In this document: piece by piece, positions 1 to 64,000 of the stretch
Position numbering within the stretch: the stretch's first letter is position 1
Layout: every line of letters begins with the position of its first letter
Assembly (NCBI GenBank): GCA_036925085.1
Contig: JAUPFP010000001.1
Coordinates: 19,617,229-19,681,228, forward strand
Direction: 5' to 3'
Origin: Brachycybe producta
Taxonomy: Eukaryota > Arthropoda > Diplopoda > Playtdesmida > Andrognathidae
DNA: 64,000 nucleotides
Translations under genes and position numbers: made by a program
Notes under the pieces: generated by a model
Seen by the model: the letters and a program-made list of their open reading frames with translations, nothing else
What the model was told of the DNA's origin: nothing
Database searches by the model: none

Positions 1-545
<545 letters not shown>

Positions 546-727
546 TTTTTAAAAATTAACTGTCACCATGCACTTTCTTAATAGGAAATCCCTATAAAAA
601 GTACATACTATGAAATGTAATGTGGCGCCATCTGAAAGGTGAAAGTATAGAATGAAACATTTATACACCCATCCTTAAAGCGGAACCAAGTCAGGCCGAT
701 TTTATTTTATTTAAATGCAAAACTTAC

Positions 728-3700
728 CGCCGCAATCGGACTCCGAATATTTTTGAATCTGTCTTTCGTAAGCAAAAAGGCATTCTTCTTTGGTGTTAAC
801 TTCTTAGCTGCCATCGGAGTTTTGAACTTGTCAGCGTCTTTGGCTGGATTCGTCGTAATCGGTTGTTTCGATTTGACAGAAATCGGTACTCGTGAAGGTG
901 TCGGTAGTTTCGAAACTGATCTCTGGGCATTCATTTTCTGCCATCTCGTCTTTGGAGTCACTGGCTTCGTTTCGATTCCACCCGCACGAACTTTAAGAGA
1001 AGGAGTCATCGCTTTCGGAGTTTCGATCGGCGCCGCAGCGACGAACGATGTTTGACAACCTTGATCGATGTGAATCGTATCGTCGACTACGATACCCGAA
1101 GATTCGGTCGTATTCACGTTGTAGTCTGCTCTCAAATCGCTCAATTTTAACGAGTCCGGACTGAAAGGCACGGAAGTCTTTGCATCGCTGCGAAACTCTA
1201 AGGATTTCGTGTCATAATCCTCGACATAATGACGATCAGAGACCTCGGCAACCTATATTAGATAGTTTTCAAAATACGATTTATTTTAAAAAATGCAAAA
1301 ATGACATAGTTTTTCCGAGCTTATTTTGACTTGTAGCAGAAAAAAGATGAAAGCGCGTTAGTAGCAAAATGTTTATAACAAATATGTTAATTAACATTTT
1401 TTACTTGTTTTGGTAAATGTCAATAACAAAATGCTAATAACAATTTTTTTTAACAAAAATGTACTGCTATTAACAAAATTATCAACAATATTGACATGTT
1501 AACAAAAAAAAATAACAAAATGCTGAAAGCAAACGTTATTAACAAAAGTTAATAGCAAAATGTTATTAACATTAATAGACTTTTACTGTTAATAGCAAAT
1601 GTTGATAACAAACGCTAATAGCATTTTATAGACCGATTATTAATATTTGTTTTTAAAAAAAACATTGCTAAAAACACATTACCTCCAGTGTAATTCAACC
1701 TATGCACCAAAGAAATAGTCAAAACATTGTTAGTAGCAAAATGTTAATAACAAATATGCCTATTAACAATTTTATCGACTGTTTTGGTGAGTGTCAATAA
1801 CAAAACGCATATAAGTTATAACAATAGTTTTTGGCCAAAAATGTTGATAGCATGTCGGCAGGATTAACTGATCCACGAGTAGAATGTCATTAACTGTGTT
1901 GAAAACAGAAATAACTTGCTAGTAACATTTTGCTATCAACATCCTTCGGTCAGGACAGCCTCCAGAGCGGTCGCAAAATTTCTGCTATTAACGAAATTAG
2001 CAACAATATTATTGACATGTCAACGGGAAAAAAATAACAAATGCTGAAAGCAAATGTTATTAACAAAAGTTAATAGCAAAATGTTATTAACCTTTTTAGA
2101 TGTTTTCAACAAAGTTAATAGCAAAATGTTATTAACCTTTTTAGATGTTTTTAACAAAGTTAATAGCAAATGTTATCAACAATTTGATAAAAAATTTAAA
2201 TGACGATTTAATCAAAGAAATTACGATTTTCATGATTTTTTTTTATCGTCGATTACTGGAACCAATTTTTTTTTTACTTAATTCTTATGGAAATACTACT
2301 TAAGCAAATAAAAGATTCTCTATGAATCTCTCTTTTTCTTCCTTTTTTTTTCCACGTTTTTTAATGAGTTAGGGTCCGATTATATGAACTTTCGATTATC
2401 AGAACTACAGGGTGGGCCAAAAAAATGAGAACATCGCGTAAAAAGTAATATAATTACATCAAAATTTGTTTAACTGTATCCATAATAGCTTAAATTGTTT
2501 ACTCATTTACTTACTTACCTATTTAGCTATATGATGTCTTTATTTCGACAATTTCCGGGCGCCATCTTTGGTTTTAATATGCCAATTGTTTACATCAGCA
2601 GGTTACATTTTTTTTTTTTACCAAGAATGACAAAAATTACCGCGGAAGACCGTATTCTGATTAAACATTTGCGAATTGAAAAACAGTGTGGGGTGCTAGG
2701 AGAATGACCAATGAGTTTCCAAACAAAGTCTGGAGCATAGCTAGTGTTAGTCGGGTTATCAATAAAATTGACAAAGACATTACAACAGAACGTAAACCCA
2801 GAAGTGGTAGACCAAAATCTGCCAGAACACAACAGAAAAGTCCGTGGGGAAATACAAACAAAATTACATAAAACAATATAATTAATTAAATTATATTTTT
2901 AAATAACTCTTATTTCTACAAGATGTTCTCATTTTTTTTGGCCCACCCTGTATAAGCATGTCCGACATCAGTTCCGCTAATTAATCGATGATCTACTGTA
3001 TCTGAAATTCTCATAAAAAGTTTGGAACAATTTTTTTTTGGTCATATCTTTAAGAGCCTAGATCCACGCCCATCTTGTTGTTTTGAGCAGACGACAACGA
3101 GACAAATGAGTCTTATTATATGGTGTTACTAAAACTGAAAGAAATTGACTCACAATCGCTCAATTAAAATACAGTAAAGCGCAAAATGCAATAAAAAGTA
3201 TTGTTCTTCACGTGCTCGATTTATATAATTTTTGAAAAGGTCCTTCTATTTTTAAACAAGGTTCAAAGTCGTTCGTTTTTTCAACCCCATGTTAAATCCC
3301 ATAGGATCAAAAACCGTCCCACAAACATTTGAAAAACTCTCGTTAAAACTGATTTAGAACAATAACAAAATAATTAGCACATACATTCATGTATTGGCTT
3401 CACGATGTTTCCTTTTCATAAATTTTAAAAAGGTCCTTCTATTTTTTAATAACGTTTAAAATCGTACGTTTTTTAACTCCATGTTAAGTCCCATAGGACT
3501 AAAACACCGTCCAACAAAAGTTAAGAGAACTCATTAAAAATGATTTAGAGCAATCAGAAAAATTAGCACGTACTTACATGTGTTTATTGCCTTCAGTATT
3601 ATTCTTTTTTTCTAAATTTTAAAATGACTTTCTATTTTTAAATAACATTTAAAATCTTACGTTTTTTTAACTCCATATTAAGTCCCATAGGACCAAAAAA

Positions 3701-6078
3701 CCGTTCCACAAACATTTGAAGAACTCCCATTAAAAACGACTCAGAACAATCACACAAAAATTAGCACGTGCATTAATCGATTGGCTTCACGATGTTTTCT
3801 TTTATAAGATTAGCACGTGAAATTATTTTTCTATTAATTATTATGTGACTTCGAACCGGGAAAAAAAACGTTAAAAAACCGTTTTTCAATCAACAACAAT
3901 CGCAGCGCCTACATTCGGAGAAATTTTGAACTAAACTATGTATCTAGCCTCTTAATTTAAATCGCTTCTTTTAAAATGTCATAATATTTATATTTATGTT
4001 TATTCTTTTTTTATGGAAAAAAAATCTTAAAATTTTTAAAAAAATTAAAAAAAAAACGTCGGCGAGTTGCAAAATATGCAAATGAAAGAAAGAAAAGTTA
4101 AGAAAGTTAAGAACAATGGACTAGAACTCGTGATTATTCTGCAATCCCCCCCCCACCCAATCTGGGCAGGGGGGGGGGGGGGGTGAGAGGAGGATAAAAA
4201 AACCAAGCAAGATAAACATCTATTCAACCACCTTAAGTGATTCATTTCCTCTTCTAGTTTCTAAAACACTTAAGGTTGTTGTTAAAATGCAGAAATAAGC
4301 CGAGTTTTCGAAACTCTTTCGAATAGAAATAAACCATTTACAAACCTTGAAAACTTCGAAGTCGTGGTGTAAATCACTCAATTTCAAAGATCGGCATTCT
4401 TCGGCTACGAAACTTGGACTCGAAGGCTCGGAAATTACAAATTCTTCGGTTTTTGCAAAAACCTCTTTCGACATCTCCGATTCTACATTTAAAGGAACAA
4501 GCCTCTCGATTTCGTCGATCTCGACGAAATCTCTACTCTCGCAATGTTTGACGATTGAAGACTCCTTCGAAGAAGCTAAATCTCGACAGATGTCACTCAG
4601 ATTCAAGTATTTTTCATCGTTGGCTGCTCCGATCATACGTAAAATCTCGGATAATGGACTAGACGGTACAGTCATCGGCACGGCTTTCGCGAGATCGTCG
4701 GCCTCGAGACAAACTTTATTTGAATTCTCCCAATCTTTTAACGTAGGTTTACTCTCCACAAGGCTCGCATTCAAAGAACTGCTTTCGGCGTCGATAAAAC
4801 TAGGACTTGAAGGCTGCGACGATGGAACGAGAAGATCGGAATCTTCGCATTCGATACGATTCTCGTCGTTCGTAGTTCTATCTTCGAAAAGGTCTCGTTT
4901 AGAAACCGGGCTGCCGTTAACTTTCGAAACAAGATTTTCGGTTGGACCATCATTCGAGCTCTTGATTGAATCTCGTTTCGAAACCTCGTTCTCTTTGGCT
5001 TCGATAAGTGGATTCGAAGGCTCGGCATCCTTAACTTCGATATCACCTTCACTTAGACCATCTTTCGTAATCTCAGAACCGTTTAGATCGTCGATCGAGG
5101 TCTCCGAATCGTTAGCTGCAAGTGACGAACCCGACACCTCGGTCGGATTAGAAATCAAGATCTCTGAACCGTTAGCATCGACAGAAAACTCGTTCTCTTT
5201 AGCTTCGAGAACTGAACGAAAAAGTTGCGAACTTGTTATAACGTTATCGACACGATAATCGTTAAGATTGTCTTTTGTAATCACAGAATCGTTTATCACA
5301 ACTGAGAATTTCTTTTCGTTAGCGTCCAGAAGCGAGTCCGAAAGCTTGGAAGTTGTAAAAGAATCCTCGAGATCTCCCTCTTCGACGCCATCGTTGTTTA
5401 CATCTTCGATTGAAGTCTCCGAATCGTTAGCCGCAAATGACGAACTCGAAACTTCCTGGGGATCAGAATTCGAGATCTTCGAACCGTTAGAATTAACCGA
5501 GAACTTCCTGTCTTCGGTGACGAGAACCGAATGCGAAAGTTTTGCATCCGTAACATCCTTCTCGACATCTCCCGTATCGACAGTATCATCGTCAAGACTG
5601 TCTTTTGTAATCTCCGAATCGCTGAACTCAAATGAATCTCTTTTCAAAGAGTCGCTAAGGTCAGTTGCCTCAGAAAGTGGACTCGTAACCGTAATCAAAA
5701 TCTTCGAAATTGGAACAACGTTGTCGAGATTTTCGGCTCGGAACTCGTTATCCTTCATACCGATCGAATCTTCGACCACATCCGAATCATAAGATTCGAC
5801 ACTCGTTCCTTTGCTATCGTCGTAACTTTCGTTCCTGGTGAACTTTTTCGATTCCAAACTGTCTTCGAAGAGAGAATCGATTTTGGAGCGGTTATCGCAA
5901 ACGTTCTCGACCACAACAGCTGAAATAAAAACAAAACATTTTCTTCCTAAGGTGGCTTTATATATATATACTAGTGGGGTAACCCGTCATAAATGACGGG
6001 AGCAAAATTCACAGGCACTTGTGCGTCGTTTTTTCCTTTTTTTACTCCTTTCATTTCAATTTCAGTCACCCCCTCACA

Positions 6079-6114
<36 letters not shown>

Positions 6115-9100
6115 CCTTCTACACTTTCCAAAGGAAGAGTTCAACATATAGTTGACCTTGAGAAAAAAACGGTTCATTTATTCAAATTTATATAAATTCC
6201 GACGTGCTTCAATGGTTTTTGTTACTCCACACACACACACACACACACACACAGGCCTGGGATATTATATATATATATATAATATATCTATTTTGCTTTT
6301 GTTCCACCAGACGACGCCACTGTGGTGGCTAATGCTATGTTCCACAGACGTTTTTTTTTTTTGCAAAATTTGGACGCAAAAACATCAAGCGAACGTTTTT
6401 ATAAAACATTACGGGAAAAAAAATCAAATTGTTTTCAAAACTAGAATCTTAAAAGATCATGTTAAAAGTTTTTTCGTGACAATATCTTGCAAAAATAAAG
6501 ATTATATAGTTCAGTTAGGAAATAACTTCTTGAAAAACTATTTTCAAACTGTCATAAAAAGTTTATTTTGAACGATATCATCATGAAAAATACTTTTAGC
6601 ATTACGCTTGTACCTCGCTATACGGCATTTCGCTATAACGGCCTTTTATTTAATTATAGCTGAGTTTCGATTTACAGCCCTAAGTTTTTCAATATAAAGC
6701 CCCCTCCCCCCACCCCCAAAAAAATCGGCAAACCCCCATACGTACAATATCGTCTCGTGATCGAAGTGATACCACGTGACTAACAAAACATAAATTTCAA
6801 AAGAGGAACAAAAAACGTTATGATTAGAGATGGGACATTCGAATTCCGCGAACCTTGAAAAATATTCGAGAATCGAAAACTCGAATCTTCGCGCTTTTTT
6901 TCGTCTTTTTCATATTTTCATTTTTACATAATTAATATGTAATGAAAAAGCTATTTTTACGTAAAATAGAAACCAAAAAAAAAAAAAAAATTTGCATTTT
7001 CTACTAAAAACTTAATTATTTATACGAAATTCCAATGAATCCTATAAAATGTGTATCGGGGTTTGCATGAAAACAAACGATTCGTTATACGGCCAACTTT
7101 CTCTTGAACGTATCTCGGCCGTAAAGCTAGAGATATTAGTTGTATCACCAACTATTCGAGTTTCTAAAAACACTTGGTCATTTTTTCCCCGTAATAGTTT
7201 CTTCTGAAAAAAAAAAAAAAAAAAACGTCCGCTTGGAAAACATAAAATTTTCCTAAAAATCGCAGGTGGAGGGATAAAGACATCTTCTGTAGAATATAAT
7301 AATTTGACTGAACGGCGCGCCCGACTGTCCGAACGTCGTAACCCTATAGCCATTCGTTACTGCGAGAATACCTCACGCGCAATACATCACCACGCACGAT
7401 AGCGAAACAAAATTCATGTGGTTTTACTGCTAGATTCCCGTACCTTGTACGAGGCTTATTCTAGTAGAATATAACGGCCATGCAGGCGCGCCACCTGAGA
7501 GGTACAAAACAAGATAAAAATATCTACTCAGCCACCTTAAGATGTTTTCGAATTTTCGAACTCAGGTTCTACCGCCTTTCACGAATCACGAGTAACATTA
7601 AAATGAAACTGAAAGTGTGTTCGAAACTAGAACGGTAGCTGAATCGCTTACATCATTTGTATTTTTTATGTTGGATATCTTTCAAAATCAAACTTATTAT
7701 AAAACAATTCATAAGTTTATTTTAAAAGTTATCACAAGATAGAACCGCCCTTCTAGTTTTTAAAACACTTTCTAGTTTTTTTTTTGTCAATTTTGCTTCT
7801 TGAAAAGCAAAATAATCTGAGAGTGTGTTAGAAACTAGAACGGGTAGCCGAATCACTTAAAAGGCTACATCGTAAAAATTACTTCGAAAAATCTCCGCAA
7901 AGGGCGCTAACATCGTTTTTCTATTCAGCCCATAGGCCCAATGTTAAAGAAAAAATGTTAAGTTTTTTAAAATGCACAGTCGCTGCGGCAATATGTTTAT
8001 TTTTCATATTTAAAGTTGTCCAATTTTGATGGTTCGAAGTACAATGTGCACCTTAAATATAGGCTGATCGAGTGATAGAATGACAAAGAAAATTGGTAAG
8101 TGTGCTTCTATTTTTTAAAAAATATTTCAAAATCGCGAATTTCTAACTCCTATGTTAAACTCCATTGAGTACGCCCGAATAAGAAAAAAAAAAATCCATG
8201 TTGGTAAAAAAAAAATACCTAGAAATAATTTTAAAAAACCAGAAAAAAAATCAGCACGTGCGCCAATGTGTTGGCTTCACTGTGGTTTACTTGTGGTTTC
8301 TTAAAATTATTCTTACGTATTTTTACGAGCATTTTAATAGATGTCTTTTTCTTATTTGGGCGTACTCAATGGAGTTTAACATAAAAGTTTAAAAATTCGC
8401 GATTTTGAAATATTTTATAAAAATAGCACCGCACTTACCTATTTTTTGTCATTCTATCACTCGATCAGCATATATTTAAGGTGCACCTTGCACTTTGAAC
8501 CATCACAATTGGACAACTTTAAATATGAAAAATAAACATACTGCCGCCGCGACTGCGTAAATTTTAAAAATCAACATTTCTTCTTTAACATTGCGTCTAT
8601 GGGCTAAATAGAAAAACGATCCTAGCGCTCTATGCGGAGATTTTTCGAAGTAATTTTAATCGTATTTTTATATTGATATGATGACACAGCTTTAAAGAGG
8701 CGATTTTTTTTAACATTTCCATTCATAACAAGATTATTTTAAAAGATATCGACATGAAAATACACTTAAGGTGATTGAGCTAGCCTTTTCTAGTTTCTAA
8801 AACACTTTCCGGTTTTCTCTTTATTTTGCTCTTCTGAAAGAAAAAAAAAATACCGTTTTCCTCGTAATGTCGTCCTTCCGTTAAAACCGCAACTGCAACC
8901 GCAACTCCGTACGACGATTCGTTGAGTCCCGAAGTTTGCAAAGGAAATACGGATGTCGTACCCGTATCCTCTTTGCAAACTTCGGAATACAACGAATCCT
9001 CGTATGAAGTTTGGTCTCCTTCAACTTCCGCCGATCGACCTTGAGACCTTCGACGATGAATCTCGAGAGAATCGTTCGTTTTGTCGATTAAATCGACTAA

Positions 9101-9515
9101 ATCACCATCAACGTCCGATTCGGAATCAAGTTTGAAATCCCCCAGTTTCTTCACTATTTCGTCTTCGTAATTTCCGACTTCGATCTCGCAACGAGAAACG
9201 TATTGCAAACAAACATTGGATTTTATCCGATCGGAATCTTCCTCGAAAGCTGGAAGAGAATCGTCGCTCGAATCATCATCGTCGCCGCCATTAAACATGG
9301 AAGAATCGAGTCGGAATCCCGGACGATATATTTCCGTCCTTCGATTAGCGAGACGCAACTTGCGCTTTCGTTCGCGTTGGCTCGGAATGCCGAAGAAAAT
9401 ATCTTCATCACTGTCGCTCTCGACATCGATAAAGTTCTTCGGTTTGTCGGTTTCGTTATCACCTTTGAAAGCCATCACACTTTGTTAAAATCTTAAAAGT
9501 CAAAACACCAAAAAT
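728..9515 (-). CDS. Partial gene for a large acidic, Ser-rich disordered protein; weak GTSE1-like N-terminus
   Basis: Three exons join in phase: 9515-8854 (ATG at 9475-9473), 5919-4346 and 1252-728. The last ends at a good donor (GCG|GTAAGT), so the gene continues off the left edge; about 907 residues are visible. The acceptor TTTCTTTTCAG just before 9515 implies an upstream 5' UTR exon. Residues about 20-30 read SDSDEDIFFGIP followed by a basic patch, resembling the FFG motif near the N-terminus of GTSE1 (a microtubule and p53-pathway protein). Exon 3 has Thr-Pro sites and basic patches (LPTPSRVP, TPKTRW, LTPKKN), also GTSE1-like. Exon 2 (524 aa) is acidic, Ser/Asp/Glu-rich and internally duplicated. 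The gene model is fairly secure. The GTSE1 name is only a suggestion. The donor at 8854, next to a repeat, is the least certain junction. Confidence 0.7.
1360..2195. repeat. Degenerate TTAATAGCAAATGTTATTAAC repeat relics
   Basis: AT-rich sequence built from variants of AACAAAATGTTAATAAC and TTAATAGCAAATG. The same vocabulary forms the flanks and the tandem array of the element at 18893-21863. Near 1675-1740 the right-end motif (ACCTCCAGTGTAA) lies beside the left-end motif (CACCAAAGAAATAG) of that element, so this looks like two decayed copies placed head to tail. It lies in an intron of the minus-strand gene. Confidence 0.6.
2408..2950 (+). mobile_element. Mariner/Tc1-type MITE with transposase N-terminal remnant
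   Basis: Terminal inverted repeats of about 29 bp begin CAGGGTGGGCCAAAAAAAT at 2408 and end with the complement at 2950. TA dinucleotides flank both sides (2406-2407 and 2951-2952), the expected mariner target duplication. The interior from about 2627 encodes, across a frameshift, a helix-turn-helix-like segment (TAEDRILIKHLR, then EFPNKVWSIASVSRVI, then RKPRSGRPKSAR) typical of Tc1/mariner transposase N-termini. The catalytic domain is missing, so the copy is not autonomous. Confidence 0.85.
3054..3951. mobile_element. TTAA-flanked TIR element (GAGCCTAGAT family), copy 1
   Basis: The element starts GAGCCTAGAT after TTAA and ends ATCTAGCCTC before TTAA (3952-3955). The interior holds about three tandem units of roughly 180-200 bp, each with AGGTCCTTCTATTTTTAA and CCATGTTAAGTCCCATAGG. 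No transposase is visible. A closely related copy lies in opposite orientation at 62512-63216, and a truncated copy ends at 12972. A TTAA target is a hallmark of piggyBac-like elements, but membership is inferred. Confidence 0.65.
4960..5560 (-). repeat. Internal protein duplication in the acidic exon
   Basis: Two units of roughly 85-100 codons repeat within the exon. Each has a FSV..NGSxI block, then a NPTEVS or DPQEVS block, then AANDSETSI, then an acidic stretch, and closes with EAKENE or DANEKK. Both units are free of stops in the coding frame. This suggests recent expansion of a disordered acidic linker. Confidence 0.7.
5951..7536. mobile_element. Decayed TTAA-type element (GGTGGYTGA family) with nested Helitron
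   Basis: The left end reads CTAAGGTGGCTTTATAT at 5947 and the right end CTACTCAGCCACCTTAA up to 7540, matching the termini of the better preserved element at 32891-34116. A Helitron-like element (5971-6290) has inserted near the left end, and a hAT MITE fragment lies at about 6825-6905. No coding capacity remains. The boundaries are approximate. Confidence 0.4.
5971..6290 (-). mobile_element. Helitron/HINE-like element with TC and AC microsatellites
   Basis: Read on the minus strand the element ends with the perfect hairpin CCCGTCATTTATGACGGG, eight bases, then CTAG followed by host T, the typical Helitron 3' signature. Internally it carries a (TC)n tract (6081-6111), the conserved block TTCAACATATAGTTGACC and an (AC)n tract, and it ends with CCTGGGATATTATATATA. 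Short reading frames across it are spurious. Confidence 0.7.
7861..8670. mobile_element. Large foldback element, TTAA family (AAGGCTACATCG), copy 1
   Basis: Two arms of about 350-390 bp are inverted copies: CTCCGCAAAGGGCGCTAAC on the left pairs with the complement near 8615-8645, and TGATCGAGTGATAGAATGAC pairs with GTCATTCTATCACTCGATCA. The loop near 8255 contains GCACGTGCGCCAATGTGT. TTAA precedes the left arm (7857-7860). Relatives lie at 58069-58832 (complete) and 40240-40714 (partial). It lies in an intron of the minus-strand gene. Confidence 0.7.
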
Positions 9516-10306
9516 CTGAAAAGAAAAAAAGTTACAAAAGGAAGATTTAGAATATTAAATTCATTCCGAGAAACACTCTAGTCTCTAAATCAGTCTGGTC
9601 TCTGGCCAGTCTAGTATCTAAACCGTTTTAGTCTCTTAACAAGTCTTGCCAACATATACGAAAATGTTACTTAAAATAAAGTTAAACTTAAACCGTGACG
9701 CAAGACAGAACTCTATTTAGAGTACGAATATCAAGAGGTTTTTTTTAAGTTTAGCTTTGGCTTAATTAACGTTTTAGAATACCCCCTAATATAACTTTTA
9801 AGAAATTAAGACTAACCACACTCTAGCCTCTAAAGGCACACACACATACACTAGGCGAACCGAGCCTGTAATGTAACATTTCACGTAATGCTCGCTACAA
9901 TTTGTGTCCTCCTGCGACCACGCCGCGAACGTTCATTGAACTGTAGAACGTAACGATCAACTCACGAGCAAACGAGGTAGTGATTTCACTCTTTCGTTTC
10001 TCGCGAGCAGCTTTCCTGTCTCGTTTCTGTCACGAACGACGTCCCACCAACTGGTATACTGTGAATCCGTATGTATTCATTGCAAACACCGAACTGTCTG
10101 AACAGAACGAGCGCCGAACAAGCCGCTCCTATAGCGCTCAACATGCCACTCGCAAGGTCGCCCCAAAGAGACGAACTTCTTACATTTAAGCCGCGTAGAG
10201 ACTAAGCTCGCAACCGGTTCTGAAACAGTTCGCAAACAGAAACAGAACCCTAATTTAGAAGGGGAGCTCGTGAACAGTTCTAGAGATGTCCGCGAACCGG
10301 TACAAA

Positions 10307-10341
<35 letters not shown>

Positions 10342-12154
10342 AGGCGGTACATCAAAAGGTTGGTTCTGGAACATCTGCCGAACAGAGAACCACCCGACCT
10401 AGACGTGAGGATTCGAATGTTCCATCCCTAGACAAAACAATCAGATTTTGACGGGCGTTTACACTTTAAAACCAACATACCAGTTTTCAGAACGTATTAA
10501 GGGTAGTTCACTGGTTAAGTAAAGAATCTGAAAAAATCTGCGTGGTTCACGGATATATATTATCATAGTGCGCAACATGACCCATGATTCATAAAGGGGG
10601 GAAGGGGGGAGGATGCTATTTTAATGAACGGCCTGAACAACGGTAGGAACAGTCAGAATGTTAGGTTTAGGCAAATCTTAGACCATTTAAAATGCGGAGC
10701 TGCGCCACCCCCTGCAACAAACTTAATTTAACTAAACCAAACCTTCCTACTATTGTTCTGATCCGTTCCGCAGTTCATCTAAATAGTCATAAAAGTGGTT
10801 AAGAAGCGCTTTTTTGTCCCAACAGTACAAAACCCACAAAAGCGCAGTTATTGTTAATTTTATTTATCATTTCTCCGCACTTTTTAAGCATTTCAGGTAC
10901 TTACAAACGTGCTTAACTCATTATACGATCCTTTACGATGAATAAACTCCTTACTTCTTGCAAGAAACAACAAAATACCGACAAACAAGTTTAACTTTGC
11001 CCGAAATAACCGTTAATAAACCGCCAAAATAAAAATATGTTTCGAAGAAAGCGCCAATGGCCGCTGAAAACGATTATTCAAGAGCGCTGTGTGAGCGAAA
11101 TGCGTCATTTCAACGTCATTATTACGTAATGATGGATTTAACACAAAACAATATTCGCTTGTTGCAAAAAATTCTGACGTCACATATGATGTTTATAAAA
11201 AGTAACGAACGTCACGACAAAACAACAAATTTAGTAACCGTTGACGTTTAAAAACAACGTTAATTAGTACTCGTGACGTCATAAAGTAGCGAAGACTCAA
11301 TCAATCTGAGCTGAACATCTTTTAATAAACGCTGTGAAAAGATTGTGATGGAAAAGAATTATTTAGTAGTGTCAGATTTAGCAACATAATATCCTTGATT
11401 AATGTTTCCAATATCCCTATACATCTTTAACAATAAAATTTACACATCAAATATGTATTTCTTTACATATTAAAAAGTAAAAACGGCGAAATAATATACA
11501 ATAAACAATCATAGCTTATGCTGTTCATCGATAAGAAAACATCTAATATTTTTAAGAGAGCTTCTCTAAATAATTGAAAGGAAAAGGAACCCATTGTATT
11601 ATCACATTGCAAATAACGTTCTGCGGGCCGCGGCTCACAGGCATCTGTAGACAGCTTCAGAATTTCTTTGGCTCCGCCCTTTTATGAGCGTCATCAATTT
11701 CTAATTGGTTTGTTACTGGGTTTGACGTCACATGCTCTGCCCTCCAAAGAAATTCTGAAGCTGTCTACAGATGCCTGTTAAAAAATAATGTAAACGTGAA
11801 CCGGTGAAAATAAATCAAGTCAGTATCATTGAAATGGCAAAGCCTATGTAAACAAACTAAATACACACACTATATAAGCGACAAGGAAAACAGAAATATT
11901 CATTTTGTAAGGTATAGTTGTATTAGTGACACCCATCACGTGCCTTAAATGCTTTAATGTTAAGCTATAATCAGAGACAATCGTTAACTGAGTCGCGTTT
12001 CAGACGTAAAAGAAAGTGTCTCCCCATTGATTAGCGCTGATATTGTGGACGAAAAGTGACACATTTCGGCACAGAAATAACAAAAGCGCACAGCCGAGTT
12101 ACCTATCGACCTACACTGGTAACAAAACAAAACCCCCTGATGACGTAATCCTAG
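9516..12154. promoter_or_regulatory. Divergent upstream region of the acidic-protein gene and CROT
   Basis: This interval separates the two divergent genes. Possible noncoding first exons are visible: on the minus strand a donor ACGTTT|GTAAGTACC leaves an exon ending at 10905; on the plus strand a donor CTAG|GTAAGT at 12155 pairs with the acceptor TATTTCAG at 12301-12308, just before the CROT ATG. Full CRE palindromes TGACGTCA occur at 11175-11182, 11274-11281 and 11723-11730, the last inside a hairpin MITE. A (TC)n tract is at 10309-10340. Exon assignments are predictions. Confidence 0.45.
11636..11779. mobile_element. CACAGGC hairpin MITE upstream of CROT
   Basis: A near-perfect foldback: arms start CACAGGCATCTGTAGACAGC and end with the complement. 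The arm stretch from CTGTAGACAG through TTTCTTTGG (27 bases) is exactly mirrored. The loop contains TCATCAATTTCTAATTGG and a TGACGTCA palindrome. Related hairpins occur at 26118-26275, 32050-32440 and 39332-39474. Confidence 0.7.
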
Positions 12155-12325
12155 GTAAGTTATAAAGGGACACATATAGGGAGAGGGGGGGGGTGGGGGG
12201 GGGGGGGGAAGGTATAGGGTTAATTTAAAACTGCTACGGCCCCGGACTGAGACCCACCTATTTCGTTTTTGTCATTAATATGATATTTTTTCAATATAAA
12301 TATTTCAGGAATATTCTACTTAAAA

Positions 12326-13988
12326 ATGGATATTGAGGAACTTTACATCAGCCAATCAGAGACGACTTTTGAATTCGATGAAAATTTACCTAATCTTCCA
12401 ATTCCTCCACTTGAACAAACTTTAGGATTATATTTAGAATCAGGTTATATAAAATTTAAAATATATTTATCAAATTATTATAATTTAAAATAACTGATTT
12501 TAATTTAATTTTTAGTATTCGAAAATATTTTCAGAATTTTTAAATTAAATTGTATTTTTAAAGATGGTTTTATGAACAGCTCATTTTCGAAATCTGGATT
12601 ATTCCCTCTTGCAGGAAAATTAAGAGAACCTAGAAATTGTATTAATTTATAGAAATTTTAAAAAGGTCCTTCTACTTTTAAATAATATTTAAAATCGTAC
12701 ATTTTTTTTAACTCCATGTTAAATTCTATAGGAACAAAAACCCTTCCACAAAAGTTTAAAGAACTCTCGTTAAAAATAATTTAAAGCAATAACAACCACA
12801 TTAGCACGTGCTTTTAATGTACTGGCTTCATACTGATTGCTTTTTATAAGCTTAGCACGTGCAATGATTTTTCTATTAATTTGTATATGACTAAACCAGT
12901 CGAAACCACCAAACAACGATCGCAGCGCCCTATATTCGGAGAAATTTTGAATTAAAGGCTGGATCTAGGCTCTTAATCACTTCTGGGTATTTTCAGGTTC
13001 ATATCTTTTAAAATAAATTTTTTATGTCAGTTCAAGCCAGCGTTTTTTAAGAAAACTAGAATAGTTGGTGATAACTAGGGCTCTGATTTGTATGCAATAT
13101 CAAGCAACTGTTTTCTCAATCTGTGGCCCAAGTGCCAATTGTGAAGTAACCATCTCAGGTTCGATCAACCAACAATTATGTTCTTTTCTTTTTTTTCAAT
13201 CAAAAACACTGATTAGAGGCTAGAACTGTAGTTGACAACTGATATTAAGCAGACATCTTAGCCTCTAACCAGCCTTTTTGATTTGGAAAAAAGCATAATT
13301 TGCATTTGTTCTAATGATGATGATTACTTCACAATAATTGGCACTTGGGCCACAAATTGGGGAAACACTTGCTGTGATATTGCATAAAAATCCGAGCCCT
13401 ACTGCTGATAACGTTAAGAGCCTAGATACAGCATTTAATTGAAAATTTCACCTCGCATTTTCCTCTTAATGAAATACCTATTCATATTCAACTCAGTGCA
13501 ACCTTCCAATCGGCCATTTAGCCTCGATGTACGAGCTTATATAGCTCAGCCGCTTCACCTTGGAGGTTCTTCATAGAAAATTACCCCCCCTTTTTAATAT
13601 TTTTTTATTTTAATTAGCTGTTAATATTATTATTATTGAAGGTAAAAAAAAACCAGGAAAAGTAAATTAAAATATTATGTTTGACTGGATGAAATTCATA
13701 CTAATTACATATAAAACTTGACTGAAATTAATTTTTAAAATGCAATTCATTTAAATTAAATGAAATTAATTTAATAGAGCGCCATTCTCAATGAGTCACG
13801 TACAGAAAGGAAGGAAACGGGACTTCCTTTTTTTCCCCCCCAGCTCATATCAAAAGGTTTCATTATCCAAGTATGTCTCAGAACTAGCGCCCATAATTCA
13901 AAGTATAAAAGTTGGGCAAATAAATCGTTTATAAATGAAATAATGTACCTCAGAAATTATATATATAATATCCCAGGTCTGTGTGTGT

Positions 13989-14024
<36 letters not shown>

Positions 14025-17000
14025 AGTAACAAAAACCATTGAAGCACGTCGGAATTTATATAAATTTGAATAAATGAACCGTTTTTTTTTCTCAAGGTCA
14101 ACTATATGTTGAACTCTTCCTTTGGAAAGTGTAGAAGTGGGGGGGGGGGAGAGAGAGAACAAGTGGGAGGGGGTGAGGGGAAAAAGTTTGGAAAGTGTAG
14201 AAGGGGAGACAGAGAGAGAGAGAGAGAGAGAGAGAAAAGTGGGAGGGGGTGACTGAAATTGCAATGAAAGGAGTATAAAAAAGAAAAAAACGACGCGCAT
14301 GCGCACACTTGCCTGTGAATTTTGCTCCCGTCATTTATGACGGGTTACCCCACTAGTTTTTAAATATTACGTATTTAAAACTCCACTTGTTCCTTAAGAG
14401 GCTATAGCACCCCAAAATTACTTCGAAAAATCTCCACAAAGAGTGCTAGAATCGTTTTATATTGAGCCCATAGACCCGATGTTCAAGATATCATTACCTC
14501 CAGAAATTTTCTTTTCAAAATATTGTCAAGACTTAACCCAACGATTGTCAAAAAACGATGTTTAAAATTTAAAATAAATCTTAAACCCATAATAAAAACT
14601 TGAAAATCAAGTGACTTTTCCTGAGTCACCGCCAAACGACATCATTTTAAATTTCCAAAAACGAAAGTCCCCCACCCTTCATTTTTGTGGCAAAGGTTGT
14701 CACCTCACATTTCCATAATTCCTTAATCAAATATAGGTATTACCTATTCCTATTCAACTCAAATACAACCTTCCATGTGGGGAATAATTCAAATATTAAA
14801 TCCATAGTACTTTGAAATGAAAGTAATGGAGTGAGGTGATCGCAACACATCAGAATTCGAGTAGAGGAGTAGACTTTTGGGGGGTTTTGTTGCCAATGTC
14901 TGTCGTTTGGTGGCGCATCTGTCTGATAAAGTTCATTTATATGAAGTCAACCGATTTTTAATTTTTTAAATTATATTAATGACTTATTTTAAATTTTAAA
15001 AACCGTTTTGGTAATCGTTGAATAAGTCTTGACAATATTTTGTCGAGAAACCTCTGGAGGTAACGGTCTGTTTAAAGTAAAAAAAAAAAAAAAAACGTTA
15101 GTTTTTAAAATACACAGTCGCTGCAATATGTTCATTTTTCATATTTAAAGTTGTCCATTAAAATGTTGGTAAAAATACCTAAAAATAATTTTAAAAAACC
15201 ACAATTAAACCTCAGTGAAGCCAATGACAAACAACGACAATGTTTGAGTGCCATTGTGGCTCCCATTGAGCCACATGTGGGCATGTGTTCGATGTTGGCG
15301 ATTACAGTTTAGTTTCTGTTGCGCATGGAGGGGGTATGTTAAGTAGGTTCTGCATGCCACAGGTGCACAAATAACGCCAAATACATTAAATCTTATTTAC
15401 ACAACTAATATTGTCTAAGTGACTCCTTATATGACTCAGTATTGTATCTCATAAGCAGACAGAACCAAAAATGGCGATTTCATGATGTCTATCAGTGATA
15501 ATAAAGATATAAAAGTAAAAATAAGCATTATGGTTTGCCTGCCATGTGTAGCACAATACATGGCACAGCTAAATGTATGGACTGGACTGCACGTGTGCAA
15601 GAAAATGCAACGTAGAACCCTAGACCCTAGCTGATGCTAGTTTTTTTTTTTTTTTTTTGGTTTGTTTGTTGTAAAGAACACTATGAAAAAATTGAAATTG
15701 TTTCAAAACTAGAATGGTAAAAGATTATGTTAAAACTAGAGGTGGGACGAATCCTAAATTTTCTCGAATCCGAATCCTAAAAGGTTCTCGAATCCCTCGA
15801 ATCCTATATTATTCATTAAGAAGATACAAATAAATGAAATAATAATAAATATTAAATTATTAATAATTTAAAAAACACAATGTGGCACTAACTCAGTGTC
15901 GCCACAAGGCAGTGATAATGGTGACCTGGGTACTACCGAAATTGCAACAATCGCCGGTTTTTTTTTTGTTAGTGAACGTTTCTATTGGACGTCAATGGAG
16001 TTAAAATTAAGTTTAACCAAAGTTTTTAACAGTTTTTTTAGGTTAGGATTCGAAAGACGAAAAAAGCGCGAAGATTCGAGTTTTCAAATCTCGAATATTT
16101 TTTTTAAGATTCGCGGGATTCGACGATTCGAATGTCGCATCCCTAGTTAATTTTTCATGGCAATATCTTAAGAAATAAACGTTTTATTTTAGTTTGAAAA
16201 TAACCCATTTTTGGATTTTCCATTGACATTTTTTCTCTCTCATGAAAAACTGGTTTCTCTTATCTACTGTATTATGCGTGCAATGACTCGTTTTTACAAG
16301 AGTTTTATAACTTGACATGACCGTTTTCCGTTTACATGACGGACTTGTATTTCTCTTATTTTAACCAACTTCCCCCCGATAAACTAGAGAAAGCTGAAAT
16401 TTTGTACGACAGCAGCCTCTACTAGTGCAACCTGTTAATGTATCAAACTTTGACGGATCCTCGAATGACCTGTCCAGGATCCGCTGTTATAAGAGGGGAG
16501 GGTACCTCAAATAACGTACTTTTCAAATTCAAAATGCAGAGTTATACCTAGTACACACCTGATAATTTAAATGCATTTAAATAATAAACCTGTTCATCAG
16601 AGCTCTGTGAAAAGGACAAACAAACAATATGTCGAATTCAATTTATTCAGTTGATAATCTGAAAATATTGAGTTAATTCTTAAATAATAATATCTATAAA
16701 CTGTTTGACAAAATATTGATTTAGTATTCCAATTTTAAAATATTAATAATAAAGTCAATTTTTAATTTGGTTCATAGCCTTAACTAGATTCCGTATAATT
16801 CACCTAAACACATTTAATTTGAATTCATTTAACTCATGTGTGTACAAGGTATTAGGCAACCGTGTGGGAATAATTAGGGGCATTATTGCGCACCAAAATT
16901 TCTGATATGAAGGTTTGCAATCAAAAAACCAAAAACACCAATAAAACAAAAAAAAAAAAAACTACAAATACACCAACAAAAAAAAACATGTGTTAGTATT

Positions 17001-20000
17001 AGGGATGGAGCATTGGAATCTCGTGAATCTTGAAAAAATATTCGAGATTGGAAAACTCGATTCTTTGCGCTTTTTTTCGTCTTTTTGGAATCTTTCGAAT
17101 CCTAACCTAAAAAAAACTGTTAAAACTTTGGTAAAATTAGTTTGAACTCCATTGACGTCCAATAGAAGCGTTTACTAACAACAAAAAACCAGCGATTGTT
17201 GCAATTTCGGTAGTACCCCCCCCCCCCCCCCCCCCCGATCATCAATATTTAATACTAAGCAATTGTGCGCATGCGCGTCGTTCTTTTCCTTTTTTTACTC
17301 CTTTCATTTCAATTTCAGTCACCCCCTCCCACTTTTCTCTCTCTCCCCCCCCCTTCTACACTTTCCAAAGGAAGAGTTCAACATATAGTTGACCTTGAGA
17401 AAAAAAACGGTTCATTTATTCAAATTTATATAAATTCCGACGTGCTTCAATGGTTTATGCATTATTATTTTGGATTAAACTGATTATTACTGCACATATG
17501 GCATTCTCACAGTATCATGTTGTACCCAAAAGACGTCGGAGCTGCGGTTATGCGTTTTGTGCATTTTAAGCAAACGTTTGGCTTGAAATTTGAATAAAGT
17601 TTTCTCTCCGTTTTTTCTTTAATTAATATTTTAAAATTTCTAAAAAAAAAAAATTCACCAAATGCTTTTGTTTTTTAGTCCGTCCTCATCTGAACGACGA
17701 GGAATTAAAGAAAACGACCGAACTCGTCGATACCTTCGCAGAACGTGACGGCCCCAAACTTCAAGAATTACTATTGGAAAGATCAAAGAAACACAGAAAC
17801 TGGGTATAAAAAATTCACAATCAAGAGTTGACATGATTTAATCAAAATGACTAAATCAAGTCAGTGGCGTAGGCTAAGCCAGGATTTTTTTGGGTGGGAC
17901 TCCAAATTTCTTCAGAATAAAGTTAGTCGCCCACTATGGCGCGCCATGCCAGCTAGAACTTTCCCTTGTATGCATCAAATGGTGTAATGTCCACTATAAG
18001 GCAGCATGTTGCGACGTATGAATCGCAACTGATGCGATTCAGACATGCAACAATGTATTGCAACCAGGGCCGGTGCAAGCCATTTTGCCGCCCTGTGCAA
18101 ATTGTTATAATGCCACCCCATAAAACATTTCATTACAATGAGCCATATGTCCAATAAGCGCCTCTATTGGCAGTAGGCTAAAAGATGGCCCCCCTAAGAA
18201 GTTAGCAGACGAAACCTTAACATAGAACTCTATGGAAAAATCGCTGCACGGGTAAGTTTTTTTGCAGTTTTCTCGCACATTACACGCCCCAATCTTCGTC
18301 ATTTTTTGAAAAAATAAAGACAAAAGTACGTAGTTTCACACCCTTGCATTCTCTTTGGAATAGTTCACATTGTTTCGTTGTTTTTGATGTTTTGTTCTGA
18401 ACGTTGCTGACTTGCTGTTAAACCTAATCTTTTACTCAATTAAAAAAATGTGTTTGCAAAAAAAAAAAAATGTAACAATCTGCCGCCCTATAAATTTGCC
18501 GCCCTGTGCAAATGTACAAGTTGCACCCTCGGTCGCGCCGGCCCTGATTGCAACAAAAAATCCTGGTGTGTTCTAGCCTTTAAAGGCAGAATAATCAGCG
18601 TTTGCGAAGCCCTGTTTGCACTTTAAAAGCAGAATAAATTAATTGATGGATTTTTAATTGATGGATTTGATTCGACAGTTGGAAAAATGGTGGGAAGAGA
18701 CGGCTTATCTTTCGCAGCGACTTCCTCTCATTCCCTACAGCAACACTTGTGGCGTTTTCCCTCTAAAGGACCCACTTTGGGCTCCCGATTCCATTGCTCA
18801 GATACCAAGGGCTGCCTTAGTAACCTACTTCGTATTGAAATATTATAAACTCTTACGAAGGTACGAATAGTTCCGAGTTTTCTTTTAAGTCTGGATTTAC
18901 ACCGAAGAAATAACAAAAAACATTGTTAGCAGCAAAATGTTAATAAGAAATAATGTTAATTAACAATTGTTTCGACTGTTTTGGCAAATGTCGATAACAA
19001 AATGCTGACAACGTTTTTTTATTTATACAAAAATGTTGGTAGCATGTCTTCAGGAGAAACTGATCCACGAGTAGAACGTTATTAACAGTGTTGACAGCAG
19101 AAATAACTTGATAGTTACATTTTGTTATCAACATCCTTTGATCATTACCTGCCTTCAGAGTGGTCGCAAAATTTCTGCTATTAACAAAGTTAGCAACAAT
19201 ACTATCGACATGTTAATGGAAAAAATAACATGTTGAAAGCAAATGTTGTTCACAAAAGTTAATAGCATTTCTAGACTTTTAACAATGTTAATAGCAAATG
19301 TTGATAATATTTTTTTTTACAAAAATGTTGGTAACATGTTACTATTCCACGAGTAGAATGTTATTAACAGTGTTGACAGCAGAAATAACTTGTTAGTAAC
19401 ATTTTGTTATCAATCATCCTTTGATGAGGACCGCCTCAAGAGCGGCGGTCGCAAAATTTCTGCTATTAACAAAGTTAGCAACAATATTATCAACATGTTA
19501 ATTGGAAAAAATAACAAATGCTGAAAGAAAATATTATTGATAATAGTTAATACCGAAATGTTATTAACATGTAGAAACTTTTAACACTGTTGATAGCAAA
19601 CGTCGATAACAAAATGCCAATAACAATGTTTTTGACAAAAACGTTGGTAGCATGTCGACAGGAAACTGATCCAAGAGTAGAATGTTATTAACAGTGTTGC
19701 CAAAAGAAACAACTTGTAAGTAACATTTTGTTATTGACATGTTAATGGAAAAAAACGAACAAATGCAGAAAAGCAAATGTTATCGACAAAAGTTAACAGT
19801 TCTAGACTTTTAACAATGTTAATAGCAAATTATTAACATTTCTAGAAGACTTAACAATGTTAATAGCAAATTATTAACATTTCTAGAAGATTTTTAACAA
19901 TGTTAATAGCAAATTATTAACATTTCTAGAAGATTTTTAACAATGTTAATAGCAAATTATTAACATTTCTAAAAGACTTTTAACAATGTTAATAGCAAAT

Positions 20001-23000
20001 TATTAACATTTCTAAAAGACTTTTAACAATGTTAATAGCAAATTATTAACATTTCTAGAAGACTTTTAACAATGTTAATAGCAAATTATTAACATTTCTA
20101 GAAGACTTTTAACAATGTTAATAGCAAATTATTAACATTTCTAGAAGACTTTTAACAATGTTAATAGCAAATTATTAACATTTCTAGAAGACTTTTAACA
20201 ATGTTAATAGCAAATTATTAACATTTCTAGAAGACTTTTAACAATGTTAATAGCAAATTATTAACATTTCTAGAAGACTTTTAACAATGTTAATAGCAAA
20301 TTATTAACATTTCTAGAAGACTTTTAACAATGTTAATAGCAAATTATTAACATTTCTAGAAGACTTTTAACAATGTTAATAGCAAATTATTAACATTTCT
20401 AGAAGACTTTAAACAATGTTAATAGCAAATTATTAACATTTCTAGAAGACTTTAAACAATGTTAATAGCAAATTATTAACATTTCTAGAAGACTTTTAAC
20501 AATGTTAATAGCAAATTATTAACATTTCTAGAAGACTTTTAACAATGTTAATAGCAAATTATTAACATTTCTAGAAGACTTTTAACAATGTTAATAGCAA
20601 ATTATTAACATTTCTAGAAGACTTTTAACAATGTTAATAGCAAATTATTAACATTTCTAGAAGACTTTTAACAATGTTAATAGCAAATTATTAACATTTC
20701 TAGAAGACTTTTAACAATGTTAATAGCAAATTATTAACATTTCTAGAAGACTTTTAACAATGTTAATAGCAAATTATTAACATTTCTAGAAGACTTTTAA
20801 CAATGTTAATAGCAAATTATTAACATTTCTAGAAGACTTTTAACAATGTTAATAGCAAATTATTAACATTTCTAGAAGACTTTTAACAATGTTAATAGCA
20901 AATTATTAACATTTCTAGAAGACTTTTAACAATGTTAATAGCAAATTATTAACATTTCTAGAAGACTTTTAACAATGTTAATAGCAAATTATTAACATTT
21001 CTAGAAGACTTTTAACAATGTTAATAGCAAATTATTAACATTTCTAGAAGACTTTTAACAATGTTAATAGCAAATTATTAACATTTCTAGAAGACTTTTA
21101 ACAATGTTAATAGCAAATTATTAACATTTCTAGAAGACTTTTAACAATGTTAATAGCAAATTATTAACATTTCTAGAAGACTTTTAACAATGTTAATAGC
21201 AAATTATTAACATTTCTAGAAGACTTTTAACAATGTTAATAGCAAATTATTAACATTTCTAGAAGACTTTTAACAATGTTAATAGCAAATTATTAACATT
21301 TCTAGAAGACTTTTAACAATGTTAATAGCAAATTATTAACATTTCTAGAAGACTTTTAACAATGTTAATAGCAAATTATTAACATTTCTAGAAGACTTTT
21401 AACAATGTTAATAGCAAATTATTAACATTTCTAGAAGACTTTTAACAATGTTAATAGCAAATTATTAACATTTCTAGAAGACTTTTAACAATGTTAATAG
21501 CAAATTATTAACATTTCTAGAAGACTTTTAACAATGTTAATAGCAAATTATTAACATTTCTAGAAGACTTTTAACAATGTTAATAGCAAATTATTAACAT
21601 TTCTAGAAGACTTTTAACAATGTTAATAGCAAATTATTAACATTTCTAGAAGACTTTTAACAATGTTAATAGCAAATTATTAACATTTCTAGAAGACTTT
21701 TAACAATGTTAATAGCAAATTATTAACATTTCTAGAAGATTTTTAACAATGTTCATAGGCAAAATGTTATCAACATTTTATTGGCCGATTTTTAATATTT
21801 GTTAAAAAAAATATTGCTAATAACACGTGTTTTCAACAATGTTACCTCCGCTGTAAATCCATTTTTTAAGTCTTGTTTCCACTGGGGTGAAAATTTTAAC
21901 TTTTTGAATATTTCAACTGGTGAAAAATATAAAACACGTGTCCCCCCGCCCGGTCCCTGTCATAGGCAAAGGCCACGTGTGTTCTATTTTTCACCAGTTG
22001 AGATTTTCAAGAAGTTAAAATTTTCCCCCAAATTTTCCACCCCAGTGGAAACAAGGCATTACGTGACATTTTAAAAATTATTCTGCTATTTGTTTTGACA
22101 ATTTCATACAGCGAAAAAGTAAAGCCGGACAAATCTCGAGGAGCTAATTTCAGTATGTCGCAGTTTCGAAGGTGTTTCAATACTATTCGTATTCCGAGTC
22201 AACAGTCGGATGAACTAAAATGCAGTTTTGTAACTGGTAAAAAATATGAAGTAACTTACGAACGAACCAAAAATTTGGACCTAAAAGCCAATTTCTAAAC
22301 GAAGCCATTTTTCTTTTTATAAATATCTAAAGAACGTGAAGGACCGCTTCCATCCAAGCACATCATTGTCTTATGCAAAGGATACATTTACCAGATGACT
22401 GTGTTCGACTCCGAAGACGAGCCTTTTACTCCGACGGATTTAGAACAGCAGTTCCAACACATTCTAGACGAACCCCGTAATCTTCGAGGTTGCAACGTCG
22501 CTAGCCTCACGTACGACGATCGTAAAAGCTGGGCCAAGGTTAAAAAAATTCTCCTTCGTAAAAAAAAAATATAAACAAGAGTGTTCGAGAAAGATAGAAC
22601 CGATCAGTAGTGCAACCAGAATTCTTGTTTAGGAGGTTTAATTAAATATTAAATAAGTATTTGATATCTCCCGGGGGGGGGGGAGAATGAGAAGGGCCAA
22701 GGGGCTCATGGTTGCACCACTGGAACTGATTACAGAAGCTAAAAAAAAACTGAAAAGGACAGCGTGAAATTAGGTGGAAGCCAACAAGAAAAATAAATCG
22801 GCGGCTGCAAAATCAAAAAATGATTGGCAGTGGTGACGTAGACACTACGGGATTCAAAAACTGGTGCAGCGATGGCGCGCAGTAAAAAACCAGCAGCACT
22901 CGCACGAGAAAAGTGTTGTATAAATGTCGTATTATGCTTATATCGATATTGTCTTATCGAAACTAACCAAGTCTTCCCCCTCCTTTAAATCCATGTGCTT

Positions 23001-26000
23001 TCGGAGCAGGGTGCCATTGGCAGTGGCGTGGCACAGCCAAAAATTCGTCTGCAGCAGCGACGAAACACGGTGGCGACTCCCACCTCTAGATCTGGGCTAT
23101 CAGGCATTTTCTCCGATGGGCAGCTTAGAGATGAATCACACACGGTGAAAATCCACCAGAAAATAGAAATAAAGAGAACTTACTCATTTTTATTCATACG
23201 AAAATGCGGCAACTGGTCACAGTTTAAGCAAATCCTCATAACACAAGAAACTTCTCTCAGTTTGAGTAACTACTCACATATTTTATTCATACCGAGTCGA
23301 GCACTTTCTTCAAAAATTTTAGAAAAGAGAACGTACTCAAGTTTTACTCATACCACCCGTTCTCTGTGCAATTAAATCAATTCTCCTTTACAGAACAGAG
23401 AACGGCTCGTTACTTTGCACGCAAACAACTCGAGCAACTTAAAAGAAATCGAGAATGCGATCATGTTTCTAAGTCTGGATGCAGCGGAACCCAAGACCGA
23501 CGACGAGGTTCGAAATAAGAGGATCGATTACGATCTAAAGCAAATAGTACTATAGCAAAATGTTCCATCTTTTATTTAGATTTGTCAATTGTCTCTTGGA
23601 GGTGAAGTCGGTGGTCGCTGGGCCGATTCCACAACGCTCATTGTATACAAAAATGGCACTGTGGCTTTTAACGCAGATGTGAGCATGCCTTTATCGTATT
23701 CTACTAATGGGGTTTCGTCGGTTGTTTACATCCTATTCCAATTTTAACACACTGCTTAGTGCTGTTTCTGAAAGGCAGAATAACCGTAATTCTATTCCAT
23801 TGTTCTCTTTGTTCGTATTCTCGTAGCACACACCTTGCGACGGAATGGTCGGAATTTCTTTGAATCACTTTATCTACTTAAACGTTGAAAGAATCAAAGG
23901 AAAATGGTCGAAAGATTCGCATGTATCCAACAAGATTGCAGCCAATCGAGGCATCCGCAAACCGATTAAACTTGATTTCGTATTAGATTCCTTATTACGC
24001 GAGGAAATCGAAACAGTTACACTGAGAACGTCAACATTGGTACAAAAAAAAAACTTTTTTTTTCGTTTAAGTCAAATATTTAAAGAAACCGGTGATCCCC
24101 AGAAATATCTCGTCAAAATAATCAAGAACTATTTAACAATTACCAGAACGATTTTTAAAATTTAAAATAAGTGATTAATGTAATTTAAAAAAATTAAAAA
24201 TAAGTTGACTTCAAACCCCCCAAAGTCTACTCCTCTACTCGAATTCTGATGTGTTGCGATCACCTCACTCAATACTTTCATTTGAATGTACCATGGATTT
24301 AATATTTGAATTATTCCCCACATGGAAGGTTGTATTGAGTTGAATAAGAATAGGGAATACCTATATTTGATTAAGGAATTATGGAAATGTGAGGTGACAG
24401 CATTTGCCAATAAAATGAGGGGTAGACTTTCGTTTTTGAAAATTTAAAATGGCGTCGTTTGGTGACTCAGGAAAAGTCACTTCATTTTTACGTTTTTTTT
24501 ATGGTTTTATTGACTTATTTTAAATTTTAAAAATCGTTGAATAATTCTTGACACTTCTGGAGGTGTAATGGTCTCTTTAAAGGCCCATTTCACGCGCGTG
24601 CCCCCGAATTGATCAACACGGTTGAAACAACGAGCTTGAATTCAACGGTTCAACGAAATCTGTTTACACGGTTCCACACAAGTGAACAACACAATCGTGG
24701 TCTCCGAAGTGGTCTCCAGGGGGTACGCGAGTCGATATGGAAGGGGGGGGGGTCTTTTTGTATTTTTTGTCCTAAGACAAGTTTTATATTTTTATATTTT
24801 GTAAAAAAATTCACTTGTAATTTACAAGTGTACCACTTGTACTTTCGTGAAACGCTAATAAGTGGAAATTTTACAAACTTGTAAAAATTGACTTGTTACT
24901 AACAAGACTTGTAGTTTTGTGAAACGGGCCCCTGGTTGATTCACTTCGGTTGATTCATCCTTGTTGATCAACCCTAGTGGGGCGGGGGGCAGTGTAAATA
25001 GGCCTTAATTTTCCGACTTCTATTTATTAATTATCTTTTTCAGATTGGTTTCGTTAATTGTTGCGTCTTACATTTTAATGGATTCGGAAAATCTTTTATA
25101 ACTTCAAAGAAAATCAATCCGGATACATTCGTACAATTGGCGCTGCAACTCGCTTATTATCGGACACACGAAAAGTAATTAAATTCGATGTAATTAAAAT
25201 ACTCCAGGATGAAAAAAAAAGAATTTTGTTTAAACAAATGTTTAATGTAAATGAGGATATTTGATTTTTTTCAAAATGAAATTAAGATAAGTTTAAGATG
25301 TGCTGATTTTGTAACTCGTAACCCTAACTTTTCGACAAGAAACCGTCGGTTAAAAAGTGATACCACGTAACTGGCATTTTTTGGTGCTTTTTGCATAAAA
25401 AAAATCATAAAAAATCAGTGCATCGTTCGGGAAAATGTCGTGAAATAAACAAAAATTTATTTTAAAAGATATTGACTGGTAGACATCTTGGTAGACGGTG
25501 TTCAAATCCATTTAATGTGATTTAAGGTACAGGAAATGATGATGATGATGATGTCACATACGTAACAAAGTCATAATTTTGTCGGGGGTTTACTCCCCAG
25601 GGGTGTAACTTTTTTTTACCGTTCCCAACGTATGGCTCCCGTAGTCACTTTTGACCACGGTCAGCCCACTTTTGCCCACGGCTGGTCAGAAGTGGGCCCG
25701 GGGTTGCCGACCACTCTGCCGGGTCCTAACTGACCAGGATCGGTCGACGGTTTTTCGGCCGTAAAATATATAATATTAAGCCAGGTCTGTGTGTGTGTGT
25801 AACGTCGGAATTTATATAAACTTAAATGAATAAATGAACCGCTTTTTTTCTCAAGGTCAACTATGTGTTGCACACTCCCCATCCAAGAACCCCATGATAT
25901 TAAATTGGAGAGGGGAAAAGGTTGGAAAGTGTAGAAAAGGGGGGGGAGAGAGAGAAACGTGGAGGGGGGGAAAAGTGGGAGGGAGTGACTGAAATTGAAA

Positions 26001-29000
26001 CGAAAGGAGTAAAAAAAGGAAAAAACGACGCGCATGTGCACACCAGAGAAAATGAAAAACTCATTTTCTCTTTCAAATATAAAAAGGGGAGGGGATAATA
26101 GTAGCAAAATTAAACTAGAATTTATCACTGGCAATTGTGCCCAGCATTAGAATTTCTTTTGCTCCGCCCCTTTTATGACTGTCATCAATTTCTAATTGGG
26201 TTTGTTACTTGGTCTGACGTCATAAAAGGGCGGAGGAAAAGAAATTCTAATGCTGGGTACAATTGCCTGTGAATTTGGCTCCCGTCATTTATGACGGGTT
26301 ACCCCACTAGTACATATTAAGCTTTGTCTGTCTGTGTATAGCACTGTACAAACAAGGACAAAAACGTTTAAGCACGTCGGAATATATTTAAATTTAAATG
26401 AACTGGTTTTTTTCCTCATGATCCAACTTTATGTTGCGCTCTCCCGATCCAAGAACCCAAACAATAGTAAGGTGCTTATAGTTAAATAATTTTAGTAGCA
26501 AAATTAACCCCATTAGTAATTATATTAATTATGGCTATAAAAAAACGTCCAAATAACTTTATTAGCAAAAAAAATGTGTAACCTTAAATTTGCATTAAAA
26601 CGTTTTTTGTTCTTCTTGTAAAATTTCTATTTTGTTACTTACGTGGAATCGCTTCTTAAACGACGAAACACTTATTTTTTGTCCTGATTTACCCTAAATT
26701 AATTGTTTCAGACCGGGTCCAACTTACGAAACAGCATCGACGAGAGGTTTTTACAACGGCCGAACGGAAACGGTTCGGTCGTGCACGACCGAAGGAATAA
26801 GATGGTCAAAAGCTATGATGGCCAACGGTTCAACTGGAAATAACGAAACATTCGAATTGTTCAAAAATGCAATCGAAAGACACGACTTTCTAATGAAAAT
26901 GAGCAGAGAAAACCAAGGTTGCGATCGTCACCTTTTAGGACTGTATCTTACGGCCGTCGAAACGGGATCAGACATTCCACACTTGTACACAGATCCCGCT
27001 TTTGTCAAAAGGTAATTGCCAATTGGAGATTATTATTTATTAAGTTCCGATTAACTCGAATCGTTTAAATGTTTTTTTAATTTTCTCTTCAAAATCTCGA
27101 GAGTTAACACCGCTAACCAAATCTGTTTCAGTGGTGGCAACGGAAACTTTATTCTGAGTACGAGTCTCGTGGGATACACAGCCATGAGCGGAGCAGCTGC
27201 GGCAATGTGTAGAGATGGTTACGGAGTGTTTTATTGCATCTCGACGTCGGGGTGAGTTTAGAACTAAGTTTCTGTTTCATTACCAACGATGTTGTGTTTG
27301 TGTAAAGTCTGATCCACATTAAGCTGACGAAACACGAACGAAGCCGAAACTAAAAGTGTTTCGAGACAAATGGGCGACAATTCTTGACTTTTGTGTTTGG
27401 TTTGTATGCAATTTCACAAACTTTTCCACGTCCCGCCGCAAGTTGGTAAACCATCAAAAGGTTTGTGTTTTGCCTCGGTACTACGCAACGTTTTGTGAAC
27501 TCTTTCCTGTGTAATGGGGACAGTTAGTGTTTAAACAACTACAGAACCGCTGCGTAGTTTACGTAGGACAGCTATAGAAACGCAATGCAAAACTCAAATT
27601 TGTTTGTGTTGTGTCACTAATTTGTTGTAGTTTTTTGGCCGGAATACAACTGACAGTTGTTTCTAGTTTGTTTTGTTTTCAAAAAATATGCTTTTTCTGG
27701 CGTTGTTGTTGTGTTTTTGTCTCAAACTCATGTTGCATTTTTCGGGGCAATTACAGTTTGAAATTAGATGCTTTGCGATTTTTCGTCCAAAAAATACACG
27801 AAATAAAATGAAAACGATATATTTTTAATTAATTTCGTTTTTTATTTATTTCGTAATTAAATTTCGTTAATGGTTTGCGTTCTGCCAAAACGAAAAAAAT
27901 TAAAATAAAACACGAAATATCACATTTTTGGCTACAATTAAAACCTGAAACAAAAAGTACCTATGTGCATTACTAAAACCAGAAATCACAACGGCGACAA
28001 CAAGGGATGGAAATGGTAATAACAGCAAATAAATAAAAAGTAAAAAACAATTAAATATTATAACCTACCTTTAACCTAACATCTGCTGCTTTTTGTTGAG
28101 TAAATTTAATACTTTCCTGGAGATTACATGCACTAATTTCTTCAAAATATTCTATCGTTTGTTTGAAGTGGGAAAAAAAATGGCTGCTTTTTTGACCAAA
28201 ATGTCAACAAACACGCATGCGCGACTATTTCGTGGTAACGAAATATAAGAAATGTTTCGTCACGAAAAATAGAAAAAATATCGTAACGACACTTGTAAAA
28301 TTAGACTGAAAATACGAAATAATTTTAAATATATCGTATTTTTAATGTATTTCGTATTTTCTCACATTTCGTTTTACAGTTCGCAAAGCATCTATTGTTG
28401 TTATTAGAGGTGGGATTAATCCTAAATTTTCTCGAATCCCTCGAATCGGTGGCGCTGATCAAGCGCCAAATTGAACATGCGCCAAACTGAACAAACGCCA
28501 AACTGAATAAACGCCAAACTGAATAAACGCCAAACGGAACAAACGCCAAACTGAATAAACGCCAAATGGAAGAAACGCCAAACTGAATAAGCGCCAAATG
28601 GAAGAAACGCCAAACTGAATAAACGCCAAACTGAATAAACGCCAAATGGAACAAACGCCAAACTGAATAAGCGCCAAATGGAAGAAACGCCAAACTGAAT
28701 AAGCGCCAAATGGAAGAAACGCCAAACTGAATAAAAGCCAAAAATTTGGCGGTTATTCAGTTTGGCGTTTGTTCAATTTGGCGCTTATTCAGTCACCCCC
28801 TCGAATCTTGAATCCTTCATATAAGAATCCTATATTATTCATTAAGAAGATACAAATAAATGAAATAATATTAATTATTAAATTATTAATAATCAAAAAC
28901 AAGTGTGGCACTCAAGAGTCGCCACAAGGTGATCCATTGGTGGTCCGAATACCACCACCGAAATTGCAACAATCGCCGGTTTTTTTTTTTGTTTTTGTTA

Positions 29001-29530
29001 GTGAAACGCTTCTGTTTGACGTCAATGGAGTTGAAACTAATTTTACCAAAGTTTTTAACAGTTTTTTAAGGTTAAGATTCGAAATATCCGAAAGACGAAA
29101 AAAAGCGCGACGAATTCGAGTTTTCGAATCTCGAATATTTTTCAAGATTCGTGAGATTCGAATGTCCCATCCCTAGTTTTTATTATAAACATCAAACTAA
29201 TAAAAAAACAAAGCAGAAACTCATTGTTTCAAGACAAATTCGAGACAATTGTAAAACATTTCTGCGACTTTTATGTTTTATTGTTTTTGCCTGCCACAAG
29301 CATCGCTTTTCGCAGCATTTTCGCCAACTATAAACCAACCTTTAGGCGTAATTGACATAAAATAACTTATCAAATTTGTTTTTTTTTTTTTTTTTTTACA
29401 AAATAGGATCCGATTTAACATCACCACTTGGAAAAACAGTAAAGAAACGAACGCCGTTCTTTTCAGTTCAAACATTGAGAAAAGTTTGCACGAAATGCAA
29501 ACACTAAGTGCAACTTGGTCTAATCTCTGA
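12326..29530 (+). CDS. CROT: Peroxisomal carnitine O-octanoyltransferase, complete, 12 coding exons
   Basis: Transfers medium-chain acyl groups between CoA and carnitine, letting chain-shortened acyl groups leave the peroxisome. Coding exons: 12326-12443, 17679-17803, 18679-18860, 22112-22236, 22333-22538, 23394-23507, 23580-23678, 23827-24039, 25044-25174, 26712-27011, 27132-27251, 29407-29530. All junctions are GT-AG and phase-compatible, giving 618 aa (human CROT 612). Diagnostic blocks: N-terminal NLPNLPIPPLEQTL, catalytic His324 as first residue of exon 8 in HTPCDGMVG, PDTFVQLALQLAYYR, the carnitine-site block GRTETVRSCT, and STSLVGY. The protein ends in Ser-Asn-Leu, PTS1-like; no mitochondrial presequence is evident. 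AATAAA follows the stop at 29541-29546. A noncoding exon ending at 12154 is probable. Introns 1, 3, 8, 9 and 11 are packed with transposons. The related CRAT is less likely given length, N-terminus and C-terminus. Confidence 0.95.
12650..12972. mobile_element. Truncated TTAA element (GAGCCTAGAT family) in CROT intron 1
   Basis: Shares AAAAGGTCCTTCTACTTTTAA, TTAGCACGTGC and GCAGCGCCCTATATTCGG with the copies at 3054 and 62512, and ends GGATCTAGGCTC|TTAA at 12973-12976. The left end is missing. Confidence 0.55.
13073..13405. mobile_element. Foldback element, CROT intron 1
   Basis: The left arm GGGCTCTGATTTGTATGCAA is mirrored by TTGCATAAAAATCCGAGCCC on the right. Inner arms (AAGTGCCAATTGTGAAGTAA versus its complement) and a centre with CTCTAACCAGCCTTTTTGAT also pair. 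A related element lies at 31339-31630. No coding capacity. Confidence 0.6.
13950..14356 (+). mobile_element. Helitron/HINE-like element, CROT intron 1
   Basis: Starts near TATATATAATATCCCAGG, then a (GT)n tract (13979-14022), GGTCAACTATATGTTGAAC, (AG)n tracts, and the terminal hairpin CCCGTCATTTATGACGGG followed by TTACCCCACTAG|T. Same family as the copies at 5971, 25762, 31635 and 39291. Confidence 0.7.
14490..15075. mobile_element. Foldback element, CROT intron 1
   Basis: Ends TTACCTCCAGAAATTTTC and, inverted, CCTCTGGAGGTAACG; the AATATTGTCAAGACTTAACC block is mirrored near 15024-15045. A reverse-oriented relative containing CTACTCCTCTACTCGAATTC is at 24165-24575. Confidence 0.55.
15737..16145 (+). 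mobile_element. hAT-type MITE, CROT intron 1
   Basis: About 410 bp, starting TAGAGGTGGGACGAATCC and ending ATTCGAATGTCGCATCCCTA, with GTGTCGCCACAAGGCAGTG inside. Family members with clear 8-bp target duplications lie at 28405 and 30481. The flanks here (GTTAAAAC and GTTAATTT) match only partly. Confidence 0.65.
17001..17455. mobile_element. Truncated hAT MITE joined to a truncated Helitron-like copy
   Basis: 17001-17216 is the hAT MITE in reverse orientation, starting TAGGGATGGAGCATTGG and broken at a 20-base C run (17217-17236). 17261-17455 is a Helitron-like fragment (GCGCATGCGCGTCG to ATTCCGACGTGCTTCAATGG) lacking both termini. Both lie immediately upstream of CROT exon 2 in intron 1. Confidence 0.55.
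18893..21863 (+). mobile_element. TIR-bounded element carrying a large 43-bp tandem array, CROT intron 3
   Basis: The left end GGATTTACACCGAAG (18893) is mirrored by CCTCCGCTGTAAATCC at the right (to 21860). The 10-mer TTTTAAGTCT sits directly outside the left end (18883-18892) and again at 21864-21873, consistent with a target duplication. The interior is first irregular TTAATAGCAAATG-type repeats (18920-19800), then a regular array. No transposase is visible. The element starts 32 bases after a CROT splice donor. Confidence 0.6.
19802..21756 (+). repeat. 43-bp minisatellite, about 45 copies
   Basis: The unit combines TTTTAACAATGTTAATAGC with AAATTATTAACATTTCTAGA and a short AGAC tail, period 43. 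Most central copies are identical, and the outer copies at both ends carry small changes (GATTTTT, AAAAG), as expected from unequal exchange. Each unit contains the dyad AATGTTAATA next to TTATTAACATT, so single units can fold. Confidence 0.95.
22539..23393. other. CROT intron 5, no gene
   Basis: Intronic sequence with a G run (22673-22683) and a degenerate block with weakly repeated AAAGAGAACTTACTCATTTTT-like lines at 23170-23360. I see no conserved element boundaries. Confidence 0.5.
24165..24575 (-). mobile_element. Reverse copy of the 14490-15075 foldback family, CROT intron 8
   Basis: Contains CTACTCCTCTACTCGAATTC, GATGTGTTGCGATCACC and AAATGGCGTCGTTTGGTGAC, and ends with CTGGAGGTGTAATGGTC, matching the copy in intron 1 in opposite orientation. 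Confidence 0.55.
24581..25004. mobile_element. TTAA-flanked MITE (AGGCCCATTT family), CROT intron 8
   Basis: TTAA precedes AGGCCCATTTCACGC and follows GTGTAAATAGGCC. The interior contains palindromic TTGTAATTTACAAGTG blocks and a G run (24744-24752). No coding capacity. Confidence 0.55.
25762..26310 (+). mobile_element. Helitron/HINE-like element containing a CACAGGC-type hairpin
   Basis: Starts near ATATAATATTAAGCCAGG with a short (GT)n tract, and ends with hairpin CCCGTCATTTATGACGGG and CCCCACTAG|T at 26310. Between the GCGCATGTGCACACC block and the terminal hairpin sits the foldback 26118-26275 (GGCAATTGTGCCCAGCATTA and its complement, centred on a TGACGTCA). The copy at 39291 has the same arrangement, so the hairpin may belong to a Helitron subfamily. 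It lies in CROT intron 9. Confidence 0.65.
27320..27690. mobile_element. Dispersed foldback-like element, CROT intron 11
   Basis: AAGCTGACGAAACACGAACG at the left is partly mirrored by TTTCTAGTTTGTTTTG at the right. Internal landmarks are GTTTACGTAGGACAGCTAT and TTGTGTTGTGTCACTAATTT. The same landmarks recur at 34366-34610 plus 35700-35860, where a hAT MITE and other sequence separate the halves. Confidence 0.5.
28405..29175 (+). mobile_element. hAT-type MITE with an internal minisatellite, CROT intron 11
   Basis: Starts TAGAGGTGGGATTAATCC and ends ATTCGAATGTCCCATCCCTA. Flanking octamers GTTGTTAT (28397-28404) and GTTTTTAT (29176-29183) match 7 of 8, as for a hAT target duplication. Compared with 400-bp family members it is enlarged by the tandem array at 28457-28793. 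Confidence 0.7.
28457..28793. repeat. 17-18 bp GCCAAACTGAATAA minisatellite
   Basis: Roughly 18 units of AAACGCCAAACTGAATAA alternate with AAACGCCAAATGGAAGAA variants. The right end switches orientation (GGCGGTTATTCAGTTTGGCG, then TTGGCGCTTATTCAG), making a terminal inverted part. Because the period is close to a multiple of three and lacks stops on the minus strand, all three minus frames stay open; these are not genes. Confidence 0.85.
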
Positions 29531-30480
29531 AAAACAAACCAATAAAACACCAACAAATTAAAACGGAATGGGGGGGTGGGGGTGTAAGGGATTGTTGCCT
29601 AGTAAATGTAAAACACTAATTGCAAAGAAAACATTACGACTAAGGTAATCATTACTTCGAGATTCTCTTGTTACGAAACCTCTTCACTTTCACTTCTCTT
29701 GCCAAGTTTTTTTTTTTTGCTTACGATGCACAGCACGAAGGAAATAAATAAAATTGTTTACACTGCCTTTTAAGCCAGGTACAAACAAACATGTCAGAAT
29801 CAATTCTGGCTTGTCCATCCTGGCATATGTGCCCTTGACTGTCAATCGGGCCATTTTTTTTTTGTCTTATTTTTCTTTTTTGCCGAGTGCAAAAATCCCC
29901 AGTGATGGGAAGTAATTTATCAAAAGTAATGAATTAGCCTTAATTACTTTTTTTCAGTAATTAGTAATTCACTACATTAACTTTTAAACACTCCGCAAAC
30001 TGTTAATTTTCTTAATATCTTCATTCCTGTTGTTGGTTTTAGAAAAAAAAAAATGCACGAGGAAAAATCGTGATTTTCTCGAAAACCACGACCCATTGCA
30101 AAGCATAAATATATTCTATTGGACTATAATTTCTATGGACTAAATTGTCCCTCTGCCAATAAACCTTTTCAAGAGGTTAGTGTTAAAATATAATGGTGGA
30201 AATGACTTATCAATATTTTTTTTAATACTGGGCACTACTTAACCATGGCAATATTTTATTTCTTGTTATTAATAAATTCACCCTTATTGAAGTTACTGTA
30301 TTTCTACTGAATGAATAAATCACACATGTGCAATGTACGGCCTGCGGGCCGCATCAGGCTCCGCCCTGATTTTATCTGGCCCGTGAGGACTTTTTTTTTC
30401 CAAATTTCATTGTATCTGGCCCGCCAGCATTATTTATAGAACCTTCACTCCATTTTAGCAATTGATGAGAACAAATAAAC
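29531..30480. other. Downstream flank of CROT, no gene seen
   Basis: Begins with the CROT polyadenylation signal. At 30330-30430 there is a GGCCTGCGGGCCGCATCAGG / TCTGGCCCGTGAGG block of the type found in hAT-derived repeats. Otherwise AT-rich with no supported feature. Confidence 0.5.
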
Positions 30481-30880
30481 TAAGAGGTGGGACGAATCCT
30501 AAATTTCCCCGAATCCGAATCCTAAAAGGGTTCTCGAATCCTTCACATAAGAATCCCAATTGAAGAAAAAATAAATGAAATAATATTAAATATTAAATTA
30601 TTCATAATAAAAAAACAAGTGTGGCACTCAGGGTCGCCATAAGGTGATATTGATGATCCAAGTACCAACGAAATTGAAACAATCGCCGGTTATTTTTAAT
30701 TAGTGAACGCTTCTATTGAACGTCAATGGAGTTAAAACTAATTTTACCGAAGTTTTCAACAATTTTTTTTTTTTTCAGTTAGGATTCGAAAGACGAAAAA
30801 GTGGCGAAGATTCGAGTTTTCGAATCTCGAATATTTTTCAATATTAGCGGGATTTGAGGATTCGAATGTCCCCATCCCTA
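30481..30880 (+). mobile_element. hAT-type MITE with perfect 8-bp target duplication
   Basis: 400 bp, from TAAGAGGTGGGACGAATCC to CGAATGTCCCCATCCCTA, flanked on both sides by AAATAAAC (30473-30480 and 30881-30888). This copy fixes the ends and the superfamily (8-bp duplication) of the family also seen at 15737, 28405, 34689 and 52311. Confidence 0.85.
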
Positions 30881-31338
30881 AAATAAACCAATCACAGTGA
30901 CCCTATGCCTCGGATTCACACCTAGAATACACTTTGCTTGTTGCCACTTCAATTATTTTCCTCGAACATCGACCGTATTGTGAGAAACACGAGGTCCCAA
31001 ACTTCTAATCGAATAATGCATCTCATCTGTCTTAAGAAGCTTGACTTAATTTTGTTCGTAAAGCGAACCTTAAAAAATTATATTCATTCAAATAAACATC
31101 GTATAGTATTGGGCCTACGGATCGATAATTTAAAATTCGCTATCCGGCCCACGCTCTTAATGAAGTTGCACATGCTTGGTATAAATAAAATTGAGCACCA
31201 AACATCACATGACATTTTTTTTTTAGAATTATTGCTCCAGGTGGTGTGTTTCAGCCGAGAGTGTGAGACGATTCAAAACTGGTACGTTTGGATCGAATCG
31301 TGACATAAAAATAAACTTCTATAAGAAATTACTATAAG

Positions 31339-31630
31339 GCTCGGATTTTTATACAATATCGAAGAACTATTTCTCAATTTGTGGCCCTATTTGGCCATTT
31401 GTGAAATAACAATACCGTTTAGATCAACCAACAATTATGATTTTATCTCAATTAAAACACTGGTTAGAGGCTTGAACCGCTGACAACTGTTAGTAACCAG
31501 ACGTCTAACCAGCCTTTTTTATTAGAAAGCAAACAAACAATTTGTAGTCGCTCTAATGATAATAATTACTTCACAACTGGCACTTGGGGGCCACAAATTG
31601 AGAAATATTTGCTTTGATAATAAATATTAC
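31339..31630. mobile_element. Foldback element related to 13073-13405
   Basis: GGCTCGGATTTTTATACAAT, TTTGTGGCCCTATTTGGCC and ATCAACCAACAATTATG correspond to the CROT intron 1 copy, with mirrored GGGGCCACAAATTGAGAAAT at the right. The right end is replaced by the Helitron at 31635. Confidence 0.5.
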
Positions 31631-31634
31631 AAAA

Positions 31635-32048
31635 CTAGTGGGGTAACCCGTCATAAATGACGGGAGCAAAATTCACAGGCAATTAATTGTGCGCATGCGC
31701 GTCGGTTTTTCCTTTTTTTTACTCCTTTCATTTCAATTTCAGTCACCCCCTCCCACTTTTCTCTCTCTCTCTCCTTCTACATTTTCCAACCTTTTCACCT
31801 CACCCCTCCAACTTTTCTCTCTCTCCCCCTTCTACACTTTCCAACCTTTTCCCCTCGCCCCCTTCCACTTTTCTCTCTCTCTCTCTCTCTCCTTCTACAC
31901 TTTCCAAAGGAAGGGTTCAACATATAGTTGACCTTGAGAAAAAAAAAAACGGTTCATTTATTCAAATTTATATAAATTCCGACGTGCTTCAATGGTTTTG
32001 TTACTCCACACACACACACACACATAGACCTGGAATATTATATATATA
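31635..32048 (-). mobile_element. Helitron/HINE-like element, best-preserved copy
   Basis: On the minus strand it runs from near TATATAATATTCCAGG through (GT)n, GGTCAACTATATGTTGAAC, three AG-rich tracts, GACGCGCATGCGCACAA and hairpin CCCGTCATTTATGACGGG to CTAG|T at 31635. The three pyrimidine-rich blocks (CTTCTACACTTTCCAACC) are tandem variants, so microsatellite and block expansion separates copies. Confidence 0.75.
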
Positions 32049-32049
32049 A

Positions 32050-32440
32050 AAATATAATGTTATATTTTGACGTCATTTTCACCATTTTTCGTTTACTCCG
32101 CTCTTTTATGACAACAGACCAAGTAACAAACCAATTAGAAATTGATGGCGCTCATAAAAGGGCGGGGCAAACGAAATTTTAGTGCTGGGCTGAACTGCCT
32201 GTGATCGACATTCTACTGTTCACAGGCGTTTCGATCCAGCACAAAAAAATTCCTTTTCCCCCCACCCTTTTATGAGTCAGACTAAATATGAACTAATTAG
32301 AAATTGCCGTCCCTCATAAAAGGGTGGGGCATGTGAGTCAACCAACCAAGTAACAAATCAATTAGAAATTGCCGTTCCTCATAAAAGAGCGGGGCAAACG
32401 AATTTCTTGTGCTGGATCCAACTGCCTCCCGAGCAAGGCA
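32050..32440. mobile_element. CACAGGC hairpin MITE copies
   Basis: Two or three abutting partial copies share TCATAAAAGGGCGGGGCAAA, AACCAATTAGAAATTG and GTGCTGG...CTGCCTG. One spans 32050-32215. A second begins CACAGGCGTTTCGATCCAGC near 32221 and ends GCTGGATCCAACTGCCTC near 32428. Confidence 0.5.
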
Positions 32441-32890
32441 AAAACACATACATGTATGTAGCTTCTACTAATGTAGCCTCCACCTCCAACCCTTCCATCG
32501 TTGACAGAAATGAGTACCGTCCTCATATTTACCTACAGATTTCTGTTATACCTTGTACACACACACACACACACAATATTACCGTTATCATGGATGCGAG
32601 AGGCAAATACAATCAAACCCGTGCACACGGGATGTAACACTTAGATGTATTTCAAAAAGAGCTTTAAAAAAGTTCCGTTTTAATTTAAAGTTTTAATTGT
32701 AAATCACCATCAATTATTTTCAAAATGCTTCAATGGCAATAATCACAAGAAACCCAACCGCAACGTACAAATCATCACGTGTCACATCATTAAAAATATA
32801 TATTTCCAAGTTTAGTTAAAAAAATACTAATTAGAAATAAGATAATGAAGAAAACCTAATTAAAAAGATGCCAAACAATTTTCGCATTAA

Positions 32891-34116
32891 GGTGGTTGAA
32901 TAGATATTTGTTTTCGTCCCAATCTCCACCGGATGGCGCCACTGCCGTGGCTGTTATGGTCTATTGGAGGTCTTTTCGCAAGAAGGTTTACTAGGAAAAA
33001 AGGAAATTTCCTACCACCCCAAAGCCGTTGCTAGAAGAAGAAACTTTATTAACAAACAAACAAAGTGTGCTGCCTACATATTGTAGGTTGCTATAATACA
33101 CAGCATACTAATCAGTCGAAAGACAATAATGGAATACGAAATGAGTGAATATAAGAGAAAGTAAAGAAAAAAAACGAAAAAGTTAACATTAATAGACAAT
33201 TTAGGTATAGATATGGTTGTGTATAATGTGGATCATTGAGGTCAGCACCTCCTCTGCGATGATCTTGATCTGAGAATCATCCAGGTTGAATTCGGTCCAA
33301 AAGTCAAGTACGGATTTACCCATGGTGCCGCGGCTCCCGAACCACAGTCCGCGAACAGCCCACTCCCTGATCCCAAACTTTGATGTATACTTATCATTGT
33401 AGAACGCAAAGCACTCCTCGTATATGCGAGCCTTTTCCTCGCGGATAGAATTGTCTTGATCGATGTCGTTGGTTTCGTAACGAACAGTAGGACGCAAAGT
33501 GACGTACGCAATACGGTGCCGTGCCTACGTCATCGTGCATACTTATTCCATAGCTTCGGGTGGGAAGAAATTTCCTTGAATTCCTTGGTTTATGAATATA
33601 AGCACACCTTCTTACTCCATAAAACCTTGCCCTCGTCCCCTCACACCCGCAATTTTTTTGGGGGAAAAAGATTATACTTTTTTCGGGAGAAACACTACGA
33701 AAAAATTCAAAGTGTATTAGAAACTAGAATAGTTGGTGATAATGCTAAAAGTTTTTTTCATGGTGATTTCTTTCAAAATAAACTGTTTATGACAGTTTGA
33801 AAAAAAGACGAAAATAGCTTTTTTTAATGAAATTTTCAAAGAAAAAACCTAAAAACGGGGTCATTTTTCAAACTGAACTATAAAAATGTTTATTTTTTAA
33901 GATATTGCCATGAAAAAACTTCTAGCAAAATCTTTTGCCATTCTAGTTTTGAAAACAATTTGGATTTTTTTTCATAATGTTGGTTCTAAAAAAAACCGTT
34001 TGCTTGGCGCTTTTGCGGCCAAATTTTACAAAAAAAAAACGTCTATGGAGCTTAGCATTAGCCACTGCAGTGGCGCCATTCAGAGAAACAAACAAAATAA
34101 TATCCATTCAGCCACC
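32891..34116. mobile_element. TTAA-flanked TIR element (GGTGGTTGAATAGATATT), about 1.2 kb
   Basis: TTAA at 32887-32890 and 34117-34120 bracket inverted termini GGTGGTTGAATAGATATTTG and its near-complement ending ATCCATTCAGCCACC. Other family ends are at 4210-4236 and 7514-7540. The interior contains a probable retrotransposon fragment (33040-33511) and repetitive AAACTAGAATAGTTGGTGAT sequence. Confidence 0.65.
33040..33511 (-). pseudogene. Probable 3' fragment of a retroelement (98-codon open stretch)
   Basis: A minus-strand frame from 33497 to the stop at 33201 encodes 98 residues including IREWAVRGLWFGSRGTMGKS and a C-terminal IIHNHIYT. It is followed by about 150 bases of non-coding sequence with AATAAA (complement of 33045-33050). 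The G-L-x-F-G-[SA]-R-G-T pattern near the end resembles C-termini of reverse-transcriptase-type polyproteins abundant in invertebrate genomes, from memory only. No start or catalytic domain is present. I treat it as a 5'-truncated insertion inside the TTAA element. Confidence 0.4.
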
Positions 34117-34365
34117 TTAAGGTTAAACATCTCAAATTCAGTCAATAAAAAACGAAAAAAAGGCGCAAAGCATTTCAAACTTAAGTTTCTATATTCTCCC
34201 TTTCAGAGGCTCCCTTTTATCGCAAATGGCATTTTTCGATTGGCACGAAAATACAAAATATTTTACAAAATCTACTAACACGGACAACAACGTGTACAGG
34301 AAGGTTCAGCCTCCTCCCGTTATTTTGAAACAACTTCAAAGTTTGTTAGCTAAGGAGTTGTTTCT

Positions 34366-35860
34366 GTTGCTCAAGCTGACAAAACACAAACAAAACAGAA
34401 ACTAAACTGTTTCGAAACAAATTTGCGACAATTCTAAAACATTTCTGCGACTTGTGTTTTTGTTTTGATTTCAATTTCACAAAAAATTCCATGTCCCGGC
34501 TCAAGTCGGTAAACATCAAAAGGTTTTTTGTTTTCTCTCTCCGTACTATGCAACATTTTGTCAACTCTTGTCTGTGCAATGCGGACAGTTAGTAATAAGG
34601 GTAGCAGTACACACTACAATTCTATTCTTTGTTACGATACAATGTTGCGGGTCTGCATTGTGTAACAGTCCTGCAACAATATTAAAATTAGATCTGGGAC
34701 GAATCCTAAATTGCCTCGAATCCGAATCGTAAAAGGTTCTCGAATCCGTCGAATCTCCCAAATCCTTCATATAAGAATCCTATATTATTCACTAAGAAGA
34801 TACGAATAAATGAAATAATATTAAATATTAAATTAATAATAATAATAAACAGTGTGTCAATCAGGGTCGCCACAAGGTGATAGTAGTGATCCAGGTTGCA
34901 GCAATCGCCGGTTTTTTTTTGGTTAGTGAACGCTTCTATTGGACGTGAATGAAGTTAAAACTAACTTTATTAAAGTTTTTAACAGTTTTTTTAGGTTAGG
35001 ATTCGAAAGACGAAAAAAGCGCGAAGATTCGAGTTTTCCGATCTCGAATATTTTTCAAGATTCGCGAGATTCGAATATCCCATCCCTAGTTAAAATGTTT
35101 TCGGGCTGAATTGCGTCAACTTAGATTCATGTTTTTTTTTACTCCCATCAAAATGGAAAACTTTGCTACATTGTTGCAAAAACATTTCATAGGGTGGACG
35201 TTTTTTTGAAACACGAACAAAGACTCAAAAGAGGTCAGATTGCCTTTAATTATTAAAGACTAGACTTTTAATGATGTGTGAACCACTGAAAATATTTTTA
35301 AACTAATTGAGGACCTTATGATGTAAATTGTTTGTGGGAAATTAATTACGGTCTTCTGACTACAAACATAAATAAAATAATTCCAATTTCCTTTAAATTT
35401 CAGGGTGTTAAAAAATGCTTAAACCGAATATGCTCCCGGCTGAGAAGAGCTCTCGTGCCGACCACCGTTTCTGCTTTATTTGCCTCCCTTTGATGAATCA
35501 CGGTATGGGCACATATGGCAAGGGCCACTTCCCGCAGGTGATAATGACATGGTGAAAGCAAGAAGGATGAAGCGAAGCTGGGTGTAGGTGTGGTTACGAA
35601 TCAATGTTGTGGGTCTGAATCGCGTCAGTTGCGATTCTGCCCCACAACATTGAATCGGAGCAGCCCCGAAAACACCGTATCGGAGCAGCTCCGAACATTG
35701 TACTACCCTTTAAAACAACAACAAAACAGTTGCGCAGTTTACGTAGGACAGCTATCGAAAACTAAAACAAAACCTAATTTGTTTGTGCTGTGTGTCACAA
35801 ATTTGTTGTGGTTTTGTCGCAAGTTATGCTGACAGTTGTTTTCTGGTTTGTTTTATATGG
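34366..35860. mobile_element. Second copy of the 27320 family, split by insertions
   Basis: The left half, AAGCTGACAAAACACAAAC to GTGCAATGCGGACAGTTAG (34372-34592), and the right half, GTTTACGTAGGACAGCTAT to GACAGTTGTTTTCTGGTTTG (35736-35850), together match 27320-27690. Between them lie a complete hAT MITE (34689-35088) and about 600 bp of unassigned sequence. Confidence 0.5.
34689..35088 (+). mobile_element. hAT-type MITE
   Basis: From TAGATCTGGGACGAATCC to CGAATATCCCATCCCTA; flanking octamers ATTAAAAT and GTTAAAAT match 7 of 8. Same internal GGGTCGCCACAAGGTGATAG block as other copies. Confidence 0.75.
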
Positions 35861-36089
35861 GTATAATGGTATATTCATGTTGATATCTTTCAAAATAAAC
35901 TTTTCAAAAGAAAAACAATATGAAATATCATCTACTTAACACGAAACACTCTTACGGCGTGACCAATAGATTTTTATAACACTTCATTGCAAACGATGCC
36001 ACTAGATGAAGTTACGCAAACTCACGTGGCCACCCCCTTGGACGGTCTATGGAGGTGGCTAAGATCAAGGCGCGAATAAACCGGTGACA

Positions 36090-36395
36090 AGTATGTAGGT
36101 TTTTTAAAAGCATTTATTCACCAAAACTCATTGTCTTTTCACAAACTCGACGAATAAATGAAGCGAGGAAACCATCTTTTGCAACGAACTGTTTGGAAAT
36201 AATCGTTTTATGACAGTTTTAAAACGCCGATTTTTGGTTTTTGCTGTCATCGGCGTTTTATAACTGTTATTAAACAATGATTTCCGAACAGACCGTCACG
36301 TAGAAGGATACCCTCGATTCATTTATTCATCAAGTTTTGAAAAGACAATGAGTTTTGATTAAAAAAATGCTTTTAAATACTTACTTTATTTTAAC
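36090..36395. mobile_element. Foldback element, copy 1
   Basis: AAGCATTTATTCACCAAAAC with TCATTGTCTTTTCACAAAC is mirrored by TTTGAAAAGACAATGAG and AAAAAAATGCTTTTAAATAC. The centre is an AAAACGCCGATTTTTGG / CATCGGCGTTTTA dyad. A close relative is at 54545-54850 in MIOS intron 12. Confidence 0.6.
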
Positions 36396-37095
36396 TTTTT
36401 TTTTCACCATACAACTTAATGGGCATGGCCACAATGAAGACGCATAGCGAAAGTAACGCCACCCTAGGAGAGCACGATTTTCTAACTAAAAACCTATGGG
36501 TCACACACCTTAAGTGATTGAGCCATCCTTCTAGTTTCTAAAACACTTAAAAGTTTCTCTTCATTTTACTTCTGAAAGGCAGAATAAAAACAATCCGAGT
36601 GACGTTTACACTTTTAAAACCCTCTTAAGCATACCGTGTCCTTTGCAATGAGTTTTGTCTTGCTTCGAAACACTGAACATTTAAAGTGCGCATCATCGAC
36701 GACCTACTGTTCTAGTTTCTAACGAACCCTTCGATATATTTTCTTAAAGTTATTCCCGAAGAGTCGTTTACGTGAACTTCGTACAGCTCGAAATAACCGT
36801 TCCGCCAGCATTTTTTTTTTAGAAGTTTCTTTTCACTTTTGATCACAATTGTTTAATTTAAGGCCTTCGAAAGCGTTTTTTTTTACGACAAGAAAGATAC
36901 AATATCGAGGTCTCTCGACGCGTTTAGTTTCCCCATTACGTCCTCTAAAAAAACTTTTTTGTGTTATTAATTTTCGTAAATTCGGAAACAATGGGAACGA
37001 TAAACGAATATCCAGAAATTGCAAAAATAAAAATGGAAGAAGAAGAAAAAAAAAACTCACACAAAAAAAAAAAACCACGATACCTATACTGTTTT

Positions 37096-40000
37096 CTATG
37101 GCGATTTCGGACACGATTCCTGAACGATCTCCATTTCGAGCGCAAACGAATAGTCGTATTCTCCCATATTCGGAGACTTGATGTTAAGTTCTCGATCGAG
37201 ACCACCGAGTAACGCAGCGCCACCTAGACTCTTCGACACCTGAAAAGGAATTCCAGTCAAGTAATGAGCCGTAGTCGATTGTTCGGTAGTCACTGCCGTC
37301 GCCGTCATCGTCGTCGTTGTCTCCGTTCGTGTCGCCCAAGTTCGATGATGTAACGGATACGGAAGCGAAGATTCGTTCGGAACCGGAGGAGCTGGACGAA
37401 TCGGTGCGTAAGAACCGTTCTGCGATCCGTTCATCGCCGGATTCGAAGGAGAGACTCTCAGATAAGAGAACAAACTTTCGTAATCGTCGTTCGGCTGAAA
37501 ACGAAACGAAGCAAAGAAATCCGTTAAAAATAAAACGCGCTCGAAAACGAGGCCGGAGTGAGGGTAACCTTTGGAGGTTGTTGATTCTTCGATTCCAGAA
37601 GTGAGCCACTCGCTTGAGGTCCATTTGTGGCGTTAACTACGACAAAACCGTTGGAAGTGGCTTCCGAAAAGTGGCTCGTGGTAGAATGTGACGAAACGGG
37701 AGGAGGAGGAACCGGCGGTTTCGGTTTCTTACGACCAAGAATAGACGATAAAATCTCGGTCATTTCCAACTGTAACAAGAAAGAAACTTTAAATCAGTTT
37801 ACGCTCGTATATAATTAAAAAATTTAAATAGTACACTTTAAAATATACTGGGTGGAAAGTTTCTGATTGGGATACACATTTCCAATCACGTTTTGCTGGA
37901 TATTATTCGAACACGAAGGGCCCCAATTTCATAAAAGTATAAGTTCGGCAATTTACGATTTCACAATTGTGAACTCGTACCGTAATGGGTACTTCGACCG
38001 TACATGCTGACCGTTGTCCTAAAGTGACATTTGCCCTAATGGGTCATTTGTCCTAAAAGTACATTTGCCCTGAAGAAACAGTTGCAATAAAAACATGTTT
38101 GTCGTAAAACTACTTGTCCTAAATGGACATTTGCCCTAAAGAGACATTGGCCATAAAAAGCCACTTGCATTAAAGGAATGTTTGTCCTAAAAGTACATTT
38201 GCCAAAAAAATTCAATGGCCCTAAACCACTTGCCCTAAAACCACCTGCCCTAAAAAAATGTGTCCTAAAACCACCTGCCCTAAAGGGACATTTTGGCCCT
38301 AAAGCCACTTGCATTAAAGCGATGTTTGTCCTAAAACCACTTGCCCAAAAGCCGGGTGGCTGATTTTTTTTTATTTAAATCAGATTTTGTTTATTTTTTT
38401 CATTTATATTATTTTTTTTATGATGGATGATGTTTGCAAAAATGAGTAATAATAACATTGTTAATTGTTAAGTTGTTAGTAAAATAATTGCAAAATAATA
38501 AAAAAAAAATGTTAAGAAACATTCAAATTTGAAAATAATAAGTTTCAAGCACTTTTAATATTAACATTCTGAACATACAAACACACGCTTTGCAGCGTTT
38601 TCAGTTCCCAAAGCAAATCAGTGAACCAGAGGTAAACTGTGTTAAGTCACTTTTTTTTTAAAAAAAAAACAAACATTATTTGACATCTTCATAAGATGTC
38701 AAATTTGTGTTTTTTAAACAGCTTGTCAAGTTCAATCAGCGGTAAACCGTGGTAAGTCCACAGTTTTACACATTGGCTGCTAGATGGTGCTGGTATACCA
38801 TGTTAAGTCCTATTCCTTCAATGAAGAGAAAAACTTTCAAATGACTCCACTGTAAAATGTGGGTGGCTTAAAATGGTTTACCTCTGAGGTTCTTAAATAC
38901 ATGCAGATTACTATTACTATTTATATCTACAGTATTTGTCCCTAATTTGCACCAGTCAATTGGGGGATATTTCCTCAAGCATATCTTCCAAAAAAAAAAA
39001 AAAATACTGCATTAATGAAAGGACTACCACCGGACTTTATTTTATAAATAGAGAAAAATGCTGGGAACTGTTTTATTTTTATTGTATAATTTTAATGTTT
39101 AAATAAATGTGAATTTTTTTTAAAAAAATCATTTGATTTAAATCACTGCCACCCTGTGTAAAAGTAAAAAAAAAAGAACATAATCTGTGTTCGTCTTATT
39201 GGTGTAGTGGTTAGTGTCTCGGCCTCTCAGCCCAATGTAGTGTTGGTCATGGGTTCAATATCCCCTCTTGCAGTGTTAATTATTTTCAAACTAGTGGGGT
39301 AACCCGTCATAAATGACGGGAGCCAAATTCACAGGCAATTGTGCCCAGCATTAGAATTTCTTTTCCTCCGCCCTTTTATGCCGTCAGACCAAGTAACAAA
39401 CCCAATTAGAAATTGATGACATTCATAAAAGGGCGGAGCAAAAGAAATTCTAATGCTGCGCACAATTGCCTGTGATAAATTCTAGTTTAATCTTGCTACT
39501 ATTATCCCCTCCCCTTTTTATATTTGAAACAGAAAATGAGTCTTTCATTTTCTCTGGTGTGCGCATGCGCGTCGTTTGTTCCTTTTTTTTTACTCCTTTC
39601 ATTTCAATTTCAGCCACCCCTCCCACTTTTTTTTCAATCCTCCACGTTTCTTTCCCCCCTTCTACACTTTCTAACCTTTTCCCCTCTCCAATTTAATATC
39701 ATGGGGTTCTTGGATGGGAAGGGTGCAACATATAGTTGACCTTGAGAAAAAAAGCGGTTCATTTATTCATTTATTTAAATTTATATAAATTCCGACGTGC
39801 TTCAAGGTTTTTGTACAGCGTTACTCCACACACACACACACAGACCTGGGATATTATATATATATATAAAATAATAATGTTAATATTTCAGAAGGTGGCC
39901 GTGGACAAACAAACAAATTATGAAGTTAAATAAACGCGAGTAATAATAATAAAAAACTATTTATATTAATGGCTTTTTCGCATGCGTGATTCTTCCCTTG

Positions 40001-41331
40001 AAATTTAAAACTGAATTTCTTAATATTCCGCGAGTGCAGCGAGTGCGTAAAAATTTTTTAAACGGCAAGCAAGAACAAAAATTGATTGCGTTGCACTCTA
40101 TAGGACCCACGTGTAATATTATCAGTGGATACGACGTAAATAAAAATAATCCAGCACGTGCAGAACATAGACCTACTGAAAACCAGGATTGAACAAAGTA
40201 ACGAAAAAAATCATAATTTCGTGATATTTTTTTTTTATAAAATTGTGTACGACCAAGTAAGAAAAAAACATTCATTAAAATGTTTGTAAAAATAATTTTA
40301 AAAAACCAGAAAAAAATCAGCACGTGCGCCAATGTGTTGGCTTCACTGTGGCTTACTTGTGGTTTTTTAAAATTATTTTTACGTATTTTTATCAACATTT
40401 TCATGGATGTTTTTTTCTTACGAGGACGTACATAATGGAGTTTAACATGAGCGTTAGAAATTCGCGATTTTGAAATAGTTTTTTTTTTTTAAATTATCAC
40501 TCGATCAGAACATATTTAAGGTGCACATTGCACTTCGAACCATCAAAATTGGACAACTTTAAATATGAAAAATAAAAACATATTGCCGCCGCGACTGCTG
40601 TGTATTTTAAAAATTAACGCTTTTTCTTTAACATTGGGTCCAAGGGCTCAATAGAAAAACGATGCTAGCGCTCTTTGCGGAGATTTTTCAAAGTAATTTT
40701 GCGATGTAGCCTCTTTAAAGTGTAGGATCTATAGTTATCACGGCATTTTATACATTGCCGAAAACACTAGTGATTGTGGAACTTGTGGCTATAAACATAC
40801 ATTTAAACGTAAAATAAATTGAAATCACTCCAAAAAAAAATCCCTGAGAAAGAATTTAACCACACAAGACAACTTTTTAAATTACAATAAATAAATTCAA
40901 ATTTTATCTGAACAAGTTTAATCATTGGAAAAAACTAAACTGAAAGCGAAAATGACCTTCGGTCCGTCATATCAAATCATATGATTTATTACTAAAAAGA
41001 ACGGAGCACAAGCTATAACTCATTCAGTGAGGGGATGAAGCACAGTTCGCGGAACCCGCAATCGAGAAGATTAACAAAAGAATTCCAAAGGGCAATCGAA
41101 TATGGCGTCTTCAATAACATCCCAAAAGTGAAACGCCATATTTGTCACCCATCTGTCGGACAAGTTAACGTCATTAATAAGACGTCACTGCCCACTTTTT
41201 CTGACGAATGTCCGAAATGGGCGACGATCAAATTAAAAACGGACACAACTTACGAAAAGAAGCAATTAAACCGATTCTGAACAACAAAACACTGTAAAAA
41301 TATATTAATTCATCCATGATGGCAACTTACC
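37096..41331 (-). CDS. UMAD1: UMAD1-like protein (UBAP1-MVB12-associated domain)
   Basis: Coding exons 37763-37569 and 37494-37096 join in phase across a 74-nt intron (AAG|GTTACC ... TTTCAG), giving 197 aa (human UMAD1 is shorter, about 137). The N-terminus has GRKKPKPPVPPPP and SNGFVVVN, matching the RKPP...ADGFVLLG start of UMAD1. The C-terminal LTGIPFQVSKSLG and EYDYSFALEMEIV match the UMA domain (LSDVPFTLAP ... YDFTLE), which binds ESCRT-I. The middle is Pro/Ser/Thr-rich (PIRPAPPVPNE). The start ATG lies six bases inside exon 2, after acceptor TTGTTACAG. A strong donor GATGAG|GTAAGTTG at 41330 suggests a noncoding first exon at about 41440-41331. ATTAAA lies 240 bases past the stop. Position next to RPA3 and MIOS supports the name. 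Confidence 0.8.
37760..37769 (-). promoter_or_regulatory. Candidate uORF stop overlapping the UMAD1 start codon (ATGA)
   Basis: If exon 1 (ending 41331) is spliced to 37769, an upstream ATG at 41335-41333 reads Met-Ser-Trp-Lys and stops at a TGA overlapping the main ATG at 37763-37760. Such an arrangement could regulate translation by reinitiation. It depends wholly on the inferred noncoding exon. Confidence 0.35.
38008..38345. repeat. Degenerate 17-18 bp TTGCCCTAAA minisatellite
   Basis: About 18 imperfect units of the form CACTTGCCCTAAAACCAC, CATTTGTCCTAAAAGTA and ACTTGCATTAAAGC. Reading frames across it on either strand are products of the periodic, stop-poor unit and are not genes. It lies in the long UMAD1 5' intron. 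Confidence 0.8.
39190..39270 (+). pseudogene. tRNA-like sequence (Glu-like), probably SINE-derived
   Basis: TTGGTGTAGTGGTTAGTGTC fits an A box and GGGTTCAATATCCC a B box at tRNA spacing. The loop CTCTCAG would give anticodon CTC (Glu). Stem pairing is poor: the anticodon stem has mismatches and the acceptor stem is not closed. I read it as a decayed tRNA-derived repeat rather than a working tRNA. Confidence 0.4.
39291..39872 (-). mobile_element. Helitron/HINE-like element with CACAGGC hairpin (39332-39474)
   Basis: CTAG at 39291-39294 (host T follows on the minus strand), hairpin CCCGTCATAAATGACGGG, then a 143-bp foldback CACAGGCAATTGTGCCCAGC ... GCGCACAATTGCCTGTG, then pyrimidine tracts, GTTGACCTTGAG, a short (AC)n tract and CCTGGGATATTATATATA. 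Same composite structure as 25762-26310. Confidence 0.7.
40240..40714. mobile_element. Partial foldback element (TTAA family, GCGATGTAGCCTC end)
   Basis: The central CAGCACGTGCGCCAATGTGT and the right arm (CACTCGATCAGAACATATTT, GTGCACATTGCACTTCGAAC, GGAGATTTTTCAAAGTAATT) match the elements at 7861 and 58069, ending GCGATGTAGCCTCT|TTAA at 40715-40718. Most of the left arm is missing. Confidence 0.6.
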
Positions 41332-41337
41332 TCATCT

Positions 41338-41879
41338 CAATCGATCTCAAAAACTTCGAAATAAAACAGAAAAAACGCCCGAGACAAGAAACAACAAAGA
41401 AAACAGGAAACTAAGAACAAACCGGAAGTGAACGCCTGAGGATTAACATGTGACTCATCAAGTTCGATGACGTCATAAAAAATAAGTGACGTCACACATA
41501 GAGACACCGTTTACCTCAAAAATAGATCAAAGTATTGCTAATTGAATTAATAGCATTTATTCATTTTATTACTAATTAAATTTTTGACAAAATCATTAAA
41601 TCACATGAAACTAATTGGATTAGTGATATTTTAATTGACGTCATGTCATAAATGGAACTATTAAGTTAAGTGGTTGGTTATGTTTAAAAAACCCAGATAT
41701 TTTGACTTGAACAACGCCTCATAGTATATAACATCATTCCAATTTCCAGCTTGAAACATGAAACGTGACGTCATTTTGGCGCCATTTCGACCATATTCTG
41801 TTCTGTCTTTTATGTTTTTTTAACGTCATTTCTCCATTTCATTGTTTTGTTCGATAATTTGTTTCTAAAAGTAACTAAA
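41338..41879. promoter_or_regulatory. Bidirectional UMAD1/RPA3 promoter region with CRE palindromes
   Basis: TGACGTCA occurs at 41468-41475, 41487-41494, 41636-41643 and 41766-41773, with a fifth at 41969-41976 over the RPA3 exon 1 donor. An ETS-type ACCGGAAGTG is at 41421-41430 and an E2F-like palindrome TTTTGGCGCC at 41774-41783, just upstream of RPA3. The density of a palindromic 8-mer in about 500 bp is far above expectation. CREB/ATF and E2F control is inferred from the motifs. Confidence 0.5.
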
Positions 41880-42527
41880 ATGATCATGGAAGCTGCAAAA
41901 CCAAGAATAAACGGTCAAATGATGGAAAAATATCAAGGAAAAACGGTTTGCTTACTTGGAAGCGTCACTGACGTCAGTTTTAATCGGCATTTTTCTATTT
42001 TTTTAAACAATGAAATTAAAAGACTAAATTTCACAAAATTTATGTAATATTTTACTTCTAGGTGGATTCTAGCGGCATGTCATTCAAGTTAAAAGCATCA
42101 GATGGTGACATTATCGTCGTTAATCTTCAGGAACCGGTAAGTTTGGTGGTGATACCCAACCGCATCTTAATTGGGCCGCTAACACCATAGCGTCTACTAG
42201 TAGACGGTGGCACGCGAGCCGGATATTGACTTTGTGGCGTTAATGCTTAAAAATCGGTTGTTTTTTTCGCATTTCTTCAGCATCAGGATTGTTTGACTGG
42301 TTTTATTGAGGTTCAGGGAAAAGTAACTTCAAAAATGTCGTTACTTTGTAACAGTTACGTTCTTTTTCCACCCGAACACACGCAAACGTTCGGTTCGTAC
42401 TTGTATATTTCTTCGGCTTCTTGCCTTATTTAAGGTCTGAATTAATGTTTTTGTTTTTTTTTAACTTTCAGATATTTCGCCATACAATGAAGTCATTTCA
42501 CTGATGCACGAGATGGAATCAGCTTAA
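41880..42527 (+). CDS. RPA3: Replication protein A 14-kDa subunit, four coding exons
   Basis: The smallest subunit of the heterotrimeric single-stranded DNA-binding protein RPA, used in replication, repair and recombination; its OB fold contributes to the trimer core. Exons 41880-41972, 42062-42136, 42281-42392 and 42472-42527 join in phase to 111 aa (human 121). Matches: PRINGQMMEKYQGKTVCLLG, FKLKASDGDIIVVNL, GFIEVQGKV followed by LLCNSYV (human GIVEVVGRV, ILCTSYV) and the C-terminal PYNEVISLMH (human LYNEALKIIH). Met3 could be the actual start. AATAAA at 42577-42582. Short introns (89-144 nt) contrast with the neighbours. The exon 3 donor (G|GTTCGT) is weak but fixed by phase and homology. 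Confidence 0.9.
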
Positions 42528-42619
42528 AATTAAAATTCACATGACTTTCTCTCATAAAAATGTTCTATTTGGAATTAATAAAAATATTTGTTTTGTATGT
42601 TTTAATAAATAAAACATTT

Positions 42620-44555
42620 TGTTGTATTCAAATTGCGGTCAATCTTATTCTTTAATGCAAATAGTTGAATAATTTCGTCAATTGTTGACGTGTAGTTATT
42701 ACCATAGGCGTTAATTAGGAGCTGTGCGGGGTCCCGGCCGCAAACTTAAAAAAAAAAATAAGATTAATTTTTTTAAAAATTATTTCTGATTTTTTTTTAG
42801 AAGTTTAACTTGCAATAAAAACAGGATACAAGTTCACACATTTGTGACAAATTTATCTGTTCCTGTTCATGCTGCATGGCCAGCATGAAGCATTTTTAGT
42901 GCCGTAACAGTTCAATCCCTCGAAAAATGCAATGCAATACTAGATCTTTTTTGTTCTTGGTCCCCTAAATCTTGCCATCCCACTTTTCAATCCCAATTTA
43001 TGACGATGGTTATTATGAAACGAAAAAAAAAAAAAACAATTTAAAAATACCACGAAAACTATTATCTAAATACGTGATTCATTTACTCTTCTAGTTTTTA
43101 AAATAGTTTCAATTTCTTCTGACACAATGTCATTCCACTATTCTTATTAATTTGCATATTATGCAATGGTTCCTTGCAAAAACTCAAAACTAAATTTATG
43201 CCTATGTTTATTACGAAAACTCAGCGTTAGAATGGAACCCAAAACATACACAACTATTTTATAAATAAATTCAGAAATATGTCTTATTAACTACGAAAAA
43301 AAAGTCTCCAATTTTTTTCGAACAAAGCTTGAGGCGCGTTTTTTTGGCGAAATTTTTTTCTGTTGACGATTCTGAAATTTACGCTCCGAATTTTTGACGT
43401 CCGGATTATCGACGCTCTAATATATTTTGTCATGTAGACAGTTTATGTAATTTTTTTTTTCTTCTTCGAAAAGCAATAAAAGCAGAAAATAATTACCATA
43501 TTAGCCCGAATATAACGCGGTGTTTTTCAATCAATTCAATTTATATAAGAGGAACTCGCGTTAAATTCGAGGACTAATCTAATTACCCGTATATGTTTCA
43601 CTTTTTTCTGAGATCCTTGAAGACGCGTTATAGGTCCCTTACTGACTCGTAAATGGAAAAGCTAAAAAAAATGTTTAGAATGATAGCTTAGCAGTTTGCA
43701 AATGATGAAACTTCATGGCTTTTTACCAGCATCAACGTTTCATAAGAATAATTTCAAATTGGTAAAAAAAAAAGTTTACTTTTGAAATAAATGTAATAAA
43801 ACAATTTTATCATCATCCATCCATCATCTTACATTTTCATCTGTTTTAGGAATAAATAAATCTGTGTTAATTAAGTAAACCTTTCTCTGAACTTCCTAGG
43901 GCCTTAGGCTGGCCCTAGACGTAACGTTTAATTGCACAAGTCTACCGATATATGCCGCGCCATTCATGTCAGACATACTCCAAATTAGTGACATAATAAA
44001 TTGAATTAGGTCGGTGTTAAAGGAAGAAAACATTAATTTTATCACTGTCCTTGTTCTTTTTATACTGTACTTTTCGAAATAAACCTACGTTTCTATAAAA
44101 ATTGAAGTTTTTTTTTGCGGCCCACATAAACTTAGACCTTGTTTATTTGGCCTTTGAGTTTGACATGCTTGAACTAGACAATATAAGCTTATCACCGCTT
44201 ATTTAGCTCGGTTTAGAACATTTGGCACAAAAACAATACAGCGAAACTGAATGAAGATTACACAAACCCCCCCCCCCCCTCCCACACGCTCCTGTGTGTG
44301 CAGCTGGACTCGCACAGGCACAAGCGAAAAAGACACTTCTCGTACTTCACAAGTCACTTGCACAGGTGTCTAAAGCTTCAGTGTGGGATCCCACCTACAT
44401 GCTCAAGTATACTTGCAACGATAAACATGTGCAGTTAAACGTTACGTGTAGGGCCGGCCTAAAGATATTTAAAAAGAGGTCAAATGTTCACTTTTTGCGA
44501 AGTTCAATGAAATAATGATACAGTGAGTAGAGCGATTTCAGCTTTTTGTATGTAT
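42620..44555. other. RPA3-MIOS convergent intergenic region, no gene seen
   Basis: AT-rich; contains decayed repeat pieces, including TGCGGCCCACATAAACTTAG ... GAGTTTGACATGCTTGAAC at 44115-44175 (also at 51085-51150) and CTTCTAGTTTTTAAAATAGT lines shared with 46110-46140. A C run is at 44267-44279. I find no supported coding sequence. Confidence 0.5.
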
Positions 44556-47500
44556 TTTAATGAAAATAATCCAGCTTAACATCTAATAAATCTCTTTGAT
44601 GTTCTCGTTACATCTAACCCAAATTACGTTCTCGTGATTGCATCCAAAGTCATACATTTACAAACGCAGCCCGTTACGGGACATTCGATGTGTTCCCTAA
44701 CAACAAGAAACGTTCAAATTCAATTTGACATTCTTTCGTTGCCGTGTTTGCAAAACAAAACAAAAAATAGGAATAACTCAAAAGTTGACATACTTAAACC
44801 AGGCCGCAATGTGGTTTGCGTGGCCACCGTGACGACACGATTGACACCAAGTAAACCAAGAAGAAAAACTACTTAGTTTATGACCACGAATATCCTCTGA
44901 AATGAAAACAGAAGTTAATTCTAGCTTCACAGAGTGATTGTAACTTCGGTTTAACTTTAGGACGTTCACAGACGAGCGACTTTATTAGTCAAGTTGGACG
45001 GCAAAAAGTGGTCGACGTGTGGCCAAAATCGAACATTCGAATTTGATCTATACGACCAGTTTTTGCAGTTCCCTCAACTACAATGAAACCACTTCCAAAC
45101 TGCTGGCAGTCGATTTGAGTGGTCAGTTTTGGCCACGTGCAGATCACTTATTGCAGTCAATCTCGACCACAAAACGTCGCTCGTTTGTATTCAAGTATTT
45201 AACGGCCCGAATTCAAGAAGGAACCTTGGCAAGTGAACTTCAACTTAGGATGTTTTATAAACCATTTAAGTTTTCGAATTCTGATTAATCTGTGATTCTG
45301 AAAAGCAATACTAAGAAGAAATCTAAAGTGTGTTAAAAACTAGAAGGGTAGCTCAATCACTTAATTGTATTTTCAAGTTGATATCTTTCAAAATAAACAA
45401 ATTATTGACAAAAATTTTTAAAAATATATCGTTAGTTGGGTCATTTTTATACTCGAGATAAAAAATTTACTTTGAACAATATAAATACGAAAATACGTTT
45501 AAGTGATTGAGCTACCCTTCTAGTTTCTAAAACACTTTCAAGTTTATCTTTAAGAAACTGGAAGGGTAGCCCCCAATCACTTAAAGAGTATTTTCATGTT
45601 GATATCTTTCAAAATAAGCTTTTTACAGACAAAAATTTAACAAAAAAAAATATATCGTCTGCTTAAAATTCAGCTACTTTTCTAGTTTCTAAACAGTTTC
45701 AAGTTTCTCTTAAACTTTCCCCTTAAAGACATAAAATACTAGAGTTTGCAGGACGTTTACATTCTCAAACCAACTAAGAATAAAGGAAATTTGTGTGCTG
45801 TTATTTTTTAAAATTAACTTTTTATGTCAATTTGAAAAATACCTAATTTCACGTTTATTTTCAGATTTTCTTCGACCTGTATGGTTGGAACACACATGAC
45901 CACTTTTTGTCCACTTTTCAACGGCAAAATAAGGTCGAAAGTGGTTGGCCTGTGGTTGCAATGTATTTTCTATGGAAAGACTCAAAGCGGTCGGTTTTTG
46001 GCGACAGTTTTGCAGTCAAAAAGTGGCCTGTGTGCCAAGGGTCGTAGACCAACTTCAAACGGAGAAAACAATTTAAAAGTACCACAAAAACTATTATCTA
46101 AATACGTGATTCATTTACTCTTCTAGTTTTTAAAATACTTTCAATTTCTTCTGACACAATTTTATTCCACTATTCTTATTGATTTGCATATTTTGCAATG
46201 TTTCCTTGCAAAAACTCAAACTAAATCAATAGACTTAAAAACAAAACAAAAAACACCTAGTTTCTCGTCGACAGATTTGATGGACAACGTTCCCGACGGA
46301 GTTCCCATATGAATAAGACAAAGGGCGCATCTCGGAAGTGGTTTTCGACAACCGGGACAACACGTCACCTTTACGAGAAAGAAAAAACAGATCATTCACA
46401 AGATAATCGTTTTAACATAAATAACAATCGAAATATCTGTTTGCTTTTGATTTGTTTGAAGTGCCTCCGAGTTTGCTGAACTGTTTTCCTCTTCCCATCG
46501 CATGCATCAACGATGAAATGGATTTGCCGCAATAGTTGCAGCTTATGAAGACTTGTTGAGGAGGTTTCCACGTTGTGTCAGCTCTTCGCCAATTTACGTC
46601 AAATTGAGCTCTGTTTTGATAAGTTTTTTTTTAAACAGAAAATTGAATGATATCGTTAAGATTGGATCCAGACGTAAAAAAAGATCAACGAGATGAACAC
46701 TTTGCGAAAAATGAGAACGGTATTCTGAACATTTCTCTTAAATTTTTTTTATTAAATAATGCTATAAAAAGTTCATTTTGAAACTTATCATGAAAGTTTC
46801 CAGCAAATATTAAATTTATTCTTGCCCATAAAAGATTATTTTGAAAAATGTCTAGTAAATTTTCATTTTTTTTCTTAAATTATTCTATAACAAGCTTATT
46901 TTGAAAGATATCATTATGAAAATACTTTCAAGATGACATTCTCCTACTTATTCAAGTTTCTAGCAAAAGTTTCAGTTTCTATAAAAAGTTTAATATGAAA
47001 GATTTATAGTAATTTGTCTTTAAATTTCAACTACTTTTATAGTCAAATTTTAAAAAAATTACTATAAATTAGGTTCTAAATAAGGTTATTTTGAAAGATA
47101 CCATTATAAAAATTATTTTGCTTCTCTAAAAACGTTTACGTCCACAAATTTAAATCTTTCTAAGTAAAATAAGTGACGTGCCACCGCAAACTTCCTAAAA
47201 CTGAAATCGATATTCTAAATACCTTTGGTGCCACAACTGCCAGTTATCCAACAAATCCCGATAACTGCAATGAAATAAAACCGTCAGAACAAAAGTCAAA
47301 GATTGGCACGAGCGTAAGTCTCGAACGAAACCTATCGATCCACTGTTTAACCCTTGGATCGGAACCTATTTCGCATGGTAACATTTGAACGATAATGAGG
47401 CTAGCAGTTTGAATGTCTCCGGTGATGTCGACATAACGCTGCAACAGTTCGACACCTTCGAGGCCCAAACCTTAAAAACCAAACACAGCTTTATCAAATC

Positions 47501-50500
47501 TTAAAAACAGCAAAAAAACTTCACATCGGCCATTTTTAAATGGCCATTAAAATGTGATTTTACAGATTACATGATAAACTACATTTACACTTCTAGTTTT
47601 TAAATTTTCAAGTTTTTTTACAACTTGCTTACTCAGGGCAAAGTTAAGCTTAAACAAATCTAGACTTCAAAACTCTCCCATAGACTTAGGCTTACGCTTA
47701 AAGATGTTGTAAAAATCAAAACCACAAGATCAAGACATTTTAAGGTTAAAATTGATTTAAATTTTCAAGTACCCGTGAGGAGCAATCCTTCCAAGTTGCC
47801 GCACTCAATCATTTGCTTCGTAAGTTTGTCTAAATAATCGGAAAGTTTGTTATCCGGTAGAAATATGCAAGCGAAAGCGACTCGATCTTGAAGCGTCACT
47901 CCGTGTTCGTTCTGAAATAAATATTTAATCAAACAACAACAAGAACTGCAAATAAAGCACGAACATACAAGAACATCGTCGTAACCATCGTTGTCACACG
48001 TCAGAAATGCAAACATTGCTTTAAGATATGGATCCTGTAGTTGTGGACGTAACTGGTCGCACATCTCTCGCCAAAGCGACGATTTCTCGTCCGAATAACC
48101 GGATAACGCCATAGCAACGACATTCAAAGTCGTGTCACCTTCCGCTTAAAAACAAGAAGAAATCTGTGATTTTATCATATGATTTCCATAAAATTTCGTA
48201 TATCATTAAATAGGCAAACTGTTGGCTAGGATTGTAAATAAAAATGATTGAATGCAAACGAATAAATAAAACAGATATTTTGTTGCATTAGTTCGAATAA
48301 GAAGAATTACGGCTTGTAATGCGTCAGAATGTCAAGAAAATGCTGAATTTCAATGTATTTTTAAAGCTGCTTGAAAGTTATTTAGAAACTAGACGTCTAA
48401 CTTTAACAAATAAGGGTAACTTTTAAGATTCTTGTGAGTGACATAGCAAGTTGGACTCATCACTTTACTTAAACATAGGAGGCAAGCACATGGTTAGCGA
48501 TTGCTTGGTTGCGTGTGCGACGTTCTATCGGCCGTTTTCTTCAATCAAAATAAGGGTATTTTAATTTAGCAAAAAGGTATTTTTAAGTTAATCGAATACA
48601 TGATATGCGAAATCTCTTCTGATCGATGAAATTCGATTTTGAAAACTGCACTCAATACTATAATGTTATGGCAAGGTCAAGACACGATTTGGATTTCTCA
48701 ATCACCAGAAATAAAATCATTGATTTTAAAATAATGGTTGACTTGCATACTAATTTACATACAAAACCATTACAAAGTGTTTAAAATTAATAATAACTTT
48801 ATTTTCGTTAAATTGCAAATTTAAATTATGTCAAGACCTTACCGTAACAATATGGGTATCAGTTTACAAAATCAATTTTCCCCGACCACAACAAATTCCG
48901 TGTATCGTAGAATGAATCAATATGTAATACTCCTCTTAAAATGTTAATGCCTTTTTTTGAATACGGTCAAGCTCATTGAGGCCTGTGCAAGCTATCGCTG
49001 ATCATGCACCTACTTCCTCTGTTGGTGAGTCTAGCTTGCTGTACGAACAAACCTCTTAATATTATTTTTGTTACCTGATTAGCATATCGTCGTTTAAGAA
49101 GTGATACCACGTTCCGTAACAAACAAAATATAAATTTTGCAAGATTAACAAAAAAGTTATAATGCAAATTTAAGGGTTTTGTTACACATTTTTCTTTTTG
49201 CTAATAAAATTATTTGGACGTTTTTTTTTAGCCATAATTAATATGATTAAGTTACGAACACAACATAACAATTTTTTTTCTCTCTAAATATTCACAAAAT
49301 CACATTAAATAGATTTGAACACAGTCTACCAGATGTCTCTACCAGTCAATATCTTTTAAAATAAATTTTTGTTTACTTTACGACATTTTCCGAACGATGC
49401 ACTTATTTTTTCTGATTTTTTTTTATGCGAAAACCTCAAAAGCACCCAAAATGCCAGTTACATGGTATCACTTATTAAATGACATTATACAGTGGCTACT
49501 TACGAAGTGTGTTCGAGCTCATTTTTATATAAATTATTAACAACGAAATATGTTTTCGAGAACATACTTTGCAGAGCGCCATTCTTTAGAATCTGAATCG
49601 CTTTTACGATCCGAGTATTAAACACCGCAATCGCCGCAGCCCGATGAAAACAACCTTCCCCTTCCAATCTAAAAGATAACATAAATATTGAATATAATAT
49701 CCATAAAAAAATATTTAAATTCGTTATATACAGTTTGCCACAGAACCAGCACCTCACTTTATTATCAAAGTATAAATATATTCAAGATATTATACGTAAC
49801 TAGACCAATGTGACTCTCAATAAGGGTTTTGTGAGCCAGTGTCCGGGGTTCCACGAGCATTTGCAAAAATAGTATTAAATGGAAATAGGCAATACATACT
49901 CTTTGTAATATTTCATGCAAAAGTATGAGCTAATTATTATACATTAAACCTACTGCTTTTTATTTTGTAATTTACCCCTGTCGAGATTTTACGAAATATT
50001 TCAAAGGTTCCTCCAAAGAAAATAGGTTCGGAATCACTGTACTATACTGTACTTTTAAAATTACACTTGACTTGTATTTTAAAAAAAATATACACTGTGA
50101 ACGGGAAAAAAACGAACCTCTATAAATACTACAATAACATATGAAAATTATTTATTATTTATTAATATTATTTATTTCGTTATTTCTTGCAGTACGCGGT
50201 CTACCGCTGCCCGCTTGACGCCTGCACGAACCAGTTCTATCAATCTTATGCAGAAAGTAATTGTGATTTTGACGTCAAAATTGTATTACTATTCGGTCTT
50301 CCTCACTGAACGCCATTTTGTAAAGGGTGTTTTGGTAAAAATGACGTCACTCTGCTTTTAAAATTTTAACTGGTATAGCGCATAACTATAAAAATAGTTA
50401 ATATTGTAATTGGAATTAAAATAGTTTTGCTTTCAATAACATTTTTTTAATATTAGTGTTCATTTTTCAACCTATTATAGAGGTTCGTTTTTTTTTCCGT

Positions 50501-53500
50501 TCACAGTGTATATATATAGCTTTTCTTTTAAATAGCTTCATTTTGTATATTTTGACACTACATAGTAGCGAACCTCAAATTTCTAAAAATTTGTTTGCAA
50601 GTTGAATTTATTTTTGTCCCCGTCCCCGTAAAGTTCATAAATACTGTTTGTAAGTTGGGATTCACCATTATTTTCTTAAAAACTACCTCAAGTTTCAAAT
50701 GAGTTGTATTATTATTGCCTGAGATGTTAGGCCTATACTGTAAACTAAGCATGTCAAACTCGCGTCCCACATGCAGCCCACAACGAATACTTTTGCTGCC
50801 CCAGCCCATAAATTTTACCGTTGTCCTCGTTCTTTTTACACACTTTTATTTAACTTCATAATTTGTTTGTTGAAAAAATCTCACATTGCAAGAGAGTGAA
50901 CCGACGACTAACATTACCAGGGGCTGAGACACTAACCACAACGATAACAATACAATTTTTTTTTAGACTTTTTTTTTTTATAAAAGCGAGGATCACAAAA
51001 AACATGTTTTTTTTTAATTTTCTTGTTTATACTGCACTTTTCAAAATAAACCTACGTTTCTATAAAAATTGAAGTTTTTTTTTTTTTTTTTGCGGCCCGC
51101 ATAAACTTAGACCTTGTTTATTTGGCCCGTGTTAGACTTTGAGTTTGACATGCTTGCTGTAAGCAATAAGACTCTATCCCTTCAGTCTACTATGATAATA
51201 AAACTTGGGCATTTGTGTCCTGAAACATACTGCATACAATTAATCAATGAAGATTTCACCTATCCAAAAGGGATGTGATGTTCGTACCATCCTTATCGAA
51301 ACCCCACGAACAAAGTAACAATGCTTTATCCCTACAAACAAAAAATATGTTGTTAAGAGATATTTTATGCCAAATTACAAATAAAATTGTCAACACTATG
51401 AGGTTCCGGTGACAACCTTAACGAAAAACTTGAAATATTTCAGAAACTAGAAGAGTAAATGAATCATTAAATCATCGGTTTAAGTAGTGATACCACTTAA
51501 GTGAAATTTTTGGCGTTTTTGATGTTTTCGCATAAAAAAAAACATGAAAAAATAAAAAAAATCTATCTGAAAAATTCAAATTCAAGCTTCCAGTTTCTAC
51601 AACACATTCAATTTCTTCTAAAAAGCATCTTCTGAACGTCATAATATCAACATTTTTATTCCATTGATTTTCTATCATCGGCATATCAAGCAATTACGAC
51701 AGGACTCGTTTTTAACCTGTCCACACTTTTATAGACTTTCACAGCAGCCGTGCCGGGATATCCAACCCAAGATTGCAATATCGGTTCGCTACGTGTCGTC
51801 GTTCCAGCACTCGTATTACCGTCGCCTCGTATCAGAGAATGGATACTGACGTTGTTCGGAAAACCTTTACTGGATGGAATCCGTACTTTTCCCTCTTCTC
51901 GCAAGTTTTTAATCAGTTTGAAAAATTAAGACTATAAACGTTTTCTTAGTACAATTGGTTTTACGAATCACAAAAGTTTTACTCGAGAAAAGTATATAAA
52001 CTTGTGTCTGTTGAATTAAATTTTTAAATGAATTTTTAAATTTAAATTTCATAAAGAAATTGAATGAAAAATACGAGTTTGTTTTTGAATTTCAATCAAA
52101 CATTCACCGGAAACCGGTTTCTAGCAGCTACAGTTTACATACAACTTTCAGAAAATTTTTAAAATGCATCACGATATCTCCGAGAACGACGCCTTGCTAT
52201 AACATATGGTTAAACTCTGTTAAGAGAATCCGCAAGCACCACAGACATCAATAGGGCGCTATATGGACCAAAATAACTATGGGGCGATATAGGGGCGCGA
52301 ACACTGTTAAAACTAGAGGTGGGACGACCCCTCCCGAATCTCTCGATTCCTTCATATAAGAATCCTATATTATTCATTAAGAAGATACACAATAAATGAA
52401 ATAATATTAAAATTTAAATTATTAATAATCAAAAAATTTAGTGTGGCACTCAGGGTCGCCACACGGTGATATTGATGATCCGGGTACAACACCGAAATTG
52501 CAACTATCGCCGGTTTTGTTGTTAGTGAACGCTTTTATTGGACGTCAATGGAGTTAAAACTAATTTTACCAAATTTTTTAACAGTTTTTTTAGGCGAGGA
52601 TTCGAAAGATTCGAAAGACGAAAAAAGCGTGAGGATTCGAGGTTTTCGAATCTCGAAAAAATGTTTGAAAAAAATATTTCTAACGACGGAGAAGAGGAGA
52701 AACACGACTAGCAAATTCAAACTTTTTTTTTTGTTGGGTACTTATCTTTATTGCTAGGTGCCCACTGCCAACGGATAAAAATAAATCTACCAGAGAGGTG
52801 CAGTGAAGGGGTGGCTCGTTTCCGCATTTTCTCCTCTTGTGAGCGTTTTTTTGTATTAGTACAAAATACCAAAGTAAGTTATTCTTTAATTAACAATTAA
52901 CAACCTTTTATATTTTATAATTCGTTAGAAATATTTTTAAACAACATTCTTTCCTCCGCTCCGCCCCCCCCCGCCCCCGGACAACAGTTTTAATGATATC
53001 AGCGCTCCTATATCGCACCATTGACGCCCATGGCACTTGCGGATTCTCTTAAGAGACCGAGAGTTTTTCGTCGTAACAGTCTAGAGACGTTGTAATGGAC
53101 GTTACTCGCATGAAAATTCTTGTTAATTGGCACGATGTTTATGTTACGTTAATCGAGTTTGACAGCAAATGATCAAACTGTAGTTTCGTACACAGCGTCT
53201 TAAAATTTCATTTTACTCCTCCAATGATGACTCGGTTGAAAATGATTTGATTAACGATACCATTTTCAAGATCTCACAACAGAAAAGGATATAATTGAGC
53301 CACATCCAGAGGTTACGCAGTTGTTCTTCTTCTTTAACCAAATTGGCATTTTTTCCTAACTGTTGCATCTAACAGGCAAAAAATCAAGTCATCGTTAGGA
53401 ACCAAAAATGATTTGCTTTATTTAGAGAGACGTCAACGGTTCAGAACCCGTTCACCAATTACTGGAACTGATAGAACCGGCTTTCTAGTATAGATCGTAA

Positions 53501-56500
53501 TGATAAGAACTCGTTGTTAACCGAGTAGATTCGGTTCGTTTCTACTCTTCGCCACCTCTAACTAATGTGCTGCACAATAATGCGCATCTGTGCATAGCTT
53601 ACTGTGCAAATCTGCTAATGCATATTGGAAACCTGTTTGAACTGGTTCGTTAAGATCGCCAAATTGATCAGAACCGGCTTCCAAAAAATCGTTAACCGAG
53701 CAGATTCGGTTCGGTTCTACCCTTTGCCACCTCTAACTAATGTGCTGCGCAAATATACATATTGGGAACCGGTTCGTCAAGATCAATGAAATAATCAAAA
53801 CCGGTTTCCAAAAAAAAATCGCAAACCGCAAACCGATTAAACCAGTTCCGAACCAAGTAGAAACGGTTTGGTTCTAACCGTTGCCACCTCTACTTATTTG
53901 TAGCTTGTTCATACTTCCATTCCATAGCCATCGATTGCACGCCTATGCATCTTTACGGAAATATCGTTCAAGAGATCGTAAACTTCATCTGTTTTATCTA
54001 TAATCTGGAGAAATTTTTTTCCTTGCGACCAAATCAAATTAGAGGTCGGTGACCAATTCTGTTAAAACGAAAGGCGATCAAAATTCAAATTAAAATGGTA
54101 CGAGAAAACGCTATTCAAATGAACAAAATCTACAAAAACAAGTACGGAACCCAACCTAAACATCTTTCAAACAAAACTCAAAGAATGTTTTTGAAACCAG
54201 ATGAACAAATTAATGAACTGAGCGCGTTTTTTACGACAACATGTTTAAAATCAAGTGTTTTATAAGTTTTGAAACGTTGAAAATGAAAATCAGATTAATT
54301 TAAAAATGACAAAAAAGTAACAATACTTTTCATTTATTCATCTAGTTTCAAAAACACTTTTAATTTCATTTAAACAATGTTTCAAGTAAGCCTACTTGTA
54401 AGCGTACTAGTAGTGTACTTGTTTCGATACTCGCAACTTGAAACATTGTTTTCCTGATTTGTAAACAGAACACGGCATGTAAGTGTTATCTGTTATTTGC
54501 AAAATTCCCCTGGCCACGAGTTAAAGGAGCGCATTTACTGGTACAAGTATGTAAGTTTTTCAAAGCATTTTTTAAACAAAACTCATTGTCTTTTCGAAAC
54601 TTGATGAATAAATTAATCGAAGAAACTGTTTTATGTGACGATCTTTTTGGTAATAATCCTTTTATGACAGTTTTAAAACGCCGATTTTTGGTTTTTGCTG
54701 TTATCGGAGTTTTAAAACTGCTATTAAATAATCATTACCGAACAGATCGTCAGAAAAAAAGGGTTCCCTCGCTTAATTTATTCATCAAGTTTTGAAAAGA
54801 CAATGCGTTTTTGTGTTAAAAATGTTTTTAAAAACCTACCATACTTTTGTACCGGTAAATTCGCTCCTTGAACTTAGTGGCATCACTTGTAATTAATTCT
54901 AATAAATATCTATTGGTAACAATTTAATGGCTACTTAGAAAACGAGAAAGAAGAGATGATTACCAATGTTATCCGTTCGCAAAGAACGTGACAAAGAATG
55001 TTTCCCGAAGGCAAAACCGTTAGAATATGATTTTCATTGTTTGGATGCCAACAAAAAGAACTCATCGGTAGTTGATCTTTCACTGCAAAACAGATAACAG
55101 ATAAAAACGCTGACGAGAAATTCTTTTGTGCCAGGGCACACGGACTACTTTTCGATTGCAAACTGAAGTTCAGTTGTTGACAAACCCGACCACTTGGTGT
55201 ACAGACATGCAGACTCAAAATATTCGGTTTTGGCGACAACCTGACTTTATTTTGCAGCCGAACAGTGGTCTGTGTCTAGATTGAGAGAAGAAAGTTGTAG
55301 GACAATAAAACAAAGGCCAAACAAACCAAAGAATAATTCAAAACAACTGAACGCATTTCGATTTATTGCGATGATCCACACATCGCTATCCCTTGACGGA
55401 GGGCATTCGTAAGTCCTCTTGAACCCTTTTTGTTTTTCGTATTAATCTTTCCCTTACTTCCCACTGTATATATGATGATGTTAATGGGCGTGACAGGCCA
55501 TTGCGGGGGGGGGGGGGGGGGTTATGAATAAAGACACCCCATTGGCCAGTGCCACAATTTTCGCCACGAAAACTGAAGGTTTTCCTTTCGTTTCTTCTTG
55601 TCGTCAAAAGAAGGATTGAGTTTTCTTTGTTCTGGTTCTCGTCTGCTCACCAGAGTTGTATGCGGTAACCGTGCGTAATTCTAATTCACCGAACCAGTTC
55701 TAGTCAAACTTAAGTATGAGTTATTTTGAGTTCGAGTGGAAGTAAAAATTATTTGCGCTTGAATAAATCGTGAGTTAATCTCCACTCAAGCAGAGAGGAT
55801 AATGGAGTCAATGAAGGCAATCCTCGACTGCCCCGTTTATCTTAAACCAACACTCGAGATCAACTGAGGTTACAACATCGAGTCAATAGCAAAGTGCAAT
55901 CGTAGGAATCATGTAGTATCGGTTCCCAGAGGCTTCGAGGTCTACCTCAATTCTGAGGACTTAGTAAGTTTTAAATGTGTCACACCGTGGCGTGCTGGCC
56001 TATTCCAGATGGCTACCGCCGCCAAGCCACATCTAAATAGTACTCTTTCGTCACATTAACAGTTTTCAGAAACAGAAAACTGCAGACACCAGACTCGCTT
56101 GTCAAAGTGACAGGAAGACCGAGACTGACAACTGAAGAACAGCTATTATTCAAATTCCCGGCTTTTATAGCGGGTGTCGCTATAAACCTTTTAATGAAGG
56201 GGACTGAGCAATTATACATACGTAAGACGTTGCGGTCAACAACTGTTGGTTCTATTTCATCGTGTCCATCTCCAGTATGTTGAAAATCGTACAATTTGAT
56301 TGTCGTATTTTCTTTGCCAAGTGACGCCAATAGATTTGTCCTACACAATTAAAAAAGAGGCCCTACTCGTTATCTATTTCGTAAAAAAATATTTGCTTAC
56401 GCTCGTTGCTTACCTTGTAGGCGACCATGCTATTTTTACAATTGGCCGAGAATCGGCTAACGTCACGATGTAATATCGCAATTGTTAAAGAAGCATAAAT

Positions 56501-59500
56501 TTAATTTTAATCTTAAGCCGGAGTCACAATAGTGAAAATTGATACACAAGTGTAGTGAAAGATGTGTAGAATATCACAAAGTTATATTTTTTTTCGTTCA
56601 AGAAAAAGTCATTTCAACCTATAAAAAGCAATCATTGATGGATAATTCTTACTACCAAAGATTCTACTCGGTTGTAATAAGAATTTTATATATTTTAAAA
56701 GAAAATAAAGCATGTTTGAGTCTCTGCACAATTCCTCTAATTTCAATACATTTTCATCAGAGTGGATGAAATTAAATCACATTCATTTAAATCACTGATT
56801 TAAATCAATTGATTTTTGTTCATTAAAATCAAGGTGATTTTTTAATTCTGAAATTTATTTTTCAGAGTTTTTTCTAAGTTTTTCTTTAAAAAGTGAATTT
56901 TTTTTATCGTTTAAGTCGTATGAAATGAATTTCTCATAATAATGCCTTGACAGGTGAATAAATAAACGGATTGAACACTTTCTTGTAAATGGATTATCAA
57001 TTTTTATAAGTGAATTGAGTATAATCATGATTTAAAAAAAATCATGATTTTTATCTGCCCTGATTTTCACCCTTGTTAACTAGGCGAAACAAAAAAAATC
57101 AACATTCTGTTGGAACATTATTCAAGCCGAGACTTAAATAGATGATGTCTCCGAACGGCTGAATAAGCTTGGGTGTGTTTGAGGCTATTTAATGTTGAAA
57201 ATAGTCATTTTCACATTTGAAGCGATTTTTTAATTCTGAAATTTATTTTTCAGAATTTTTCTTAAGTTTTTATTTGTTAAAGTGAATTTCTTTTGTCGTG
57301 TGAAATGAATTTCTTATAATAATGTCCTGACAGGTGAATTAATAAGTAGATTGAACACTTTCTCGTGAACGAATTATCAGTTTTTAGAAGTGAAATTCGA
57401 TTACATTTTTAAATAAATGAGAATTTTTTGAATTTTTTTTTTTTGAAAATAAATCATGATTTTTAGTCGCCTTGATTTTCACCCGAAAAAAATAAAATCG
57501 ACACTTTGTCAGAACCCTATTCAAGTCAAGACTTAAATTGATGATGTCTCCGAACTGCTGAATAAGCTTGGGTGTGTTTGAGGCTATTTAATGCAGAAAA
57601 TAGTCATTTTCATATTTGAAGCATGCATCTCCATAACGTTGTAAACGCCACCACATAAGGGTATAATACGTTTTTAATCGAAAATGGGTTGTAAACGCCA
57701 TACTTTTTGCAGGGGAATTTGCTTGTCACTAAAGTGCTGTTCCTATTAATATATTTTATCCCTTTACTGTAACTGATTTAGTAGAAATTTTTTTTATCTG
57801 CTGAAAAATTTAAATTTCAGCATTTACAAAGTTATGGAAATGCACGCTTCATTTAGCCTTCGTCACTTGCCTCCCTTATGAAACAATCCTGTGTGCAGAA
57901 CAAGTTGCACGGCACTGTGTACAACAATTTGGTGCATAATGTGACCCCGAGCTTTGCAGTTAAAAACTAAACATATAAGGATATCGGTTTCTCGAAAGAT
58001 CTCGTGTCCCAGATTACAACCTGATTCTATTTCATAAAAAAATACAAAAACATATTTGCGAGCTTTAAGAGGCTACACATCCCAAAATACTTCGAAAAAA
58101 TCTATTGAGCTCTTAGACCCAATGTTAAAGAAGAAACGTTAGTTTTTAAAAATACACAGTCACGGCAATATGTTTATTTTTCAAAATATTTAAATTTGTC
58201 CAATAATAAGTTTTCAAAGTGCAATGTGCACCTTAAATATATGCTGATAGAGTGATAGAATGACAAAAATTTCGTCAGTGCGGATATATTTTTAAAAGTT
58301 ATTTCAAAATAGCGAATTTTTAACTCTTATGTTAAACTCCATTGAGTACGCGCTCGTAAGCAAAACCATCCATTAAAATGTTCGTAAAAATACGTACAAA
58401 TAATTTTAAAAAACGAGAAAAATATTAGCACGTGCGCCAATGTGTTAGCTTCACTGTGGTTTAATCGAAGTTTTTTAAAATTATTTTAGGCATTTTTATA
58501 AATGTTTTTTTTTTTGCTTACGAGCGCGTACTCAATTGAGTTTAACATAAGAGTTAGAAATTCGCGATTTTGAAATACTTTTTAAAAATAGAACCGCACT
58601 TACAAATTTGTTGACATTCTATCACTCGATCAGCATATATTTAAGGTGCACATTGCACTTTGAACCATCAAAATTGGACAACTTTAAATATTAAAAATAA
58701 ACATATTGCCGCGACTGTGTATTTTAAAAACTAACATTTTTTTCTTGAACAACGGGTTTATGGGCTCAATATAAACACGATGCTAGCGCTCTTTATGGAG
58801 ATTTTTCGAAGCATATTTTTCGATGTAGCCCCTTAAAAGTGTATCATGTGAATCTAGTTAAATGGTGAAAGTTGTTTTCAAAAAGAAGAGTCACCAAGAC
58901 ATTTTACCTCAAAGTATGAAGCGACACGATGACTATGAAACGGATCGACGATAACACCGTAAACAGCTTTCGTAATCGTCGTTAGAGGGTTGCAGGCCAT
59001 TTTTACTTAAACAGTAACATTAAATTTATTAGTCGAGTAATTAAGAATGCAAGCAGATCATTTATTTTGTCCCCAAAGCGCTAGATGGCGCCAGTAGCCC
59101 TCCCGTAGAAATGTACTAACACTCTTCAACTATATCTGACTCACCTTCCTTTTTTCACGTGGCAAACTTTTAATTGCATCATCGCTATTTCTACACGTGC
59201 TCTCTTCACTTATTTGCGTTCTGAATAAGTTTGTCACGTGCTGACAATAGGTTGCTCTGGACGCTTTTAGTACTAAAAGGCATTCGATTTCAACTAATTT
59301 GCGAGTGGAGTTTGCCACCTATGGAGGTTGGCGCCATCTACCTTGCGTTTACACAAGTTCTATGAAGCCCTCTTAAAATTAGGCAGCAATAACTCGGATT
59401 AAAACTTAAGTCTTACTTCTTATATCAAACAGCTTTAGATTTTTGTTATTTATTCCGCCAATCAGAGTTTTCGGCTGATGTGAGAACCAATGAATCGACG

Positions 59501-61974
59501 ATACGACTTCGGACATGCCTAATTTGAAAGTACGTAACTCAAAATGACGAAATTCATGTTTCGATCAGAGTCGAGACAACAACAACAAAACTCACAGTAT
59601 TCGGCAATAGGTTTATGAACAAAAACCGAGAGATCGACGACACTACCGATCGACCGACGATCGTCACCGTAATGAGATCCAGATCCAGATTTATGAATGT
59701 CCCAAACGCAAAGAGAACTGTCGTTACGATATTTATCGAGGCCGGCTGCCAACTAACAAACAGATAAAAAACTGGTTAGAATTTTTCGATTTTATTTTTG
59801 TTTCAGGACTTGAAGAGCCTACACACCTAAAGCTGAGTATTTACTAAAAGTGCGAAAAAACACCAAACATTTGCTCGTGCTCGCCGATGTTTGCTCGTGT
59901 TCCATTGAAATGCTCACCTTGCATACATATTGGAGTAAATAAGTCATCGATGCTCCAAGAGTTTACGCCCCGAGGGAGTAAATCTTTTTACCCGTTCTCA
60001 ACCTATTATGGCCGTGGTCGGTTTTGGGCTACGTGAACCCACTTTTGACCACGATTGGCCGTTTCGGGCCCTGGTTGCCAGGGGCGGATTTACCAATAGG
60101 CAGAGTAGGCAGCTGCCTAGGGCGAGCACGTCTTTTTTTATGTATCGCCATCCAACCGATCTTTGTTGAACACAAGCGAGCGAATGTTTGCTCGCTCACT
60201 AACCGGTATTCATCAGACGATTATTAGGTGAGAATGCTCGCTCTCGTTCGCTCTATCGGTGAATACCCAGCTTAAGAAGTTTCAATAACTTTACTCACTA
60301 TTTTGTACAGAACTACACGAACCACTTTTGAGCCGTCAAGTTCGACCACAAATAGAGTCGGCGTGTCGTTCGTGTGCAAAGGTGCAAGTCTTTCCGCAGC
60401 AATACATCGTCAACGACAGTTCGTCATTTTCAACTTCAGAAGGGTGCTGTTATACATAATTTTGAAGTCTTTTCATCGCAATACATTGTCAACCACAGCC
60501 CAGCAACAACATTCTAAAGTCAAATGTCGACTACTATAAGTGTTTCGACCCTCAGTTTGACAAATAGTTATCTTGACTAGAGTTATGGCATTGAGTGGTT
60601 GTGTTCAACTGCAAAATGTTGTTTGAAGGCGGCTGATCAGTGGTTGACAATGAATTGCTATGGAAAAACGCCAGAAATTGGCACTCGAGCGACATGTCGA
60701 CTACAATTTGCAATCGAACTCGACCCCTAAAACGTTGGTTGTGAGCCACGGCCCATTTTTCTTGAAAACATTTTATAAGCACTCAATGCAAAATATACAA
60801 ATGATAAAGAACAATGAGATAGAACTCTTGTCACGCTACATTTCGAGAAAGAACTTAAATAATCAAATTGAAGTGTTTTAGAAACTAGAAAAGTAAATAA
60901 ATCCCCTTTTAAGATGATTTTTTATGGCAATTTCAAATTCGCGATTTTCATTTTTTTACTTTAAAAAGTAGAAAAGTGAAAAATACGCTTTAATGAATCT
61001 CCGTTTCGTTACTCATCGAATTTCTAAAACGCATTTCTTGAGTATCCAGTATTTATAATAACATAATGGCGTGAAAATAAATTTGAATAATTCACCATGG
61101 TCATATCTCCTCCCAATTGCCAAGATACCGCATTGCACTGCCTCGCATGACGAGGAACTGTTGAAATGAAAACGGTGGCAAAACTTTCTGATAAGACTGA
61201 TTAGCAAATAAAATACCAAAAAAAAAAAAACACTAACCAAACTCTCGATTAACGAGACCGGTTCCATCGTGTTGTTGATTAAAACTGTCAAAATATAAAA
61301 CAAAAATACGTTCATTGTATTTTTTTGTTTCAATTATTTTTCAGTTCCAGATGTTCTCTACCTCGTAAGAACGACTCGACCGTTGGCCTGTCCAACGGCT
61401 AGAAGATGGTCGTAATCCGGCTTCGGACACCAACTAACACATTTCAAATACTGGCTCTCGGTGTTGACGGACAACAATTGTGCAGTCAAAGTGTCGTTCA
61501 ATTTCAACACTATATTACATTAAAGTGGTTTTAAAAGCGTAAAACGCCCAATCGAACGCATGATTATTCTGTCTTTAAAGAAACAATTAAGAGAAATTTG
61601 AAAATTCTTTAGAAACTAGAAGGGTAACTATACTAGCTCAATTATGTAACTGTAATTTCATGATGATATATCATAAGAAAATGGGACAAGGGTCCATCTG
61701 CGTGTTATTCAGTAATTGTCACACAGTGGCATATATCACTATTACCATTTGGCTTTAAACTATCTTCTTTGAACTCTCCGAGTTGATAGAGACTAAGTTC
61801 GGTGCCGAATGTAACGAATCTTAAAATGACAATAGTAAATTTTATGTGTTTTTATGCGATTTCACTCGAAAAGTTAGATTTTTAGACGAAATTCTTAAAT
61901 TAAAACGGAAAATTTGAAACATACTTATCAGAATTGTTTGGCGACCAAACAATTTCCATCTTCATTGCACTCAT
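44556..61974 (-). CDS. MIOS: MIOS, GATOR2 complex subunit, complete, 24 coding exons
   Basis: WD40 subunit of GATOR2, which relieves GATOR1 inhibition of TORC1 at lysosomes when amino acids are present. Exons (minus): 61974-61925, 61819-61746, 61509-61362, 61284-61238, 61157-61096, 59752-59596, 59518-59417, 59005-58908, 58026-57985, 56469-56414, 56340-56222, 55082-54964, 54058-53915, 53368-53293, 51915-51717, 51331-51260, 49668-49568, 48144-47969, 47911-47773, 47470-47332, 46610-46445, 46368-46257, 44896-44794, 44696-44624. They sum to 857 aa plus stop (human 875). Landmarks: [40 protein letters not shown], and the C-terminal zinc-binding [48 protein letters not shown]. Introns 9 and 14 are AT-AC. 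Intron 21 appears GC-AG. About 12-15 residues expected after WID are not found. ATTAAA at 44561-44556. Confidence 0.95.
44960..46080. repeat. Dispersed GACCACTTTTTG-type repeats, MIOS intron 22
   Basis: Two related blocks (about 44960-45250 and 45870-46050) carry AAAAAGTGGTCGACGTGTGG-like and GCGGTCGGTTTTTGGC-like lines. Weaker relatives are at 55180-55280 and 60300-60740. Between them, CTTCTAGTTTCTAAAACACT lines at 45325-45720 recur through the window. Reading frames here are short and unsupported. Confidence 0.45.
50093..50508. mobile_element. Mariner-type MITE, MIOS intron 16
   Basis: Perfectly placed inverted termini CACTGTGAACGGGAAAAAAA and complement ...CCGTTCACAGTG are flanked by TA (50091-50092, 50509-50510). 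416 bp, no coding capacity; the interior includes two CRE-like TGACGTCA sequences at 50269 and 50342. Confidence 0.8.
50748..51150. mobile_element. hAT-derived MITE (AAGCATGTCAAACTC termini), MIOS intron 16
   Basis: AAGCATGTCAAACTCGCG at the left is mirrored by GAGTTTGACATGCTT at the right, with GCGGCCCGCATAAACTTAG near the right end, a composition typical of hAT MITEs. Target duplication unclear. A fragment of the same family is at 44115-44175. Confidence 0.5.
51916..53292 (-). other. Second U12-type AT-AC intron (MIOS intron 14)
   Basis: The intron begins ATATCCTTTT (53292-53283) and ends CAAAC at 51916, with a weaker branch candidate GTCTTAAT (51932-51925) ten bases upstream. Joining gives [13 protein letters not shown], aligning with human WYTLHFMKQYTED; the codon TTG spans the junction. 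GT-AG alternatives either hit a stop or need an acceptor with no pyrimidine tract. Confidence 0.65.
52311..52690 (+). mobile_element. Truncated hAT-type MITE, MIOS intron 14
   Basis: Starts TAGAGGTGGGACGACCCC and keeps GGGTCGCCACACGGTGATAT and TTGGACGTCAATGGAGTTAA, but the right terminus is replaced after TCTCGAAAAAATG. It sits inside the second AT-AC intron. Confidence 0.6.
53440..53900. repeat. Tandem GAACCGGTT-rich repeats
   Basis: Two to three units of roughly 170-180 bp share GAACCGGCTTCCAAAAAATC, GCAGATTCGGTTCGGTTCTA and CTTTGCCACCTCTAACTAAT. It lies between MIOS exons 13 and 14. Confidence 0.6.
54545..54850. mobile_element. Foldback element, copy 2, MIOS intron 12
   Basis: Mirrors as in the copy at 36090-36395: AAACTCATTGTCTTTTCGAA at the left and TTTTGAAAAGACAATGCGTT at the right around the ACGCCGATTTTTGGTTTTTG dyad. 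Confidence 0.6.
56470..57984 (-). other. U12-type AT-AC intron (MIOS intron 9)
   Basis: The intron begins ATATCCTT (57984-57977), the U12 AT-AC 5' consensus, directly after the codons for FEKP. It ends with branch-like TTCTTTAAC (56492-56484) and acceptor AC at 56471-56470, 15 bases past the branch A. Splicing joins FEKP to IVTLAD, matching human MIOS FEKPVLTLTE. No GT-AG alternative keeps the frame. A tandem duplication of about 400 bp (56833-57610) lies inside. Confidence 0.8.
56833..57610. repeat. Direct tandem duplication of about 400 bp in MIOS intron 9
   Basis: Landmarks repeat with about 399-bp spacing: TTTTTAATTCTGAAATTTAT (near 56839 and 57228) and GATGATGTCTCCGAAC.GCTG (57141 and 57540). 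The copies differ by scattered changes and indels. The whole duplication lies within the U12-type intron. Confidence 0.7.
58069..58832. mobile_element. Large foldback element, TTAA family, complete copy, MIOS intron 8
   Basis: TTAA (58065-58068) then GAGGCTACACATCCC; right end CGATGTAGCCCC then TTAA (58833-58836). Long mirrored arms carry GATAGAGTGATAGAATGACA and its complement, centred on TTAGCACGTGCGCCAATG. It ends 75 bases before MIOS exon 8. Confidence 0.7.
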
Positions 61975-62511
61975 AATGCACAAAAACTCAGCTGTTTTCA
62001 AAAGAAAACAAGAAAACTGTAAACAAAAACCATTTCACATGGGCGGCGCCATTTTGAATTTGATAAATCTAAACAAGGGGCATGATCGCACTAAGAGCAG
62101 TCACGTATTGAAGCCAATCTATATCTTGGTAATCTATGATAATAAATCACACAATTGGAATCCAATATAGCGCATTAAAATCACTGTAATCCAACGCACA
62201 ACACGCCATATTTGTAAACCCAAATTTTGCTTCAAATGGTGCTGCCACCTATGATCGCCTCCAATGACTCCAGCTGTTGATCCAATAATTGAAAGAATTT
62301 ATAAACAGCTGTTTATTTAACTTTGATTATCCTGTCTTTCAGGAAAAGAAATGAAGAGAAACTAGGTTTTTTGTTGTTGTTAGAAACTAGAAGGGTAGAT
62401 CAATAACTTAAGGGTATTTTCAGATTGACATCTTTCAAAATAAACATAAAACGTTTATAGAGAAAAACTAAAAAAAATAACCTTACAAATTCCAAAATCT
62501 AAAAATCTTAA
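61975..62511 (-). promoter_or_regulatory. MIOS upstream region
   Basis: On the minus strand the sequence AAAATGGCGCCGCCCATG (complement of 62039-62056) contains a YY1-type AAAATGGC core 70-85 bases upstream of the ATG, a position common for 5' UTR or start-site YY1 motifs in housekeeping genes. No TATA box is evident. The rest holds CTTCTAGTTTCTAAAACACT-type repeat pieces. Confidence 0.4.
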
Positions 62512-63216
62512 GAGCCTAGATACAGTGTTTAGTTCAAAATTTCTCCGAATGTAGGCGCTGCGATCGTTTTTGATTGAAAAACGGTTTTTTAACGTTTTTT
62601 TCTCCAGGTTTCAAGTCACATAATAATTAATAGAAAAATAATTTCACGTGCTAATCTTATAAAAAGGAAACATCGTGAAGCCAATAGATTAATGCACGGG
62701 CTAATTTTTATGTGATTGTTCTAAGTCGTTTTTAATTGGAGTTCTTCAAATGTTTGGGTGAAGGTTTTTTGGTCCTATGGGACTTAACATGGAGCTAAAA
62801 AAAACGTACGATTTTAAACGTTATTAAAAAATAGAAAGACCTTTTCAAAATTTATAAAAAGGAAACATCGTGAAGCCAATACATGAAAGTGTGTGCACAT
62901 TATTTTGTTATTGTTCTAAATCGTTTTTAACGAGAGTTTTACAAATGTTTATGGGACGGTTTTTGATCCAATGGGATTTAACATGGGGTTATAAAAACGA
63001 ACGACTTTGAACCATGTTTAAAAATAGAAGGACCTTTTTAAAAATTATATAAATCGAGCAATTAAAGAACAATACTTTTTATTGCATTTTGCACTTTACT
63101 GTATTTTAATTGAGCGATTGTGAGGCGATTTCTTGCAAGTTTAGTAACACCATCTAGTAACACTCATTTGTCTCCTTATCGTCTGCTCACAACAAGATGG
63201 ACGTGTATCTAGGCTC
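62512..63216. mobile_element. TTAA-flanked element (GAGCCTAGAT family), copy 2
   Basis: TTAA (62508-62511), GAGCCTAGATACAG ... GTGTATCTAGGCTC, TTAA (63217-63220). Inverted relative to 3054-3951 and one tandem unit shorter; shares CACATAATAATTAATAGAAA and CAACAAGATGG landmarks. Confidence 0.7.
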
Positions 63217-63279
63217 TTAAACATGAACATGAAAGAAAGAAAAGATAAACATGAACAAGACATTATGGGATGCAGTTAA

Positions 63280-63792
63280 GCTGGTTTTATAGATATTTAT
63301 TTTGCTTTTGTTATACCGAACGGCACAACTGCTGTGGTGACTCCGTATATGCTTTTCTAAAAAGTTCGATGCAAAAACGTAAATGTCAACGTTTTTTAAA
63401 AACATTATGAAAAAATTCAAATTACATTCAAAACCAGAATGGTAAAAGATTATGCTAAAAGTTTTTTCTTGACAATATATCTTAAAAAATAAACATATTA
63501 CAGCAGTTTGAAAATGAATGTTTTTTTAGGTTTTTCAAACTTGTCATAAAAAGTTTATTTTTAAAGATATCAACATAAAAAAAAAACTTTTAGCATTATC
63601 ACCAACTATTCTAGTTTTTAAAATACTTTGAATTTTTTTGGTAATGTTTCCGTTGAAAAACGTTCCCTTGAAGAACATACATTTTCACAAAACCACGGGC
63701 GGAGGAGAAGAGATCTCTTATAGAACATAATGGCCACTGTTATGGCGCCATCCTGAAAGACAAAAACAAAATAAATTTCTATAAAATCAACC
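63280..63792. mobile_element. TTAA-flanked foldback element (GCTGGTTTTATAGA), 513 bp
   Basis: TTAA at 63276-63279 and 63793-63796 bracket GCTGGTTTTATAGATATTTA and the complement of GGTTGATTTTATAGAAATTT. The interior is itself a weak inverted repeat (AAAAGTTTTTTCTTGACAAT versus AAACTTTTAGCATTATC). Related sequence occurs at 6290-6600 and 33700-34000. Confidence 0.65.
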
Positions 63793-64000
63793 TTAAGTCA
63801 TTTTCAAAACGCAAGACTAACTGAGAGTTTAGAAACATTTCGACTTGAAGCCTTTTACATTTCTCATGATACAACTTTTAATTTTTCTCGCTAACATTTT
63901 TTTCAACACAAAAAACAATTCAATCAATAAACATACTTGAATCAATATTTAAAGAACACTATTGGTTACTTCATAGTTCTAAATCGTTTGAAGAGTGGAT

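Follow-up and report, generated by a model that had tools for sequence, protein, structure and literature searches.

The gene for MIOS, a nutrient-sensing GATOR2 protein, is almost certainly interrupted in this genome by a genuine U12-type intron with AT-AC ends, which would be excised by the minor spliceosome. We base this reading, made from sequence, on the splice signals, the reading frame, a shuffle test, the identity of the host gene as MIOS, the minor snRNAs found in the same genome, a match to CENATAC and the GT-AG ends of the neighbouring introns. Unless a locus is named, coordinates are positions in the window, that is, the whole stretch of 64,000 nt that was analysed. The putative intron and its signals are the following.

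56470..57984, minus strand: predicted U12-type AT-AC intron in MIOS (GATOR2), 1515 nt, phase 0
57977..57984, minus strand: 5' splice site ATATCCTT (+1 to +8), matching the AT-AC minor consensus (PMC2831892)
56484..56492, minus strand: branch-site motif TTCTTTAAC, with computed pairing to the U12 of this genome
56470..56471, minus strand: terminal AC of the intron, read from the sequence

U12-type AT-AC introns are marked as a class by ATATCCTT at the donor, TCCTTAAC at the branch site and AC at the acceptor (PMC2831892). On the minus strand, from 57984 to 56470, the putative intron starts ATATCCTTA and ends ...GCTTCTTTAACAATTGCGATATTAC, after which comes ATCGTGACG. The preliminary description had reported a donor of the AT-AC minor consensus, a branch site one base off its own consensus and a distance of 15 between the branch site and the terminal AC, and all of this holds. 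ATATCCTT is exact at +1 to +8; TTCTTTAAC has a single mismatch to TTCCTTAAC, the branch-site consensus being written TTCCTTRAC; and, with 14 nt between motif and exon, the last A of the motif lies 15 nt from the final intron base. The intron length is a multiple of three, and removal of exactly 57984..56470 joins FEKP|IVTLAD in phase 0, colinear with the MIOS chain, just as had been proposed for this junction.

Around the intron the gene can be modelled from these parts.

58908..59000, minus strand: exon D of MIOS, upstream; in-frame portion beginning at its ATG codon (translation; aligned with a PDB MIOS-like chain)
58027..58907, minus strand: intron D-E, GT-AG (major-type), 881 nt (splice-end reading)
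57985..58026, minus strand: MIOS exon E (translation, frame scans)
56414..56469, minus strand: MIOS exon F, ending in a split Arg codon (translation, local scan)
56341..56413, minus strand: intron F-G, GT-AG (major-type), 73 nt (splice-end reading)
56222..56340, minus strand: MIOS exon G (translation, wide scan)

The earlier assignment of the host gene to MIOS is confirmed by the hand-joined product of the neighbouring exons, in which some joins beyond exons D-G are approximate. This product matches Pfam MIOS_WD40 (PF21720) at 2.5e-61 and 207.8 bits, the cut-off being 31.7, and GATOR2 MIOS chains in the PDB (e.g. 9lvj_A, 7.2e-62), and the protein is colinear across the junction. The two best-scoring PDB hits, at 3.4e-123 and 5.5e-67, are chains that carry the name WDR24 in their deposition, and the better of them gives two alignments over one query stretch; we read these WDR24-labelled chains as mixed or mislabelled. 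The alignment to the best PDB chain runs gapless from FEKP into the following residues and has a one-residue gap after ADS. Viral contigs were scanned for relatives of MIOS and none was found.

Several other elements lie in or near the gene. Intron D-E contains a long inverted repeat at 58064-58837, with arms of 181, 79 and 36 nt that are 75-89% complementary, resembling a terminal-inverted-repeat or foldback element. Inside the putative U12 intron, at 56836-57622, there are two diverged copies of a tandem unit, spaced by 380-412 nt, with blocks 86-92% alike. A second ATATCCTT is found at 53285-53292 on the minus strand, in an open frame that lies past the portion of MIOS traced here. The peptide around it is reminiscent of a stretch of MIOS; a PDB search with this peptide up to E 10 returned no match. 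When acceptors with at most one branch mismatch and an AC or AG end were sought within 6 kb, there were three, about 4.97 kb away; with acceptors so distant and an open frame that reads through, we rejected the site as the start of a second U12 intron. It is probably a chance occurrence.

Could the AT-AC signals in MIOS be coincidental as well, and the intron an ordinary one with GT-AG or GC-AG ends? The motif RTATCCTT occurs in the window at the level of chance (five against 4.15 expected; 41 of 100 shuffles reach five) and TTCTTTAAC occurs there six times, so that either motif alone means little. The combination of donor and branch site at a protein-defined junction is nevertheless rare by chance. 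This was measured over 5000 trials in which the exons were fixed and the intron was shuffled with its dinucleotides kept, a hit being an in-frame AT or GT donor near the junction together with a branch site 8-22 nt from an AC or AG end. None of the 5000 trials gave a hit under strict settings (perfect donor at +2 to +8, at most one branch mismatch), and 8 of 5000 did under relaxed ones (at most one donor and two branch mismatches). In a local scan around the junction (donors from -42 to +149, acceptors from -150 to +49), no GT-AG and no GC-AG solution kept the frame. Six AT-AC pairs did so; even when the limits were relaxed, the proposed pair alone combined a good donor with a good branch site. 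A wider scan kept D as the upstream and G as the downstream exon, let donors range over exon E and the 200 nt past it, and let acceptors fall as far along as 60 nt short of where exon G ends. It covered introns of 50 nt or more and acceptors outside the 33 nt that surround the exon F end. An open in-frame join came from 0 of 1672 GT/GC-AG donor-acceptor pairs and, with exon E skipped, from 0 of 71 acceptors. Within the scanned ranges we had thus to reject every GT-AG or GC-AG join, including those that skip exon E or F, which upholds the initial statement that no GT-AG solution keeps the frame. The AT-AC solution falls exactly at the protein-defined junction, and an ordinary intron with coincidental signals is very unlikely.

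It could also be supposed that the intron, though AT-AC, is excised by the major spliceosome. Such introns exist in sodium-channel genes (PMC2831892), and major AT-AC introns are likewise described in PMC8280824. However, the sodium-channel introns of that type have G at +5 (PMC2831892), whereas the MIOS donor has C; a full minor donor, a minor-like branch site and minor snRNA genes are moreover all present, and we regard major-spliceosome excision as highly improbable. Since the gene has been traced in part and from sequence alone, one may further ask whether MIOS is here a pseudogene or a misassembly whose junction is non-functional. Against this, the sequence of exons F and G has one place in the 295-Mb assembly (among the best candidates scored), all four exons from D to G are open and MIOS-like, and both neighbouring introns (D-E, F-G) begin with GT and end with AG. 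The chance that the junction is an artefact of this kind appears exceedingly small, and a U12-type AT-AC intron remains our reading.

An intron of this type would require minor-spliceosome RNAs, and the preliminary description had made its case depend on their presence in the assembly. U11, U12, U4atac and U6atac were all found. The Rfam matches are 119.8 bits for U12 (contig C45), 116 bits for U6atac (C4), 84.8 bits for U4atac (C110) and, in a run at E up to 1, 79.4 bits for U11 (C21); all four exceed the Rfam gathering score and align from the first to the last model position, each at one place among the candidates scored. In 14 named control genomes there were no matches for U12, U6atac or U4atac, and U11 was matched in Synechococcus elongatus alone, at the loose limit and below the cut-off. 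Rfam run over the whole 64,000-nt window gave no RNA gene above the gathering score.

The U12 of this genome contains the stretch GAGUAAGGAAAA, which we take to be its branch-pairing part, and its U6atac contains GAAAGGAGAGA, which we take to be the donor-pairing part. The computed duplex of the MIOS donor with U6atac has five pairs and -5.4 kcal/mol (consensus: six pairs, -5.7), and that of the branch site with U12 has -4.7 kcal/mol (consensus: -7.4), the same positions being paired; we read the weaker branch-site duplex as the effect of one G-U wobble. In the U11/U12 di-snRNP, U11 recognises the donor and U12 the branch site, and U6atac then replaces U11. If the MIOS intron follows this pathway, U11 would bind its donor and U12 its branch site, U6atac would take over the donor from U11, and exon joining would restore FEKP|IVTLAD within the WD40 propeller of MIOS. 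The genome also has a match to the CENATAC/CCDC84 family, consisting of three stretches at one locus, one of which has an internal TAG in this intron-blind search. In human cells, CENATAC promotes AT-AC minor intron splicing (PMC8280824).

We know other U12-type AT-AC introns with which this one can be compared. Those of fly PHB2, Syx6 and KCMF1 have the same AT-AC ends (PMC2831892); the MIOS intron differs from the fly class in its one branch-site mismatch and in its host gene. Some observations we count against the U12 reading: the branch site pairs with U12 less strongly than the consensus does, phase 0, which is that of the MIOS intron, is disfavoured among U12 introns (PMC7367187), and AT-AC is a minority subtype that makes up 8.6% of the U12 introns of Apis (PMC7367187). 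MIOS is absent from the 19 fly U12 introns of PMC2831892, which we count in the same way, and the intron may not be widely retained. Minor introns have been surveyed across over 3000 genomes (PMC10639083); the main text of that survey makes no mention of MIOS or GATOR, and its supplementary tables may list MIOS. Our literature search returned no paper linking a U12-type intron or the minor spliceosome with MIOS, or a minor intron with GATOR2.

As a control we scanned for U12-like signals all six loci of this genome that match Band_7. One of them, L015 on contig C5, is prohibitin-2 (PDB prohibitin-2, 5.1e-15) and carries one further candidate.

About L015:399-1326, minus strand: putative prohibitin-2 U12-like intron, A-type (signals and gap-free PHB2 join)

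Its first bases, ATATCCTTTT, come directly behind EGEAEAAKL, and TTCCTTAAC lies 11 nt short of the next exon, which reads on with LGDAIMSNPGYLKLRKIRA. An AA end gives a gap-free alignment with PHB2, while ends 3, 6, 9 or 12 nt downstream keep the frame and lose residues; these ends were compared under a U12-like reading. The intron is thus best read as a predicted AT-AA intron. PHB2 of fly and human has a U12 intron, which is listed as AT-AC (PMC2831892). The prohibitin-2 and MIOS introns share the ATATCCTT donor, a branch site of the TTCCTTAAC type, phase 0 and a protein-consistent join, and differ in that the former would end AT-AA and the latter AT-AC. U12-like pattern hits also occur in the other five Band_7 loci.

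One speculative suggestion can be made regarding function. If AT-AC splicing by the minor spliceosome, promoted by CENATAC, is needed for MIOS in this lineage, minor-spliceosome activity might throttle amino-acid sensing by GATOR2 and TORC1. We think this unlikely; if true, it would constitute a regulatory link from the minor spliceosome to TORC1 sensing, which has no match in our literature search. The MIOS intron is a new, ordinary member of a well-known class, and knowledge of minor splicing is unchanged by it. A gene predictor limited to GT-AG introns would presumably break MIOS at this point. What is gained is a well-supported minor intron of the AT-AC type in a core regulator of TORC1, in a genome that retains all four minor snRNA genes.
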